Shown here: positions 1 through 64,000 of the stretch, one piece after another
Layout of the letters: each line of letters opens with the position of its first letter
How positions within the stretch are numbered: the stretch's first letter is position 1
Assembly (NCBI GenBank): GCA_023213215.1
Contig: CP096136.1
Coordinates: 682,001-746,000, forward strand
Direction: 5' to 3'
Length of the DNA: 64,000 nucleotides
DNA from: Flavobacterium sp. JAD_PAG50586_2
GTDB lineage: Bacteria; Bacteroidota; Bacteroidia; Flavobacteriales; Flavobacteriaceae
Made by a program: the position numbers and the translations under genes
Notes under the pieces: generated by a model
Databases searched by the model: none
Told to the model about the DNA's origin: nothing
The model's input: the letters and a program-made list of their open reading frames with translations, nothing else

Positions 1-174
1 ATCAATTCGATTTGCATTGTTTTTTGGTTATATATTATCTATAATAACTACCAGACTTCTATAGCTGAAAATACATTTGACGAAAGAAAAGGTTTTTTTA
101 TTGTACCAATTCTTTTCATTATTTTGTCTGTTTTCAATATGTATATGTCGCAAAAGAGAAAAAACAAAGCTTAA
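1..174 (+). CDS. 3' end of a small membrane protein (partial)
   Basis: Frame 1 is open from the window edge to a TAA at 172-174, giving 57 visible residues with the start outside the window. Two hydrophobic stretches (about visible residues 4-14 and 31-46) flank a polar segment. The end is a basic tail (QKRKNKA), as expected after a last membrane helix with the C-terminus in the cytoplasm. I recognise no family. The stop codon overlaps the convergent csaA stop by two bases, so the two genes end on each other with no spacer. Confidence 0.55.
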   Translation: MNSICIVFWLYIIYNNYQTSIAENTFDERKGFFIVPILFIILSVFNMYMSQKRKNKA

Positions 175-509
175 CCAATACGCAATCCGTTTTCAACTTT
201 CAAATCAGAAGAGAGTAATACAATATCATCCTCATTCACTGAACCCAAAACCAAACATTCGCTCATAAAGTTGCCAATTTGTTTCTTTGGAAAATTGACA
301 ACTGCAACTATTTGTTTTCCGGTTAATTCCCTCTTTCTATAGCGTTTCGTAATTTGGGCAGATGATTTTCTGATTCCGATTTCAGTTCCAAAATCGATGG
401 TCAACTGAAAAGCCGGTTTTCTGGCCTGCGGAAAATCATTGACTTCAATAATGGTTCCGATTCGCATTTCTACTTTTTCAAAATCCTGCCATTGCAAATT
501 ATTCTCCAT
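171..509 (-). CDS. csaA: CsaA-like tRNA-binding domain protein
   Basis: This 112-residue protein is a single EMAP/tRNA-binding OB-fold, the full length of CsaA. Visible family features are FEKVEMRIGTI near the N-terminus, the KPAFQLTIDFG strand, the IVAVVNFPKKQIG segment and the SECLVLGS loop. CsaA proteins are cytoplasmic dimers that bind tRNA and are reported to act as export-related chaperones in Bacillus. The role in flavobacteria is inferred only from homology. A TAAATTTG box lies 23 bases upstream of the ATG. The gene is monocistronic and convergent with a partial membrane-protein gene. Confidence 0.9.
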   Translation of the reverse strand: MENNLQWQDFEKVEMRIGTIIEVNDFPQARKPAFQLTIDFGTEIGIRKSSAQITKRYRKRELTGKQIVAVVNFPKKQIGNFMSECLVLGSVNEDDIVLLSSDLKVENGLRIG

Positions 510-531
510 GAATTAACTGTTATATTTTCAT

Positions 532-539
532 CAAATTTA
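532..539 (-). promoter_or_regulatory. -7 promoter box TAAATTTG for csaA
   Basis: The minus strand reads TAAATTTG, an exact match to the Bacteroidetes -7 consensus TAnnTTTG, 22 bases before the csaA ATG. No clear -33 TTG is seen. Confidence 0.5.
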
Positions 540-633
540 CAGATTACACGCTATTTGTGACCATCTTTATACTTAAAAGATTAATTTTAGCATTAGCTTT
601 ATCATTTACAATCTTCAACCAGAATTATACTAT

Positions 634-1860
634 ATGAAAATTGCTTTATTTTCAAATGAATTTCCACCCAACATCTATGGCGGTGCCGGAGTTCACATTG
701 ACTTTTTGAGTCAGGAACTTTCCAAATTAGGACAGGTTGATGTGCGATGTTTCGGAAATCAGGAAGAAACTACTGAAAACATGAATATCTTGGGAATAGA
801 ATCTTCACTAACTAAACCAGAAGACGAAAATAACCCACATATTAAGATGTTTCATAACCTGAGTCGAAATGTAGAAATGTCACAGCACACTTTAGAAGCT
901 GATGTTATCCATTGTCACACCTGGTATACGCATTTAGCAGGCATATTTTCCAGAGAACTTTTGCAATCGCCTTTGATATTAACCACGCATAGTTTAGAAA
1001 CGCATCGTCCCTGGAAAGTAGAGCAACTAGGAAATGGTTATTTTCTTTCACGTTGGATTGAGCATCAAGCCTACAATACTGCGGACGGAATAATAGCCGT
1101 AAGCCAACAAATGAAAACGGATGTAATCGAAGCATATGGCGTCTCACCCGAAAAAGTAACAGTCATTCACAACGGTATTGATCCTGAGTTTTACCAACCT
1201 ACGTTTGACACTGATTTACTCAATGAATATGGTATCAATCCGGACATTCCGTTTGTGCTTTTCGTAGGACGTATTACACGCCAGAAAGGAATTTCCCAAT
1301 TGATTGCCGCTGCTCAATATTTCAATCCGGATTGCCAGATTGTTCTTTGCGCCGGTGCACCAGACACACCCGAAATCGCCAAAGAAACAGAAGAACTTAT
1401 TACCGATTTAAAATCGAAAAGGGATGGGGTTATTTTGATTTCGGAAATGCTGCCTCGCGAAAAAGTCAAAGTTTTATACAGCCACGCCAGAGTTTTTGCC
1501 TGTCCGTCATTATATGAACCTTTTGGTATCATAAATCTCGAAGCCATGTCGTGTGAAACTCCAGTAGTTGGAAGTGCCGTTGGCGGAATTCCAGAGATTA
1601 TAGCAGAAGGTGAAACAGGATATCTGATTCCATTAGAAAGTATTTCACGTACCGATTTCAATCCGAAAAATCCCGACGGATTTCAAAAGAATTTTGCAGC
1701 AAAAATCAATAAGTTACTGGATGATGAAAGCCTGGCCAATCAAATGGGAAAAGCCGGCAGGGAAAAAGTGTTGGAAAAATTTAGCTGGGAATCGATTGCT
1801 AAAATTACTTTCCATTATTATCAGGAAGTCATTGCCCGTTTCGAAAAAGAGAAAGCATAA
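634..1860 (+). CDS. glgA: Glycogen synthase, GT4 family
   Basis: This 408-residue cytoplasmic GT-B glycosyltransferase transfers glucose from a nucleotide sugar to a growing alpha-1,4-glucan. The N-terminal Rossmann half starts at NEFPPNIYGGAGVH (substrate loop with GG). The C-terminal half begins at FVGRITRQKG and carries the E-x7-E motif of retaining enzymes in YEPFGIINLEAM. Its length matches the short GT4 glycogen synthases (actinobacterial GlgA/GlgM type), not the roughly 480-residue GT5 type of E. coli. It lies 17 bases before glgC, so the two form an operon for ADP-glucose and glycogen synthesis. Whether it uses ADP-glucose to make glycogen or maltose-1-phosphate cannot be decided from the sequence. 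Confidence 0.9.
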   Translation: MKIALFSNEFPPNIYGGAGVHIDFLSQELSKLGQVDVRCFGNQEETTENMNILGIESSLTKPEDENNPHIKMFHNLSRNVEMSQHTLEADVIHCHTWYTHLAGIFSRELLQSPLILTTHSLETHRPWKVEQLGNGYFLSRWIEHQAYNTADGIIAVSQQMKTDVIEAYGVSPEKVTVIHNGIDPEFYQPTFDTDLLNEYGINPDIPFVLFVGRITRQKGISQLIAAAQYFNPDCQIVLCAGAPDTPEIAKETEELITDLKSKRDGVILISEMLPREKVKVLYSHARVFACPSLYEPFGIINLEAMSCETPVVGSAVGGIPEIIAEGETGYLIPLESISRTDFNPKNPDGFQKNFAAKINKLLDDESLANQMGKAGREKVLEKFSWESIAKITFHYYQEVIARFEKEKA

Positions 1861-1877
1861 TTAAATCATTATATACA

Positions 1878-3149
1878 ATGAATTACAACGTACTAGCAAT
1901 CATTTTGGGCGGAGGACAAGGCTCCAGACTGGCTCCTTTAACAGAAAGCCGCTCTAAACCAGCAGTTCCCATTGCAGGAAAATACCGTTTGGTGGATATT
2001 CCGATTTCGAATTGCATTAATTCAGACATCAAAAGGATGTTTGTGCTGACTCAGTTTAATTCGGCTTCTTTGAATCAGCACATAAAAAACACCTATCATT
2101 TCAGTCACTTTAGTACGGCATTTGTCGATATCCTGGCCGCAGAACAAACGCCAGATAATCCAACCTGGTTTCAGGGAACGGCTGATGCAGTACGACAATG
2201 CATGACCCATTTTATGAATCATGATTTTGATTACGCCTTAATTTTATCCGGAGATCAGTTGTATCAGATGGATTTTAATAAAATGATTAAAGCCCATGAG
2301 AAAAGTGGCGCCAGCATTACTATTGCTACCTTACCTGTAACCGCTAAAGAAGCACCGGAATTCGGTATCCTGAAAACAGATCATGATAGTTTTATCACTT
2401 CCTTTATCGAAAAACCAAATGCCAGCCTGCTTCCCGAGTGGACTTCTGAAGTAAGCGAAGAATCTAAAGCTGAAGACAAGCATTATCTGGCTTCGATGGG
2501 GATTTATATCTTTAACAGGGATTTGTTGGTTCAATTGATGAGGAATAATGAGACCAAGGATTTCGGTAAGGAGATCATTCCGCAAGCGATAGGTTTCCAA
2601 AAAATACTAAGCTATCAATATGAAGGATATTGGACGGATATTGGAAATATTGATTCCTTTTTTGAAGCTAATTTAGGATTGACAGACGATATACCAAAGT
2701 TTAACCTGTTTGATAATTCGAGTAAAATATATACCCGTGCCCGAGTTTTACCTCCCTCAAAAATTACAGGCGCCTCTACTATCGACAAATCAGTTGTGGC
2801 CGAAGGATGCATTCTAAACGGAGCTACAATTGAACATTCGGTTATTGGCATCAGAAGTCGCGTTGGCTATGGCACAACAATAAGCAATTCCTACCTTATG
2901 GGAAATGACCACTATCAAAATCTGGAAGAAATCAGAACTAATGATCTCAATGGCATTATCAATATTGGTGTTGGCGAGCGCTGTTATATCAATAACACGA
3001 TTGTTGATAAAGACTGTAGAATTGGAAATGACGTGAGGCTTAATGGCGGAAAGCATTTAGAAGACACCAATACCCCTTTATATACTATTAAAGATGGAAT
3101 TATAGTAGTAAAAAAAGGAGCCGTTTTACCGGATGGCTTTACGGTTTAG
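1878..3149 (+). CDS. glgC: Glucose-1-phosphate adenylyltransferase
   Basis: This 423-residue enzyme makes ADP-glucose and pyrophosphate from ATP and glucose-1-phosphate, the committed step of bacterial glycogen synthesis. The N-terminal nucleotidyltransferase domain has the signature GGGQGSRLAPLTESRSKPAV, followed by RLVDIPISNC. The catalytic aspartate region is LSGDQLYQMD, and the sugar-phosphate loop is FIEKP. From about residue 290 a left-handed beta-helix is visible (VVAEGCILNGATIEHSVIG). It is the second gene of a glgA-glgC pair and is followed at once by a terminator shared with the convergent cytochrome gene. Confidence 0.96.
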   Translation: MNYNVLAIILGGGQGSRLAPLTESRSKPAVPIAGKYRLVDIPISNCINSDIKRMFVLTQFNSASLNQHIKNTYHFSHFSTAFVDILAAEQTPDNPTWFQGTADAVRQCMTHFMNHDFDYALILSGDQLYQMDFNKMIKAHEKSGASITIATLPVTAKEAPEFGILKTDHDSFITSFIEKPNASLLPEWTSEVSEESKAEDKHYLASMGIYIFNRDLLVQLMRNNETKDFGKEIIPQAIGFQKILSYQYEGYWTDIGNIDSFFEANLGLTDDIPKFNLFDNSSKIYTRARVLPPSKITGASTIDKSVVAEGCILNGATIEHSVIGIRSRVGYGTTISNSYLMGNDHYQNLEEIRTNDLNGIINIGVGERCYINNTIVDKDCRIGNDVRLNGGKHLEDTNTPLYTIKDGIIVVKKGAVLPDGFTV

Positions 3150-3158
3150 GAATAAAAA

Positions 3159-3178
3159 AATCCCGACTAATCGGGATT
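3159..3178. terminator. Bidirectional terminator between glgC and the cytochrome gene
   Basis: AATCCCGA and TCGGGATT form an 8-bp stem around the loop CTAA. A T-rich stretch follows on both strands. The same stem core (ATCCCGA/TCGGGAT) recurs in the terminator at 56581. Confidence 0.85.
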
Positions 3179-3182
3179 CTTA

Positions 3183-3509
3183 TTAATTCATTGTAAGATA
3201 GTTATATATTTTCTGAGTTGTCAGATCGTCTAAATTTGCCTGCTTTTGCATCCTTTGAACAATTGGCGTCCATTCTTCTGCAGTAAAATCCTTCCTGTCA
3301 TATAATTTATGGCAATGTGCGCAATTGTTTTCATATAAACTTTTTCCTTCTGCTAATTCTGGTGTCATTACAGTAGCGATTGGAGCATTTGGTTCGGTTG
3401 TAACAGTTGGTTCTGAGGTTTTTACCGCTACAGTTGGAGTAGTTGATTTACTCGCACAGGAATAGACCATTACAGCTAAAATAGCTAAGGAAAGTATTTT
3501 ATATTTCAT
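3183..3509 (-). CDS. Lipoprotein c-type cytochrome
   Basis: This 108-residue protein starts with a lipoprotein signal peptide (lipobox ending VYSC, Cys18). A Thr/Pro/Val-rich linker to about residue 48 is followed by a small class I cytochrome c domain. The heme site is CAHCH (Cys63, Cys66, His67), and Met87 in QRMQKQ is a candidate axial ligand. It is probably a membrane-tethered periplasmic electron carrier. The redox partner is unknown. The stop sits 4 bases from the terminator shared with glgC, and the coding region appears monocistronic. Confidence 0.88.
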   Translation of the reverse strand: MKYKILSLAILAVMVYSCASKSTTPTVAVKTSEPTVTTEPNAPIATVMTPELAEGKSLYENNCAHCHKLYDRKDFTAEEWTPIVQRMQKQANLDDLTTQKIYNYLTMN

Positions 3510-3542
3510 GAGTTATTGGTTTTGGTTTGAGGTAAATATAAA

Positions 3543-3573
3543 AAGAATCCCAATAGTTGTTATTGGGATTCTT
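3543..3573. terminator. Terminator downstream of the peptidylprolyl isomerase gene
   Basis: AAGAATCCCAATA and TATTGGGATTCTT form a perfect 13-bp stem with loop GTTGT. On the minus strand a T-run follows. It lies just beyond the FKBP stop codon and also just upstream of the cytochrome gene. Confidence 0.85.
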
Positions 3574-3670
3574 CGATTTAAGGAAATCTTAATTTTAATT
3601 GGAAGAGATTCCGAAACAAGTTCGGAATAACTGATTCACACAATTTTGATTTTCAAAAGTGGCTCTCTAC

Positions 3671-4602
3671 TTACTTAACATCCATTAGTTCAACGTCAAA
3701 AACCAAAGTGGCATTTGGTGGAATTACGCCACCAGCACCACTTGTTCCGTATCCTAAATAAGATGGAATTACAAAACGGGCTTTATCACCAACCTGCAAC
3801 AAAGCAATTCCCTCGTCCCAGCCTTCAATAACATTTCCCTGACCTAATGGGAATTCGATTGGTTTTTTCTTGGGTAAGAAGAATCAAAGGTTTTTCCGTT
3901 TTCAAGCTGGCCCGTATAATGAACGGATACTGTTTTTCCAGCTTCCGCTTTTTTTCCGTCACCTTTCTGGATAATTTTATAACGAAGTCCGCTTTCTGTT
4001 TTATCAAAACCGGCAGCCAATTTTTCCATTTCCGCTTCAGCCTGTTTTTTGGCCTCTTCTATTCTCTTCAAACGAGAACCTTCGAAAGTCCGGAATGCTT
4101 CAATAGCATTCCATTTTTTTGCTTCATCACCTACCCTAACGATTTCCAGTGAATCAATCACATCTCCTTGAGCCACAGCATCTACAATATCCTGTCCTTC
4201 TACAACATTTCCGAATACAGTGTGTTTTCCATCTAACCAATTCGTTGGAACATGTGTGATGAAAAATTGCGAACCATTGCTTCCCGGACCTGAATTTGCC
4301 ATTGACAAAACTCCAGGCTTATCGTGTTTCAGGCTTGGGTGGAATTCATCGTCAAAGCTGTAACCCGGACCACCAGTTCCGATTCCTTGTGGACATCCAC
4401 CCTGAATCATAAAATCTGGAATTACCCTGTGGAATTTTAATCCGTCATAATAGGGTTTTCCCATTGGTTTTGTTGAATTTTCTAACTGTCCTTCTGCCAA
4501 CCCAACAAAGTTACCAACTGTTCCAGGTGTTAAATCATGTGTTAGTTTTACTAAAATCGAACCTTTTGAAGTATTGAATTTAGCATATATTCCGTTTTCC
4601 AT
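3671..4602 (-). pseudogene. Cyclophilin-FKBP fusion peptidylprolyl isomerase, frameshifted
   Basis: The gene encodes a cyclophilin domain (residues 1 to about 165; [13 protein letters not shown] and GSQFFIT are the core of the active site). A charged coiled-coil linker (about 170-195) and a C-terminal FKBP domain follow ([10 protein letters not shown] through PPNATLVFDVELMDVK). Both domains catalyse prolyl cis-trans isomerisation. The frame breaks in a 6-base A run on the coding strand (3863-3868). One extra A joins [11 protein letters not shown] to [10 protein letters not shown] and gives a 310-residue protein ending at 3671. No signal peptide is seen, so it is probably cytoplasmic. I judge the break to be a sequence error, since the downstream FKBP half is perfectly conserved. 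Confidence 0.85.
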
Positions 4603-4626
4603 GGTGTGTTTTTTAATTTAGTCGTG

Positions 4627-4634
4627 CAAAGATA
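4627..4634 (-). promoter_or_regulatory. -7 promoter box TATCTTTG for the isomerase gene
   Basis: The minus strand reads TATCTTTG, an exact TAnnTTTG match, 24 bases before the isomerase ATG. Confidence 0.5.
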
Positions 4635-4687
4635 CTATATAAAATTGTAATTTTGAGTACCTCTAAAAGTAAAACCAATAGTTGTAT

Positions 4688-5488
4688 ATGGAGAATTCAA
4701 ACAGTTACCTTGCCATAAATAAACAAACCTGGAACGATAAAGTAGATGTGCATATTACATCTGATTTTTATCAAAATGAACTTTTTTTAAATGGAAAGTC
4801 TACACTAAATTCAATAGAATTGGATTTGCTTGGTGATATTTCCAATAAAAAGATACTACATCTTCAGTGTCATTTCGGCCAGGATACCCTTTCGTTTGCC
4901 AGGCTTGGCGCCAAAGCTACGGGAGTTGATTTGTCAGATAAAGCCATTCTGAGAGCTAAAGAATTCAATGAGCGTTTAGGATTGGATGTTACCTTTGTAT
5001 GCTGCGACATTTATGATACGCCAAACTATATTGATGAAAAATTCGATATTGTCTTTACCAGTTACGGAACGATTGGCTGGCTACCCGATTTAACTAAATG
5101 GGCAGATGTCGTATCGCATTTTTTGAAACCCAATGGCACATTTGTGATGGCCGATTTCCATCCGGTTGTTTGGATGTTTGATGATGATTTTAAAACGGTT
5201 TTCTATAATTATTTTAATGCAGAAGCAATTGTGGAAACGGAAAGCGGAACGTATGCAGAAAAAGATGCACCGATTGTAACCAAAACCATTTCGTGGAATC
5301 ATCCGATTTCGGAGATACTGAATGCTTTGATCCATTCGGGATTGGAAATTAATCAGTTTAATGAATTTGATTATTCGCCCTATAATTGTTTTAACGAAAC
5401 AGAAGAGTCGGAACCCGGAAAGTTTAGGATTAAAGCTTTTGGCAATAAGATTCCGATGGTGTATTCAATTCTAGCTGCTAAAAAGTAG
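4688..5488 (+). CDS. Class I SAM-dependent methyltransferase
   Basis: This 266-residue cytoplasmic protein has a Rossmann methyltransferase core. Motif I is ILHLQCHFGQD, where the usual GxGxG is replaced by QCHFG as in a known subgroup. GVDLS is motif II, and FDIVFTSYGTIGWL holds motif IV. The substrate is not predictable. I chose the ATG at 4688 over the TTG at 4682, because a TTG two codons upstream adds nothing conserved. The gene stands alone between the divergent isomerase gene and the element upstream of trmD. Confidence 0.85.
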   Translation: MENSNSYLAINKQTWNDKVDVHITSDFYQNELFLNGKSTLNSIELDLLGDISNKKILHLQCHFGQDTLSFARLGAKATGVDLSDKAILRAKEFNERLGLDVTFVCCDIYDTPNYIDEKFDIVFTSYGTIGWLPDLTKWADVVSHFLKPNGTFVMADFHPVVWMFDDDFKTVFYNYFNAEAIVETESGTYAEKDAPIVTKTISWNHPISEILNALIHSGLEINQFNEFDYSPYNCFNETEESEPGKFRIKAFGNKIPMVYSILAAKK

Positions 5489-5572
5489 TTGTTAGAATGC
5501 CATTGCCTTAGCCCAGATTACCTCACTAAGTCTTTATTTATAATAGGTGTTTGGTGAACACTTCGTGTTTGG

Positions 5573-5643
5573 AATGGAAATCCTTTTTATTTGAAATTCA
5601 TTTTCAAATAAAAGATTGTAGTGGAAAGCCGGAAACAGCTCCT
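5573..5643. repeat. Intergenic palindromic element, copy 1 of 3
   Basis: The left flank (TGGAAATCCTTTTT) and right flank (AAAAGATTGTAGTGGAAAGC, then CAGCTCC) resemble the copies at 59507 and 40066. The centre is a 12-bp stem, 5585-5596 with 5602-5613, loop TTCAT. It ends 12 bases before the trmD promoter box. Confidence 0.6.
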
Positions 5644-5655
5644 AAAAAAACTTCT

Positions 5656-5663
5656 TATATTTG
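5656..5663 (+). promoter_or_regulatory. -7 promoter box TATATTTG immediately upstream of trmD
   Basis: An exact TAnnTTTG match ends 4 bases before the trmD ATG. If used, transcription would begin at or near the start codon, giving a leaderless or nearly leaderless mRNA. Confidence 0.45.
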
Positions 5664-5667
5664 CAGC

Positions 5668-6345
5668 ATGCGAATAGATATCATTACCATTTTACCTGAA
5701 TTACTGAAAAGCCCTTTTGAAGCATCCATTATGAAACGTGCTATCGAAAAAGGATTGGTGGAAGTTCATTTTCATAATTTAAGGGATTATACGACTAACA
5801 AACAAAAGAGTGTTGACGATTATCCTTTTGGTGGTGGCGCGGGAATGGTTATGACAGTGCAGCCTATCGATGCGTGCATTACCCATTTGAAAAGCGAAAG
5901 GGAATACGACGAGGTAATTTATATGTCGCCTGATGGTGAAACGTTAAATCAAAAGATGGCAAACACCGCTTCGATGTATGAAAATATCATTATCCTTTGC
6001 GGACATTACAAAGGCGTTGACCAGCGTGTCCGCGATCATTTTATCACTAAGGAAATTTCGATTGGCGATTATGTGCTTTCGGGCGGAGAGATTGGTGCGA
6101 TTGTTTTCTGTGATGCCATTATTAGATTGATTCCGGGAGTTTTATCGGATGAAACTTCAGCCTTGACGGATAGCTTTCAGGACAATTTACTTTCAGGTCC
6201 AATATATACACGACCTGCAGATTACAAAGGCTGGAAAGTTCCTGAAGTCTTAACCAGCGGTCATTTTGCCAAAATTGACAAATGGCGGGAAGACATGGCA
6301 TATGAACACACAAAAAATCGTCGTCCTGACTTATTGGAAGATTAA
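5668..6345 (+). CDS. trmD: tRNA (guanine-37-N1)-methyltransferase
   Basis: This 225-residue SPOUT-class enzyme methylates G37 of tRNAs with a G36-G37 sequence and prevents +1 frameshifting. Visible motifs are [12 protein letters not shown] at the start, [22 protein letters not shown], the knotted SAM site [12 protein letters not shown] and GDYVLSGGE, and the C-terminal [12 protein letters not shown]. The ATG at 5668 matches the family start. An upstream TTG would add 39 residues read through a repeat element and is rejected. The usual trmD-rplS linkage of many bacteria is nearly kept, with one gene inserted before rplS. Two bases separate it from the next gene. Confidence 0.96.
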
Positions 6346-6347
6346 TT

Positions 6348-7358
6348 ATGGAAAAACCAATAGTTACAGCCATACTTGCATACGGAATGTCCGGAAAGGT
6401 TTTCCACGCTCCTTTTTTGGCAACGAATCCCCGCTTTGATCTTTATGCGGTTTTGGAACGAAATGAAAAGAAAGCTGTAAAAGATTATCCCAATATTAAA
6501 AGTTACGATTCTATTTCCAGTTTATTTTCGGATGAAAAAATTGAATTGGTCGTTATAAATACTCCAAATGATACGCATTTCACCTATGCAAAACTAGCTT
6601 TGAAAACTCAGAAGCATGTACTGATTGAAAAGCCGGCAACAACGACTCCGGAAGAATTCCAGGAATTATTAGACTTAGCCAATGAAGTAGACCGCAAGGT
6701 TTTTGTTTACCAAAATCGCCGCTGGAGCAGTGATATTTCATCTGCAAAAAAGATTATAAATTCAGGTAAACTGGGCAATATTGTGGAAATGCATCTGCGT
6801 TTTGACCGCTATCGTCCGGGCATTAGTGCCAAGGCATTTAAGGAAACCCCAATTCCAAGTAGTGGCATTTGGTATGATTTAGGCGCACATTTAGTAGATC
6901 AGGCGATTTCTATTTTTGGCAAACCGATTAGCCATTATCGAATTAAAGATACATACCGCGATAATTCTCAGGTGGATGATTTTGCGTTTATGCATATTGC
7001 TTTCCCGAATAAGGTTAATGTGTTTATAACAACAAGCATGTTAGTTGCTGATGCTCAAGCCGGAATTGTGATTCATGGCACAAAAGGTAGTTATATAAAG
7101 GAATTCTGCGACGAACAGGAAAACCAATTAATTGAAGGCATGTCGCCACTAGATGAAAATTTTGGAAAAGAAAAACAAAATAAGGAAGGAAAACTTACTT
7201 ACTACAATCAAAACCAGGAACAAATAGTTGAAATTATTCCGTCCCTAAAAGGAAATTTCAATGCGTTATTTGATGAAGTTTATCAGTCAACAAGAAACGA
7301 GACTCCTTTTTCAATTGACAATCAGCAGATTATAGAACAAATAAAACTTCTGGTTTGA
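6348..7358 (+). CDS. Gfo/Idh/MocA family oxidoreductase
   Basis: This 336-residue protein has an N-terminal Rossmann domain with AYGMSGKVFHAPFL, the signature of the YdgJ/scyllo-inositol dehydrogenase-like branch. The nucleotide-binding region includes VVINTPNDTH and the catalytic lysine motif EKPATTT. The C-terminal alpha/beta domain carries the substrate histidine in YDLGAHLVDQ. Members oxidise or reduce sugars and cyclitols with NAD(P). The substrate here is unknown. It starts 2 bases after the trmD stop, so it is co-transcribed with trmD. Confidence 0.88.
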   Translation: MEKPIVTAILAYGMSGKVFHAPFLATNPRFDLYAVLERNEKKAVKDYPNIKSYDSISSLFSDEKIELVVINTPNDTHFTYAKLALKTQKHVLIEKPATTTPEEFQELLDLANEVDRKVFVYQNRRWSSDISSAKKIINSGKLGNIVEMHLRFDRYRPGISAKAFKETPIPSSGIWYDLGAHLVDQAISIFGKPISHYRIKDTYRDNSQVDDFAFMHIAFPNKVNVFITTSMLVADAQAGIVIHGTKGSYIKEFCDEQENQLIEGMSPLDENFGKEKQNKEGKLTYYNQNQEQIVEIIPSLKGNFNALFDEVYQSTRNETPFSIDNQQIIEQIKLLV

Positions 7359-7403
7359 AGCAAAATAATTCAAAATTATAATTCAAAATTCAAAATAAAT
7401 ATA

Positions 7404-7411
7404 TAAATTTG
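7404..7411 (+). promoter_or_regulatory. -7 promoter box TAAATTTG for rplS
   Basis: An exact TAnnTTTG match 71 bases before the rplS ATG. It leaves a leader of about 65 nucleotides. Confidence 0.5.
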
Positions 7412-7482
7412 CCCCCACTTTGACCAACCTCTGGCGAAAACCGTGAATGTTGCTCAGATTTAAAACCATAATTATCAAAAAA
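7412..7482 (+). promoter_or_regulatory. Possible L19 autoregulatory leader
   Basis: Between the promoter box and the rplS ATG lies a G+C-richer leader. CTGGC (7431-7435) can pair with GCTCAG (7452-7457, one bulge) around a loop containing GAAAACCGTGAATG. Structured leaders are a common way for ribosomal proteins to repress their own synthesis, and I recall that bL19 leaders have been proposed in Flavobacteria. The identification here is inference from position and a short hairpin. Confidence 0.35.
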
Positions 7483-7839
7483 ATGGCAAATTTAGTAGAT
7501 TTCGTTAATAACGAAATATCAGTAAAAAAAGATTTCCCTGTATTCGGAGCTGGTGATACCATCACAGTTTACTACGAAATTAAAGAGGGTGAAAAAACAA
7601 GAACACAGTTTTTCAAAGGAGTTGTAATCCAAAGAAAAGGTGCTGGAATCACTGAAACTTTTACAATCCGTAAAATGTCTGGAGCAGTTGGTGTAGAGCG
7701 TATCTTCCCAGTTAACATGCCAGCTTTACAAAAAGTAGAAGTTAACCAAAGAGGTAAAGTTAGAAGAGCTCGTATCTACTACTTTAGAGAGCTTACTGGT
7801 AAAAAAGCAAAAATCAAAGAAAGAAGATATAAAAACTAA
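7483..7839 (+). CDS. rplS: 50S ribosomal protein L19
   Basis: This 118-residue ribosomal protein sits at the 30S-50S interface. Family landmarks are FPVFGAGDTITVYYEIKEG, the TRTQFFKGVVIQRKG strand, TFTIRKMSGAVGVERIFP and the basic C-terminal AKIKERRY. The ATG at 7483 gives the conserved start MANLVDFVNNE. An in-frame ATG 12 codons upstream lies inside the leader and is rejected. It has its own promoter box and terminator, so it is probably monocistronic as well as reachable by readthrough from trmD. Confidence 0.96.
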   Translation: MANLVDFVNNEISVKKDFPVFGAGDTITVYYEIKEGEKTRTQFFKGVVIQRKGAGITETFTIRKMSGAVGVERIFPVNMPALQKVEVNQRGKVRRARIYYFRELTGKKAKIKERRYKN

Positions 7840-7857
7840 TCTTTCTACTTATAAAAT

Positions 7858-7888
7858 AAGTCCTGTCGTTACTAAAATGGCAGGACTT
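7858..7888 (+). terminator. Terminator of rplS
   Basis: AAGTCCTGTC pairs with GGCAGGACTT (10 bp, one G-T) around an 11-base loop and is followed by a T7 run. Confidence 0.85.
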
Positions 7889-8011
7889 TTTTTATTACAT
7901 CAATTTAAGTTCCATATATTATCAAATCAGTAGTTTTCCAAACTAAAAATGACAATTTGATAATTCAATCGATTTCGGTATCGTTAGCAACCAAATTTCT
8001 ATCATATTAAT

Positions 8012-8019
8012 TATCTTTG
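8012..8019 (+). promoter_or_regulatory. -7 promoter box TATCTTTG for icd
   Basis: An exact TAnnTTTG match 37 bases before the icd ATG. Confidence 0.5.
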
Positions 8020-8056
8020 CTATCGCGAAAATTTAAAACACATTAACCTCAACAAT

Positions 8057-9280
8057 ATGGCAAAAATTAAAGTAGCCAATCCAATAGTAGAATTGGATGG
8101 CGATGAAATGACACGAATTATCTGGAGCTTCATTAAAGAACAACTTATCCTTCCATATCTTGATTTAGATATAAAATATTACGACTTAGGAATAGAGCAC
8201 AGGGATGCTACCAAAGACCAGGTTACAATTGACTCTGCAGAAGCCATCAAAAAATACAATGTAGGTATCAAATGCGCGACCATTACTCCGGACGAAGAAA
8301 GGGTAAAGGAATTCAACCTTTCTGAAATGTGGAAATCTCCAAATGGAACTATCCGTAATATTGTGGGCGGAACTGTTTTCCGTGAGCCCATCATTATGAA
8401 AAATGTTCCGCGTTATGTACAAGGTTGGACGAAACCCATTGTAATTGGCCGTCACGCTTTTGGAGACCAATACAAAGCAACCGATAAGGTAATTAAAGGA
8501 AAAGGAACCTTAACGATGTCGTTTACTAACGAAGCGGGAGAAACTACAGAATGGAAAGTATATGATTTCCAAGGAGACGGAGTTGCGATGTCTATGTACA
8601 ACACGGACGAAAGCATCTACGGATTTGCACATTCCTCTTTCCAGATGGCGTTGACTAAAAAATGGCCATTATACCTTTCTACAAAAAACACCATACTAAA
8701 AGCTTACGACGGAAGATTCAAGGATATTTTCGAAGAAGTTTACCAACAAAATTATAAAGCACAGTTTGATGCTATCGGTATTACCTACGAGCACCGATTA
8801 ATCGATGACATGGTTGCTTCGGCAATGAAATGGAACGGTGGATTTGTATGGGCATGTAAAAACTATGATGGAGATGTTCAGTCGGATACTGTGGCACAGG
8901 GATTTGGTTCATTAGGACTAATGACTTCTGTTTTGGTAACTCCAGACGGAAAAACAGTAGAAGCCGAAGCTGCACACGGAACGGTAACACGTCACTACAG
9001 AATGCACCAACAAGGTAAAGCTACTTCTACTAACCCAATTGCATCAATCTTCGCATGGACACGTGGATTGGAGCATAGGGGTAAATTAGATGGAAATCAG
9101 GAATTGATTGATTTTTGTTTGAAACTGGAGCAGGTTTGTGTAGAAACTGTGGAAAGCGGAAAAATGACCAAAGATTTAGCGATGTTAGTAAAACCTGATG
9201 GTTTAACAGCTGCGGATTACTTAACCACGGAAGGTTTCCTTGCTGCAATTAAAGCAAATCTGGATACTAAATTAGGATAA
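8057..9280 (+). CDS. icd: NADP-dependent isocitrate dehydrogenase (eukaryote-like type)
   Basis: This 407-residue enzyme oxidatively decarboxylates isocitrate to 2-oxoglutarate and makes NADPH in the TCA cycle. The sequence follows the type II subfamily of human IDH1: [22 protein letters not shown], the isocitrate loop [18 protein letters not shown], the [10 protein letters not shown] segment and the C-terminal [12 protein letters not shown]. Bacterial E. coli-type Icd lacks these. It is monocistronic, with its own promoter box and a strong terminator. Confidence 0.96.
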
Positions 9281-9306
9281 TTACTAAACCAAAAACAATT
9301 AAAAAA

Positions 9307-9335
9307 GACGGTCTTATTTCCAAAACGAGACCGTC
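9307..9335. terminator. Bidirectional terminator after icd
   Basis: GACGGTCT and AGACCGTC form an 8-bp stem, extended by A/T pairs, with A-run and T-run flanks. It serves icd and the convergent secreted-protein gene. Confidence 0.88.
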
Positions 9336-9339
9336 TTTT

Positions 9340-10014
9340 TTATTCACCTAAAACATCAACCTTATTGATAATGATGGTTGCCTTAACATTTTGCAACAGG
9401 CCTGAAAGATTATTTCCTATAATGGCGCCTTTATCATTGAATATAGAAAACTGAGCGGTGTTTGGAGAGACTGTCCCTTCGTTAAGGGCTTCAATAACCA
9501 ATTGATTCTGACCGTCCCTTAGATTGAGTTGAATTTCTTTGTATCCACTTTCTAACCTTACAGCCTCTATTACAACTTCATCATTGAGCCAAATCCTAAC
9601 GACATCACCATCGGGATCACCAAAATCCTTTAGGGCAAATTTTGCGATTTTAGTGGAACATTTATAAGTTGCCAAAAGATAATCCTTTTTGTAATATTCG
9701 TATATTTTTCCATCCGTAACCTGCTTATTCATTTTATCGGTATACTCTTTTGCAACACTGGCAAACTGCTCTTTTTCAAAAATACTTTTTTCTTCTTCCG
9801 GAGCTTTCTTCAATAGTGAAACTCCTGACAGTAGTTTGTCTTTCTTATCAAAAATACTCGGATAACTAATTGCCTTGGAACTCGTTGGAGAAACCTGACC
9901 TTTCGGATTGGAAACAGGCGCAATGCTGAGTTTCTTTTTAGGCTGCTCAAATTGGGCAAAACCTTTAAAAGAAAAAGCCAAAAAAAACACTAAAGCAAAA
10001 CTTGCCTTCATCAT
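9340..10014 (-). CDS. Secreted protein of unknown function
   Basis: This 224-residue protein starts with a Sec signal peptide (hydrophobic core ASFALVFFLAFSF, cleavage near FAQ). A Ser/Pro/Lys-rich low-complexity stretch follows to about residue 70. The rest is predicted beta-rich: residues about 115-220 include VVRIWLNDEVVIEA and LNLRDGQNQLVIEALN, which look like a beta-sandwich with a repeated strand pattern. I recognise no family. Two adjacent ATG codons could start it. It is single-gene and convergent with icd. Confidence 0.75.
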   Translation of the reverse strand: MMKASFALVFFLAFSFKGFAQFEQPKKKLSIAPVSNPKGQVSPTSSKAISYPSIFDKKDKLLSGVSLLKKAPEEEKSIFEKEQFASVAKEYTDKMNKQVTDGKIYEYYKKDYLLATYKCSTKIAKFALKDFGDPDGDVVRIWLNDEVVIEAVRLESGYKEIQLNLRDGQNQLVIEALNEGTVSPNTAQFSIFNDKGAIIGNNLSGLLQNVKATIIINKVDVLGE

Positions 10015-10105
10015 AGATAAATTAAGTCGTAAAAGTATTTAAAAACCATAATGAACGCCATTTTATTTAACCTAACCTTAACAAAAATCCATTACTATAA
10101 TATAT

Positions 10106-10113
10106 TAGATTTG
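10106..10113 (+). promoter_or_regulatory. -7 promoter box TAGATTTG for the AraC-type gene
   Basis: An exact TAnnTTTG match 16 bases before the ATG at 10130. Confidence 0.5.
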
Positions 10114-10129
10114 CAAAAGAAAAAAAACA

Positions 10130-11266
10130 ATGATTGCTATTCTCAATTATCTATCATTAGGAGCATCATTCCTATTATCATTTCTATTATTGATTAATCC
10201 CCAGAAAGTAAATCAAAAAGCCAATAGGTGGTTTGGAGGATTTGCATTGTGTTTGTTTTTTCTATTTCTTGAAAACACCATTTATATTGTTGACATAAAT
10301 TATGAAAATCAATTACTATTTGATTTTCTAACCCTTCCATCATTAATCATCAATCCTTTGCTTTATTTAAGTGTGGTTTATTTCGTAACTCCCGAAAAGC
10401 AATGGCAAAATAAAGATTATCTCCACTTTTGTTTCGCATTACTAATGATTTTACTCATCGTTAGTAATGTTGCTTTGAATAATAAAGAAATTTTTATAAA
10501 CCATACCTCAAATAATATTACAATTCTACTGCATATTATATATAGCATTCAACTGTTTGCGTATCTTTTATTTACTTATCTGAAAATCACAAATCATCAA
10601 AAAAACCTTGCTCAATTTTCATCAACTGTCGAAAGTGTAGATTTAAAATGGTTAAAAAATATAATTATTTCAATTATTATAATGTCGCCATTATGCATTT
10701 TAAGTTCTCTTTTTAATTTTTTCCCATCATCGAGCCATAATTTTGAATTTTTTAAAGGTTTAATTTCCCTAATAGGTTTATTTTATATTGCCTTTTATTC
10801 TATGAAACAAAAAGAGATTTATCCATTTAATACAGAGGACAAAAAACAAATTAATTCTATCATTCATGAAACTAATACCTATGACGAAATTAGAAAAAAA
10901 TTGATCTCCGATTCCCAATTAAAGGAATATGTCACAGACTTATCTACAATAATGAAAACCGAAAAGCCTTTTTTAGAATGCGAATTAAGTTTGGTGAAAT
11001 TGGCTTCGAGAATGAATATTTCAACTCATTTATTATCATATATAATTAATAAAGGGTTTAATGAAAATTTTTATCAATTTATCAATCGATATCGAATTGA
11101 AGAAGCAAAAAAACTGATAGTAAATCCCCAAATGAATCATTTGAGTTTTCAAGGAATTGGATTTGAAGTAGGATTTAATTCCAAGACGGTTTTCAACACT
11201 ACCTTTAAAAAATGCACAGGTCAAACACCTAGTGAATTTAAAAAACTTCAATATTGTGAAACATAA
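10130..11266 (+). CDS. Membrane-anchored AraC-family transcriptional regulator
   Basis: This 378-residue protein joins an N-terminal membrane half to a C-terminal AraC/XylS DNA-binding domain. About seven hydrophobic helices span residues 1 to about 230. The C-terminal domain (about 275-375) has two helix-turn-helix units: LVKLASRMNISTHLLSYIIN, and the conserved second part IGFEVGFNSKTVFNTTFKK with the family ending GQTPSEFKK. The ligand or signal is unknown. It lies upstream of a TonB receptor/DUF4249 pair on the same strand and could regulate it. The gene is visibly more A+T-rich than its neighbours, which may hint at transfer. Confidence 0.88.
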   Translation: MIAILNYLSLGASFLLSFLLLINPQKVNQKANRWFGGFALCLFFLFLENTIYIVDINYENQLLFDFLTLPSLIINPLLYLSVVYFVTPEKQWQNKDYLHFCFALLMILLIVSNVALNNKEIFINHTSNNITILLHIIYSIQLFAYLLFTYLKITNHQKNLAQFSSTVESVDLKWLKNIIISIIIMSPLCILSSLFNFFPSSSHNFEFFKGLISLIGLFYIAFYSMKQKEIYPFNTEDKKQINSIIHETNTYDEIRKKLISDSQLKEYVTDLSTIMKTEKPFLECELSLVKLASRMNISTHLLSYIINKGFNENFYQFINRYRIEEAKKLIVNPQMNHLSFQGIGFEVGFNSKTVFNTTFKKCTGQTPSEFKKLQYCET

Positions 11267-11278
11267 TTTGTTTAAATG

Positions 11279-11312
11279 TGTTCTGATTTATAAATCTGAA
11301 CAGCACATTGTT
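11279..11312 (+). terminator. Weak terminator after the AraC-type gene
   Basis: GATTTATAAATC is a perfect palindrome flanked, after a T-T mismatch, by GTTC and GAAC. It is followed by TTGTTTTATT. The inner loop must open, so the hairpin is weak. Confidence 0.35.
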
Positions 11313-11420
11313 TTATTATAAAGACTTTTGCACTCAATTTATTTTATGAGTTTCACAACATCTAAAGGGTTCTATCATCAAACGCAATCAAATTTAATCA
11401 TTCATTCAATCATCATTCCA

Positions 11421-13789
11421 ATGCGACTAAAAATCATGTTATTGTTACTGTTCTTAACAACAACCATCTCCTTTTCTCAAAAAAATCTACACTGAGTGGA
11501 ACGATATCCGACTCAAAAACTAACGAAACACTTATTGGCGTAAACGTATACATCCCCGAAATCAAAGCCGGAATTGTAACCAATGAGTATGGTTTCTATT
11601 CTATTACGCTACCCAAAGGAACTTACAAAATTCAAATCAGTTATTTAGGATATGAAACGATTGAGGAAAGTATTTCATTGGAACAAAACCTCAAGAAGAA
11701 TTTCAGTTTAACAGAAGCAGGGGAAGTTTTAGAAGAAGTAATTATTAACACCGAAAAAACAGCAACCAACATTCGAAAACCTGAAATGAGTGTCAACAAA
11801 CTTTCTATACAAACGGTCAAGCAAATGCCGGTAGTATTGGGAGAAGTTGATATCCTAAAATCCATTTTAACCTTACCGGGAGTTACCAATGCGGGCGAGG
11901 GACAATCGGGTTTCAACGTACGAGGCGGGAGTGCCGATCAAAACCTAGTGCTTTTAGACGAAGCCACTATTTACAATTCGTCTCACCTTTTTGGATTTTT
12001 CTCGGTTTTCAATGCCGATGCCATCAAGGATTTAAAACTATACAAAGGCGGAATTCCATCACGCTTTGGCGGAAGGCTTTCATCAGTTTTAGACATTTAT
12101 CAGAAAGAGGGAAACAAAAATGGTTTCCACATGAATGGTGGAATTGGTTTAATTTCGAGCAGGATAATGGCTGAAGGTCCAATGGAAAAAGGAAAAGGTT
12201 CCTTCCTTATCGCTGGAAGAGGTTCTTACGCACACTTATTCCTAAAACTGGCCGACAATCCAAACTCTGCCTATTTCTATGATTTGAATACCAAATTAAG
12301 CTACCAACTCAACGATAAAAATAATTTGTACTTATCGGGTTATTTCGGGCGCGATGTTTTCAGCATTAACAGTGACTTTGAAAATACCTATGGAAATACA
12401 TTTGGCAATTTAAGATGGAATCATTTGTTCTCAGACAAATTGTTCTCTAATCTGTCTATGATATACAGCGATTACTACTATGGGTTGAAAATAAACTTTG
12501 TCGGTTTCAACTGGGCGAGCGGAATTCAGAATTATAACATCAAATATGATTTTAAGCATTACCTGACGGATAAGGTCAAATTAAGTTATGGAGTAAATGC
12601 CCAATACTATGATTTCAATCCAGGTAAAATCACTCCGTTAGATGATAATTCAAGTATCAACGAAAGACAACTGGATAAAAAATACGCTTTTGAACCTGCG
12701 ATATACTTTGATGTAGATCAGAAAATCACTTCTGCCTTTTCTATTAACTATGGAATAAGATATAGTATGTTTTACAGATTGGGCCAGCAAATCATGAATG
12801 AATACGCCAATGACCAAGCTGTTAACTGGAATAACGATTTCAAGATATATGAAAAAGCTACACCAACAGGAACCCGTTACTACAAAAACAATGAAGTAAT
12901 AGCTAGTTTCGACAACCTTGAGCCAAGAGTTGCCATGTCGTATTCCTTTAATGATAATCAGTCGGTAAAAGCTAGCTATAACCGAATGTCGCAATATTTA
13001 CATTTGATAACGAACACACAATCGCCAACGCCATTGGATGTTTGGGCACCAAGTGATAAATTCCTAAAACCACAAGTATTAGATCAGGTAGCAATAGGGT
13101 ATTTCCAAAACTTCACTAACGATAAATACTCGCTTGAAGTGGAGGCTTTCTACAAAAAAATCAAAAACCGCGTTGACTATATAGATGGTGCTGATTTAAT
13201 AGCGAACGAAGCCATCGAACAGGTCGTATTAAACGGAAAGTCGAGAGCTTACGGATTGGAAGTTTTGCTTAGAAAAAATGAAGGTAAATTAACAGGATGG
13301 GTTGCTTATACCTTATCAAGAGCAGAACAGCAAACACCCGGAAGAACTGCCGAAGAAAGCGGAATCAACAGCGGAAAATGGTACAGGGCAGGTTATGACA
13401 AAACACATAATCTTTCTATTACTTCTATGTATGAGTTAAACAAAAAGTGGAAGTTTGGTTCTATATTCACATTGCAATCCGGTCAGCCAGTGACTTTTCC
13501 TAATGGAAAATATGAATACCAGGGAATCCTGATTCCAAGTTACGGATTGCGTAACGAGAACAGTCTTCAGGCTTATCACCATTTAGATGTTTCTGCAACT
13601 TATACGCCAAAACCTGATAAGAAAAAAGGATGGCAAAGCGAATGGGTTTTCAGCATTTATAATCTTTACGGAAGAAAAAATGCCGCATCCATAACATTCA
13701 GGCAAAATGAGGACACAGCACAAAATGAATCGGTGAAGCTTTCGATTTTCGGAATTGTACCAAGCGTTAGTTATAATTTTAAATTTTAA
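11421..13789 (+). pseudogene. TonB-dependent outer-membrane receptor, frameshifted near the N-terminus
   Basis: The gene has an ATG at 11421 and a signal peptide (MLLLLFLTTTISFSQ). A carboxypeptidase-regulatory-like domain follows (NETLIGVNVYIPE through ISYLGYET), then a plug domain (MPVVLGEVDILKSI, FNVRGGSADQNLVLLDEA) and a long beta-barrel ending in an aromatic F (SYNFKF). The frame breaks in an A7 run at 11479-11485. One more A gives an intact 789-residue protein. The receptor would bring a large ligand across the outer membrane with TonB-ExbBD energy. It lies 3 bases before a DUF4249 lipoprotein gene. The break is probably a sequence error. Confidence 0.87.
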
Positions 13790-13792
13790 ATC

Positions 13793-14614
13793 ATGAACAA
13801 AATAATCCTTTTATTATCTATAGTGTCCTTTTTAAGTTTAACCAGTTGCGAAGAGGTCGTAACAGTAGATTTAGAAACTGCTCCTGCAAAATTAGTAATC
13901 GATGCCTCCATCAATTGGGAAAAAGGTACAACGGGTGCGCAACAAATCATCAAATTAACCACAACAACTGGTTATTACAGTAACGTAATCCCAACCATTT
14001 CAGGTGCAACGGTTTTTATTACCAATAGCTCGAATACTGTTTTCAATTTTATGGAAGAGGTTCCCAATACCGGACAATACATTTGCAATAACTTTGTCCC
14101 TTTAATGGGCGAAACGTATGTGTTAACCGTGAATTATGCCGGACAGAATTATACTGCTACCGAAAAAATGGTTCCGGTTCCGGATATCATTTCTGTGGCA
14201 CAAAGAGATGATGCCGGATTTAGTGGCGAGGATATCGAAGTTAAATTCTTCTTTCAGGACAATGGATTGGAAGCAAATTCCTATCTGATGAAATATAGCA
14301 CACCAGTAAATGCTTTTCCTCAATTTGAAGCCTTTGACGACCGTTTTGAGCAGGGAAATCAAATGTTTGGCCTATACTCACATGAAGACCTGAAAGCCGG
14401 CGATACAATCGATTTTACACTATACGGAATTTCAACACAATACTACAATTATATGGACATTCTGATTGGTATTGCCAATGGTGGCAATGGTCCGTTTCAA
14501 ACGCCTCCGGCAACCTTAAGAGGGAATATTGTCAATCAAACCAATCAGGACAATTATTGTTTGGGCTATTTCAGATTATGTGAAGTAGACAAAATGCAAT
14601 ATGTTGTTCAATAA
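13793..14614 (+). CDS. DUF4249 lipoprotein, partner of the TonB receptor
   Basis: This 273-residue protein has a lipoprotein signal (LSLTSC, Cys19 region) and the DUF4249 opening CEEVVTVDLETAPAKLVIDA. Beta-rich segments follow (GATVFITN, ETYVLTVNYAGQNYTATEKM). DUF4249 genes regularly sit directly after TonB-dependent receptors in Bacteroidetes. By analogy with SusD they are thought to act as surface lipoprotein partners, but this is inference. Only three bases separate it from the receptor stop, so the two are one transcript. Confidence 0.85.
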   Translation: MNKIILLLSIVSFLSLTSCEEVVTVDLETAPAKLVIDASINWEKGTTGAQQIIKLTTTTGYYSNVIPTISGATVFITNSSNTVFNFMEEVPNTGQYICNNFVPLMGETYVLTVNYAGQNYTATEKMVPVPDIISVAQRDDAGFSGEDIEVKFFFQDNGLEANSYLMKYSTPVNAFPQFEAFDDRFEQGNQMFGLYSHEDLKAGDTIDFTLYGISTQYYNYMDILIGIANGGNGPFQTPPATLRGNIVNQTNQDNYCLGYFRLCEVDKMQYVVQ

Positions 14615-14685
14615 TTAACAGCTTGGCGAGTACGATTTACGAAGTGTTATATTTATATTTACACAAATCGTAAATTGTATTTCCA

Positions 14686-15348
14686 ATGTCTTCACATCAT
14701 ATCGTTCGCGACGACCAGGAACCGGCTTTAATCATTGCCAACGGAGAAGCCTGTAGTGCTGAATTATTAGGGCAATTGCTCGAATGGTCGCCAATAATCA
14801 TTGTCTTGGATTCAGCTATAGAAAGGGTATTGGAATTGGGAATCAAAGTCGATGTTTTATTAGGTGATTTTGACAGAGGTTTTGATCCTGATTACTACAA
14901 GGAAAAACAGTATCCGTTAGAAATTGTCTACGTACCCAATCAGGATAAAACCGATTTGGAAAAAGCATTTGATTACCTTATCGAACAAGGCCACAAAGCT
15001 GCCAATGTTATTTGGGCAACCGGAAGACGTGCCGATCACACGATTACCAATCTAACCAATATCGTAGCCTATCGAAATCTTCTGAAAATTGTCATTCTAG
15101 ATGACCATTCCAAGGTTTTCCTGCTTCCAAACCATTTCGAAAAATGGTACACCGCCAATACCATAATATCGCTGATTCCAATCGGAAAAGTTACCAGCAT
15201 AAATACTAAAAACCTTTTTTATCCGTTAAACAATGAAGATTTAACCATCGGCTACCGAACCGGAAGCAGCAATCATGTTTCCGCAGACGGGATCGTTTCA
15301 ATAACCCATAAAGACGGTGATTTATTATTAATGGAATGCTGGGACTAG
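14686..15348 (+). CDS. thiN: Thiamine pyrophosphokinase
   Basis: This 220-residue cytoplasmic enzyme transfers pyrophosphate from ATP to thiamine, giving thiamine diphosphate. Visible motifs are IIANGEACS, the metal-binding VLLGDFDR, the catalytic QDKTDLEKAFDYL, the nucleotide loop ATGRRADHT, and the C-terminal thiamine-binding GSSNHVSADGIVSI. No TPP riboswitch-like sequence is seen upstream. A long hairpin lies after the stop and before rlmF. Confidence 0.93.
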   Translation: MSSHHIVRDDQEPALIIANGEACSAELLGQLLEWSPIIIVLDSAIERVLELGIKVDVLLGDFDRGFDPDYYKEKQYPLEIVYVPNQDKTDLEKAFDYLIEQGHKAANVIWATGRRADHTITNLTNIVAYRNLLKIVILDDHSKVFLLPNHFEKWYTANTIISLIPIGKVTSINTKNLFYPLNNEDLTIGYRTGSSNHVSADGIVSITHKDGDLLLMECWD

Positions 15349-15368
15349 GAAAAAATTACATAAAAAAA

Positions 15369-15426
15369 GACCGCAGATTTGCAGATTAAACGCAAAATAA
15401 AACAATCCATCTGTGAATCTGCGGTC
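15369..15426. repeat. Long inverted repeat (18-bp stem) between thiN and rlmF
   Basis: The arms are 15369-15386 and 15409-15426. The outer 11 bp, GACCGCAGATT with AATCTGCGGTC, are perfect. Two G-T pairs and five more perfect pairs follow, around a 22-base loop. An A7 run precedes it. It could terminate thiN, act in the rlmF leader, or be a dispersed repeat of the type ending in AATCTGCGG seen in Bacteroidetes genomes. Confidence 0.7.
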
Positions 15427-15450
15427 ATCTTTAAAAAACCAAACGACAAG

Positions 15451-16395
15451 TTGAAAAATCAAAATACCATCGAAAAAACAACTTTACATCCCAGAAATTC
15501 TCATCGGTTTCGTTATGATTTCGAACAGCTGATAGCTGTTTCTCCTGAGTTAAAGGATTTTGTTCATAGCAACGAACATCAAACAGAAACCATTGATTTC
15601 AGTAATCCTGAAGCAGTAAGGACTTTGAACAAAGCGTTATTGATTTCGAATTACGATATTCAAAACTGGGATATTCCTGCGGATTATCTCTGCCCTCCAA
15701 TTCCCGGACGCGCTGACTATCTGCACTATATCGCTGATTTATTGGCCGATTCCAATAATGGAACTATTCCCGAAGGAGAAACTGTTGTTGGTTTAGATAT
15801 TGGCGTTGGTGCCAACTGCATTTATCCAATTATAGGTAACTCGGCTTACGGGTGGAGTTTTGTCGGAACAGACATCGATGAAAAAGCACTTCAGAACTGC
15901 AAAAAAATCATCTCAAATAATCCGAAACTAATCGACTTTATAAGTTTACAGCTGCAGACAGAACCAAGGTTTATCTTCAAAAATATAATCCTGCCCGAAG
16001 ACCGATTTGCTTTTACCATCTGCAATCCTCCTTTCCACAATTCGCCTGAAGAAGCTGCGAAGAGTGCGTTGCGGAAAGTCAACACTTTAGAGAAAACAAA
16101 AACGGATAAGGCTGTATTAAACTTTGGCGGGCAAAATACTGAACTCTGGTGCAATGGTGGCGAAATTGGCTTCATTACCCAAATGATTTATGAGAGTGCA
16201 AAATACCCGATGCAGTGCTTTTGGTTCACGACTCTGGTGTCCAAAAAAGACAATCTTAAAAGCATTCATAAAATCCTAAATAAAGTTGGGGCAGTCGAAA
16301 TAAAAACTATTGATATGGCTCAAGGCCAAAAGATAAGCCGAATAGTAGCCTGGACATTTTTATCGGAAACACAACAAAAAAATTGGAAATTCTAA
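15451..16395 (+). CDS. rlmF: 23S rRNA (adenine-1618-N6)-methyltransferase
   Basis: This protein of about 314 residues N6-methylates A1618 of 23S rRNA using SAM. The family start is seen in TTLHPRNSHRFRYDFEQL. LCPPIPGRADYLHYIADLL follows, then motif I GLDIGVGANCIYPI, motif II FVGTDID, and the N6-adenine catalytic motif NPPFHNSPEEA. The C-terminal half has NFGGQNTELWCNGGE. The best start is a TTG at 15451 giving MKNQNTIEKTTLHPRN. A further TTG at 15379 lies inside the hairpin arm and is rejected. No ATG is available, which is unusual in this genome. Confidence 0.9.
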   Translation: MKNQNTIEKTTLHPRNSHRFRYDFEQLIAVSPELKDFVHSNEHQTETIDFSNPEAVRTLNKALLISNYDIQNWDIPADYLCPPIPGRADYLHYIADLLADSNNGTIPEGETVVGLDIGVGANCIYPIIGNSAYGWSFVGTDIDEKALQNCKKIISNNPKLIDFISLQLQTEPRFIFKNIILPEDRFAFTICNPPFHNSPEEAAKSALRKVNTLEKTKTDKAVLNFGGQNTELWCNGGEIGFITQMIYESAKYPMQCFWFTTLVSKKDNLKSIHKILNKVGAVEIKTIDMAQGQKISRIVAWTFLSETQQKNWKF

Positions 16396-16502
16396 TTATG
16401 AAATAAAGGATTAACGAACACCAAAAAACAATTTTAAAATGGTGAGTAAAAACCAAAGAAGAGTAATCCGTCATAATTTTGATGCTCTTGTCTGTCCGGT
16501 TC

Positions 16503-16649
16503 CGTATAACCTCCGGCTCGATTCGTATAACCTCTGGCTCAATTCGTATAACCTCCGGCTCGATTCGTATAACCTCTGGCTCGATTCGTATAACCTCTGG
16601 CTCGATTCGTATAAGCTCCGGCCCAGTACGTATAAGGCCCTCCACAGCT
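16503..16649. repeat. 21-bp tandem repeat (minisatellite), about 7 units
   Basis: The units begin with CGTATAA at 16503, 16524, 16545, 16566, 16587, 16608 and 16629, an exact 21-base spacing. The core is CGTATAACCTCYGGCTCGATT, with C/T variation at one base. The last two units diverge. Since 21 is divisible by three, all frames stay open and give repetitive reading frames on both strands. I consider these non-coding. The array fills most of the 311-base gap between rlmF and nudK. Confidence 0.9.
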
Positions 16650-16706
16650 AGTTTAAGCGATTGATCATTTTATTACTTTCACAACCACTATCAATACAAT
16701 CCAAAC

Positions 16707-17291
16707 ATGGAAAACCCAAAAATAGAAATCACAGAAACCAAAATCCTTTCAGATAATTGGTATACCCTTCGAAAAATAACCTACAACTACCTAAAGAAAG
16801 ATGGGCAATGGGAAACGCAATCCCGCGAAGCCTACGACAGAGGAAACGGTGCGACAATTTTACTATACAATAAGAACACAAAAACCGTAATCCTGACACG
16901 CCAATTCAGGATGCCAACTTATCTTAACGGAAACGAAACCGGAATGCTAATCGAAGCCTGCGCCGGATTGTTGGACAAAGACAACGCCGAAGAATGCATC
17001 AGAAGGGAAACCGAAGAGGAAACGGGCTATAAAATCTCATCAGTCGCAAAATTATTTGAAGTCTATATGTCGCCTGGTTCGGTAACGGAAATCGTGCACT
17101 TTTTCGCTGCAGAATATACCAAGGAGATGAAAGTAAATGAAGGTGGCGGTGTGGCAGACGAACAGGAAAATATTGAAGTTTTGGAATATGATTTTGATAT
17201 AGCTTACAACATGATTGCATCAGGAGAAATTAAGGATGCTAAGACAATTATGCTTTTACAATATGCTAAAATTAATGGCTTACTAAACTAA
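16707..17291 (+). CDS. nudK: NudK-type Nudix hydrolase (GDP-mannose pyrophosphatase)
   Basis: This 194-residue protein closely follows E. coli NudK from end to end: ILSDNWYTLRKITYNY, YDRGNGATILLYN, RQFRMPTYLNGNE, and the late YMSPGSVTEIVHFF. The Nudix box spans about residues 87-109, from GLLDKDNAEE to the REtEEEtGY core that binds metal. NudK hydrolyses GDP-mannose to GMP and mannose-1-phosphate. Some homologues also take ADP-ribose, so substrate choice is not certain. It lies 41 bases before uvrB on the same strand. Confidence 0.9.
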   Translation: MENPKIEITETKILSDNWYTLRKITYNYLKKDGQWETQSREAYDRGNGATILLYNKNTKTVILTRQFRMPTYLNGNETGMLIEACAGLLDKDNAEECIRRETEEETGYKISSVAKLFEVYMSPGSVTEIVHFFAAEYTKEMKVNEGGGVADEQENIEVLEYDFDIAYNMIASGEIKDAKTIMLLQYAKINGLLN

Positions 17292-17332
17292 ACTTTGTAA
17301 CTTAGCTACTTTGCAACTTAGCCACTCACAGA

Positions 17333-19321
17333 ATGAAATTCCAAGTCGTATCCGATTACAAACCCACTGGCGATCAGCCACAAGCCATTGAGAAGCTATC
17401 CAATGGCATCATCAATGGTGAAAAATACCAAACATTACTTGGAGTTACTGGTTCAGGGAAAACCTTTACCGTTGCCAATGTCGTGCAGAATGTTGACAAA
17501 CCAACTTTGGTTTTAGCGCACAACAAAACGTTAGCAGCTCAATTGTATTCCGAATTTAAGCAGTTCTTTCCCAACAACTCAGTGCAGTATTTCGTTTCGT
17601 ATTACGACTATTACCAGCCGGAAGCCTTTATTCCCGTTACCGGAACTTACATCGAAAAGGATTTGGCTATTAATGAAGAGTTGGAAAAGCTACGTCTGAG
17701 TACCACTTCTGCCCTACTTTCGGGAAGGCGTGACATCATTGTAGTTTCTTCGGTTTCCTGTTTGTATGGGATTGGAAATCCGGTAGAATTCCAGAAGAAC
17801 GTGGTATCAATTGCAAAGAATGAAATTATTTCACGAACCAAATTGCTGCATAAATTAGTACAAAGTTTATACTCCAGAACCGAAGCGGATTTTACTCCGG
17901 GAACTTTCAGGATCAAAGGAGATACTGTAGATATTTTCCCAAGTTATGGTGACGAACCTTACCGCGTTCATTTTTTCGGAGATGAAATTGAAGACATCGA
18001 AGCCTTTGACAAAAAGACTTCTAAGGTTTTGGAAAAATACAACAACCTGAACATTTATCCAGCCAATATGTTTGTGACATCGCCCGATGTTTTACAAGGT
18101 GCCATTTGGGAAATTCAGCAGGATTTGGTTAAACAGGTTGATTATTTCAAGGAAATTGGGAAACATCTCGAAGCAAAAAGACTCGAAGAGAGAACTAACT
18201 TCGATTTGGAAATGATACGAGAACTGGGTTATTGTTCGGGAATTGAAAATTACTCGCGTTACCTTGACAGGCGACTTCCTGGAACGCGCCCATTCTGTCT
18301 TTTGGATTATTTTCCAAAGGATTATTTAACGGTTGTAGACGAAAGCCACGTTACGGTTTCACAGGTTCATGCGATGTATGGCGGTGATAGAAGCCGAAAA
18401 GAAAATCTGGTAGAATATGGTTTCCGACTGCCAGCTGCAATGGACAACCGTCCGTTGAAGTTTGAGGAATGGGAAGGCATGCAGAACCAGGTGATTTATG
18501 TTTCGGCAACGCCAGCCGATTATGAATTGCAAAAATCAGAAGGAATTTATGTAGAACAGGTCATTCGGCCAACGGGATTATTGGACCCAATTATAGAAGT
18601 TCGTCCGAGCCTGAATCAGATAGATGATTTGATTGAAGAAATACAGCTAAGATGTGAAGCGGACGAACGTGTTTTGGTCACTACATTAACCAAACGTATG
18701 GCAGAAGAACTCAGTAAATATTTGACGAAAGTTTCCATCAGATGCCGTTATATCCACTCCGATGTCGATACTTTGGAACGTGTAGAGATTATGCAGGATT
18801 TGCGAAAAGGATTGTTCGATGTTTTGATTGGCGTGAACTTACTGCGTGAAGGATTGGATTTACCCGAAGTTTCGTTGGTGGCCATTTTGGATGCCGATAA
18901 AGAAGGCTTTTTAAGAAATCACCGCTCAATGGTACAAACTGTTGGCCGTGCAGCCCGAAACGTAAACGGAAAAGCAATTATGTATGCCGACAAGATTACG
19001 AACAGCATGCAGAAAACCATTGATGACACTAATTACCGTCGCGAAAAACAAATGGCATACAATACTTTACATGGTTTGAAACCAATGGCATTAAACAAAA
19101 CCCTCGGAAGTGCATTGGGTAACAATTCTGTTTCCACGCAATATTTTGAAGATAAAATTGCTAAAGCAGCGGAACCGGAAAGTTTGTATTTATCTAAACC
19201 GGAAATAGAAAAGAAAATCCGTGACACCCGAAAAGCGATGGAAAAAGCAGCCAAGGAACTCGACTTTATGCAGGCTGCAAAACTACGGGATGAAATAAAG
19301 GCATTGCAGGAACGAATTTAA
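17333..19321 (+). CDS. uvrB: Excinuclease ABC subunit B
   Basis: This 662-residue DNA-repair helicase-like protein verifies lesions for nucleotide excision repair with UvrA and UvrC. Walker A is GVTGSGKTF (about 38-46). The beta-hairpin that clamps DNA includes YYDYYQPEAF. Walker B is VVDESHVT. The helicase C-terminal motifs include GVNLLREGLDLPEVSLV and QTVGRAARN. The C-terminal UVR coiled coil that binds UvrC spans about 622-660. Length and motifs are complete. It is followed closely by a short unrelated gene. Confidence 0.97.
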   Translation: MKFQVVSDYKPTGDQPQAIEKLSNGIINGEKYQTLLGVTGSGKTFTVANVVQNVDKPTLVLAHNKTLAAQLYSEFKQFFPNNSVQYFVSYYDYYQPEAFIPVTGTYIEKDLAINEELEKLRLSTTSALLSGRRDIIVVSSVSCLYGIGNPVEFQKNVVSIAKNEIISRTKLLHKLVQSLYSRTEADFTPGTFRIKGDTVDIFPSYGDEPYRVHFFGDEIEDIEAFDKKTSKVLEKYNNLNIYPANMFVTSPDVLQGAIWEIQQDLVKQVDYFKEIGKHLEAKRLEERTNFDLEMIRELGYCSGIENYSRYLDRRLPGTRPFCLLDYFPKDYLTVVDESHVTVSQVHAMYGGDRSRKENLVEYGFRLPAAMDNRPLKFEEWEGMQNQVIYVSATPADYELQKSEGIYVEQVIRPTGLLDPIIEVRPSLNQIDDLIEEIQLRCEADERVLVTTLTKRMAEELSKYLTKVSIRCRYIHSDVDTLERVEIMQDLRKGLFDVLIGVNLLREGLDLPEVSLVAILDADKEGFLRNHRSMVQTVGRAARNVNGKAIMYADKITNSMQKTIDDTNYRREKQMAYNTLHGLKPMALNKTLGSALGNNSVSTQYFEDKIAKAAEPESLYLSKPEIEKKIRDTRKAMEKAAKELDFMQAAKLRDEIKALQERI

Positions 19322-19337
19322 ATTTTCGAACAAAATT

Positions 19338-19705
19338 ATGAAAGTTGATTTTAAATCTGTTGACCAATACATCGAGTCTTTTCCTAAAGATATTCAGATG
19401 CTATTAAAAAAATTCGAGACATAATTATCAATAATGCTCCCAATACCGTCGAAAGTATTTCCTATGGAATGCCAGCCTACAAATTAAATGGGAAACCTTT
19501 AGTTTATTTCGCTGGATATAAAAACCACATCGGATTTTATGCAACACCAACAGGGCATGATCATTTTGCTGAAGAACTTTCTGTTTACAAGCAAGGAAAA
19601 GGGTCAGTTCAGTTTCCAATAAATGAACCTATGCCTTATGAGCTTATTAAAAGAATTGTTACTTTTAGGGTCAAAGAAAACGAACAAAAATCAACAAAAA
19701 AATAA
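19338..19705 (+). pseudogene. DUF1801/YdhG-like protein, frameshifted
   Basis: The gene starts with ATG at 19338 (MKVDFKSVDQYIESFPKDIQ) and continues, after a break in an A7 run at 19406-19412, as APNTVESISYGMPAYKLNGK. It then runs YFAGYKNHIGFYATP to a Lys-rich end. One extra A restores a 122-residue protein of the DUF1801 family, whose YGMPAYK motif is diagnostic. The family is small, cytoplasmic and of uncertain function (frataxin-like fold). The break is probably a sequence error. Confidence 0.82.
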
Positions 19706-19712
19706 AATCAAC

Positions 19713-19880
19713 CTGAACAAAAAGCCTATCTTAATCGTACTGGTAATCCTAAACTTTATGGTATTGCTTGGTCAGTTATGGCCTGAATTTGCACCACCGT
19801 TTGCTGCAACCGTTAACATTCTTTTTCTGGTATTCTGTTTACTTTTCCTTATAGGAGAATTGGTAAGGAAATCTAAATAA
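19713..19880 (+). CDS. Small two-helix membrane protein, start uncertain
   Basis: A reading frame of about 55 residues encodes two hydrophobic helices (ILIVLVILNFMVLLGQL and NILFLVFCLLFLIGEL) joined by WPEFAPPFAA and ended by VRKSK. No ATG fits the whole protein. A CTG at 19713 would give the natural start NKKPILIVL. An internal ATG at 19758 would remove the first helix. A lost base or unusual start codon is possible. I recognise no family. It follows the DUF1801 gene by 7 bases. Confidence 0.45.
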   Translation: MNKKPILIVLVILNFMVLLGQLWPEFAPPFAATVNILFLVFCLLFLIGELVRKSK

Positions 19881-19888
19881 TTAAACTA

Positions 19889-20293
19889 CTAATTCAGTTG
19901 TTCCTGAAAAACTTCCAATAAGAATTCCGCAGAAACCATTTTGGTTGGAGACACTTCCATGGCTTTCAAAACCCTCTTGATTGCGTGTGGATTCAATCCC
20001 ATATTGATTCCAATTTCATGGATCTTTATGTGTTCACGTTCGTGTAAAACTCCATCACAATGCATTAGCAAAGCCAAACGATAAAATTGCTGTACGCGTT
20101 CAAACTCCGATTTGATGACGACAGGATATTCTTCTCTATGAAATAGGTTTTTGAATTCCTCTTTGCTTATCTCAAGTTCCTCTGCAATCATGACTAGAAA
20201 AAGATATTCTCTTTCGTGTAACCTACCATCAACGACAGAAAAAGCAATCATTTCGGATAAAAGCGCTAATTTTTCTTCATAATTGTCCATCAA
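19889..20293 (-). CDS. TerB-like protein
   Basis: This 134-residue, all-helical cytoplasmic protein has two copies of the acidic motif DGxLHEREh (DGRLHEREYLFL and DGVLHEREHIKI), as in the TerB/DjlA-N fold where acidic residues can bind metal. TerB domains are linked to tellurite and stress responses. No other ter genes are near, so the role here is unknown. A second ATG directly follows the first. The gene is convergent with the small membrane protein gene, 8 bases away. Confidence 0.72.
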   Translation of the reverse strand: MMDNYEEKLALLSEMIAFSVVDGRLHEREYLFLVMIAEELEISKEEFKNLFHREEYPVVIKSEFERVQQFYRLALLMHCDGVLHEREHIKIHEIGINMGLNPHAIKRVLKAMEVSPTKMVSAEFLLEVFQEQLN

Positions 20294-20400
20294 ATGATTT
20301 TTTAGCTAAAATAAAAATTTTATGAATATGTTAATCATTTATTTTTAACACTGATACTGTTCAATTTTTATATAATTTTACGACCTTAATCTTTATCAAT

Positions 20401-20883
20401 ATGAAGACTCTCAAAATATTCGTTTTCTGTCTGTTGCTTCCTTCTACCAGTGCTTTCTGCCAATATTATAACAATGGTAACAGAAATGGACTTGACCGAA
20501 GAATGACCGGTAGTAATCAATCCACTCCTAAAGAACCTACAGCAGCAGAAATTGAACAAAACAGAGCAAAAAGGGTTGAGATATTTGTGGCTAAGTTAAA
20601 GGAAGATTTAAAGCTCGATGACCTTCAGGTTGTTGTTATCACAAATGAAATGATGGCTAACAGCAAGAATATAGAGATTGTAATGAAGAAAGAAGATGTA
20701 CCTGAAGAAAAGTCAAAAGAAATCAAGGCTTTAATGGAAAAAACCGAAGTAGTAATTAAATCCTATTTAAACAAAGCCCAAAAAGAAAAATATGAGGTTT
20801 TGATTGAAGAACTGAAAACAAACAAAAAACAAAAGAAAAGTAAAAAGAAAGACAAGGAAAAGGAAACAACTACCGAAGAATAA
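20401..20883 (+). CDS. Secreted Lys/Glu-rich protein of unknown function
   Basis: This 160-residue protein has a Sec signal peptide (IFVFCLLLPSTSAF, cleavage near CQ). An Asn/Gly-rich stretch follows, and then a helical region of about 90 residues (AAEIEQNRAKRVEIF through QKEKYEVLIEEL) that resembles periplasmic stress-sensor-like helices of the LTXXQ type in spacing. The C-terminal tail is almost only Lys, Glu and Thr. I cannot assign a family with confidence. It precedes the esterase gene by 17 bases on the same strand, suggesting one transcript. Confidence 0.7.
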   Translation: MKTLKIFVFCLLLPSTSAFCQYYNNGNRNGLDRRMTGSNQSTPKEPTAAEIEQNRAKRVEIFVAKLKEDLKLDDLQVVVITNEMMANSKNIEIVMKKEDVPEEKSKEIKALMEKTEVVIKSYLNKAQKEKYEVLIEELKTNKKQKKSKKKDKEKETTTEE

Positions 20884-20900
20884 TCTAATACTTAACTATT

Positions 20901-21700
20901 TTGAAACAGTTGCTTCTTCTGCTTATTGTATTTATTTTTCATTGCACTTCTGCACAGGAAAGTACTGCCAGCAAACAGGTTTCTACTTTTACTATTGAGG
21001 CACCACAACTGAAAAGCGCTAAAAAGATTTGGGTATACCTTCCAAAAAACTATACTACTTCTACCAAAAGATTTCCTGTTATCTATATGCATGATGCCCA
21101 AAATCTTTTTGATGCAAAAACATCTTATGTTGGCGAATGGAATGTGGATGAAACTTTAGACAGCATAAATGCACAAGTTATTGTAATCGGAATTGAACAT
21201 GGTGGCGACAAGCGAATAGACGAACTAACTCCTTCAAACACCCAAAATACGGTGGCGGTAAAGCGGACGGTTATTTAGATTTTATTGTTAACACATTAAA
21301 ACCAAAGGTGGACGCGACATACAGAACTAAAACCAATGTAAAAAACACAGCCATTTTTGGCAGTTCGCTAGGCGGATTGGTTTCCTTTTATGCTGCTATA
21401 AAATATCCCGAAGTATTTGGAAAAGTAGGCTGTTTCTCGCCAGCTTTTTGGTTTGGACGTAATGAAATGAACGATTTGCTGACAAAAACCAAAGAATTCA
21501 AAACAAAGATATACTTCCTGTGCGGTGATAACGAAGGCGATGCTGATGTGATTCCGGATATGAAAAATGTGGAGCACTGGGTCAATACCAAACGCTGTGA
21601 ATGCAAAAAACTCAACAAGGAAGTAATTGTCAAAGGCGGACAGCACAACGAAAAATTATGGCGTGAAAACTTTAAAAAGGCGTACCTTTGGCTGTTTTAA
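20901..21700 (+). pseudogene. Secreted alpha/beta-hydrolase (esterase D/Fes-like), frameshifted
   Basis: A TTG start at 20901 opens a signal peptide (LLLLLIVFIFHCTSAQ). The putative-esterase domain follows: IWVYLPKNY, FPVIYMHDAQNLFD, the nucleophile elbow GSSLGG (second part), SPAFWFGRNE, and the late histidine in GGQHNEKLW. The frame breaks near 21233. Adding one T (LTPFKHPKYGGGKADGYLDF) restores a 266-residue enzyme. Family members hydrolyse esters such as siderophores, formylglutathione or xylan feruloyl groups. The substrate is unknown. Here the deletion is in a TT pair, not a long run. Confidence 0.82.
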
Positions 21701-21711
21701 AAAACTAAGAA

Positions 21712-22155
21712 ATGAACAACAACGATATCTTTAAAAAACTCCGCGTAGCCTTGCAGTTGCGTGATGATCAAATTGTGGAAATTTTGGAATTGGTAGATTT
21801 CAGAATGTCAAAAGGTGAAATTGGCAATCTTTTCCGCAGTCAGGATCATGCTGATTTTATGGAATGTGGCGATCAGGTGTTGCGTAATTTCCTTAACGGA
21901 TTGGTAATTCATCTTCGTGGCACTAAAGAAAACCCAAAAAATGCGATGGACGTTATCCGTCAAAATCAAGAAGTCGTAAAGAAAAATGTTTCAGAAAAGG
22001 CGAAAGGAACCTTTAAACCCGATACCGAATTCAAACCTAAGCCTAAGACCGACGCTAAAAAGAAGCCTTTCAATCCAAAAGACAAAAAGAAAACGGCTCC
22101 AAAAATTCAGGTAGTCGAAAAAGTACAGTTTAAAAACGGTAAGAACAAAAAGTAA
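21712..22155 (+). CDS. yehS: DUF1456 (YehS-like) protein
   Basis: This 147-residue cytoplasmic protein has a DUF1456 domain (residues 1 to about 70) with the repeat-like pattern NDIFKKLRVALQL, ILELVDFRMSKGEIGNLF and a related downstream helix set. It is followed by a Lys/Pro-rich basic tail (about 95-147) likely to be disordered and nucleic-acid friendly. Function is unknown. It starts 11 bases after the esterase stop. Downstream lies the 41-bp tandem repeat. Confidence 0.82.
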   Translation: MNNNDIFKKLRVALQLRDDQIVEILELVDFRMSKGEIGNLFRSQDHADFMECGDQVLRNFLNGLVIHLRGTKENPKNAMDVIRQNQEVVKKNVSEKAKGTFKPDTEFKPKPKTDAKKKPFNPKDKKKTAPKIQVVEKVQFKNGKNKK

Positions 22156-22206
22156 TTTCGAGATGAAATTATTTGACAAAAATCTTATCCTATTTTATTT
22201 AAACCT

Positions 22207-22329
22207 TGTCACATTATTAATCAAAATAAAAATTTTGTGACAGATATTGTCACATTTTTTTTGAAAATATTTTTTTTGTGACAGAAGTTGTCACAATATT
22301 TTTAAAATCGAAAATTTTGTGACAACCTT
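22207..22329. repeat. 41-bp tandem repeat with paired TGTCACA/TGTGACA half-sites
   Basis: TGTCACA occurs at 22207, 22248 and 22289. TGTGACA occurs at 22236, 22277 and 22318. Both series have exactly 41-base spacing, giving alternating orientations 29 and 12 bases apart. The A/T-rich DNA between half-sites varies while the half-sites are unchanged. Adjacent copies also form hairpins (7-bp stem, 5-base loop), and the last pair extends to a 10-bp stem. It lies between convergent yehS and folD. Confidence 0.85.
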
Positions 22330-22340
22330 TTACAAAATAA

Positions 22341-22366
22341 AAATCCTGAGCTTTTACTCAGGATTT
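22341..22366. terminator. Bidirectional terminator between yehS and folD
   Basis: AAATCCTGAG and CTCAGGATTT form a perfect 10-bp stem with loop CTTTTA. It is T-rich on both sides. Confidence 0.85.
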
Positions 22367-22369
22367 CCT

Positions 22370-23249
22370 TTATCTTAACCTTCTCTGTTCTCTTGCGAGT
22401 AATGTGTTCTTCAGCAGCATTGCGATTGTCATGGGGCCAACGCCGCCCGGAACCGGAGTGATGTAAGACGCTTTTTTGGAAACGGCATCAAAATCTACAT
22501 CGCCTGTAATTCGGTAGCCTCTTGGGTCGTTTTCATCGGCGACGCGTGTTATTCCAACATCTATTACGACTGCATCATCCTTTATCATTTCGGCTTTGAG
22601 ATAATTCGGAACGCCTAATGCTGTGATGATAATGTCAGCCTGTGTTGTTATTTGGGCTATATTTTTTGTATAACTATGCGTCAATGTAACTGTAGAATTT
22701 CCGGGAAAACCTTTTCTTCCCATTAAAATACTCATCGGACGACCAACAATGTGGCTTCTGCCGATTACTACCGTATGTTTTCCTTTGGTTTCGACGTTAT
22801 ATCTTTCCAGTAATTCTAATATTCCAAATGGCGTTGCCGGAATAAAAGTCGTCATATCCAAAGCCATTTTTCCGAAATTTTCGGGATGAAAACCATCAAC
22901 ATCCTTGCTTGGGTCGATTGCCATTAAGATTCTTTGGGTATCAATCTGATCCGGTAACGGAAGCTGGACAATAAATCCATCAATATCATCATTCTGATTG
23001 AGCTCCTCAATTTTTTTAACAATTCTGTTTCAGAAGCAGTACTTGGCATTTTAATCAAAGTCGATTCAAATCCGACCAATTCACAGGCTTTTACTTTGCT
23101 TCCGACATAGGTAAGGCTCGCGCCATCATTCCCGACAATCAATGCCGCTAAATGTGGAACTTTTTCGTTGTTGGCTTTCATTTTGTTAACCTCAGCCGTG
23201 ATTTCAGCTTTGATATCGCCTGAGATTTTTTACCGTCTAATAATTTCAT
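22370..23249 (-). pseudogene. folD: Methylenetetrahydrofolate dehydrogenase/cyclohydrolase, two frameshifts
   Basis: FolD interconverts methylene-, methenyl- and 10-formyl-tetrahydrofolate with NADP. From ATG at 23249 the start MKLLDGKK is followed by a break in an A6 run (23226-23231). Then comes the catalytic YVGSKVKACE segment (Lys in the active site). A second break lies in an A7 run (23011-23017), before the C-terminal half with GRSHIVGRPMS (NADP loop) and PVPGGVGPMTIAML. Adding one A at each site gives a 293-residue enzyme of normal length. FolD is normally essential, so two independent breaks strongly suggest sequence error. Confidence 0.9.
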
Positions 23250-23331
23250 TTGTTGTGTTGTTTAATCTGAATTTAGTTCAGATTCTGTTGTATGTTGTGC
23301 TGTATGCTGATGTTGTATTTATAAATAAAAA

Positions 23332-23351
23332 AGACGCGATAAATCGCGTCT
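23332..23351. terminator. Terminator between folD and ffh
   Basis: AGACGCGA pairs with TCGCGTCT over loop TAAA. On the minus strand, downstream of ffh, it is followed by a T-rich run. Confidence 0.82.
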
Positions 23352-23359
23352 CTACTATA

Positions 23360-24688
23360 CTATTTCATTCCACCCATCATCTTCATGAGGTTTTTTCCGC
23401 CGCCGCCCTGCATCATTTTCATCATTTTGCTCATTTGGTCGAATTGCTTCATCAGCTGGTTTACTTCTTCTAACTTTCTTCCGGAACCTTTAGCGATTCT
23501 GGTTTTTCTTTTCATGTCTATTATAGACGGTTTGCTTCTTTCCTTTGGCGTCATCGAGTGGATAATGGCTTCAATGTGTTTGAACGCATCATCTTCAATT
23601 TCTACATCCTTTAGTGCTTTTCCGGCACCTGGAATCATTCCGACAAGGTCTTTCATATTACCCATTTTCTTCACCTGCTGGATTTGGGTAAGGAAATCAT
23701 CAAAACCAAATTCGTTTTTGGCGATCTTCTTTTGTATTTTCCTTGCTTCTTCTTCATCATATTGCTCCTGAGCTCTTTCTACCAAGGAAACAACGTCACC
23801 CATTCCGAGAATTCTTTCCGCCATACGCGATGGATAGAAAACATCAATAGCTTCCATTTTTTCTCCGGTTCCGATAAATTTGATTGGCTTGTCTACCACC
23901 GATTTAATCGAAATTGCAGCTCCACCACGAGTATCACCATCCAATTTGGTCAGGACGACTCCGTCAAAATTTAATCTGTCGTTGAATGCTTTTGCAGTAT
24001 TTACAGCATCCTGTCCTGTCATGGCATCTACCACAAACAAAGTTTCGTGTGGTTTTACAGCCGCATGAACATTAGCAATCTCGGTCATCATTTCCTCATC
24101 CACAGCCAAACGACCGGCAGTATCGATGATTACCACATTGAAACCATTCGATTTTGCGTAAGCAATAGCTTTAAGCGAAATGTCAACAGGATTTTTGTTT
24201 TCTGGTTCAGAGTATACTTCTACTCCAACCTGACCACCAACTACATGCAACTGGTTAATCGCCGCTGGACGATAGATATCACACGCTACCAAAAGCGGTT
24301 TTTTGTTCTTTTTAGTTTTAAGGTAATTGGCTAATTTTCCGGAGAAAGTAGTTTTCCCCGAACCTTGTAAACCCGACATCAAAATCACGGTTGGACTTCC
24401 CGCAAGGTTTATTCCGGTTGCATCACCACCCATCAATTCGGCCAGTTCGTCTTTAACGATTTTAACCAATAATTGTCCAGGCTGTAATGTCGTTAATACG
24501 TTTTCACCAATCGCTTTTTCTTTAACTTTTGTGGTAAAATCTTTAGCGATCTTAAAATTAACATCGGCGTCAAGTAATGCGCGTCGTACTTCCTTTAAAG
24601 TTTCGGCTACGTTGACTTCGGTAATTTTCCCATGTCCTTTCAGGATGTGGAATGCTTTATCTAGTTTATCACTTAAATTATTGAACAT
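23360..24688 (-). CDS. ffh: Signal recognition particle protein Ffh
   Basis: This 442-residue GTPase binds signal peptides and 4.5S RNA and delivers ribosomes to FtsY at the membrane. The N domain (1 to about 90) is followed by the G domain with G1 GLQGSGKTT, DTAGR (G3) and TKLDG (G4). The Met-rich M domain starts near residue 300 and carries the RNA-binding SGRK motif. The C-terminal tail is a Met/Gly stretch (MMKMMQGGGG). It is a single gene on the minus strand with a TAAATTTG box 26 bases upstream. The 4.5S RNA gene is not in the window. Confidence 0.97.
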   Translation of the reverse strand: MFNNLSDKLDKAFHILKGHGKITEVNVAETLKEVRRALLDADVNFKIAKDFTTKVKEKAIGENVLTTLQPGQLLVKIVKDELAELMGGDATGINLAGSPTVILMSGLQGSGKTTFSGKLANYLKTKKNKKPLLVACDIYRPAAINQLHVVGGQVGVEVYSEPENKNPVDISLKAIAYAKSNGFNVVIIDTAGRLAVDEEMMTEIANVHAAVKPHETLFVVDAMTGQDAVNTAKAFNDRLNFDGVVLTKLDGDTRGGAAISIKSVVDKPIKFIGTGEKMEAIDVFYPSRMAERILGMGDVVSLVERAQEQYDEEEARKIQKKIAKNEFGFDDFLTQIQQVKKMGNMKDLVGMIPGAGKALKDVEIEDDAFKHIEAIIHSMTPKERSKPSIIDMKRKTRIAKGSGRKLEEVNQLMKQFDQMSKMMKMMQGGGGKNLMKMMGGMK

Positions 24689-24714
24689 GTTCTGACTTTC
24701 TTTTAATGAAGTGC

Positions 24715-24722
24715 AAATTTAA
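24715..24722 (-). promoter_or_regulatory. -7 promoter box TAAATTTG for ffh
   Basis: An exact TAnnTTTG match on the minus strand, 26 bases before the ffh ATG. Confidence 0.5.
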
Positions 24723-24765
24723 GGATTTGATTTCGAACTTTTATGATTGAAACCAATAAAAAAAC

Positions 24766-24790
24766 CATTCCGTGTGGTGTCCGGAATGGC
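24766..24790 (-). terminator. Terminator of the 153-residue lipoprotein gene
   Basis: CCATTCCG and CGGAATGG form an 8-bp stem with a 9-base loop. A T-run follows on the minus strand. Confidence 0.85.
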
Positions 24791-24826
24791 TTTGAGAAAC
24801 AAACATGACTTTATTTCTTTTTCATA

Positions 24827-25288
24827 TTAGTTATTCTTGGTAAAGACCAAAGTATCTGTACCTCCGTTTCCACCGCTTATATGGATTAATGAAATTGTGT
24901 TTGACGAATAGGAAACTATATTCCAATCTTCGGTGATATCAGCAAAATCAGCTGGTGATGCAAATCCGATGTTAAAATCAATATCGCTGCTTGGGTTATC
25001 ATCATTACTGTCATCGGAAGTTACTGACCAGGTTCCTGTATAAGTATTTGTCCCGTTGGCAGCCGTTAAGACATTTGCTGCGGCGAAAGTAAAATTATAG
25101 CCCGTAAAATGATTGGTTTCATCATTTCCTGAATCTGTGTAACTAGTTACTTTCCACGTTCCCTGAGTGGCCGTATTGATAATTGGAGTTGGATCAGAAG
25201 AAGATGAATCATCATCTGAACTACACATTGACGCTACATTTAGCATAAAAAGGCAAAAAAGTGCCGGGATTAAGATTAACTTCTTCAT
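24827..25288 (-). CDS. Lipocalin-like lipoprotein
   Basis: This 153-residue protein has a lipoprotein signal (ALFCLFMLNVASMC), then an Asp/Ser-rich linker, and then one beta-rich domain (about residues 42-153). The domain pattern is TQGTWKVTSYTDSG, FTGYNFTFAAANVLTA, GTWSVTSDDS, DIDFNIGF and DTLVFTKNN. The same domain ends the neighbouring 342-residue lipoprotein (GSWHISYCFYG, YTGYYFTFHPNGDAIV, DFNFEG, YMSFTKN). This makes them paralogues. Such domains are lipocalin-like and bind small ligands or proteins in other cases. Function here is unknown. A 177-base gap containing a hairpin separates it from the operon upstream. Confidence 0.72.
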   Translation of the reverse strand: MKKLILIPALFCLFMLNVASMCSSDDDSSSSDPTPIINTATQGTWKVTSYTDSGNDETNHFTGYNFTFAAANVLTAANGTNTYTGTWSVTSDDSNDDNPSSDIDFNIGFASPADFADITEDWNIVSYSSNTISLIHISGGNGGTDTLVFTKNN

Positions 25289-25387
25289 AGTGGTTTTTTA
25301 TTTTTGTTTATACTAGTGAAACAAATTGAATCGCTAAAACCCTAACCTTATAGGGCAACTTTATTGCAAATAACACGAAATAAAAAA

Positions 25388-25408
25388 ACCAGCTTACAAT
25401 AAACTGGT
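25388..25408 (-). terminator. Short terminator after the small membrane protein gene
   Basis: ACCAG and CTGGT form a 5-bp stem with an 11-base loop, followed on the minus strand by a T7 run. Confidence 0.45.
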
Positions 25409-25465
25409 CTTTAAATCAAATATGAAAATTGTAAATGGACTTAAACTTGAGATTGGATAAAATTG

Positions 25466-25639
25466 TTAAACATATAAAGTATAGAATTTTACAATAAAGT
25501 AGGCCATAAAAAATATTACACCCCAAATCAATAACTGATTAAGCAGGTAATTAATTTTGCTTTTGCTAACAGACTGTGTTTTCAGATCTTCATCCCTTAA
25601 TACTTCCTGATTTAGAATTTTTTTATGAAACATCTTCAT
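25466..25639 (-). CDS. Small single-span membrane protein (57 residues)
   Basis: A 57-codon frame starts with ATG at 25639 (MKMFHKKILNQEVLRDED) and contains one hydrophobic helix near the end (LLIWGVIFFMAYFIV), finishing with KFYTLYV. The charged N-terminal half is probably cytoplasmic. It begins 12 bases after the stop of the 342-residue lipoprotein on the same strand, so it is likely in the same transcript. I recognise no family. Support is the tight spacing and the coherent one-helix pattern. Confidence 0.55.
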   Translation of the reverse strand: MKMFHKKILNQEVLRDEDLKTQSVSKSKINYLLNQLLIWGVIFFMAYFIVKFYTLYV

Positions 25640-25651
25640 GGATTGCTGATT

Positions 25652-26680
25652 TTAATTTTTAGTAAAACTCATATAAGACTGCTGTCCTGATCCGCCACCG
25701 CTACTTTTTCTAAGTCTTATGTAAGTAGATGTATATTCCTGAACGTCCCAATTGGTTTCTAAATCGTGTAGTTGTGAGCCTTCAAAATTAAAGTCTAAAC
25801 GTTGCGGCATTCCATCATGTAAATCCCAGTCTCCTTCAAGAGTAATCGAGTTTTTGACAACAATAGCGTCGCCATTAGGATGAAAAGTGAAATAATATCC
25901 GGTATACTGACTGGTAGCATCCTGGCCATAAAAACAATACGATATGTGCCAACTGCCAGTAGTTAAGGTATTCCAAAGTGTAGTTGGTGTAGAACCCGGA
26001 TAACAACTATTTACGGCATCATTGATGGCATCTTCCAAATCCGTATTGTGATTTATTGTGATTTGCTGTGAACCAGACTTAGTGAGTGTAATAGGAAAAG
26101 CAATTCCAACAATTTGAGATTCGGTTAAATTATGTATAAAGTTGTAAAGTTGAGTATCCGATTGAATGGCTACAGTACTTCCAACCTGATTATTAGTATT
26201 ATAAATATTGATCGAAAAAGGATAATTAAAATCCAGACATGCAACTTCATGATAAGGATTATCGTCTCCATATTGCGCCATGATATAATTAAGTTGTGCC
26301 TCGTTGGTTACCACATGCTCGTAATGACTTGGATAAACCATTGTAATTGGATACCCAAAATGGACTATGTCGTCATCTGAATTGCTTTGGTTCTTTATAT
26401 TTTGGACAGTTTGGAAATCATTCTCTGAAAGCACATTAACATACTGACCGTTTACCGTTACGTGTGCCGGAAGCTTTATACTGCAGTTACTGGTTCCGTC
26501 TAATACATTGTCTCTGGTTGTTTCATATTGGGAAACCCTGCTTATAAGTAAGGATATTGGTGCCGATTTAGTGAAATTATTGGCGGTGTCCTGTACAATA
26601 CTTTCTTCTTCATCCTGGCAGGATAAAACACTAAAGGCAAACAGTGTACAAACGAACAAAGTAAAATTTTTCATAGACAT
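25652..26680 (-). CDS. Lipoprotein with duplicated N-terminal domain and lipocalin-like C-terminus
   Basis: This 342-residue protein has a lipoprotein signal (LFAFSVLSC). Two related units follow: CSIKLPAHVTVNGQYVNVLS with YPITMVYPSHY, and CLDFNYPFSINIYNTNNQVG with FPITLTKSGSQQITI. Each starts with a cysteine and ends in a helix that counts down to the next Cys. The C-terminal domain (about 235-342) is the one shared with the 153-residue lipoprotein. It is divergent from the ECF sigma gene (97 bases apart), which suggests joint function or regulation. Exported to the envelope; role unknown. Confidence 0.72.
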   Translation of the reverse strand: MSMKNFTLFVCTLFAFSVLSCQDEEESIVQDTANNFTKSAPISLLISRVSQYETTRDNVLDGTSNCSIKLPAHVTVNGQYVNVLSENDFQTVQNIKNQSNSDDDIVHFGYPITMVYPSHYEHVVTNEAQLNYIMAQYGDDNPYHEVACLDFNYPFSINIYNTNNQVGSTVAIQSDTQLYNFIHNLTESQIVGIAFPITLTKSGSQQITINHNTDLEDAINDAVNSCYPGSTPTTLWNTLTTGSWHISYCFYGQDATSQYTGYYFTFHPNGDAIVVKNSITLEGDWDLHDGMPQRLDFNFEGSQLHDLETNWDVQEYTSTYIRLRKSSGGGSGQQSYMSFTKN

Positions 26681-26776
26681 GGTATCAATTCATAAAGGTT
26701 AAACAAAGTTGGGATAAAAAACCCTACTTTAAAAAATTATTTTAATTTTAACCCACAAATAATTCAATTATACCCA

Positions 26777-27298
26777 ATGGAGAACACAAATTCTAAGAGC
26801 ATTTGTGAAGAATTAGTTTTTTCTGGATTTTTTAAAGCCCACGTGAAATCGTTGCGGAATTATCTGTATTACAAATTTGGGAATGAGGAGAAAGCAAATG
26901 ATATTACTCAGGATGCCTTTATCAAACTTTGGGAAAATTGCAAAAAAGTACCTATCGAAAAAGCTAAATCCTACATTTACACCATTGCTAACAATGCCTC
27001 TTTGAATGAAATTGCGCATCAGAAAGTAGTTTTAAGATATGCACAAGGACATTCAGGTAATGATAGAACAAATTTAAATCCGGAATTTATAATTGAAGAA
27101 GACCAATTCAAACAAAAACTGGAGAAAGCAATTGCTAAACTAACGGAAGCCCAAAGAACTGCTTTTCTTCTACACAGGATTGAAGGAAAAAAATATAGCG
27201 AAATCGCCATAATGCTAGAAATAAGTGTAAAAGCTGTGGAAAAACGGATTCATGGTGCGTTAGTTACACTTAGGCAGGAAATAGAACAATTTAGGTAG
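26777..27298 (+). CDS. FecI-like ECF sigma factor
   Basis: This 173-residue RNA polymerase sigma-70 factor of the ECF group has region 2 (about 22-90: LRNYLYYKFGNEEKANDITQ, DAFIKLWENCKKV) and region 4 (about 115-170: LTEAQRTAFLLHRIEGKKY, SEIAIMLEISVKAVEKRIH). It starts a FecI-FecR-receptor series. In such systems the receptor signals ligand binding through FecR to release the sigma factor, which then transcribes the operon. It is divergent from the lipoprotein gene. Confidence 0.92.
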   Translation: MENTNSKSICEELVFSGFFKAHVKSLRNYLYYKFGNEEKANDITQDAFIKLWENCKKVPIEKAKSYIYTIANNASLNEIAHQKVVLRYAQGHSGNDRTNLNPEFIIEEDQFKQKLEKAIAKLTEAQRTAFLLHRIEGKKYSEIAIMLEISVKAVEKRIHGALVTLRQEIEQFR

Positions 27299-27329
27299 GG
27301 TATTTAAAAGTCAAAATGTTTTTAGTCAA

Positions 27330-28237
27330 ATGAATAGCATGGAAGAAAATTACCAATTAGCAAAATGGCTGGCAGGAGAAATGCCTGAAGACGAATTAAA
27401 AGCCTTCAAGCAAACACCTGAATATGCAACTTATGAAAAGATTGCAGCCTATTCGAGCCAATTAAAGGCTCCAGACTTTGATGCTGATTTGTTATATCAA
27501 AATACGGTAAACCGCAAAAAAAATCCCCAAAAGTCATTCCTTTCTATCAATCCAAATGGATGAAAATTGCCGCGATTTTTATTGTATTATTAGCTTTAAC
27601 TTTTGTTTTCAGAACCTCTATTACTTCAACTGAAGTTGCCGAAAATGGAAAAAAAACAACTTTCTCTCTGCCTGATAATTCCGAAATCGTCCTAAACAGC
27701 GGCTCGCAAATCCAATACAAAAAATGGGATTGGAATAACAATCGAAAACTCGATTTAGATGGCGAAGCCTATTTTAAAGTAGCCCACGGAAAAAAATTCG
27801 AAGTAGCCACAAAACTTGGAACCGTAGCCGTTTTGGGAACTCAATTTAATGTAAAGGCAAGGAATGAGCAATTTGATGTGAGCTGTTATGAAGGCAGCGT
27901 TAAGATAACTTACAAAAATCAAGAAGTCGTTATAACCAAAGGAACATCGGTCACTTTTGAAAATGATTCTTTTGACCAAAAAACCATAAAAGTTTCAAAA
28001 CCGGAGTGGACCAACAATGAAATTGTTTTTAATAAAGAGAAGCTGCAAACGATTGTTGATGAATTAGAGAGACAATACAGTGTTAAAATTATTCTGAACT
28101 GTAAAGATAACCCACAACTTTTTAGCGGAACCTTGCCTTCAGACAACCGCAAAGCCGCTTTGGATATTGTAACTTCAATATTTCATTTAAAAATTTCTAC
28201 ATTAGACGCTGATAAAATTATTCTAGCGGATTTTTAA
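27330..28237 (+). pseudogene. FecR-like anti-sigma factor, frameshifted
   Basis: The N-terminal cytoplasmic region (MNSMEENYQLAKWLAGEMP) is separated from the rest by a break in an A8 run at 27516-27523. One more A joins NRKKK to SPKVIPFYQSKW and the membrane helix IAAIFIVLLALTFVF. The periplasmic FecR domain follows (TFSLPDNSEIVLNSGSQIQY, LDGEAYFKVAHGKKFEVATK, VAVLGTQFNVKAR), then a DUF4974-like C-terminus. A 302-residue protein results. It would transmit the receptor signal to the sigma factor. Its TAA overlaps the receptor ATG by one base (TAATG), so the two are translationally coupled. Confidence 0.88.
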
Positions 28238-30756
28238 TGTCGTCAAAAAAGCTTCTTTTTTCAATTTATTTCTTTTTCCTTTTCCTTTGCTGCCATGCAC
28301 AACAGGTCAGGGAAATTTTACCGTTAAAAACAATTTTGCTTGAGATTGGCTCCAAACACAACATCAAATTCAATTATATTGACGAGGAACTGATTATCTA
28401 TAAAATTTCACCTCCGAATCCATCGTCCAGCCTGACTGAAAAAATAGAGTACATTGAGTCTCAAACTGGATTGAAGGTTAAACAGATAAGCGATAAATAT
28501 TATTCCGTCTACAACGACCGAAAACTCGACAAACCGCTATGTGGCTACCTAATTGATGCCGAAACTGGAATTGGAGTTGAAAATGCAACCCTTCAAATCC
28601 AAAATAGCGATATAATCGTTTTTTCGAATGAAAAAGGATATTTTGAGCTTCCGTTGGTGTCCGCAAATACAATCCTGATCTCACATCTGAATTTTGAAAA
28701 AAAGACAATCACTCCAAACGAATTATATGTTTCAAAATGTCCGCCAATAAAGCTAGTTCCGATGATTGAACAACTCGAAGAAATTATTGCTCAACCCTAT
28801 TTAACCACCGGTATTTATAAAAGAAATGATGGTACGTTGGAAATAAAACCAAAAAAATTCGGAATCCTTCCGGGATTGATTGAGCCTGATGTACTGCAGA
28901 CCATGCAGCAAATTCCGGGAATCAACTCAGTTGACGAAACCATTTCCAATATTAATGTCCGCGGAGGAACGCACGATCAGAATCTTTTTCTTTGGAACGG
29001 CATCCGAATGTTTCAAACAGGACACTTTTTCGGATTGATATCAGCATTTAACCCGTCATTGGCACAAACGATATCGGTAACAAAAAACGGTAGTTCGGCT
29101 TTTTATGACGACAGTGTTTCAAGCGTAATTGACATTTCATCGCATTCGAAATCTATTGAAAAAACGCATTCAAGTATCAGCACCAATTTAATCAGTGCCG
29201 AATTTTACACTAAAATAAAAACTTCAGACAAATCCAATTTCATCTTTTCGGGCAGGCGTTCTTTGACTGATTTTTTCGGGTCACCTACCTATAAAAATTA
29301 TAGAAACAAGGTTTTTCAAAATACTGTCGTAACCAATCTTGACAACAACCAAACTATTGATTTTGAGACGGACGAAGAGTTTTATTTTTATGACTTCACT
29401 TCGCAATACCAACAAAAAATCGGAACTAAACATGAGTTGACAGCCGATTTAATTGTTATCAAGAATTCTTTACTGCTAAACCAATTTACTACTGTAGCGA
29501 ATAAAAACAGTGATTTGGCACAGGAAAATTTAGGTGGAACGATAAACTGGAATACGAATTGGAATAAAAATAATTCGACACAATTTCGCTTGTATACTTC
29601 AAGTTATTCATTAGTTTCCAAAAACGAATCGATTCAGAGCAATCAGATTTTGAAACAGGAAAACAAGGTTTTGGATTTAGGATTTCAGATTAAAAACACC
29701 CATCAGCTATCTAAAACACTGGCATTCAATAATGGCTATCAGTTTGCTGAAACCGGCGTGACCAACGCTGACGAAGTTAACTTTCCTTTTTTCTCCCGGA
29801 AAAACACTCAGGTTTTGAGAACCCATTCCTTAATTGCCGAAGGAATGTTGGAAACCGAAAATAAGAAGACATTCCTAAAGGCCGGATTTCGAGTCAATCA
29901 TTTTGAAAAATTCGAAAAAACCATAATTCTTCCCCGAATCCAGTTCAATCAGGCATTAAATAACAACCTGCGTTTAGAAATTTTGGCCGAACAAAAAAGC
30001 CAGACCCTTTCTCAGGTAATTGATTTGCAGGAGGATTTTCTGGGTATTGAAAAAAGAAGGTGGACTTTGGCTAATGACAGTACCAATCCTATTCAGAGAA
30101 GCAATCAGGTTTCCATCGGAATCGCATTTAAGAAAAATAACTGGCTTATTACTTTAGAAAATTTTTATAAAAAAATAACCGGAATCAGTACCAGCAGCCA
30201 GGGTTTTCAGAACCAATTCGAATTAATCAGGTCAAGTGGCGATTATCAGGTTTTGGGTTCAGAATTTTTGATTCAGAAGAATTTTGGCAAATTTTACACT
30301 TGGATGAGTTATAGTTATAATGACAATAAATACTTCTTCAAATCATTGCAACCGATGGAATTCATAAACAATTACGAGCTGAAACATGCGATAACCTGGG
30401 CCGGAATTTATGACTGGAAATCGATAAAATTCGCTTTGGGAGCTAAATGGCATACGGGAAAACCAATTACGACACCTCAATCAACAACTTTAGATGCTAA
30501 CAATCAAATAGTTTACAATTCGCCGAATAATGCGAAACTGAATGATTTTTTCCAGCTTAATTTTTCGGCTTCCAAAGACTGGAAAATTAATGAGGGAATG
30601 ATTTTGCAAACCAATATTTCCTTGCTTAATATGTTAGATTCCAAAAACAGCATCAATAAGTTTTATCGATTAAATTCGACCGATAACACTGTGGAAAGTG
30701 TCGATATCTATGCTTTGCGACTGACTCCGAATATCAATGTGAAACTAAGCTTTTAA
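28237..30756 (+). CDS. STN-domain TonB-dependent receptor (FecA-like signalling)
   Basis: This 839-residue outer-membrane protein has a signal peptide (LLFSIYFFFLFLCCHAQ). A secretin/TonB short N-terminal (STN) signalling domain follows (about 24-95), then a carboxypeptidase-regulatory-like domain (about 100-180: LIDAETGIGVENATLQI). The plug comes next (IPGINSVDETISNINVRGG, then HDQNLFLWNG), and a long barrel ends in NINVKLSF. The STN domain is what touches FecR in such systems, and its presence agrees with the gene order. The ligand is unknown. No periplasmic-binding or ABC genes are near. A terminator follows at once. Confidence 0.92.
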   Translation: MSSKKLLFSIYFFFLFLCCHAQQVREILPLKTILLEIGSKHNIKFNYIDEELIIYKISPPNPSSSLTEKIEYIESQTGLKVKQISDKYYSVYNDRKLDKPLCGYLIDAETGIGVENATLQIQNSDIIVFSNEKGYFELPLVSANTILISHLNFEKKTITPNELYVSKCPPIKLVPMIEQLEEIIAQPYLTTGIYKRNDGTLEIKPKKFGILPGLIEPDVLQTMQQIPGINSVDETISNINVRGGTHDQNLFLWNGIRMFQTGHFFGLISAFNPSLAQTISVTKNGSSAFYDDSVSSVIDISSHSKSIEKTHSSISTNLISAEFYTKIKTSDKSNFIFSGRRSLTDFFGSPTYKNYRNKVFQNTVVTNLDNNQTIDFETDEEFYFYDFTSQYQQKIGTKHELTADLIVIKNSLLLNQFTTVANKNSDLAQENLGGTINWNTNWNKNNSTQFRLYTSSYSLVSKNESIQSNQILKQENKVLDLGFQIKNTHQLSKTLAFNNGYQFAETGVTNADEVNFPFFSRKNTQVLRTHSLIAEGMLETENKKTFLKAGFRVNHFEKFEKTIILPRIQFNQALNNNLRLEILAEQKSQTLSQVIDLQEDFLGIEKRRWTLANDSTNPIQRSNQVSIGIAFKKNNWLITLENFYKKITGISTSSQGFQNQFELIRSSGDYQVLGSEFLIQKNFGKFYTWMSYSYNDNKYFFKSLQPMEFINNYELKHAITWAGIYDWKSIKFALGAKWHTGKPITTPQSTTLDANNQIVYNSPNNAKLNDFFQLNFSASKDWKINEGMILQTNISLLNMLDSKNSINKFYRLNSTDNTVESVDIYALRLTPNINVKLSF

Positions 30757-30761
30757 AAACA

Positions 30762-30788
30762 AAAACTCCGCTAAATGAGCAGAGTTTT
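30762..30788. terminator. Terminator between the STN receptor and argS
   Basis: AAAACTC with GAGTTTT, and inner GCT with AGC (one C-A mismatch), form a 10-pair stem with loop AAATG. It is followed by GTTTTTT on the plus strand. Confidence 0.75.
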
Positions 30789-30793
30789 GTTTT

Positions 30794-32578
30794 TTACATT
30801 CTTTCCGGAACTTCTATTCCTAGTAAATTAAATGCTGCTTTTATAGTTTCAGCAACTTTTTGTGAAAGCTGAACCCTAAAAACTTTCTTCGTCACATTTT
30901 CTTCTCCTAAAATCGAAACCGACTGATAGAACGAATTATATTCCTTAACCAATTCATAAGTATAATTGGCAACCAAAGCCGGCGAATGATTGTGGGCTGC
31001 ATTTTGGATTACTTCAGGAAAAAGCTCTATCTGTTTCAGTAGTTCTTTTTCCTTTGGATGCATTTCAATGTCTTTGGATGTAATATTCAGGCTTGTATTA
31101 AAATCTGCCTTTCTCAAAATCGACTGGATTCTGGCGTAAGTATATTGAATAAACGGGCCTGTATTTCCGGCAAAATCTACCGATTCTTCGGGGTTGAAAA
31201 GGATTTGCTTTTTTGGATCAACTTTCAGGATGTAATATTTCAAAGCACCAAGTCCGATGGTTTTGAACAACTTGGCTTTTTCGTCTTCAGAATACCCTTC
31301 CAACTTTCCTAAATCTGTAGAAATTTTAGCAGCAGTTGTGGTCATTTCCTCCATTAAATCATCAGCATCCACCACTGTTCCTTCACGCGATTTCATTTTT
31401 CCTGATGGCAATTCCACCATTCCGTAGGATAAGTGGTATAGGCTTTCAGCCCAATCAAATCCCAATTTTTTAAGGATTAAAAACAGTACCTTGAAATGAT
31501 AATCCTGCTCATTTCCAACGGTATAAACCATTCCGCCAACATCGGGGAAATCCTTCACACGCTGGATTGCAGTTCCTATATCCTGTGTCATGTAAACCGC
31601 TGTTCCGTCTGAACGCAAAACGATTTTTCTGTCTAAGCCATCCGGAGTTAAATCAATCCAAACCGAACCGTCAGGATCTTTTTCGAAAATCCCTTTTTCC
31701 AATCCGAACTGCACCACTTCCTTTCCTAACAAATAGGTATTGCTTTCATAATAATAGCTATCGAAATCAACGCCAAGGTTATTATAGGTTTGGGCAAAAC
31801 CGTCATAAACCCATTGATTCATTGTTTTCCAAAGTTCGATTACTTCAGGCTTTCCGGCTTCCCAGTCGAGCAGCATCTGTTGGGCTTCGATTATTATTGG
31901 CGCTTGCTTTTTAGCCTCGTCTTCGGTTTTTCCACCAGCTATTAATTCTGCAATTTGTACTTTATATTCCTGGTCAAATTTTACGTAGAAGTTGCCAACC
32001 AATTTATCGCCTTTCAAACCTGAACTTTGCGGAGTTTGCCCATTTCCAAATTTCTGCCAGGCCAACATCGACTTACAGATATGGATTCCACGATCGTTAA
32101 TGATTTGGGTTTTGTATACTTTTTTACCTGAAGCCTTTATAATTTCGGCAACCGAGTATCCTAAAAGATTGTTTCGAACATGACCAAGATGCAAAGGTTT
32201 GTTAGTATTTGGCGAAGAATATTCCACCATTACTGCCTTGTCATTTGGATTCACATCAGCAAAACCAAAATCCTTTTTGTCTTTTATTTGATTGAAAAAA
32301 GTAAGGTAATAATCGTCGGAAGCAACAATATTCAAAAAACCTGAAACCACATTGAATCGGATTACAGACTCCACATTTTCAACCAGATAATTTCCGATTT
32401 TAGTTCCAATCTCGATTGGATTTCCCTTGATTACTTTCAGTAACGGAAAAATAACCATAGTAATATCGCCTTCAAATTCCTTACGTGTAATTTGAAACTC
32501 AATCCTGTCGATTGCAACATCAAATAGTTCGTGAACTGCCTTTTGAATAGGAGAAGTAAGAATTTGTGAAAGTTTCAT
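30794..32578 (-). CDS. argS: Arginyl-tRNA synthetase
   Basis: This 594-residue class I synthetase charges tRNA-Arg. The additional N-terminal domain (1 to about 110) that recognises the D-loop is present. The HIGH motif is HLGH (about 130-133), preceded by YSSPNTNKP. The KMSKS-like loop is GKMKSREGTVV. The C-terminal DALR anticodon-binding helix bundle is full length and ends at EVPERM. Reading frame and length are normal. It has its own TATCTTTG box and converges with the STN receptor gene. Confidence 0.97.
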   Translation of the reverse strand: MKLSQILTSPIQKAVHELFDVAIDRIEFQITRKEFEGDITMVIFPLLKVIKGNPIEIGTKIGNYLVENVESVIRFNVVSGFLNIVASDDYYLTFFNQIKDKKDFGFADVNPNDKAVMVEYSSPNTNKPLHLGHVRNNLLGYSVAEIIKASGKKVYKTQIINDRGIHICKSMLAWQKFGNGQTPQSSGLKGDKLVGNFYVKFDQEYKVQIAELIAGGKTEDEAKKQAPIIIEAQQMLLDWEAGKPEVIELWKTMNQWVYDGFAQTYNNLGVDFDSYYYESNTYLLGKEVVQFGLEKGIFEKDPDGSVWIDLTPDGLDRKIVLRSDGTAVYMTQDIGTAIQRVKDFPDVGGMVYTVGNEQDYHFKVLFLILKKLGFDWAESLYHLSYGMVELPSGKMKSREGTVVDADDLMEEMTTTAAKISTDLGKLEGYSEDEKAKLFKTIGLGALKYYILKVDPKKQILFNPEESVDFAGNTGPFIQYTYARIQSILRKADFNTSLNITSKDIEMHPKEKELLKQIELFPEVIQNAAHNHSPALVANYTYELVKEYNSFYQSVSILGEENVTKKVFRVQLSQKVAETIKAAFNLLGIEVPERM

Positions 32579-32598
32579 GGTAATTTATTTTAAGACCG

Positions 32599-32606
32599 CA
32601 AAGATA
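32599..32606 (-). promoter_or_regulatory. -7 promoter box TATCTTTG for argS
   Basis: An exact TAnnTTTG match on the minus strand, 20 bases before the argS ATG. Confidence 0.5.
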
Positions 32607-32790
32607 AACATTACAGTATAATTTTTAATATCATGAGCTATTTATAAAAATTAAGCTTCAGAATTGGATCGAAACAATACTATTTGTAAGTAAAATACAT
32701 AAATATATTAAAATATAATGTATTTCATCGATTTTATTTGCATTTAAACGATGTATCTTTCAATATTTGCTTTGTCAAAATCCCCAAATT

Positions 32791-35700
32791 ATGAAGAAGA
32801 TATTACTATTAGCAACTATCCTACTAAGTGCTATCGGTTTTTCACAACCGATTTCAGTGAGTTCAACAAATTACACAGTACCACAATTGGTAAACAATGT
32901 GCTGATTAATTCCCCTTGTGTTTCGGCAACGAATATAACATGGAGTACCGGAACCAATTTTGGTTCTTCCAACGGACTTGGATTTTTCCAAAATACCAAT
33001 CCAAATTTTCCTATGCGGAGTGGTGTTGTTTTGAGTACCGGGAATATTTTAAACACTCCCGGACCAAACGAATCATTGCTAAATGATGGTGCAACAGCGT
33101 GGCCTGGAGATACCGATTTGGAAGCCACATTGGCGATGGCGGGAATTTCAATGGTTTCCAAAAATGCTTCGGTTTTAGAATTTGATTTCACACCCATTTC
33201 GCCAAACTTCAGTTTTGATTTTATTTTTGCTTCAGAAGAGTATGGTAATTTCCAATGTTTGTATTCAGATGCTTTTGCATTTTTACTTACGAATATGAAT
33301 ACTGGCGTTACTACCAACTTAGCGGTTGTACCAAGTACCAATTTGCCTATTTCTGTGGTAACGATTAGGGATTTTCAATACAACTCTTCTTGTTCATCAG
33401 AAAATGCACAATACTTTGGAAGCTTTAATGGTGGATCGGGTTCAGCAAGCTCAGCCACTAATTTTAATGGACAGACTAAAGTATTAACAGCGGCTTCTGT
33501 TTTGACTGCAGGTGTTCCTTATCATATCAAATTGGTAATTGCAGATAGAGCTGATCCCCAGTCAGATTCTGCTATTTTTCTATCGTCAGACAGTTTTAAT
33601 ATTGGTCAGGACGTTTTAGGTCAGGACTTAACTTCTGCCAACAATGCTGTATTATGTTATGGCACAAGCCAAATTCTGTCTACTGGCTTAAGTAGTGCAG
33701 AATATAGTTTTGAATGGAAAAAAGGTTCAACTATACTTAGCGAAACAAGTCCAAATTTAACAGTTACGGAACCAGGTACATACAGTGTTACCTATACCAA
33801 TCTTTTTAGCACATGTGATTCCATTACAGATACAATTATAGTTGAATATAATCCTGAAATAACTTCTCCTAATCCCAATACAATTTATAAATGTGATAAC
33901 GGAGCACCAACCCAAACCTATAATTTGGATTTGAATACGCCAGTTGTTAAACAAGGTTTGCCAGCTGCAACCGCAGTGACTTATTTCCTAACTCAGGCTA
34001 ATGCTGATAATAATACCAGTCCACTTCCTTTATCTTATAATGGTACAAGCGGACAGACAATATACGCTAGAATTCAATTGCCAAACAGTTCATGCTTTAT
34101 TGTAAAATCATTCCAATTGCAAGTATCACCTGGACCAGTAGCTAACCAACCTGCAGATTTACACAGTTGTGCCAGATCTCAGGCCAATTCAAGAGCCTAT
34201 TTTAATTTTACCCCACAAACAGCAATTATATTGGGTACACAATCTCCAACAATAAATGTTGTAACTTATTACAATTCACTTGTTGATGCTAACAATGGCA
34301 CTAATGCAATTGCCAATACAACCAACAGTGTATATGGAAACCAAACTATCTATGTTAGGGTTCAAAATGTTAGTGATACGACCTGTTTTAGTGTAACTAG
34401 TTTTAATCTTATTGTTGATCCGTTACCTCTTGTAGATGTGCTACAGCCCGTAGTTGTTTGCGATAGTTATCCTTTACAACCCTTGACAAATGGTAATTAT
34501 TTTACGGAAATGAATGGAGCTGGTATACCGCTTCATGCAGGCGATGTTATTACAGAAACCCAAACGATTTATATCTTTAATCAGCCTGGAGGACCAAATT
34601 CCTGCGCGGCTAACAGCTCATTCCTAATAACTGTAGTGGATGAAGACTCGTTAACACCAAATGATGTAATGAGTTGTGGACCTTATACATTACCTTCTTT
34701 AACTTATGGAAAATACTACAACGGACCAGGTGCTACTGGCGGTGAGATTCCAGCCGGAACGGTAATAGCTACATCGCGGTTGGTGTATTACTATTTTACA
34801 ACTACCATCCTTCCAGTATGTATTGTTGATTCTAGTTTTCAGGTAACAATCAATAGCAATTTAGATGCGGGTAACAGAACAGATGTGTTTGAATGTGTAT
34901 CCTATACTTTACCAGCAATAACAACAGGAAATTATTTTTCAGGACCGAATGGATCAGGTACACCATTGTCAGCTGGGACTGTTATAACAGAGACTCAGAG
35001 AGTTTATGTATATGTTACAACAACTGGTCCAGCTCCTTGTACAGACGAAGATTCTTTTGAAGTCGTTATCGGTTTACCGCAACCAGCAGATATTTCTCAG
35101 TGTAATGGATACGCTTTACCTCAGTTGCCAATTGGAAATTATTATACAGGACCATTAGGAACAGGGACTATGATTCCTTCAGGAACGGTTATAGAAAATA
35201 ATACTACAATATACATCTACGCTCCAACAACAAGTGGTGGAGCAAACTGCACGGATAACATGCATTTCACTCTAACTTTTGCTCAGCCTATTGTGGATCA
35301 TTTAACGGATGTAAGCATTTGTGAAAGGTACACGTTGCCTACAATTATAAATGGTAATTATTTTACCGATGAGAATGGAACAGGCACTCCACTATTTGCA
35401 GGTGATGTTATTTTGTCTACCCAAACTATCTACATTTATAGAAGATTAAACGAAAGTTGTGGCAATCAGTCGAGCTTTATTGTAACCATCAATCCGTTAC
35501 CGGCTATTGATTCCCGTTCTGATATCGATATTTGCGATCAATATGTTTTAACACCTTTAGCGGTTGGTGATTATTATTCAGGCCCAAACGGAACAGGAAC
35601 TTTGATTCCAGCTAATACGGTTATAACTACATCACAAAGAATCTACATCTATGCTATTTCTAATACCACACCACCATGTAGTATTGAAAACAGCTTTCAG

Positions 35701-37401
35701 ATTAATGTATTCTCAGCAAATGCCGATTCTTCGGCAAACATAACAGCTTGTGACAGCTATACGTTGCCAGCTTTATCTATCAGTAACAAATATTACACGC
35801 AATCAGGCGGACCTAACGGTTCAGGCACAGAAATTTTACCTGGAACGGCAATTACATCGAGCCAAACAATTTATATTTTCAAAGAATCAATAATTAGGCC
35901 TTCTTTCTCCTGCATTGATGAAACTTTATTTACAGTTACTATAAATCATACGCTTACCCTAGCTGCAGTTGCAAATGTTTCAGCTTGTAATTCCTATACG
36001 CTCCCTACATTGGCAGTTGGTGACTATTATACAGGAACAAATGGTTCCGGAACGTTACTGCATGCAGGTGATGTTTTAACGTCTTCTCAAACTGTTTACG
36101 TTTTTGCCCATACTGCTACGACCCCTGATTGTACAAGCCAGGTTAGCTTTACGGCCAACATCTTTAATGTAGATAATGTATCTAATATTACAATCTGCGA
36201 AAACTACACACTGCCAACTATCGCTGTTGGGAGATATTACACAGGTCCAGGTGCCACCGGAACACTATTGGCAGCAGGTTCAGTAATTAATACATCAATG
36301 ACTATTTATATTTATGCTACTTCGCCATTTTCAGTGGGTTGCAGTGATGAAAGTTCATTTACGGTAACCATTATTGATACTCCTGTCGCTCACTCAGTTC
36401 CTGCAAGTTTAAGAACTGTTTGTGACGAAGATGGGACAAACGATGGCGCAACATCCTTCAATTTAGCAACATTATCGGCTACAATTCTTGGAACACAAAC
36501 CGGCAGTGAATTTACAGTTTCTTATTATGATACTATGGCGAATGCCGTTAGTGGGACGAATGGATTTACGACTACAACCTTAGCAACTGTTTTTGTAAGG
36601 GTTGGCAATACTTTAGCTCCAAATTGTTATGATATAAAACCAATTGCCATTATTGTAAACAAACTGCCCGCTCCAACTCCGCTTGACGGGATAATCTGCA
36701 TTGACAGCGAAACAGGAGCACTTTTAAATGCTTATACAATGTACAGTGGTTTGACCAATGCAACGCATCACTTTGTATGGACGAACGAAGCCGGAAATAC
36801 TGTAGGAATATCAAATAATTATCAGGCAACATTACCTGGAAACTACACTTTAGTAGCAACAAGCAATGCTACCGGTTGCGCTTCAGAGCCTGTGACTGTT
36901 GTGGTTACGCCTTCTGAGCCAGCTCTGGTGACTTATGAAGTAAGCGAAGATTTTGCCGAAAGCCAATCTATAACAGTGACGGCTACAGGTCAGGGGAATA
37001 ATTTTGAATACCAATTGGATAACGGTCCTTTCCAGGATAGCAACGTTTTTGAAAATGTTTCGTCCGGAATACATACTTTAACGGTTAGAGATAAATATGG
37101 TTGTGGAAGTGTAACTATTAAGGCTTTAGTGGTAAACTATCCTAAATTTTTCACTCCAAATGGCGACGGATACAACGATTCCTGGAATATTAGGGATTTG
37201 TCAAATCAGTCAACCGCAAGCATTGTTATCTATGACAGATATGGTAAAATCCTTAAACAAATAAAACCTAATAACACAGGTTGGGACGGAACCTACAATG
37301 GTAAAACAATGCCATCCGACGACTACTGGTTTAGCGTTTCCTATACAGACGAAAATCAGGTGGCACAAGAATTTAGAGCCCATTTCGCTATGAAGCGATA
37401 A
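32791..37401 (+). CDS. Large secreted repeat protein with choice-of-anchor L region and T9SS type B C-terminus
   Basis: This 1536-residue protein starts at ATG 32791 with a signal peptide (ILLLATILLSAIGFSQ). I reject an upstream TTG. A choice-of-anchor L-like domain (about 20-260) includes FDFIFASEEYGNFQCLYSD. An Ig-like part and a linker lead to nine repeats of about 65-75 residues (about 550-1197), each with a Cys near the start, then Y-x-LP, GxYY, GPxGTGTxL, AGTVI and SQTIYIY, and a final Cys. The C-terminus (about 1450-1536) has FFTPNGDGYNDSWNI, YDRYGKIL, GWDGTYNGK and FSVSY, the type B sorting domain used by type IX secretion. It is probably displayed on or released from the surface, and an adhesin role is inferred. 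Confidence 0.9.
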   Translation: MKKILLLATILLSAIGFSQPISVSSTNYTVPQLVNNVLINSPCVSATNITWSTGTNFGSSNGLGFFQNTNPNFPMRSGVVLSTGNILNTPGPNESLLNDGATAWPGDTDLEATLAMAGISMVSKNASVLEFDFTPISPNFSFDFIFASEEYGNFQCLYSDAFAFLLTNMNTGVTTNLAVVPSTNLPISVVTIRDFQYNSSCSSENAQYFGSFNGGSGSASSATNFNGQTKVLTAASVLTAGVPYHIKLVIADRADPQSDSAIFLSSDSFNIGQDVLGQDLTSANNAVLCYGTSQILSTGLSSAEYSFEWKKGSTILSETSPNLTVTEPGTYSVTYTNLFSTCDSITDTIIVEYNPEITSPNPNTIYKCDNGAPTQTYNLDLNTPVVKQGLPAATAVTYFLTQANADNNTSPLPLSYNGTSGQTIYARIQLPNSSCFIVKSFQLQVSPGPVANQPADLHSCARSQANSRAYFNFTPQTAIILGTQSPTINVVTYYNSLVDANNGTNAIANTTNSVYGNQTIYVRVQNVSDTTCFSVTSFNLIVDPLPLVDVLQPVVVCDSYPLQPLTNGNYFTEMNGAGIPLHAGDVITETQTIYIFNQPGGPNSCAANSSFLITVVDEDSLTPNDVMSCGPYTLPSLTYGKYYNGPGATGGEIPAGTVIATSRLVYYYFTTTILPVCIVDSSFQVTINSNLDAGNRTDVFECVSYTLPAITTGNYFSGPNGSGTPLSAGTVITETQRVYVYVTTTGPAPCTDEDSFEVVIGLPQPADISQCNGYALPQLPIGNYYTGPLGTGTMIPSGTVIENNTTIYIYAPTTSGGANCTDNMHFTLTFAQPIVDHLTDVSICERYTLPTIINGNYFTDENGTGTPLFAGDVILSTQTIYIYRRLNESCGNQSSFIVTINPLPAIDSRSDIDICDQYVLTPLAVGDYYSGPNGTGTLIPANTVITTSQRIYIYAISNTTPPCSIENSFQINVFSANADSSANITACDSYTLPALSISNKYYTQSGGPNGSGTEILPGTAITSSQTIYIFKESIIRPSFSCIDETLFTVTINHTLTLAAVANVSACNSYTLPTLAVGDYYTGTNGSGTLLHAGDVLTSSQTVYVFAHTATTPDCTSQVSFTANIFNVDNVSNITICENYTLPTIAVGRYYTGPGATGTLLAAGSVINTSMTIYIYATSPFSVGCSDESSFTVTIIDTPVAHSVPASLRTVCDEDGTNDGATSFNLATLSATILGTQTGSEFTVSYYDTMANAVSGTNGFTTTTLATVFVRVGNTLAPNCYDIKPIAIIVNKLPAPTPLDGIICIDSETGALLNAYTMYSGLTNATHHFVWTNEAGNTVGISNNYQATLPGNYTLVATSNATGCASEPVTVVVTPSEPALVTYEVSEDFAESQSITVTATGQGNNFEYQLDNGPFQDSNVFENVSSGIHTLTVRDKYGCGSVTIKALVVNYPKFFTPNGDGYNDSWNIRDLSNQSTASIVIYDRYGKILKQIKPNNTGWDGTYNGKTMPSDDYWFSVSYTDENQVAQEFRAHFAMKR

Positions 37402-37420
37402 CCTACATACCTATGAATGT

Positions 37421-37449
37421 AAAAACTCCTGAGAATATCAGGAGTTTTT
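37421..37449 (+). terminator. Terminator of the large repeat-protein gene
   Basis: AAAAACTCCTGA pairs perfectly with TCAGGAGTTTTT (12 bp) around loop GAATA. It is followed by more T residues. Confidence 0.88.
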
Positions 37450-37517
37450 TTGTTAAAATCTGTAACAAATCTTTAGCTTTGCGGACTAAAAATCAAACCA
37501 TACATACATCAATCATC

Positions 37518-39976
37518 ATGCGATTTAAAATTTTACTAATTTGTTTTTTAGCACTATCTCCTTTCTTAATGCCCAAAATTCAGGTTCCGGATCTACAAAT
37601 CCGGGCAGCGTTTCGGGAAAGGTAATTGACAAGAATTCCAAACAACCTATTCCCTACGTTAACATCAGTATTAAAAAAGCGGACAAAGTTATTACGGGTG
37701 GAATTACAGATGACAACGGAAATTTCTCAGTAAAAAACGTAGCCTTAGACAGCTATACCGTAGAATTGCAGTTCATGGGGTACAAGACACAAAAATTCCC
37801 TGTGACCTTGAGTTCAGCAGATAAAAGTGCTACTTTAAATACGGTTTCACTCGAAGAGGAAGCCGTCCAACTCCAAGGTGTCGAAATTGTAAACGAACGC
37901 TCGACCATTGTCCAAAAAATAGACCGAAAAGTAATCAACATCGGTAAAGATTTAATTGCTTCGGGAAATACCGCTTCTGAAATCATGAATAATATTCCAA
38001 CCGTAAGTGTTGACCCGCAGACCAAGGAACTCAGCTTAAGAGGAAATACCAACGTTAGGATTTTGATTGACGGAAAACCATCCAATATAGATGCCACCCA
38101 ATTATTACAGCAAATCCCATCATCCTCAATCAAACAAATCGAATTGATTACAAATCCATCAGCCAAATACAATCCGGAAGGCATGAGCGGAATCATCAAT
38201 ATCATTTTGCATAAAAACGCAAACCAAGGCTTTAACGGAAGCTTGAATTCGGGTGTGACTTTTTCGAAAACGCCAAAAGTAAATACAGCGCTAAACCTGA
38301 ATTATAAAGTAGGCAAAGTGAATTTTTATACCAATTATGGACTGAACCATGGCAAAAATGCCAATCACGGAAATATCAGCAGCGAACGACCAAATCTGGA
38401 AAATGATCAATTATTTGGGTTTGCCAATCTGAATACGTCGCATTTAATAAAAGTGGGTGTTGATTTTTTAGCGAATGATAGAAATACTTTTTCCTTTTAT
38501 ACCAATCTGAACCTGAATTACGGTGGCGGAAATGGCAGAACGTTAATCAATTATTTAGATCCTGCGGGCAACGATTCGCAACAATTATTTGATTCCAATA
38601 GCGATAACACTACGCAGACCTACGACTTTGTGTACAAACACAATTTCAAAAAGGCAGGCGAGAATATAGAATTCCAAACCAATTATTCTAAAACCGAAAA
38701 TCCGGAAATTACGGATTATGATTTCACAACCGTAGTACCTTCACAAAGGTTGACAAGAAATGACATCGAAAGGAATATTGACTATTTCCAATTCAACGTC
38801 GATTATGTAAATCCGATAACGGAAACCTTGCGTTTGGAATTGGGAGCCGAATCGAGAATCCAAAAAATAACCAATGACTTCTTTGAAAATGTAGACGAAA
38901 CCACCGGAACTTACAACAGAACTGGAATTTCAGATTTTATTTTCAAAAGAAATATTCATTCTGTATATTCCAATATCGGAAAACAATGGAAAAAATGGAG
39001 CGCGCAGTTTGGACTTCGTTTAGAACAGTTCAACATCGATGGCGACTTCTCTAATGTGGTAACTTCCTCCATTCCATCCGAAAACATTAATGACAAAGAC
39101 AACCTTAAGGATGATATTTTCTCCATTTATCCGTCAGCCTTTTTCAATTATAAGGCAAACGATAAGGATTCGTTTAATTTCAATTTCTCCAGAAGGGTTG
39201 ACCGTCCAAGCGTAGGCCAGTTGAGTCCAATCCGCGAGTGGACAACACCATTGGTAGAATCAAGGGGAAATCCAAACCTAAAACCACAGTTTACCAATTC
39301 GTTTGAAGTAAATTATACCCGAATATTAAAAATCGGAAGCATTACAGCCGGAGTTTTCTACCGTCAGATTGAAGACGAAATCATCCGTACACTGTATAAA
39401 AACCCGGAAAACATCAATCAGGACATCATTTCCTTCGATAACTTTAACAACAACCAAGCTTATGGAATGGAAGTTTCAGGAAACCTGAAAGCAACCAAAT
39501 GGTGGTCTATCAATGCCAGTTCGGATGCCTATTTCAAAACGGTTAAGGGAACAGTTCAGAATGCCAATACAGGCCTTATGGAATATGGTGAAGCAGATGC
39601 AGCCGTATTCAACATCAGGATGAACAACAATTTCACAGCGACCAAAAAATTAAGATTCAACTTATTCGGAATGTACCGCGGACGCGATTTAGGACTGCAG
39701 TTTGTCAGAAACCCAATGTACAAAATGGATATTGGTTCAACTTACACCGTCTTAAAAGGAAAAGGGAGCATTACAGCCCGACTTAACGATGTCTTCAACA
39801 CGATGCATTTCGCTTTCGACGGAAGCATTCCTTACAAACAGGAAGGCGCATTTTATTGGGAAAGCCGAGGAGTCTACCTTGGATTTAACTGGATGTTCGG
39901 TGGTGGTAAAAACAGCGCACTGCAAAGAAAACAAAGAGACAACAACGAAACCCAAGGTGGTGGCGGATTGTTATAG
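37518..39976 (+). pseudogene. Outer-membrane beta-barrel receptor (OMP_b-brl family), frameshifted signal peptide
   Basis: ATG at 37518 opens MRFKILLIC, and a break in a T6 run (37544-37549) is cured by one T, giving FFSTISFLNAQ as the rest of the signal peptide. The mature protein has a carboxypeptidase-regulatory-like domain (VIDKNSKQPIPYVNISIKKA), a plug-like region (VNIGKDLIASGNTASEIMNN, LRGNTNVRILIDGKP, ITNPSAKYNPEG), and a barrel of about 550 residues. Total length is 819. Members of this TonB-linked group import or bind unknown ligands. The same family occurs again at 54231. Length and domains are complete after the correction. Confidence 0.87.
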
Positions 39977-39994
39977 CATTTGAGTTTAGTTATG

Positions 39995-40027
39995 AAAAGG
40001 CCATCCGTGAAAACGAGATGGCTTTTT
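39995..40027 (+). terminator. Terminator of the beta-barrel receptor gene
   Basis: GCCATC and GATGGC form a stem with flanking AAAAG/TTTTT pairs (one G-T). It is followed by a T-run. Confidence 0.75.
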
Positions 40028-40065
40028 CTATTTTTAGTTAGGAGCAGAACATTTTCTTATTTAAG

Positions 40066-40143
40066 ATGCCTGGTCCCGCTATCCGCTATATCTTTTATCT
40101 CGTTTGTCAACGAGATAAAAGGATGCCGCTCCTATCGGGGCTA
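40066..40143. repeat. Intergenic palindromic element, copy 2 of 3 (reverse orientation)
   Basis: TTTTATCTCGTT and AACGAGATAAAA form a 12-bp perfect stem with loop TGTC (40093-40120). The flanks are CCGCTATCC on one side and GGATGCCGCT...ATCGGGGCT on the other. In reverse complement these match the flanks of the copies at 5573 and 59507. Confidence 0.65.
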
Positions 40144-40151
40144 AAGAGAAC

Positions 40152-41156
40152 CTACCACTTAATTATAGCACTTGCCCACGTAAACCCGCTACCGAAAGCT
40201 GCTAAAACTACCGTATCGCCTTTCTTGATTCTTCCGGCTTCCCAGGCTTCCGTCAACGCAATCGGAATGGAAGCTGCTGTTGTATTTCCGTATTTTTGGA
40301 TGTTATTAAAAACCTGCTCGTCACTCAAGCCAAATTTCTTCTGGATAAATTGGGAAATCCTCAAATTCGCCTGGTGCGGAATCAACATATCAATATCGGA
40401 AACCTGCAGGTTATTGGCCTGTAAGCCTTCCATTATCACTTCGCTGAAACGAACTACCGCGTGTTTGAAAACAAATTGGCCGTTCATATAAGGAAAATAA
40501 CTTTCATCATCCGGATTATTTTCGGCAATGATATCGGTTACCCATCTTCCTCCCATTCCAGGCGCTAAAACAGCTAATTCTTTAGCATGTTCGCCTTCCG
40601 AATGTAGGTGTGTAGAAAGAATTCCGCTTTCATCATCACTTCGGGTTAAAACAACCGCTCCTGCCCCATCCCCAAAGATTACGGAAACACTTCGACCGCG
40701 ATCGGTCATATCCAATCCCAAAGACTGCACTTCCGAAGCTACGACCAAAATGTTTTTATACATTCCTGTCTTGATGAACTGATCGGCAACGGACAAAGCA
40801 TAAACAAAGCCCGAACATTGGTTACGGATATCCAAAGCACCAACAGTCTTTAATCCTAATTCCTGCTGCAGGGCAACTCCAGGTCCTGGAAAATAATAAT
40901 CGGGCGAAATCGTCGCAAAAACTATAAAATCGATGTCATCATTTAAAACTCCGGAACGTTCTATCGCTATTTTGGCTGCTTTCACACCCATTGAAGTGGT
41001 CGTATCCTGTCCACGAACAATATGCCTTCTTTCCTGAATTCCGGTTCTTTCCTGAATCCATTCGTCATTGGTATCCATTATTTTGGATAAATCATCATTC
41101 GTAACGACGTTCTCGGGAACATAAAATCCTAAACCTGATATTTTGGATTGGTACAT
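40152..41156 (-). CDS. fabH: 3-oxoacyl-ACP synthase III family protein
   Basis: This 334-residue thiolase-fold condensing enzyme starts fatty-acid chains by joining acyl-CoA to malonyl-ACP. The catalytic triad is visible: Cys114 in RNQCSGF, His in IPHQANLR and Asn in YGNTTAAS. The N-terminal YVPENVVTN and TGIQERR motifs agree. It is monocistronic and not beside plsX, rpmF or other fab genes. It may therefore be a second FabH-like enzyme for branched or special chains. The catalytic assignment is firm but the exact substrate is not. Confidence 0.88.
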   Translation of the reverse strand: MYQSKISGLGFYVPENVVTNDDLSKIMDTNDEWIQERTGIQERRHIVRGQDTTTSMGVKAAKIAIERSGVLNDDIDFIVFATISPDYYFPGPGVALQQELGLKTVGALDIRNQCSGFVYALSVADQFIKTGMYKNILVVASEVQSLGLDMTDRGRSVSVIFGDGAGAVVLTRSDDESGILSTHLHSEGEHAKELAVLAPGMGGRWVTDIIAENNPDDESYFPYMNGQFVFKHAVVRFSEVIMEGLQANNLQVSDIDMLIPHQANLRISQFIQKKFGLSDEQVFNNIQKYGNTTAASIPIALTEAWEAGRIKKGDTVVLAAFGSGFTWASAIIKW

Positions 41157-41236
41157 AAGATTATTGTTAAATTATCAATATTAGATAAACAAAATTAAAC
41201 ATTTTTAAATGGTATCAATTTATTTTAAGATTTTAA

Positions 41237-41244
41237 TAAATTTG
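41237..41244 (+). promoter_or_regulatory. -7 promoter box TAAATTTG for the S9 peptidase gene
   Basis: An exact TAnnTTTG match 48 bases before the ATG at 41293. Confidence 0.5.
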
Positions 41245-41292
41245 TAACAAGTCGAACTCAAATCAGACCTATAAAAACTAAACCTTATAATT

Positions 41293-43707
41293 ATGAACAA
41301 ACGTCTTTTACTTTTACTGATTTCCTGCTTTTCGGTAACTATTGCTGTAGCTCAGGAAAATCTAACCTATCAAAAACCATCTGCAAGTATTCTTGCCTTA
41401 GCGGATTACGAAAGAGCTCCAAGCGTGAGTATGGATTCTAAAAAGGAATATATGCTACTCTCTTACCGAAATACTTATAAAACGCTTGAGGATTTAAATC
41501 AGGATGAAATACGTCTTGGAGGTTTGCGTATCAATCCGGTTACGAATATCGGAAGCGCAACCAACTTCATTTCCAATCTAAAAATAAGGAAAGTAAACGC
41601 TAAAACGGAAACCCAAATTAGCAGTTTACCCCAGAACCCAAGGATTACCCATATAAATTGGTCGCCAAACGAAAAGAAAATTGCATTTACAAATACAACG
41701 GCTACCGGAGTGGAATTATGGGTCATCGATGTAGCTTCGGCTTCAGCCAAAAAACTTACCGACGCGAACCTTAATGCCAATATTGGAACTCCGTACAACT
41801 GGATGAAAGACAATGAAACCTTATTAGTTAAAATGCTGGTTAAGAATCGTCCGGCCTTAATTGACGTCAAAAAGGATTTGCCAAAAGGACCAACTGTTTC
41901 TGCAAGTGATGGCTCAAAATCGCAAAACAGAACCTATCCTGATTTATTGAAAAACAAAACGGATGAAACTAATTTTGAAACATTAATGACTTCAGAATTA
42001 TATAAGGTTTCCATCTCAGGCAAAGCCGATTTTTTCAAAGCCGCTGATTTATATGCAGGAGAAAGCGTGTCTTCTGACGGAAATTATATTCTGCTTACAA
42101 CAATCCAAAAACCCTTCTCCTACATTGTTCCCTATAACCGTTTTCCATTAAGATCTGTTGTTTATGATGCAGCAGGGAAAGAAATTAAAGTGGTGAATGA
42201 AGTTCCGTTGAACGAAGTAATTCCAAAAGGTTTCTCATCCGTTAGAAAAGGAAAAAGAAATATGAGCTGGAGAACTGACAAACCAGCGACTCTTTCGTAT
42301 GTGGTAGCATTAGACGAGGGAGATCAGGCCAAAAAAGCAGATTACCGCGACGAACTTTTCTCGTGGAATGCCCCTTTTACGGCTGAACCAACTTCCTTAC
42401 TAAAAACACAGCAGCGTTACGCAGGCTTAATTTGGGGTAACGATAATTTAGCTGTAGTTTATGATGATTGGTATGATACGCGTAATCAGAAAACATATTT
42501 AATCAATCCGGGAAATCCGGCACAGGCTCCAAAAATAATTTCCGACAGGAATTCGCAGGATATTTATTCCGATCCGGGAAATTTCGAAACCAAAAGAAAT
42601 GAATACAACCGTTACGTTCTTGCCATCGAAAACAATAACGCTTACCTTATCGGCGATGGTTTTACCAAAGAAGGACAGTTTCCTTTTATAGACGAATTTA
42701 ATTTGGGAACCCTAAAATCAAAACGTCTTTATACTTCCACCTTCAAGGACAAAAAAGAAGATTTACTGTCTATTGAAGACTTCAAAAAAGGAGAGGTTTT
42801 GGTTCAGATACAATCCAAAAACGATTATCCTAACTACTATTTCAGAAACATAAAATCTAAAAAACTGACGCAGCTTACAACATTCAAAAATCCATTTGAA
42901 AGCATTAAGAATGTTTACAAAGAAGTGATTAAGTACAAACGTAAAGACGGTGTAGATTTATCCGGAACCTTATACTTACCGGAGGGTTACGACAGAACCA
43001 AAAAAACCGAAAAGTTACCCTTATTGATCTGGGCGTATCCGGAGGAATTTAAGGATAAAAGCTCAGCGGGGCAAAGCAATAAAAACCCGAATGAATTTAC
43101 ATATCCCAGCTATGGTTCCTTTATTTATTGGGCTACCAAAGGGTATGCCGTTCTCGACGATGCTTCTTTCCCAATTATTGGTGAAGGAACAACTGAGCCA
43201 AATGATACCTTTATGACGCAGCTTATTGACGATGCAGCTGCTGCAATTGATGCTGTAGATAAATTAGGTTATATCAATAGAAAAAAATGTGCTATTGGTG
43301 GACATTCGTATGGCGCGTTTATGACTGCAAATTTATTGACGCATTCCGATCTCTTTGCCTGTGGAATAGCCCGAAGCGGAGCATATAATAGAACTCTGAC
43401 TCCATTCGGTTTCCAAAGTGAGCAAAGAAATTACTGGGATGTTCCGGCGATTTACAATGAAATGTCGCCTTTTATGACGGCTGACAAAATGAAAACACCA
43501 ATGTTATTGGTTCATGGCGATGCCGATAATAATCCAGGAACATTTACCTTACAATCTGAACGCTATTTCCAGGCATTGAAAAATCTTGGAGCACCAGTTA
43601 GATTGGTATTGCTGCCAAAAGAAGCACACAGTTATGTTGCTAAGGAAAACATCCTGCATTTGCTTTGGGAACAGGATCAGTTTTTAGAGAAGTATTTGAA
43701 GAACTAG
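41293..43707 (+). CDS. Secreted S9-family peptidase (prolyl oligopeptidase type)
   Basis: This 804-residue serine peptidase has a signal peptide (LLLLLISCFSVTIAVAQ). A beta-propeller-like N-terminal half follows (to about 540; VELWVIDVASASAKKLTDAN is one blade). The C-terminal alpha/beta-hydrolase domain carries the catalytic Ser672 in GGHSYGAFM, the Asp region VHGDADNN and the His in KEAHSYV. The family includes glutamyl endopeptidases and dipeptidyl peptidases. The exact cleavage site preference is not predictable. It acts in the periplasm or outside. It is monocistronic, with a 14-bp terminator. Confidence 0.9.
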   Translation: MNKRLLLLLISCFSVTIAVAQENLTYQKPSASILALADYERAPSVSMDSKKEYMLLSYRNTYKTLEDLNQDEIRLGGLRINPVTNIGSATNFISNLKIRKVNAKTETQISSLPQNPRITHINWSPNEKKIAFTNTTATGVELWVIDVASASAKKLTDANLNANIGTPYNWMKDNETLLVKMLVKNRPALIDVKKDLPKGPTVSASDGSKSQNRTYPDLLKNKTDETNFETLMTSELYKVSISGKADFFKAADLYAGESVSSDGNYILLTTIQKPFSYIVPYNRFPLRSVVYDAAGKEIKVVNEVPLNEVIPKGFSSVRKGKRNMSWRTDKPATLSYVVALDEGDQAKKADYRDELFSWNAPFTAEPTSLLKTQQRYAGLIWGNDNLAVVYDDWYDTRNQKTYLINPGNPAQAPKIISDRNSQDIYSDPGNFETKRNEYNRYVLAIENNNAYLIGDGFTKEGQFPFIDEFNLGTLKSKRLYTSTFKDKKEDLLSIEDFKKGEVLVQIQSKNDYPNYYFRNIKSKKLTQLTTFKNPFESIKNVYKEVIKYKRKDGVDLSGTLYLPEGYDRTKKTEKLPLLIWAYPEEFKDKSSAGQSNKNPNEFTYPSYGSFIYWATKGYAVLDDASFPIIGEGTTEPNDTFMTQLIDDAAAAIDAVDKLGYINRKKCAIGGHSYGAFMTANLLTHSDLFACGIARSGAYNRTLTPFGFQSEQRNYWDVPAIYNEMSPFMTADKMKTPMLLVHGDADNNPGTFTLQSERYFQALKNLGAPVRLVLLPKEAHSYVAKENILHLLWEQDQFLEKYLKN

Positions 43708-43720
43708 AAAATAGAAGAAA

Positions 43721-43752
43721 AAAGAAACCCTGAAGTAATTCAGGGTTTCTTT
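43721..43752. terminator. Bidirectional terminator overlapping the end of the ABC gene
   Basis: AAAGAAACCCTGAA pairs with TTCAGGGTTTCTTT (14 bp) around loop GTAA. On the minus strand the arm includes the stop codon and the last codons of the ABC gene. Confidence 0.88.
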
Positions 43753-44663
43753 TTTAAATGGACTTCCGTTCCGATTGGAAGGTTATTTTCGGTTTCAAAG
43801 AAGATTGATTTTTTACCCTGTGCAGCTTCAATCAGATAATGGCTTCCGAGAAAATAAGTATTTACTACCTCAACTTTTAAATCAGATTTTTCTACAACTG
43901 TCAATTGATGTGGGTAAATGAATTCGGTTTTTCCGTTGCTTTCGATTTCATTTACATCGCCAAAAAGCGAAGCCACGTATTTACTTTTTGGATTATCGTA
44001 TATAAGTTTTGGGTTTCCTTCCTCGATTATTTCGCCTTCTTTCAAGACCAAAAGTTCGTCCGCAAAGGAAAGCACATCCGAACTGTCATGGGTAGCAAAG
44101 ATTGTAGTGATTTGCTTTTCCCTTAAATACCCAAACAATTTTCGGCGAAGGCTGTTTTTCCTGAAATTATCAATGTGGCTGAAAGGCTCATCCAATAACA
44201 AAACTTCGGGTTCTAAAGCCAAAACCCTTGCCAAAGCTACGCGTTGCATCTGTCCGCCACTTAGATTTTTTGCTTTTATATTGGCATATTCTGTCATTTC
44301 TACGATTTCCAAAAGTTCGGCAATACGTTCCTTTTTCTTGTCAATATATATATTAGAAAGATATTTCCCTACGTTTTCTGCAACCGTTATAAACGGCATC
44401 AAATCAAAATCTTGTGCGAGGTATTTCATAAAATCCATTCCGGGAATCAGATGGTATTTTGGACCTAAAACTTCTTTTTCATCCCAAAAAATCTGACCTT
44501 CATTCAAGTCATACAATCCATATATAAGTTTAAGCAGTGTGCTTTTTCCACAGCCGCTTTCGCCAATTACTGCAAGATTCCGTCCTTTTTCCAATTTAAA
44601 CGAAATGGAATTGATGGTTGTTTTTTCTTTATACGAAAATGAAATGTGGTCGACTTTTAGCAT
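43740..44663 (-). CDS. ABC transporter ATP-binding protein with TOBE-like tail
   Basis: This protein of about 307 residues has Walker A GESGCGKST, the Q-loop LAQDF, signature LSGGQMQRVALAR, Walker B VLLLDEPF and the H-loop ATHD. The C-terminal 80 residues (PHQLTVVEKSDLKVEVVNTY, then LGSHYLIEA) resemble a TOBE domain, as in iron and spermidine importers (CysA/PotA-like). I start at ATG 44663; a GTG one codon earlier is also possible. No permease or binding-protein gene is adjacent, so it is an orphan ATPase. The gene ends inside the shared terminator. Confidence 0.87.
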   Translation of the reverse strand: MLKVDHISFSYKEKTTINSISFKLEKGRNLAVIGESGCGKSTLLKLIYGLYDLNEGQIFWDEKEVLGPKYHLIPGMDFMKYLAQDFDLMPFITVAENVGKYLSNIYIDKKKERIAELLEIVEMTEYANIKAKNLSGGQMQRVALARVLALEPEVLLLDEPFSHIDNFRKNSLRRKLFGYLREKQITTIFATHDSSDVLSFADELLVLKEGEIIEEGNPKLIYDNPKSKYVASLFGDVNEIESNGKTEFIYPHQLTVVEKSDLKVEVVNTYFLGSHYLIEAAQGKKSIFFETENNLPIGTEVHLKKKP

Positions 44664-44733
44664 CACAAGAATTGAATTACAAAATTGAACAATCTGGGAT
44701 GAATTAAAAAATATTTTAAGAAACTATTTATAA

Positions 44734-44747
44734 CTACAACGTTGTAG
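44734..44747. promoter_or_regulatory. 14-bp perfect palindrome between divergent genes
   Basis: CTACAACGTTGTAG is a perfect palindrome at 44734-44747. It lies between the divergently transcribed ABC gene and the repeat-protein gene. It could be an operator, but no regulator gene is beside it. Confidence 0.4.
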
Positions 44748-44802
44748 GTCTCTAACTTAGCGTTTTTGAACCCTATTTTTTAGGAATTTGTTAAATTAGA
44801 TA

Positions 44803-44810
44803 TACATTTG
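44803..44810 (+). promoter_or_regulatory. -7 promoter box TACATTTG for the C1q-like repeat-protein gene
   Basis: An exact TAnnTTTG match 21 bases before the ATG at 44832. Confidence 0.5.
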
Positions 44811-44831
44811 TGTTGAATATCAGAATGATTT

Positions 44832-46246
44832 ATGACATTGAAAACCTACATAACCTCACTTTTACTGTTGGTAATGGCATCCTCTTATGCGCAGGTTGGT
44901 ATTGGAACTACTTCTCCCAATACCTCTTCAATATTAGACATTACTTCGACAAATAGTGGTCTTTTAATTCCAAGGGTTGCATTAACAAGCATTAGCGATA
45001 TAACAACGATTGTTTCTCCTGCAACTTCATTATTGGTTTACAACTCAGGATTTGCGCCCAATGGCTATTACTATTGGAATGGCACAGTTTGGGTTCAGTT
45101 GGCTGTGGGTTCCAATACGGATTGGTCAATTACAGGAAACGCAGGGACAAATCCGGCCACCAACTTCTTCGGAACAACGGATGATATTGATATCGTTTTT
45201 AAACGAAATAATATTCGGGCTGGATTCATTGGAAACCCTAATACAGCCGGAGGGAATAAGAATACTTCAATTGGAGCCAATTCTCTAAATCCTGCCGGAA
45301 CTGGCATAAGAAATACTGCTATAGGAAGCAACGTTATGCCAAGTAATACTTCTGGCCAACTAAATGTATCCATAGGCGATCAGTCGATGTTTTTAAATCA
45401 GGGGGAAATGCCAATACCGCAATTGGTGTGGGTGCACTATATTCGAATGTGTCTGGGATTGAAAATGTTGCTTTGGGAAGAAATACTTTAGTATCTGCTA
45501 ATGCCAATAATAATACCGGACTTGGATTTGCTGCTTTACGTTTAAACACTGCCGGAAATAACAATGTTGCTATTGGCCATCAGGCTGGGTATAATGAATT
45601 AGGAAGCAATAAATTATACATCGAAAATTCAACGCTTTTAAACGGAACAGATTCAAGTATCAACAACGCGCTGATTTATGGTGAGTTTGATAACAGGATT
45701 GTGAGGACTAATGGTACGGTTCAGATTGGAAATCCTGCCACTACAGGATATTCCTTGCCAACACCAAGGGGAACAAACGGCCAGGTTTTACAGACAGATG
45801 GAGCTGGGGGAACAGCTTGGGCAAATGCAAATAACACGCTTTCCGTTGTCCGTACAAATCTAAATGTTAATCAGGGTTTAGGAACCGGTGGTTGGCAGAA
45901 GATTACATTCAACACTGTAGTTTTTGATTTAAATACAGAATTTGTGACGGGCACCAACCGATTTGTAGCTGCCAAGACGGGCTATTATGAAGTTAACGCA
46001 GGATATCATACTGACGTTCAAAGCAATACTCAATACTACTCTATTGGTGTTTACAAAAATGGCACGCTATACCAAATGAATGGCGGAAACCATACTAACA
46101 TTGGCATTGTTTCCCGAGATATCAAATGCATAGTGTTTTTAAATGCGGGAGAATATGTTGAGATATTTGCAGAAAACTATCAGGGTGGTGTAAATTTAGA
46201 TTCCTACACTGGAAAAACTTACTTCGAAGTAAACCAAATCCGATAA
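44832..46246 (+). pseudogene. Secreted repeat protein with C1q-like C-terminal domain, frameshifted
   Basis: ATG at 44832 starts a signal peptide (YITSLLLLVMASSYAQ). The SSILDITSTNSGLLIPRV opening is typical of Bacteroidetes collar and tail-like proteins, as is the WNGTVWVQL segment. Short repeats with the pattern NTAIGSN, NVSIGD, NTAIGV, NVALGRN and NVAIGHQ look like head repeats of trimeric autotransporters. The last 130 residues (WQKITFNTVVFDLNTEF, YEVNAGYHTD) look like a C1q/TNF-type jelly roll. The frame breaks in a G5 run (45401-45405). One G gives 471 residues. Probably a trimeric surface protein. Confidence 0.82.
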
Positions 46247-46316
46247 AAAATAAGAGCCACAGTACACAAAATGTACCACAGCCCTTATTACCATCCAACA
46301 ACTATTGTTATTTCAA

Positions 46317-48296
46317 TTAAGAAATGTATTTTTCATAAGATTTTGTATCCACTCTCGCCTTCAAATCATGTAAGAGATTGTAGAGTCCGAAAAAGGTTCT
46401 GTTGATGTATAGGAAATGTTTGGAACCTCTATTCCCGTTCATTTTTCTGAGTTGTGTATCTTTAGAAAACTCCTCTCCCATTTGGGCAATCTTACCAAAA
46501 AAATCTTCATCCGAAAAATCGAAAAAATCGCCGTGGAAAGGTTTGGTAAACAAGCTCAGTAAATCATAGAAAATCTTGGTAAAATAGTCCAGTTCTTCCT
46601 TACTGTCATCCAAACGTAAAATCTCCAGTTCGTATAATTTTTTCGTAAACAATTCCGGATTCTCAATAATTTCAGGTCTTGCCAATTCGAAATACGGAAT
46701 GTAAAAAGCTTCTGGAACCTGTTTGATACAGCCAAAATCTATCGCTACCAAATTATCATCCTTGTCAATCAAAAAATTTCCCGGATGCGGATCGGCGTGC
46801 ACTTGTCGCAAATGATGCATTTGATACATGTAAAAATCCCAAAGTGCCTGACCCAATTTATCGCCTTTTTTCCGGTCGTCATTATGGGAAGTGAATTCGG
46901 ATAAATGCTCACCTTCAATCCATTCCATTGTTAAAATCTTTTCGGATGAGAATTCAGGATAGTACTTTGGAAAACGCAAATTGGCTATTGCTTTACACCA
47001 TTCAGAGACCTCTAGGCTTTGTTTTAATTCGAGTACATAATCTGTTTCTTCGAGTAATTTGTTTTCCACTTCCTGAAAATATTTTTCAGAATCCTTACCT
47101 TTTAGATTAAACATTCTGGTAGCAAATGGTTTTACCAAAGCCAAGTCTGAACTAATACTTTCCGACACACCAGGATACTGTATTTTCACCGCAAAATCCT
47201 TTCCATCCTTGGTTGCCTTATGCACCTGACCAATACTCGCGGCATTCATGGCATCCGGAGTAAACGTATCGTATATTTCTTCAGGATATTTCCCTAAATA
47301 TTTTTTGAATGTTTTTCTCACTAAGGGCGCAGACAATGGTGGAACGGAAAACTGGGAAAGCGAGAATTTATCCACATAAGCCTGCGGCATAATACTCTTA
47401 TCCATGCTCAGCATTTGGGCAACTTTTAACGCACTTCCTTTAAGGTTTTTCAATCCATCGTAAATGTCTTCGGCATTGCTTTCGTTGAGTTTGTCGCGAT
47501 TGAGGTTTGGATTTACGATTTTTTCACCGTAATAGGCAACATAATTTCCGCCTACCTTAAACCCAGTTTTTACCAATTGGCTCGCGCGTTCTATTTTGCC
47601 TGTTGGGATTTTATCTAGTGTTTTCATTTTAATTTTTTCTTTCCATAGGAATTTGCCCAAATCAAACAAATTCTCTAATTGCTTTGTATCTAATAAACCT
47701 ACTACAGTCGTAACCGATTTTTCGATTAACACATCTGTTTTTTCAAAGCCTTTTGAACTGTCGTCCATCCAGAATTTCAATAAAAACAAAAACTGAATCC
47801 ACGCACCTTCAGAGAAAACCGGCTTGCTGACTTTTTGCAATTTTTCGTTAACCGGATTAGCACTTACTTCCATAATATCGACAATAAAATCCTTGAATCG
47901 ATTTCGGAATTGCTTTAGGGATTTTAGGTTCTTTAATCCTTCCTTATTTTCCTTGAGTGTAAATAAAACATAAGTTCGGTTTAGCGTTAATAGTTCAAAA
48001 AGGGTAAAATACAAAGTCAATAACTTATCCTTATCGGAATAACTCTTGTAAGCTGTATCTTTTTCAATTGTTGCCAAAGCATTCTCAAAAAATTTTACCC
48101 ATATTTCCTGTTTTAAGGAATCAAAAGAACCAAAAAAAGAATAGAAATCACTCTCCTCAATACTATGATTTGAACAAAAAATGTATACATTCTTGGGTTC
48201 TTCATTATTTTGTAATGTATCATTCATATAGTATGAAATGATTTTATCATCATCAATTATTTCTTTTTTAGCGGAAGGTTTTTTTGCAGTTGCCAT
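46317..48296 (-). CDS. TetR-like domain fused in-frame to an AarF/UbiB-type kinase
   Basis: The open frame from ATG 48296 encodes about 659 residues. The first 223 (MATAKKPSAKKEIIDDDKI, LTLYFTLFELLTLNRTYVLF) look like a TetR-type protein lacking a strong HTH signature. From Met at 47627 the sequence is an ABC1/AarF/UbiB atypical kinase: KGSALKVAQMLS (the KxGQ-type element), AASIGQVH, FAVKIQYPGV (Lys), TMEWIEGE, HADPHPGNF and IDFG. UbiB proteins act in ubiquinone-type lipid metabolism. In related bacteria I recall these as two adjacent genes. A single lost A in the run at 47633-47638 would fuse them. I therefore suspect two genes, 47628-48296 and 46317-47627. Confidence 0.78.
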   Translation of the reverse strand: MATAKKPSAKKEIIDDDKIISYYMNDTLQNNEEPKNVYIFCSNHSIEESDFYSFFGSFDSLKQEIWVKFFENALATIEKDTAYKSYSDKDKLLTLYFTLFELLTLNRTYVLFTLKENKEGLKNLKSLKQFRNRFKDFIVDIMEVSANPVNEKLQKVSKPVFSEGAWIQFLFLLKFWMDDSSKGFEKTDVLIEKSVTTVVGLLDTKQLENLFDLGKFLWKEKIKMKTLDKIPTGKIERASQLVKTGFKVGGNYVAYYGEKIVNPNLNRDKLNESNAEDIYDGLKNLKGSALKVAQMLSMDKSIMPQAYVDKFSLSQFSVPPLSAPLVRKTFKKYLGKYPEEIYDTFTPDAMNAASIGQVHKATKDGKDFAVKIQYPGVSESISSDLALVKPFATRMFNLKGKDSEKYFQEVENKLLEETDYVLELKQSLEVSEWCKAIANLRFPKYYPEFSSEKILTMEWIEGEHLSEFTSHNDDRKKGDKLGQALWDFYMYQMHHLRQVHADPHPGNFLIDKDDNLVAIDFGCIKQVPEAFYIPYFELARPEIIENPELFTKKLYELEILRLDDSKEELDYFTKIFYDLLSLFTKPFHGDFFDFSDEDFFGKIAQMGEEFSKDTQLRKMNGNRGSKHFLYINRTFFGLYNLLHDLKARVDTKSYEKYIS

Positions 48297-48389
48297 GATC
48301 TTTATTTTAAAACTGTATAAAAGTACGAATTGTTTAACCATATATACTAATTGTTAAACAAAATAATAAGTTAAATTTTAGCCCAATAA

Positions 48390-48419
48390 AAAAAGCTGCC
48401 TTTTTCAAGACAGCTTTTT
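48390..48419 (-). terminator. Terminator after the OmpA-family gene
   Basis: AAAAAGCTG pairs with CAGCTTTTT around a 12-base loop. A T-run follows on the minus strand. Confidence 0.82.
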
Positions 48420-48441
48420 CATTTTATTTAATGTGATATGC

Positions 48442-49137
48442 TTATTTTCCGGCTTGCTTTTGAGCCTCCTCAACCATTTTCTCATTAGCAGTAATGGCAA
48501 ACTCCACACGACGGTTCTGACTTCTTCCTTCCGCAGTATCATTAGATGCAATTGGATCAGCTATTCCTAAACCAGTGGTTTTAAAACGTGATGAACTGAT
48601 TCCTTTACCAGACAGGTAAGTCTTCACAGAAGCTGCTCTTTGTGCGGACAATGTCAAATTATAATCGGCTGGACCTGTACTGTCTGTATACCCATAAATT
48701 TGGATATCGGTGTCAGGATATTGATTAAAAACTGAAACCAATTTATCCAAATTAGCTTTTGCTCCAGCAGTTAAGGTTGATTTGTTAGTATCAAAACGAA
48801 CTGAATTCTCACCAAGAGTCAATTTAATTCCTTCTCCTACCCTTTCTACCTGTGCACCAGGAACAGCTGTTTCAATTTCTCTGGCTTGCTTGTCCATTTT
48901 GTTACCAATGACACCACCTGCAACTCCACCAACTACTCCACCAAGAACAGCACCAAGTGCTCCGTTTCCACCTTTTCCTATATTGTTTCCTAAAACACCA
49001 CCAAGAATCGCTCCACCAACAGCTCCAATGGCAGCACCTCGTTGTGTTTTATTTGTATTTTTTACTGACTCACAGCTTGTAAACATACTTCCTGCAAGGA
49101 ACAATCCTGCTAAAGCTAATATCTTTATGTTTTTCAT
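48442..49137 (-). CDS. OmpA-family lipoprotein with glycine zipper
   Basis: This 231-residue protein has a lipoprotein signal (LAGSMFTSC). A glycine-zipper stretch (about 35-80: GAVGGAILGGVLGNNIG, VLGGVVGGVAGGVIG) probably sits in a membrane. The C-terminal OmpA-like peptidoglycan-binding domain (about 110-220) has IQIYGYTDSTGPADYN, LSAQRAASVKTYL, and the conserved DPIASNDTAEGRSQNRRVEF. It tethers the outer membrane to the cell wall. Start and length are normal. It is 14 bases downstream of the lipocalin-like gene on the same strand, so both may be one transcript. Confidence 0.92.
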   Translation of the reverse strand: MKNIKILALAGLFLAGSMFTSCESVKNTNKTQRGAAIGAVGGAILGGVLGNNIGKGGNGALGAVLGGVVGGVAGGVIGNKMDKQAREIETAVPGAQVERVGEGIKLTLGENSVRFDTNKSTLTAGAKANLDKLVSVFNQYPDTDIQIYGYTDSTGPADYNLTLSAQRAASVKTYLSGKGISSSRFKTTGLGIADPIASNDTAEGRSQNRRVEFAITANEKMVEEAQKQAGK

Positions 49138-49151
49138 AATGGTTTTTAAAT

Positions 49152-49621
49152 TTAATTTCTACTGAATTGGTAAACTACTTCCGTTGCTTTTCCGGCAACA
49201 TCAATATTGTCTATAAGCTGGAAAGAATTGTCTGTTAGGTTAGCAACCCTTAATACATAACCGCTTTTTACTCTTTTTGCCTTAGATTCGTCTAAAATCT
49301 TCATTACAAATTGTCCATCTTTATTGATAAACCAAGTGATTGGTGTGCTGTATGCTGTACAGCTTGGGCTGTTTAAAGACAACTCTCCTTTGTTGTTGTT
49401 CGAAATGAATTTCCGGTACTGCCTACGAAACATTTAGAATCAGCCAAATCAAATGAAGTAACCTTTATTACATTTGAATTAGGATAGGTTACAGACGAAA
49501 TCGTCCAATTTCCTTTCATCCCAACTTGTGTTTTGGAATCCAACCTAGTGTTGGTAGCCGATTTTGATTTACAGGATAAAATCAGAACCGAAAATGCAAT
49601 AAGCAAAATAACTTTTTTCAT
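49152..49621 (-). pseudogene. Lipocalin-like lipoprotein, frameshifted
   Basis: ATG at 49621 opens a lipoprotein signal (LIAFSVLILSC). The mature part runs GNWTISSVTYPNSNVIKVTS, DSKCFVGST, then WKFISNNNKGELSLNSPSC and INKDGQFVMKILDESKAKRV to the end FSRN. This is a lipocalin-like family common in flavobacteria. The frame breaks near 49414-49415, where an A between CC and GG on the plus strand is missing (CCAGG read as CCGG). Adding it restores a conserved Trp and a 156-residue protein. This break is not in a homopolymer. Confidence 0.82.
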
Positions 49622-49649
49622 GCGTATTAATATTTATGATTAGATTCTA

Positions 49650-49657
49650 CAAAGATA
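49650..49657 (-). promoter_or_regulatory. -7 promoter box TATCTTTG for the lipocalin-like/OmpA pair
   Basis: An exact TAnnTTTG match on the minus strand, 28 bases before the ATG at 49621. Confidence 0.5.
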
Positions 49658-49811
49658 AGGCGATTTTAACATTTGTATTTACAATATATTGTAGAAATGT
49701 TTCAGAATTAATGTAGAATTGCTACTACGTCAATTTGTCATAATCATAACGATTGGTCTCAGTTTTGAGTGGTAGGCTTTTGAATTCGTTTAATCTTAAA
49801 TTTACAAAAAT

Positions 49812-51713
49812 ATGACAACAGGAAAAATTAATGTATCCGTAGAAAACATCTTTCCACTGATTAAGAAGTTTTTATACAATGACCACGAAATTTTCTTGCG
49901 TGAATTAGTGTCTAATGCAACTGACGCAACTCTAAAACTTAAACACCTAACCAGCATTGGTGACGCCAAAACAGAATACGGCAATCCAATTATCGAAATC
50001 AAAGCTGATAAGGAAGGAAAGAAACTGCACATCATCGATCAGGGATTGGGTATGACTGCTGAAGAAGTGGAGAAATACATCAACCAAATCGCCTTTTCAG
50101 GAGCTGAGGAATTTCTTGAAAAATATAAGGATTCTGCTAAAGATTCAGGCATTATCGGGCACTTTGGACTTGGATTCTATTCGGCTTTTATGGTCGCTTC
50201 AAAAGTAGAAATCATTACGAAATCATACAAAGACGAACCAGCAGCACACTGGACTTGTGACGGCAGCCCAGAATTTACCTTAGAGCCTTCTGACAAAACT
50301 ACAAGAGGAACAGAAATCATCCTTCACATTGCTGAAGATTCTCTTGAGTTTTTAGAAGATTACAAAATCCGTGAATTGTTGACCAAATACAATAAGTTCA
50401 TGCCTATTCCGATTAAATTCGGTATCCGTAAAGAAAAAATCGAACAGAAAAAAGGAGAATCTGTTGCGGAAGAAGACAAGGACAATATCTACACTGAAGT
50501 TGAAGTAGATAATATCATCAACAATCCAAATCCGGCTTGGACCAAACAGCCTGTTGATTTGACTGATGAGGATTATAAAAATTTCTATCGCGAATTGTAT
50601 CCAATGCAGTTCGAAGATCCTTTATTCAACATCCATTTAAATGTAGACTATCCTTTCAACCTGACAGGGATTTTATATTTCCCGAAAATGTCTGCCGATT
50701 TACAGATCCAGAAAGACAAAATCCAATTATACCAAAACCAGGTTTATGTTACCGATAACGTCGAAGGAATTGTACCTGAGTTTTTAGGAATGCTGAAAGG
50801 TGTAATTGATTCGCCGGATATTCCACTGAATGTTTCGCGCTCCGGATTACAGGCTGACAGCAACGTTAAGAAAATCTCAAACTATATTACCCGTAAAGTT
50901 GCCGATAAGCTAAAATCATTATTCACAGAAAACCGTGAAGATTTTGAACAAAAATGGAACGACATCAAAATCGTATTGGAATACGGAATGTTATCTGAAC
51001 CAAAATTCTACGAAAAAGCAGGTGACTTTATTTTATATCCATCTGTAGATGACAAATACTACACTTTAGCCGAATTAAAAGAAGCTTTAGCAGCAAACCA
51101 AACTGACAAAAACGGTAAACTCGTTGTGTTGTATGCTTCCAATAAAGATGCACAACACGGTTATGTTGAAATTGCTAAAGAAAAAGGGTATGAAGTATTG
51201 TTGTTGGATTCGCCTATCGTTTCCCACTTAATCCAAAAGTTAGAAAGCGATAACGAAAACCTTACCTTTGTCCGGGTAGATTCTGACCATATCGATAAAC
51301 TAATCCAAAAAGAGGAAACACAGATTTCTAAATTATCGGAAGAAGAATCAACACAGTTGAAAACCGTTTTAGAAGAAATCGTACCAAAAACAAACTATTC
51401 GGTTCAGTTAGAACCCATGGACAGTACAGCAGCACCATTTATTATCACACAGCCAGAATTCATGCGTCGTATGAAGGAAATGAGTCAATCTGGTGGTGGT
51501 GGAATGTTCGGAATGGGTAATTTCCCGGAAATGTATAACTTAGTTGTGAATACCAATTCTGAATTGGCTACAACCATTTTAAATACTTCCGATAAATCGG
51601 CTCAGGAAGGTTTAGTAAAACAAGCTTTAGATTTGGCAAAAATTTCCCAAGGCTTATTGAAAGGTGAAGAACTTACCGCTTTTGTGAAAAGAAGTTTTGA
51701 GTTGATTAAATAA
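49812..51713 (+). CDS. htpG: Molecular chaperone HtpG (Hsp90)
   Basis: This 633-residue Hsp90 folds client proteins in an ATP cycle in the cytoplasm. The N-terminal GHKL ATPase region has FLRELVSNATDA (Glu-Asn catalytic pair), IIDQGLGM (Asp) and GHFGLGFYSAFMV. The middle domain includes DYPFNLTGILYFPK and SRSGLQADSNVKKIS. The C-terminal dimerisation domain follows. A Gly-rich stretch (QSGGGGMFGMGNF) is present near residue 560. Length and order are normal. It is monocistronic with a terminator just downstream. Confidence 0.96.
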   Translation: MTTGKINVSVENIFPLIKKFLYNDHEIFLRELVSNATDATLKLKHLTSIGDAKTEYGNPIIEIKADKEGKKLHIIDQGLGMTAEEVEKYINQIAFSGAEEFLEKYKDSAKDSGIIGHFGLGFYSAFMVASKVEIITKSYKDEPAAHWTCDGSPEFTLEPSDKTTRGTEIILHIAEDSLEFLEDYKIRELLTKYNKFMPIPIKFGIRKEKIEQKKGESVAEEDKDNIYTEVEVDNIINNPNPAWTKQPVDLTDEDYKNFYRELYPMQFEDPLFNIHLNVDYPFNLTGILYFPKMSADLQIQKDKIQLYQNQVYVTDNVEGIVPEFLGMLKGVIDSPDIPLNVSRSGLQADSNVKKISNYITRKVADKLKSLFTENREDFEQKWNDIKIVLEYGMLSEPKFYEKAGDFILYPSVDDKYYTLAELKEALAANQTDKNGKLVVLYASNKDAQHGYVEIAKEKGYEVLLLDSPIVSHLIQKLESDNENLTFVRVDSDHIDKLIQKEETQISKLSEEESTQLKTVLEEIVPKTNYSVQLEPMDSTAAPFIITQPEFMRRMKEMSQSGGGGMFGMGNFPEMYNLVVNTNSELATTILNTSDKSAQEGLVKQALDLAKISQGLLKGEELTAFVKRSFELIK

Positions 51714-51740
51714 GAGAAAAGAAAATAGAATAAAGATAAA

Positions 51741-51768
51741 AAACCTGTGAGTCAGACTTGCAGGTTTT
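51741..51768 (+). terminator. Terminator of htpG
   Basis: AAACCTG and CAGGTTT form a 7-bp stem with a T-rich tail. The inner loop can extend with G-T pairs. Confidence 0.75.
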
Positions 51769-51818
51769 TTTATTCCAAATAAATCCCGTAATTCGTAATT
51801 CACAATTCTTAATTAATC

Positions 51819-52219
51819 ATGACTCTCAACATAGAAACCCCGGCCCTACTCTTCTCGGCAACATCATTGATCTTACTGGCTTATACCAACCGTTTCCTAA
51901 CGATAGCACAAATCGTCCGTAGCCTAAAAAATACTATGATGAAAATCATACAAAGAGCATTTTTCTCCAAATCAAAAACCTCAACCTCCGCTTATCGCTG
52001 ATTCGGTACATGCAATTGTTTGGTGTATTGTGTTTGTTCCTTTCGGTATTGGCGATGCTGTGCTTATTCCTTGAGCAGGAATTAATCGGAATTTATCTTT
52101 TTGGAGCAAGTTTATTGATGCTGCTTATTTCTCTCGGGATTTCATTTTGGGAAATCAGCATTTCGGTTACGGCTTTGCGCCTTCACTTAAGTGATTTGAT
52201 GGAAAAAGAAGAAAAATAA
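51819..52219 (+). pseudogene. DUF2721 membrane protein, frameshifted
   Basis: ATG at 51819 opens MTLNIETPALLFSA and the DUF2721 signature LILLAYTNRFLTIAQIVR. A break in an A6 run (51926-51931) is cured by one A, giving the cytoplasmic helix LKKYYDENHTKSIFLQIKNL and then two more membrane helices (LFGVLCLFLSVLAMLCLFL, IGIYLFGASLLMLLISLGI). Total 133 residues, three helices, an inner-membrane protein of unknown function. It converges with the LytTR regulator gene, 4 bases away. Confidence 0.8.
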
Positions 52220-52223
52220 TCTG

Positions 52224-52940
52224 TTATTTGGAATTCTTCAGTTTATCTAGGTAATGCAGTACATTTTCCTTGTAACTGGCTCCTATTGGGATTTCAATTC
52301 CGTTGATTTCAATCTCGTTGACGGTAAAAGCAGTAATTTTTGAGCTATTGATAATAAATGAACGGTGAATCCTCAAAAAATACTCTTCGTTTAATTCTCC
52401 TTCAATATCTCCAATCTTATATTTAGAAGTAATCGATTTAGAATTTGCTGTGTTGATTTTTATATAATCTTTGAGACTTTCGATATAAAGGATGTCCTTC
52501 ACATTGATCTTATAATTTTTAATCCCTGATTTCACGACAATAAATTCGTTGGTTGTGGTTTCCTTTATTGGACTGGCCGTTTTTACTGTTTCTCCAAAAA
52601 ATTTATCCACTGCCTTTAAAAAACGCTCCAGCGTAATGGGTTTCAGCAAATAATCAACTACTCCCAAATCATATCCTTCAATGGCATAATCGCGATAGGC
52701 AGTAGTAAGGATTGTCTTGGGTGGGTTTTTAAGGTTTCTTAAGAATTCAATACCCGTGATGCTTGGCATTTTTATATCCAAAAATAACAAATCAACCGGC
52801 TGTGAATTCAGGATTTCAAAAGCTTTCAGCGCGTTGCTGCACGTTGCCACTACTTCTAAATCGTCAATTTTGGCAATGTGTTTTTCTATAAGCTTGATGG
52901 CCAATGGCTCATCATCCACTATTAAGCATTTAATTTTCAT
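52224..52940 (-). CDS. LytTR-family response regulator
   Basis: This 238-residue protein has a receiver domain (1 to about 120) with the acidic pair DDE (9-11), the phospho-acceptor Asp55 in LFLDIKMPS and the Lys in YLLKPIT. The LytTR DNA-binding domain (about 135-235) has NEFIVVKSGIKNYKINVKDI, YFLRIHRSFIINSSKI and IPIGASY. It overlaps the histidine kinase gene by 11 bases, so the pair is translationally coupled. Targets are unknown, but the divergent beta-barrel gene 1.3 kb away is the obvious candidate. Confidence 0.93.
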   Translation of the reverse strand: MKIKCLIVDDEPLAIKLIEKHIAKIDDLEVVATCSNALKAFEILNSQPVDLLFLDIKMPSITGIEFLRNLKNPPKTILTTAYRDYAIEGYDLGVVDYLLKPITLERFLKAVDKFFGETVKTASPIKETTTNEFIVVKSGIKNYKINVKDILYIESLKDYIKINTANSKSITSKYKIGDIEGELNEEYFLRIHRSFIINSSKITAFTVNEIEINGIEIPIGASYKENVLHYLDKLKNSK

Positions 52941-54008
52941 AAGTTACCGTATTGATTTGCAAAATTACCTTGAAAAACTGAGTAGATGATTGGATGTCCA
53001 AATTATAATTGGCGCCATAAATCAAATCCAGTTGTTTCGTTATGTTGGGTAAGCCAATGGTTGCCTTCTCCTTTCTCGTGTAGTCTTTTGAGACGGTATT
53101 CGAAATTTCAAAAGTAAAATGATCCTCTTTTTGAAAGATTACAATCGAGATTTTTGGAGATCCGCTGTCTTCACCTGCTCCATGCTTAAATGCATTTTCT
53201 ACTAACGACAATAGCAACAATGGCGGAATTTGAATGTCGTATTCCTGGTCGATTTCAAAAGCAACTTCAAGTCGGTCATCGTAACGGAGTTTTTCCAACT
53301 CAATATAATTCTTCAACAAGTTGGTTTCGCTGGACAAGGACACTTGTTGGTTTTCGCATTTGTATAAGACATGGTCTAATATTTCAGATAATTTCCCAAT
53401 GGCGATGGGTGTTTTGGGCGAATTATCGAGCGAAAGCGAATAAATGTTATTAAGGGTGTTGAACAGGAAATGCGGATTGAGCTGCGCCTTTAAGTTTTTT
53501 AGTTCGGATTCAACTTTTTCTTTCCCTAAAAGCATTTGTTTTTCGTTGGAACGCTTATAATCCATAAAATATTTTACAAACAAAAACTGAAAAGAACCCG
53601 TGTAAATGACGGGAAGATAATTAATCAATAACTTTCCAATATCAGTCATGATTTCATAAAACGATTCCTGTGAAAAAGGCGGTGTCCGTACCAATTCCTC
53701 GCCTACGTGAACAGTCAAAAGCCTGCCTAATGCCGGAAAAATATACGTGGCAAGTAAAAAAGGAGCACTGAAAGAAAATATCTTTTCTTCAGGATAAACT
53801 TCGGAATGAGATAATAGCCAAAGAAATAAGCCGCCAAAATCTGAGGAACATGAAGGCAGGAATTCATGATCAGTATGGCCCAAACCGGATCGTTTTCATC
53901 CAATAAACCAATAGGAATGTTCATGATTACAATCACTGTCCAAAACAACACGTGCTGTAAAACGCGGTTCTGTAGTATAACTTCTGGTATTTTTTTAATG
54001 TAATCCAT
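52930..54008 (-). pseudogene. LytS-type sensor histidine kinase, frameshifted
   Basis: From ATG 54008 (MDYIKKIPEVILQNR) the N-terminal part holds several membrane helices (FWTVIVIMNIPIGLL, SVLLF...LATYIFPALG). The His_kinase motif LNPHFLFNTLNNIYSL is followed by LVENAFKHG (N box) and a short HATPase end. A break in an A6 run on the plus strand (53756-53761) is cured by one base, giving 359 residues. An alternative start at 54098 would add 30 residues. It senses an unknown envelope signal and drives the LytTR partner. Confidence 0.84.
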
Positions 54009-54142
54009 AACATCTATTAAAAACCCAAAGATAAGAATTAGTGGTTTGGTAAACAGAAGTGTCGGCAGAACGCCATCATAAACGCCTGAAAATGCCATTT
54101 TATGCCCCTGAATATGTTTTTATGTCAAAATTCTGCCTTTTC

Positions 54143-54189
54143 ATCCATCAAAAAGGGCTATTTGTCTATCCGTAAAAATCCATCAAAAA
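54143..54189. promoter_or_regulatory. Direct repeat ATCCATCAAAAA upstream of the beta-barrel gene
   Basis: ATCCATCAAAAA occurs at 54143-54154 and 54178-54189, 35 bases apart, between the sensor kinase gene and the beta-barrel gene. LytTR regulators bind direct repeats, so this could be the site of the regulator encoded alongside. The spacing and sequence are not the classic LytTR site. Confidence 0.4.
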
Positions 54190-54230
54190 AAACATAACAC
54201 TTTTGTACTGTAATTTTAAACAATCCAACA

Positions 54231-56571
54231 ATGAAAAAATTATTTACAATACTAATCATAGGCTTCAGCAGTATTCTAGTGGCACAGGAAGCCTCTAAAA
54301 CCGTTACCATAAACGGAAAAGTGATTGAAAAAAATACCGCCCTGCCATTGGAATTTGCAACCATCACATTCCATAATCCTTCAGACAATACCATTGCCGC
54401 CGGAACCATAACGGATGACAAAGGAAATTTTACGATAAAGACAAACGCCGGAAATTATACTATAAAAGTGGAGTTCATTGGTTTGAAAAGTATCATCCTT
54501 AGCAATAAGGAATTACTGGTCAATCAAATCATGCCTACTTTCATTCTGGAAGAAGAAGAAACCGCACTGGAAACGGTAGAAATCAAGGTGGAGAAATCGA
54601 GTATTGAACATAAATTAGACAAAAAGGTGTTCAATGTGGGCAACGATTTAGTGGCCAAAGGTGGAACTGCAAATGACATCTTAAACAACGTACCATCAGT
54701 TAGCGTAAATTCTAATGGTGCTGTTAGTTTACGGGGTAATTCGGGTGTCCGGATCCTGATTAATGGAAAACCGTCTGTCTTAACTGCCAATAATGGGCTT
54801 GAACAAATTCCGGCCGAAAATATCGAAAAGGTAGAGGTAATCACCAATCCTTCATCTAAATACGATTCAGAAGGAACGGCAGGCATCATTAATATTGTGC
54901 TGAAAAAAATAAAAGCAAGGGATTTGGCAGTTCCATTCAGGTCACATCCGGAATTCCCGACAACCATGCCTTGGGTTATAATGTGAACTACAAAAACAAG
55001 AAAATCAATCTTTTTTCCGATTTAAGGTACCGCTACATGAATTTCCTGGGTAAGGAATCGAGCTCAAGGACTATTTATAACGGGAATGCTGTCGATTCCT
55101 ATCTGAATGGAAGTATTGACCGTAACAGGAAAAACAAAACATTTACCATTTATTTTGGAGGTGACTATTATTTTGATGAAAAAACATGCTCACGCTGAGC
55201 TATTTTTACAGAAACAATACTGCAAAAAACAATGTTGACTATATCTTTAATTATTTGGATGAAAACCAAAATCCAGAACGGACAATCAATGCTTTTGAAG
55301 ACTATAAGGAACCTCAGGTTGCCAATCAGATTGAACTGAACTACATCAAGACATTCGATCAGGAAGGCCGAAAATTCACAGTCAACCTGCAATATGACTT
55401 TTGGAATGATGACGAAAATGAATCGATTATTGAGCAAGAAGTTTTTCCAACTGAGTTGCCATTCAGAACTTTAAAAAGCCGTGATATTGAAAGCAGCAAG
55501 GATTTTCTGTTTCAGTCGGATTACAGCATTCCGCTTAATGAAAAATCGAAAGTAGAGTTCGGGATAAAAGGCGAAATCAGAAGGATTAATAGTGACTATG
55601 AAGTGTATGACAACAACGTTTCCATTGACAGCCTTGACAATTTGTTGCGTTACGACGAACGGATTATTGGCGCTTATTTCCAATATGGAAGCAGTATCAA
55701 AAAATTCAGTTATCTTTTGGGTGTCCGAATGGAAAACTCCAACACAGGTAGTGATGACAAACTCAATCAGTTCAACATCAGTAAAAAATACACCGATTTT
55801 TTTCCGACGGCTCATTTCACTTATGACCTTAATGACATCTTCAATTTTCAGCTAAGCTATAGCCGACGCATCAACCGTCCCGCATTTTGGCAGCTGAATC
55901 CGTTTGGCGGAATTGCCGACAGAAGGAACATCCGGATTGGAAACCCCGATTTGAATCCGGTGTATACTGATTCCTATGAGCTCGGAACTTTAATAAAATG
56001 GAAGAAATTTACATTCAACCCAAGTTTGTACCATCAATTTTCAAGGAATACTTTTGAAGACATCCGCATCACAAACCCCAACGGTGATTTGGTGGAACAA
56101 GCCATCAACTTAGGTACGGAAAGCCGGCTTGGTGCCGAAATCAGCATTTCGTATTCTCCTTTAAAATGGTTGACGCTTAATGGAGAAATGAATTATTATA
56201 ACTTTGAACAAAAGGGTATTTTTACGGTTTCCGATAGAAATTTTACGGCACGGCAAAACACACGCATTAAATTTTCTACGTGGAATTTCCAGACCAATTT
56301 CAATTACCAGGGCGCGACCAGAAGCGGACAGGTCAATGCTAAATCGCAATATTGGGTTGATTTCGGAATGGGAAAAGACATCTGGAAAGAACGTGCTACG
56401 ATTACCTTTAAGGCAGATAATATTTTTGATTCCCGCATAGCAAAAGGTTCTGTAAACGGCACCGATTATGCCTTGGATTATAATTTCCGGAATGTTGGGC
56501 CTAGGGTTTACGCCACATTCACCTATCGTTTGAACCGAAAAAAGAGTGACCGCGACCGTTTACCAGATTAA
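54231..56571 (+). pseudogene. Outer-membrane beta-barrel receptor, two frameshifts
   Basis: ATG at 54231 begins a signal peptide (LFTILIIGFSSILVAQ) and a carboxypeptidase-regulatory-like domain (VIEKNTALPLEFATITF). A plug-like region follows (NVGNDLVAKGGTANDILNN, LRGNSGVRILINGKP, ITNPSSKYDSEG). Breaks lie in an A7 run (54903-54909) and an A6 run (55179-55184). One base at each joins the parts into 780 residues with a complete barrel (ITLSYSRRINRPAFW-like strand at SYSRRINRPAFWQLNPFGG). It is the same family as the gene at 37518. It is divergent from the LytS/LytTR pair. Confidence 0.86.
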
Positions 56572-56580
56572 TATCAATAA

Positions 56581-56607
56581 AAAATCCCGACTCATCATCG
56601 GGATTTT
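56581..56607. terminator. Bidirectional terminator between the beta-barrel gene and carB
   Basis: AAAATCCCGA and TCGGGATTTT form a 10-bp stem with loop CTCATCA, flanked by A and T runs. The stem core equals that at 3159. Confidence 0.88.
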
Positions 56608-56608
56608 T

Positions 56609-59461
56609 TTATTTACTTAAGTACATTTTTCTTCTCGAATACAACTCATAAAACTGGTCATCTTTCAAACTATCAATAAACAGGATACTTTCACCTGTAG
56701 ATTTCATTTCCGGACCTAATGCCTTATTCACATTCTGGAACTTAGAGAACGAGAAAACCGGTTGCTTTATAGCATACCCTTTTAGTTTTGGCCTGAAAGT
56801 GAAATCGGTCACCTTGTTTTCGCCCAGCATTACTTTGGTAGCATAATTTACATACGGTTCGCCATACGCTTTCGCGATAAAAGGAACCGTTCTCGAAGCT
56901 CTTGGATTGGCTTCGATAATATAAACCGTATCATTTTTTATGGCAAACTGGATGTTAATCAATCCAACGGTTCTTAATGCCAATGCAATCTTCTTGGTAT
57001 GATCCTTAATCTGCTGCATTACAAATTCACCCAGGTTAAAAGGAGGCAAAGTCGCATTACTATCTCCCGAATGGATTCCGCAAGGCTCAATATGCTCCAT
57101 GATTCCGATGATGTAAACATTTTCACCGTCGCAAATGGCATCGGCTTCTGCTTCAATCGCTCCATCAAGGTAATGATCTAAAAGGAGTTTGTTGCCCGGA
57201 ATATTTTTCAGCAAATCGATAACATGCTCTTCCAACTCTTGTTTGTTGATGACAATCTTCATTCCCTGACCACCTAAAACATAGGAAGGGCGCACCAATA
57301 GAGGAAAATCCAAAACATCTGCAAGTGCTGAAGCATCATCTGCATTCTCCGCGATTCCGAATTTTGGGAAAGGAATCTTTAATTCGGTAAGCAATTCTGA
57401 AAATCTACCTCGATCTTCAGCTAAATCCAAAGCATCGAATGAAGTTCCAAGTATTTTTATATTGTATTTAGATAACTTTTCCGCTAGTTTAAGTGCGGTC
57501 TGTCCACCCAATTGTACAATCACGCCTTCCGGTTTCTCGTGACGGATGATATCATAGATATGTTCCCAAAAAACAGGTTCAAAATAAAGCTTGTCAGCCG
57601 TATCAAAATCGGTAGAAACCGTTTCCGGATTACAGTTAATCATGATGGTTTCGTAACCACATTCCTTTGCGGCCAATACTCCGTGAACACAAGAGTAATC
57701 GAACTCTATTCCCTGTCCAATCCTATTAGGACCGGAACCTAAAACTACAACTTTCTTCCTGTTTGAAATGATACTTTCGTTATGAACATAGGTTTCTCCG
57801 GCTGCTGTCTGGATTTCTGCTTCAAAAGTAGAATAATAATAAGGTGTTGCCGCTTTGAACTCCGCTGCACAAGTGTCAACCAACTTATAGACACGCTTGA
57901 TATTCATGTCATCACGCAGTTTATAGACCTGGCTTTCCAAACATTTCAACATGTGTGCAATCTGACGGTCGCCATATCCTTTCTGCTTGGCTTCCAGCAA
58001 TAATTCTTTCGGAAGATTGGTAATATTGTATTTGGATATCTCTTTTTCTATAGCATAAAGTTCCTCATATTGTTTAAGGAACCACATATCAATCTTAGTG
58101 ATTTCGTGGATTCTGCTTAACGGAATTCCCATCGCTATTGCATCGTAGATTACAAAAACCCTATCCCAGCTTGCGAACGTTAATTTCTCGATTATCTGCT
58201 CATAGTTCCTGTATCCTTTTCCGTCTGCTCCCAATCCGTTTCTTTTTATTTCCAGCGATTGTGTTGCTTTGTGCAGGGCTTCCTGAAATGAACGTCCGAT
58301 TCCCATTACTTCTCCAACCGATTTCATTTGAAGTCCCAACGTTCTGTCGGCACCTTCAAATTTATCGAAGTTCCAACGCGGTATTTTTACGATTACATAA
58401 TCCAAAGTTGGTTCAAATAACGCTGATGTGGATTTAGTAATTTGGTTTTGAAGCTCATCCAAATGATATCCCAAAGCTAGTTTTGATGCTATTTTTGCAA
58501 TCGGATAACCTGTAGCTTTTGATGCTAATGCTGAAGAACGCGAAACCCGTGGATTAATCTCAATTGCGACTATGTCTTCCTTTTCATCTGGCGAAACCGC
58601 AAACTGCACGTTACATCCTCCTGCAAAATTACCTATAGAACGCATCATCAAAATAGCATAATCCCGCATTCTCTGAAAAGTCGTGTCCGATAAAGTCATT
58701 GCTGGTGCAACAGTAATCGAATCTCCGGTATGGATTCCCATCGGATCCATATTTTCAATCGAACAGATGATTACTACGTTGTCGTTTTTATCTCGAAGTA
58801 ATTCTAATTCGTATTCTTTCCAGCCTAATAAAGCTTTGTCAATCAAAACTTCGTGGATAGGTGACATTTCTAAACCGTAGGTTAGTTTTTCGTCAAATTC
58901 CTCTTTGCTGTGCACAAAAGCAGCTCCGGTTCCACCCAAAGTAAACGACGGACGGATTACTAATGGAAAACCAAACTCTTGTGCAATTTCTTTTCCTTTT
59001 AGGAAGGATGTTGCTGTTTTGGCTGGAGCTGTTGGCACTCCGATTCTTTCTAATAATTGTTTGAATTGCTCTCTGTCTTCAGTAATGTTGATGGCGTTGA
59101 TGTCTACACCGATTAATTTTACACCGAAATCTTCCCAGATTCCTTTTTCATCGGCTTCCAAACAAAGATTCAAAGCAGTCTGTCCTCCCATGGTTGGCAA
59201 AACGGCGTCAATCTGTGGATGTTCCTTAAGGATTTGGATGATGGATTTTGTAGTTAATGGCAATAAGTAAACATGATCGGCCATACTTGGATCGGTCATG
59301 ATCGTTGCCGGATTTGAGTTGATCAGGATGACTTCGATTCCTTCTTCGCGGATGGAACGCGCGGATTGTGAACCTGCATAATCAAATTCGCAGGCCTGAC
59401 CGATTACGATTGGACCTGAACCTATGATTAAAACCGATTTAATTGAATTGTCTTTGGGCAT
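56609..59461 (-). CDS. carB: Carbamoyl-phosphate synthase large subunit lacking the allosteric domain
   Basis: This 950-residue enzyme makes carbamoyl phosphate for pyrimidines and arginine from bicarbonate, ammonia from CarA, and two ATP. Both ATP-grasp halves are present: GSGPIVIGQACEFDY then LGGTGAAFVH for the first, and GSGPNRIGQGIEFDY then LGGQGMKIV for the second. The E. coli enzyme has about 1073 residues. Here the protein ends after the second synthetase domain (GPEMKSTGESILFIDSLK...MYLSK), so the C-terminal MGS-like allosteric domain is absent. The stop is clean. Control by UMP or ornithine is therefore not expected. No carA is in the window. Confidence 0.95.
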   Translation of the reverse strand: MPKDNSIKSVLIIGSGPIVIGQACEFDYAGSQSARSIREEGIEVILINSNPATIMTDPSMADHVYLLPLTTKSIIQILKEHPQIDAVLPTMGGQTALNLCLEADEKGIWEDFGVKLIGVDINAINITEDREQFKQLLERIGVPTAPAKTATSFLKGKEIAQEFGFPLVIRPSFTLGGTGAAFVHSKEEFDEKLTYGLEMSPIHEVLIDKALLGWKEYELELLRDKNDNVVIICSIENMDPMGIHTGDSITVAPAMTLSDTTFQRMRDYAILMMRSIGNFAGGCNVQFAVSPDEKEDIVAIEINPRVSRSSALASKATGYPIAKIASKLALGYHLDELQNQITKSTSALFEPTLDYVIVKIPRWNFDKFEGADRTLGLQMKSVGEVMGIGRSFQEALHKATQSLEIKRNGLGADGKGYRNYEQIIEKLTFASWDRVFVIYDAIAMGIPLSRIHEITKIDMWFLKQYEELYAIEKEISKYNITNLPKELLLEAKQKGYGDRQIAHMLKCLESQVYKLRDDMNIKRVYKLVDTCAAEFKAATPYYYSTFEAEIQTAAGETYVHNESIISNRKKVVVLGSGPNRIGQGIEFDYSCVHGVLAAKECGYETIMINCNPETVSTDFDTADKLYFEPVFWEHIYDIIRHEKPEGVIVQLGGQTALKLAEKLSKYNIKILGTSFDALDLAEDRGRFSELLTELKIPFPKFGIAENADDASALADVLDFPLLVRPSYVLGGQGMKIVINKQELEEHVIDLLKNIPGNKLLLDHYLDGAIEAEADAICDGENVYIIGIMEHIEPCGIHSGDSNATLPPFNLGEFVMQQIKDHTKKIALALRTVGLINIQFAIKNDTVYIIEANPRASRTVPFIAKAYGEPYVNYATKVMLGENKVTDFTFRPKLKGYAIKQPVFSFSKFQNVNKALGPEMKSTGESILFIDSLKDDQFYELYSRRKMYLSK

Positions 59462-59506
59462 TGTAGTGTAGTTATATGTAGTTAGTTGTTGTTTATGCTG
59501 AAACCC

Positions 59507-59601
59507 TAGCCCTGATAGTAGTGGAAATCCTTTTTGATTTTATACGTAGCCTGCGGAGTGTAAAATTAAAAAGATTGCAACGGATAGCAGGAAATAGCTC
59601 C
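59507..59601. repeat. Intergenic palindromic element, copy 3 of 3
   Basis: The left flank TAGCCCTGATAGTAGTGG, with AAATCCTTTTT, and the right flank AAAAAGATTGCAACGGATAG, with CAGGAAATAGCTCC, match the copy at 5573. The central stem pairs TTTTTGATTTTA with TAAAATTAAAAA (one G-T), and continues inwards with TAC/GTG. It lies between carB and rpmH. Confidence 0.62.
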
Positions 59602-59637
59602 TAAAAATTATCACTATTTATGAACATGGTATAAAAA

Positions 59638-59665
59638 AAGCCGCTACTAAAAAAAGTAACGGCTT
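59638..59665 (-). terminator. Terminator of rpmH
   Basis: AAGCCG/CGGCTT plus inner TACT/AGTA (one mismatch) form the stem. A T7 run follows on the minus strand. Confidence 0.82.
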
Positions 59666-59687
59666 GATATTGATTAATTGCTAATCA

Positions 59688-59849
59688 TTATTTTTTGTGT
59701 CTTGGTTCAGAAGATACAGTCAACTTATGTCTTCCTTTTGCTCTACGACGCGCAAGGACTTTTCTTCCATTTGCAGAAGCCATTCTGTCCATAAATCCGT
59801 GTTTATTTCTTCTCTTTCTTTTCGATGGTTGAAACGTTCTTTTGCTCAT
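59688..59849 (-). CDS. rpmH: 50S ribosomal protein L34
   Basis: This 53-residue basic protein is a structural part of the large ribosomal subunit. The L34 family signature is complete: [19 protein letters not shown], then [18 protein letters not shown] and [13 protein letters not shown]. It is easily missed because it is short. It has its own promoter box TATATTTG 62 bases upstream and a terminator. The neighbouring gene is divergent. The usual rpmH-rnpA pair is not seen here. Confidence 0.96.
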
Positions 59850-59911
59850 TGCTTTATATCTTTAAAATCGTGTATTAATCTTATTAGTAATGGTTCCTTT
59901 AAAACCGAGTG

Positions 59912-59919
59912 CAAATATA
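59912..59919 (-). promoter_or_regulatory. -7 promoter box TATATTTG for rpmH, with -33 TTG
   Basis: An exact TAnnTTTG on the minus strand, with TTG 18 bases further upstream, close to the consensus spacing of the Bacteroidetes -33/-7 promoter. Confidence 0.6.
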
Positions 59920-59974
59920 CAAACCTTTTTTTTCTGGCAAGTAGTTTTATAAAAAATATTTTTAATTCTTTTAT

Positions 59975-59982
59975 TACCTTTG
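59975..59982 (+). promoter_or_regulatory. -7 promoter box TACCTTTG for the gene at 60003
   Basis: An exact TAnnTTTG match 20 bases before the ATG at 60003. Confidence 0.5.
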
Positions 59983-60002
59983 CGGCACTAAAATTATATC
60001 AA

Positions 60003-60518
60003 ATGTTTCATAGATTTATCAAATTAATTATAGCGGCATTACTAGTAGCAACCGCCGTTTGGCAATTTACAGAAGGAAATATAGGTAATGGAATCTTTTT
60101 GATCCTATTGACTGCCATTCCGATTTTTCTTTATTATAAAAACGAATTTATCCTTTTGGCTTTCCTGAAATTAAGGAAACAGGATTTTGCAGGAGCAAAA
60201 GTATGGTTGGATAAAATCAAAAATCCGGAAACGGCTTTGGTTAGAAAACAACAGGGTTATTATAATTACCTTCACGGGTTGATGATGTCACAGACTAATT
60301 TACATCAATCAGAGAAATTCTTCAAAAAAGCGATTGAATTAGGTTTGAGTATGGATATGGATTTGGCTGTTGCAAAACTGAACTTAGCCGGAATCGCCAT
60401 GTCAAGAAGACGTAAAATGGAAGCCACAGCCTTGTTAAACGAAGCCAAAAAGCTCGACAAGCAAGGAATGTTGAAAGATCAGATTGTGATGATGAAGGAG
60501 CAGATGAAGAAAATTTAG
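60003..60518 (+). CDS. Membrane protein with TPR-like region
   Basis: This 171-residue protein has two N-terminal membrane helices (LIIAALLVATAVW, GIFLILLTAIPIFLYY). A soluble helical region of about 110 residues follows, with TPR-like spacing: ARFKKAIELGLSM-like helices at EKFFKKAIELGLSMDMDLAV and MEATALLNEAKKLDKQGM. A TPR repeat is probable, but I am not certain of the family. The ATG at 60003 is preferred. A longer frame begins far upstream inside rpmH and is not credible. It is divergent from rpmH. Confidence 0.75.
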   Translation: MFHRFIKLIIAALLVATAVWQFTEGNIGNGIFLILLTAIPIFLYYKNEFILLAFLKLRKQDFAGAKVWLDKIKNPETALVRKQQGYYNYLHGLMMSQTNLHQSEKFFKKAIELGLSMDMDLAVAKLNLAGIAMSRRRKMEATALLNEAKKLDKQGMLKDQIVMMKEQMKKI

Positions 60519-60554
60519 ACTGCAGAAGGCAGATTTTAGAAGGCAGAAAATAAA

Positions 60555-60586
60555 AAAAGCATCTCGAAAATTCGGGATGCTTTTTT
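60555..60586. terminator. Bidirectional terminator between the TPR-like gene and the transglycosylase
   Basis: AAAAGCATC and GATGCTTTT form a stem that continues as CGAA/TTCG. A-run and T-run flanks lie on either side. Confidence 0.82.
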
Positions 60587-60620
60587 ATTACGGTCTGCAT
60601 TCTGCGTTCTGAAATCTATT

Positions 60621-61526
60621 TTAATATCCAGATAATGGAATCTTAATCTCGTATTTCTTCTTATTTGGATTCAGTAGTTTTCTATCACGAAGCCATGGAT
60701 TGTGGATTTTTAGTACCTTGTAATTAATTCCTTGCGAGATGGCAAATCCGGTTAGGTCGGTAATAGTGCTGTCTACTTCAACATTCTTAGTTGGTATCGC
60801 CGGATACAATTCGGTTGGATAAATGCTAAATCCGTACAATGCCGGTTGTTTCATAATCTCTTTTAACGCCAATATGCGGAATACGTAACGGGAAGTCTCA
60901 TCAGTTAAACCCAAATCATAATAATCAGTAACTTTCTGTTCGTCAATTTTTTTGGCTAATCCGGCCATTCCACCATTATAGGAAGCTGCAGCCATAGTCC
61001 AGGAACCAAATCTGGCTTTTGCTGCCAATAGATATTTACAGGCTGCTTCGGTAGATTTTTCTAAATGATAGCGTTCATCTACTAATTCATTAACCTCCAT
61101 TCCTCTTTCCTTAGCTGTATCAGGCATAAATTGCCAAACCCCTTTTGCTCCCGAAGGCGAAGTTGCATTTAGTAAACCACTTTCTATAACGGCCAGGTAT
61201 TTAAAATCATCGGGAACGCCATTCTTTTGAAGGATTGGTTCAATGATTGGAAAGGCTCTGTTAGCTCTTCTGATTATTAAAACTGTCGTTGCGTCTAAAT
61301 TAGCATTGACTAATAATTCCCTGTCTAATCTTTCTCTAACATCACTTATTTGCAGTGGCGCACTTTCTCCGGCAAAATCAACAGCAGTTGGAAAATACAG
61401 TGGAGTGCCTTCTCGAAGGACTTTGGCTTTGTTATCTCCGGATATGGCAAAAACCAGTATTCCTGATATAAAAGTTACTATTAGTATCGATATGAGGACT
61501 TTATACGTTTTCATGATCTTTTTCAT
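60621..61526 (-). CDS. Lytic transglycosylase (SLT domain, MltD-like)
   Basis: This 301-residue protein has an N-terminal membrane anchor or signal (VLISILIVTFISGILVFAI). A lysozyme-like SLT domain follows (about 95-250). The catalytic Glu is in AVIESGL. Other family motifs are SPSGAKGVWQFMP, AASYNGG and RYVFRILALKE. It cleaves the glycan chain of peptidoglycan, leaving 1,6-anhydro ends. The C-terminal 50 residues (LTGFAISQGINYKVLK, then LRDRKLL) look like a cell-wall-contacting segment in place of a LysM domain. A single gene. Confidence 0.9.
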   Translation of the reverse strand: MKKIMKTYKVLISILIVTFISGILVFAISGDNKAKVLREGTPLYFPTAVDFAGESAPLQISDVRERLDRELLVNANLDATTVLIIRRANRAFPIIEPILQKNGVPDDFKYLAVIESGLLNATSPSGAKGVWQFMPDTAKERGMEVNELVDERYHLEKSTEAACKYLLAAKARFGSWTMAAASYNGGMAGLAKKIDEQKVTDYYDLGLTDETSRYVFRILALKEIMKQPALYGFSIYPTELYPAIPTKNVEVDSTITDLTGFAISQGINYKVLKIHNPWLRDRKLLNPNKKKYEIKIPLSGY

Positions 61527-61559
61527 TGAGTTTATATAGGTAAAGCTACAAAAAACAGT

Positions 61560-62231
61560 TTACTTAGAAATATTATCTAACATAATTTTAGGCAGATTAT
61601 CGCTTAGCCAGCGGTATTTTGTCAGTATCATAATGTGGGTTCCGCCTTTAACTACGATAGCATTTTTAATATGCTTTATTGGAAAAACCTCATCGTTATC
61701 GCCATGGATATGAATTACTTCGGGATCAATTTCGGTTCGTTCCCAGTTGATGATTTGTTCAATTGCCCAGTCCAGATAAGTCTTATCGCGAACGGCAAGA
61801 AATTTTTCATATAATTTTAACTTTTGCTTCAAAATTGACGAGCCAAAAGTGAATTTAGTCAGGTTATCTATATTTTCAAGCAATTTTGTTGGGATGAGTT
61901 TGTAAGCTTTGGTTGTTTTAGCAATTTTCATACTTCTCGGCAGTTCACTATTACACTTCACACTCGAAATAATAATTACCTTTTTTGGTTTTACAAACGG
62001 CTTCATTTCCTGCACCAATATGCCGCCAAAAGATACACCAACGAGAATAACATTTTCATGGATGACGCCTTTAGCAATTCGTTGTGCATAATGCGCTATA
62101 GTTTCCTGTTTCTCAGGAAGCAACCATTCCAGCAAGTGTATTTCAAAAATAGCTGACGGCAACTGAATCCGTTCAAAAATGGATGGACTTGCCGCCATTC
62201 CCGGCATAAAATAAACGTGAATTTTAGACAT
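61560..62231 (-). CDS. Alpha/beta-hydrolase of unknown substrate
   Basis: This 223-residue cytoplasmic protein has the alpha/beta-hydrolase core. The oxyanion strand is HVYFMPGMAASPSIF, the nucleophile elbow GVSFGG (Ser), the acid region HGDNDEVFP (Asp), and the histidine is in KGGTHIMIL. There is no signal peptide. Substrate unknown, and similar small hydrolases act on esters or lactones. It is divergent from the acetyltransferase gene at 62299 (67 bases apart). Confidence 0.85.
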   Translation of the reverse strand: MSKIHVYFMPGMAASPSIFERIQLPSAIFEIHLLEWLLPEKQETIAHYAQRIAKGVIHENVILVGVSFGGILVQEMKPFVKPKKVIIISSVKCNSELPRSMKIAKTTKAYKLIPTKLLENIDNLTKFTFGSSILKQKLKLYEKFLAVRDKTYLDWAIEQIINWERTEIDPEVIHIHGDNDEVFPIKHIKNAIVVKGGTHIMILTKYRWLSDNLPKIMLDNISK

Positions 62232-62260
62232 CTTTTAACGCTAAACTGGTTAATTATTAG

Positions 62261-62268
62261 TAACTTTG
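62261..62268 (+). promoter_or_regulatory. -7 promoter box TAACTTTG for the acetyltransferase gene
   Basis: An exact TAnnTTTG match 30 bases before the ATG at 62299. Confidence 0.5.
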
Positions 62269-62298
62269 CTAAAAATAATCCTTTTTGTTTATAATCAC

Positions 62299-62609
62299 AT
62301 GGAAGCAGATACAATTTTGGAAAAAATCGAGATTAAAGACAATACTTTTGCACGTCAGTTTGAAACGCTGATAGACGGAAAGTTGATTTCTGTAGAGTAT
62401 TCATTTCAGGAAAAAAGATTTTCCTAACCCGAATCAATGTTTTTGATGGTTTTGAAAATGAGGAATTCATTAACGATTTGCTAAAGACGATAATGGAGAT
62501 AGCGTATGAACGAAAATTAAAAGTCGTTCCAATTTTACCAAAAATTGCTCTTTTCTTTAGAAAAAACACTTGTTATAGAGATTTACTTCCGCCAGGAATA
62601 AAAATATAA
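62299..62609 (+). pseudogene. Small GNAT-family (YjdJ-like) acetyltransferase, frameshifted
   Basis: ATG at 62299 opens MEADTILEKIEIKDNTFARQ. The break is in an A6 run (62411-62416). One A joins SVEYSFQEKK to IFLTRINVFDGFEN and the end VVPILPKIALFFRKN, TCYRDLLPPGIKI, giving 103 residues. The pattern (two short strands, a central helix with NDLLKTIMEIAYERK, and a final P-rich loop with Cys and Tyr) is that of the short GNAT acetyltransferase subfamily. It acts in the cytoplasm; substrate unknown. Confidence 0.82.
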
Positions 62610-62622
62610 TACCCAATTTCCC

Positions 62623-62658
62623 AAAAAAAGGAGTTTCATTTATGAAGCTCCTTTTTTT
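62623..62658 (+). terminator. Terminator after the acetyltransferase gene
   Basis: AAAAAAAGGAG pairs with CTCCTTTTTTT, extended inwards by TTCAT/ATGAA, and is followed by A/T-rich DNA. Confidence 0.82.
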
Positions 62659-62682
62659 ATTTCTTTTATTTATATTTATCGA

Positions 62683-63024
62683 ATGAATACAGAAAGCCTT
62701 CGTCAGGAAATTATTTTGTTTTTTGAAAACATCGACAAATATTATGGCAGCAAAACAGAAATAATGCAGGGATTATGTTCTGAATTGGACAGCCTTGATG
62801 CGAATCTGACTGCATGGAATTTATCCGAATTTGAATTAGTCCGTTCTGCTTACCGGAATAATGGAGGAAAATTCATGTTTGAAGGCAAAGGAACTTACTA
62901 CGAAATTTCGGGTAACCGTATTATCGACTTCAAAAAAAACGGCAGGAATAAAGTTGAATTCATAGAGCAATACAGTGAAACTGTCTATCGCATTACCAAA
63001 ATAAGATTCCATTATAAGTACTGA
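62683..63024 (+). CDS. Protein of unknown function (113 residues)
   Basis: This 113-residue protein has no signal peptide or membrane helix. The first half is helical (LRQEIILFFENIDKYY, ELDSLDANLTAWN). The second half is probably beta-rich (GKFMFEGKGTYYEISGNRII, VYRITKIRFHYKY). No family is recognised. It stands alone between two terminators and A/T-rich DNA. The open frame and clean start support a real gene, but the evidence is modest. Confidence 0.62.
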   Translation: MNTESLRQEIILFFENIDKYYGSKTEIMQGLCSELDSLDANLTAWNLSEFELVRSAYRNNGGKFMFEGKGTYYEISGNRIIDFKKNGRNKVEFIEQYSETVYRITKIRFHYKY

Positions 63025-63180
63025 TTTCTTATCCCAAAAATCATTTCTTAAATTTTGATTAAATTTTTGGCATCAAATTTGGTTACTGAAAAACCAAGAA
63101 ATAATCCTTTGATAAATCCGGAATACAGAGCATTATTTTGAGTTAAAAAATCATTATTAATTTTCTAAAATTTATCAAAA

Positions 63181-64000
63181 ATGAAAAAAACGCTTTTTTT
63201 TTCAGCGGCATTTGCTATGCTTATTTTTGCCGGTTGTAAACACGCTTCTTATAACGGAGAAGCCGCTTGTACAGATTCTACTGCGGTAGAAACTTCAGAT
63301 GCTATGAATAACGAGATGGCAAATGCCAATCCTGAGAACACAGAAACCTACGCCGAATTCATCGAAAATCCTTTCGAATCTCCAAAAACCGCACCTTTAT
63401 CGACATTCTCTATTGACGTAGACAATGCTTCCTACACCAATATCAGGCGTTTCATCAATAATGGACAGGCAGTTCCAAAAGATGCTGTTCGTATCGAGGA
63501 AATGTTGAATTTCTTCAAATACAAATATCCACAGCCTCAGGATTCGCATCCGTTTTCCATTAATACGGAATACAGCGAAAGCCCTTGGAATCCAAAACAC
63601 AAACTTTTGAAAATAGGCTTGCAGGGCAAAGACATTGCGATGGACAATTTACCTGCATCCAATTTAGTTTTTCTTGTTGATGTTTCCGGTTCTATGAGCG
63701 ATGCCAACAAATTGCCATTGCTTAAGGAATCGATGAAAGTTTTGGTCAAGGAACTTCGCGCCAAAGACAAAGTATCGATTGTGGTATATGCAGGAGCTGC
63801 AGGAGTTGTTTTGGAACCAACTTCAGGTGATGATAAAGAAAAATCCTGGACGCTTTTGACGATTTAAGTGCCGGCGGAAGTACAGCTGGCGGCGAAGGCA
63901 TTGAACTGGCTTACAAACTGGCCCAACAAAACTTCATCAAGGAAGGAAATAATCGAATCGTTTTAGCTACCGATGGTGATTTTAATGTGGGCGCTTCCTC
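63181..64000 (+). pseudogene. von Willebrand factor A lipoprotein (YfbK-like), frameshifted and cut by the window end
   Basis: The visible part has a lipoprotein signal (SAAFAMLIFAGC) and the segment FSIDVDNASYTNIRRFIN, which is typical of YfbK-like proteins. The VWA domain has the MIDAS motif DVSGSMSDA, then LLKESMKVLVKEL and DKVSIVVYAG. A break in an A5 run (63839-63843) hides the next part. One A restores [19 protein letters not shown] and the third MIDAS strand [12 protein letters not shown], which run off the window end. VWA domains bind partner proteins with a metal ion. The partner is unknown. Confidence 0.84.

Follow-up and report, generated by a model that had tools for sequence, protein, structure and literature searches.

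The locus and its array

The window analysed here is a 64,000-nucleotide stretch of Flavobacterium sp. JAD_PAG50586_2, corresponding to positions 682001–746000 of a single 3.81-Mb contig (home genome, G000), in which two convergent genes, one for a DUF1456 protein and the other folD, enclose a short array of inverted half-sites (Table 1). Three copies of TGTCACA alternate with three of TGTGACA, all six exact, at start-to-start steps of 29, 12, 29, 12 and 29 bp and hence with a period of 41 bp, which bears out the layout given in a preliminary description of this DNA. The extent proposed there (22207–22329) is correct at its start and too long at its end, as the last half-site stops at 22324. 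Tandem Repeats Finder independently called the repeat at 22206–22324, with a period of 41, 2.9 copies, and 75% matches. The two strands of the 64 kb together contain the half-site 7-mer 12 times, against a shuffle mean of 6.4 (12 was reached in 2 of 100 shuffles), and six of these occurrences fall within the array’s 118 bp. The unit interiors are A/T-rich and variable.

In the window, folD lies in two frames (22370–22924 and 22924–23181), as does an esterase gene (20901–21278 and 21308–21700), which suggests either frameshifted genes or assembly indels. Because A/T runs and these split genes suggest indels nearby, the difference between units of 35 and 36 bp may partly reflect assembly error. 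Restriction-modification genes are not among the genes flanking the array. Rfam covariance models matched the window at gathering level four times, in no case at the array; the matches are three Flavo-1 RNAs (5556–5639, 40068–40146, and 59504–59598) and an L19-Flavobacteria leader (7425–7452), which point to Flavobacterium. Also present is a 21-bp tandem repeat at 16503–16622 (5.7 copies, 92% matches). A CRISPR array was considered and set aside, since the conserved block is short and every spacer is A/T-rich.

Table 1. Features of the array locus (window coordinates), and TGTCACA sites and helix-turn-helix (HTH) genes of the home genome (contig coordinates).
Feature	Position	Strand	Half-sites, steps, or remarks
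Window coordinates
DUF1456 protein gene	21712..22155	+	directed at the array
Stretch without counterpart in seven syntenic relatives	22152..22330		relatives G679, G737, G625, G611, G605, G579, G685
Whole array	22207..22324	none	three TGTCACA-N22-TGTGACA units, period 41
Array unit 1	22207..22242		22207–22213 and 22236–22242
Spacer, units 1/2	22243..22247		GATAT, 5 bp
Array unit 2	22248..22283		22248–22254 and 22277–22283
Spacer, units 2/3	22284..22288		GAAGT, 5 bp
Array unit 3	22289..22324		22289–22295 and 22318–22324
Terminator-like hairpin behind folD	22341..22366		kept in syntenic relatives
folD, C-terminal part	22370..22924	-	directed at the array
Contig coordinates
TGTCACA site, window array	704207		three units
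Other TGTCACA sites	965098, 967870, 970457, 970769, 1277623, 1499434, 2013530, 2319664, 2367430, 2456617, 2459635, 2607265, 3498095, 3632592
HTH gene	433899		TGTTTCA upstream; steps 28,12,28
HTH gene (partial)	2236354		TGTGTGA; steps 28,12,28,12,28
HTH gene	2570889		TGAGCA
HTH gene	3357889		GTTGCAA (read by eye)
HTH gene	1347089		TGTGGCA (read by eye)
HTH gene	3165828		TGTCGCA, TGTCGCA, TGTGACA, TGTGACA (F-F-R-R; read by eye)
HTH gene (frameshifted)	3400370		TGTGGCA/TGTGACA/TGTCACA (read by eye)

Absence from relatives

Fourteen relatives, 78–84% identical at the DNA level in the folD part, were inspected at folD. In eight of them the DUF1456 gene adjoins folD and the array is absent: in the seven named in Table 1 it leads straight into the terminator of folD, with no counterpart of the array or of the ~55 bp ahead of it, and in G101 it is followed by a short unrelated spacer. 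The other six carry different DNA on the DUF1456 side of folD. Neither the 149 other genomes in a genus sample nor the 394 others in a phylum sample contained the three-half-site pattern. Because the eight relatives with both flanking genes are without it, the array is lineage-specific at this locus, and judging from these comparisons it is recent there. The preliminary description had staked its suggestion of constraint on conservation of the half-sites in relatives that keep the flanking genes, and this expectation failed. Another genome (L195, G133) has, beside its folD terminator, a degenerate stretch that resembles the array, with TGCTCA/TGATCA-like half-sites and a period of ~41 bp, and that fails a tandem-unit test.

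Dispersed copies in the home genome

A search for TGTGACA pairs elsewhere in the genome, as the preliminary description had proposed, revealed that the array is not unique. Exact TGTCACA-N15..30-TGTGACA units, a pattern that misses degenerate units by design, number 29 in the home genome, compared with 0 for a backward-read control pattern, and they make up 15 sites in eight groups defined by flank homology. Seven sites (at 965–970 kb, 2456–2459 kb, and 3632 kb) belong to one duplicated group with 185–225 bp of common flank, and four of the seven lie at a region encoding a protein with RHS repeats. At two of the loci examined (L011 and L017; 965–970 kb and 2456–2460 kb), TGTCACA arrays stand at the ends of RHS-type cassettes, inside the 185–225-bp repeats. 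Sites 1277623 and 1499434 have 39 bp of flank in common, and the window array has no common flank with other copies in the genome at E 1e-3. Between most groups, the half-sites and their spacing are common and the interiors and flanks are not; constancy of the half-sites is seen across the copies within this genome, which were, however, found by exact match. Ordinary genes flank other copies, such as the convergent ammonium transporter and adenylosuccinate lyase genes at 3498095.

Some departures from the regular form were also seen. Site 2319664 has an F-15-F-29-R layout with a degenerate middle half-site, where F and R denote the two half-site orientations, and in one unit (1277664) the final half-site reads TGTGACG. 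A two-mismatch scan, which covered the N21 form, returned the five 35-bp units and six other places, at the level of the backward control. The pattern TGNNACA-N5-TGTNNCA occurs at 27 places in the genome, 22 of them symmetric: 15 are TGTCACA, four TGTTTCA (414143, 422319, 3060154, and 433810, the last being an HTH gene’s own), and three TGTGGCA (1026916, 1400479, and 1347012, the last again an HTH gene’s own). Across four relatives the symmetric matches number three, one G625 HTH gene’s own array and two in G605. Two of the TGTTTCA copies include the HTH promoter region, and the TGTGGCA copies have outer arms (TTTTAACATTT) in common, so that segment copying accounts for at least some of the dispersal.

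A family of HTH genes

The pattern TGTCACA-N20..23-TGTGACA-N4..6-TGTCACA was sought in a collection of 84,980 species and found in 59 stretches, including 11 from Hymenobacter and three from Chitinophagaceae with similar units. For the rumen Bacteroidales, RUG12885, single-match genomes, and 12 viral stretches from a separate scan, the analysis extended to the sequence and neighbours of some stretches. An HTH gene adjoins five of the 11 Hymenobacter arrays; the other six have none in the neighbour listing. Several rumen Bacteroidales stretches (among L023–L079) hold F-F-R-F TGTCACA sites that are conserved with their flanks across many genomes, in a geometry unlike that of the window array, and RUG12885 holds another multi-site form. 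Certain Streptomyces and viral stretches (L038, L081, L085, L087, L089, and L090) carry TGTGACATGCATGTCACA palindromes in pairs that enclose an inverted interior.

In Flavobacterium G605, a mixed array has an HTH gene on one side and type I restriction genes on the other. The stretch concerned (L243, G605:C15:95000-113000, positions 9312–15688) comprises the HTH gene, the mixed GTCAC/GTCTC array, and an adjoining type I HsdR/HsdM operon, an arrangement for which a regulatory link to defence is possible. Similar genes for a protein of 137–138 aa, with no Pfam match, follow the HTH gene at L241:3765-4181 (+) and L243:8794-9207 (-).

A profile built from five members (A1) matched 108 times at E 1e-3, with matches in 13 of the 15 genomes searched, nine of the 15 having been chosen via their TGTCACA arrays. 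The home genome has seven matches, the relatives G625 and G679 five and three, a Hymenobacter up to 21, and the Chitinophagaceae genome 14. The proteins are XRE-type, of ~165–250 aa, with an N-terminal HTH and predicted long helices behind it. In Pfam, HTH_19 and HTH_3 are found in the G605 protein and HTH_31 lies just under cut-off in one Hymenobacter protein; NCBIfam, PADLOC, and PHROGs showed generic HTH similarity, under curated cut-offs where such exist. A predicted structure of low confidence (mean pLDDT 67.9, pTM 0.41) consists of the HTH and two ~46-residue helices, and its best PDB matches by Foldseek are controller proteins and HipB/SinR (E 0.05–0.3, none at E 0.001 or better). A phage origin was set aside after a scan of viral contigs with A1, in which no relative was confirmed among 36 pattern-matched stretches. 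No description of the family or of the array was found among open-licence PMC papers; a table in PMC12306157 lists repeat counts and names two Flavobacterium genomes.

Arrays upstream of the HTH genes

Of the 108 matches, 93 were examined for arrays; one weak, generic HTH match (L218) was dropped and 14 others lay outside the set. A strict test asked for exact 6-mers either in F-R-F-R order (F-R 26–33 bp, R-F 9–18 bp, second F-R within 2 of the first) or in F-F-R-R order with 13–17-bp steps. By this test an exact inverted array of four sites lies upstream of 48 of the 93 genes (26 FRFR, 22 FFRR), and the half-sites are specific to the gene. Without six loci known beforehand the count is 43 of 87. 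In controls, the test was passed by 0 of 2790 shuffles and by one of 552 upstream regions of other ORFs, from which ORFs with at least two TGTCACA/TGTGACA upstream had been excluded. The 45 genes that fail comprise some with imperfect arrays by eye and others with none. An earlier, looser scan for at least four copies of one 7-mer was positive for 20 of 36 HTH genes, at least one of which (L232, a G/C repeat) is not an array, versus five of 153 other ORFs; of these five, one lies at a dispersed copy in the home genome (L012). The view that the window array is not an ordinary promoter operator stands for this locus, given its convergent genes, and does not extend to the arrays adjoining HTH genes, which are operator-like.

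An F-R distance near 30 is common to both the FRFR and FFRR arrays, and an AAAAG spacer is common to paralogues’ arrays with other half-sites and to many dispersed TGTCACA arrays. In G625, an intergenic array near a terminator-like hairpin (L307, from 1432) has three units with different half-sites, TGTGTCA, TGTGGCA, and TGTTGCA; pairs within a unit match at 7/7 positions, and neighbours across the short spacers at 6/7. Together with the common F-R distance, this pairing of units with themselves makes F-N22-R the likelier unit. Another intergenic array near a terminator-like hairpin occurs in G679 (L311, from 1474), and the G679 and G605 arrays are mixed, with imperfect pairs.

A further motif, TGGCA-N5-TTTG, precedes 10 of 16 Flavobacterium HTH genes (for example L214, L215, L235, and L244) versus one of 238 other ORFs. 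We take it to resemble a sigma-54 -24/-12 promoter. It often adjoins the array, where autoregulation of the HTH gene would fit, and none is present at the window array.

Half-sites, recognition helices, and a candidate reader

When the remainder of the protein is controlled for, the distance between half-sites tracks the distance between recognition helices (alignment columns 30–37) in a partial Mantel test (r 0.281, p 0.0002, n=48), which controls relatedness only roughly. The rest of the protein gave r -0.001 against the half-site (p 0.49), and the other HTH helices -0.039 (p 0.73–0.74). Upon removal of the seeds (n=43), of all TGTCACA members (n=41), or of close pairs too (n=36), r was 0.285–0.289. 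Together with the arrays of the same geometry before HTH genes, this covariation indirectly favours the multi-site binding array that was initially suggested for this locus, in which binding by protein is inferred.

The candidate reader in the home genome is the product of HTH gene 3165828–3166328, whose recognition helix, RSLWSHYEGLRRNLP, is nearer to RSLLAHAEANRRPLP and the like in Hymenobacter TGTCACA members than to the RAQWSMFESGKRDLP-like helices of its paralogues. In Hymenobacter, helices such as RSLLAHAEANRRPLP or RELLAQVELGRRSLP are found in seven genes that have TGTCACA sites. The candidate’s own sites fail the strict test, with TGTCGCA, one letter off, at two of four positions. Other helices also occur despite TGTCACA-type sites, namely RTQINKFELGKRDLP in G605 (mixed GTCAC/GTCTC array), RSQLAMYELGLRELS in the frameshifted gene 3400370 of the home genome, and RSMMGMMETGDRNWRT in G162 (L255). 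Five genomes have all of their scanned TGTCACA arrays away from HTH genes, and four of these (G000, G162, G163, and G167, with 7–18 HTH genes each) encode an HTH gene with TGTCACA-type sites upstream, read partly by eye in G000 and G162; the fifth, G178, has no HTH profile match. In the home genome no dispersed F-R-F-R TGTCACA array stands beside an HTH gene, and tblastn of five family members from this genome against array loci L011–L021 found nothing.

Interpretation and alternatives

On sequence grounds, the window array is probably an operator-type array that belongs to an XRE-type HTH protein and is present here as a displaced copy. It has the geometry of the family, with F-R distances within 26–33 and R-F distances within 9–18, and it is regarded as displaced, and not as a full family member, because it is flanked by the DUF1456 gene and folD with no HTH family gene downstream. 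The unit would be F-N22-R, two inverted half-sites ~29–30 bp apart, each unit being held by one HTH dimer whose long helices may set the distance. In this view the units are stacked in tandem (F-R-F-R, ~12 bp between) or interleaved (F-F-R-R, ~15-bp steps). The protein of 3165828–3166328 is the best candidate to read the window array. Once bound, an array between convergent genes could conceivably act as a roadblock, serve as an anchor, or have no effect, and an active role of this kind and a passive relic seem about equally likely here.

A role in RNA, the other option raised in the preliminary description, may also be envisioned, with transcribed hairpins (a 7-bp stem and a large A/U loop, or a shorter R-N5-F form) serving as a bidirectional terminator or an RNA-stability element. 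The convergent gene setting would suit such a role, the RNA fold energy lies at z -7.4 versus shuffles, two R-N5-F hairpins are listed as terminator-like (consensus-like matches), and the TGTCGCA/TGTGACA pairing at the candidate HTH gene is compatible with G-U pairs. However, good folding is expected of inverted repeats in any role, the F-N22-R unit has a long loop, 22341–22366 already provides a conserved terminator hairpin, and covariation of half-site and recognition helix would be unexpected if the role were in RNA only, all of which leaves this explanation improbable. Nor do we give much credence to a non-autonomous, MITE-like repeat that spreads by itself, with the HTH gene as one of its hosts or its helper, an explanation compatible with the displaced-array reading. 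In its favour are the 15 sites in the home genome, compared with none across the 149 others in the genus sample, the extra copies of two other half-site types, and the common outer arms of the TGTGGCA copies; against it, flanks compared by eye in the home genome show no consistent 5-bp target-site duplication, no transposase is linked, and several copies look like segment duplications because of their long common flanks (185–225 bp at seven sites, and the promoter regions at TGTTTCA copies).

Two other explanations appear very improbable. One invokes the ends of a Tn7/Tn5053-like transposon or a REP/REPIN of a RAYT transposase. Tn7-like ends have TGT..ACA, repeated short binding motifs, and 5-bp spacing, and REPs are dispersed intergenic palindromes, features that the array recalls with its own TGT..ACA, 5-bp spacers, and dispersed intergenic palindromes. 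Among 18 genomes with arrays, however, nine have no rve match, including three Hymenobacter (a divergent TnsB might lie below the profile’s reach), and three have no Y1 match, the home genome’s being weak; the rve and Y1 loci that were fetched hold no cluster of two or more half-sites. The other is a chance minisatellite with neither function nor partner, which would account for a short, A/T-rich tandem repeat that is lineage-specific at its locus, and which is hard to reconcile with the same half-site and geometry at 15 places in eight groups and in other genera.

Beyond the displaced array itself, it is tempting to suggest a fast-diversifying system of lock-and-key pairs in Bacteroidota, in which each HTH protein and its private array would shift specificity in step, the protein acting as a long-helix dimer on half-sites ~30 bp apart and the arrays spreading as many anchors for one protein, with which the chromosome could be bridged or insulated. 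Such intergenic arrays could be single or, as in G625, composite, and the window array would be one anchor of a network. As a whole this proposal is speculative, and we consider it rather unlikely. If the displaced-array reading is right, individual genomes have several paralogous HTH proteins with readable, distinct half-sites in a fixed geometry, from which an HTH recognition code could naturally be trained; an explanation would also be at hand for one class of intergenic repeats dispersed in Bacteroidota, and the role of orphan XRE-type regulators would become directly testable.

Comparison with known systems

The array resembles REP/REPIN and MITE elements in being dispersed, intergenic, palindromic, and present in several copies per genome; unlike them, its groups mostly have only half-sites and spacing in common, and it differs from REP/REPIN further in having no Y1/RAYT link. 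Tn7/Tn5053-like ends, with which it shares TGT..ACA, repeated short motifs, and 5-bp spacing, differ in that no rve transposase was found linked to the array. Repressors of the HipB, SinR, and lambda types belong to the same HTH class, but the family has no recognised HipA-like or SinI-like partner, and within one genome many of its paralogues have private arrays, each with its own half-site. The C proteins of restriction-modification systems (C.BclI, C.AhdI, and C.Esp1396I) are smaller, at ~75–80 aa, than the ~165–250-aa proteins with long predicted helices described here; moreover, the family has a conserved within-unit distance of 27–33 bp, only one of its loci was seen beside a type I restriction operon (G605), and its array copies occur far from any HTH gene. 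Nevertheless, C proteins share the XRE-type HTH fold with the family, their inverted operator sites likewise stand in tandem, two together, ahead of their own gene, and one family member matches the PADLOC control-protein profile at E 5.5e-6.
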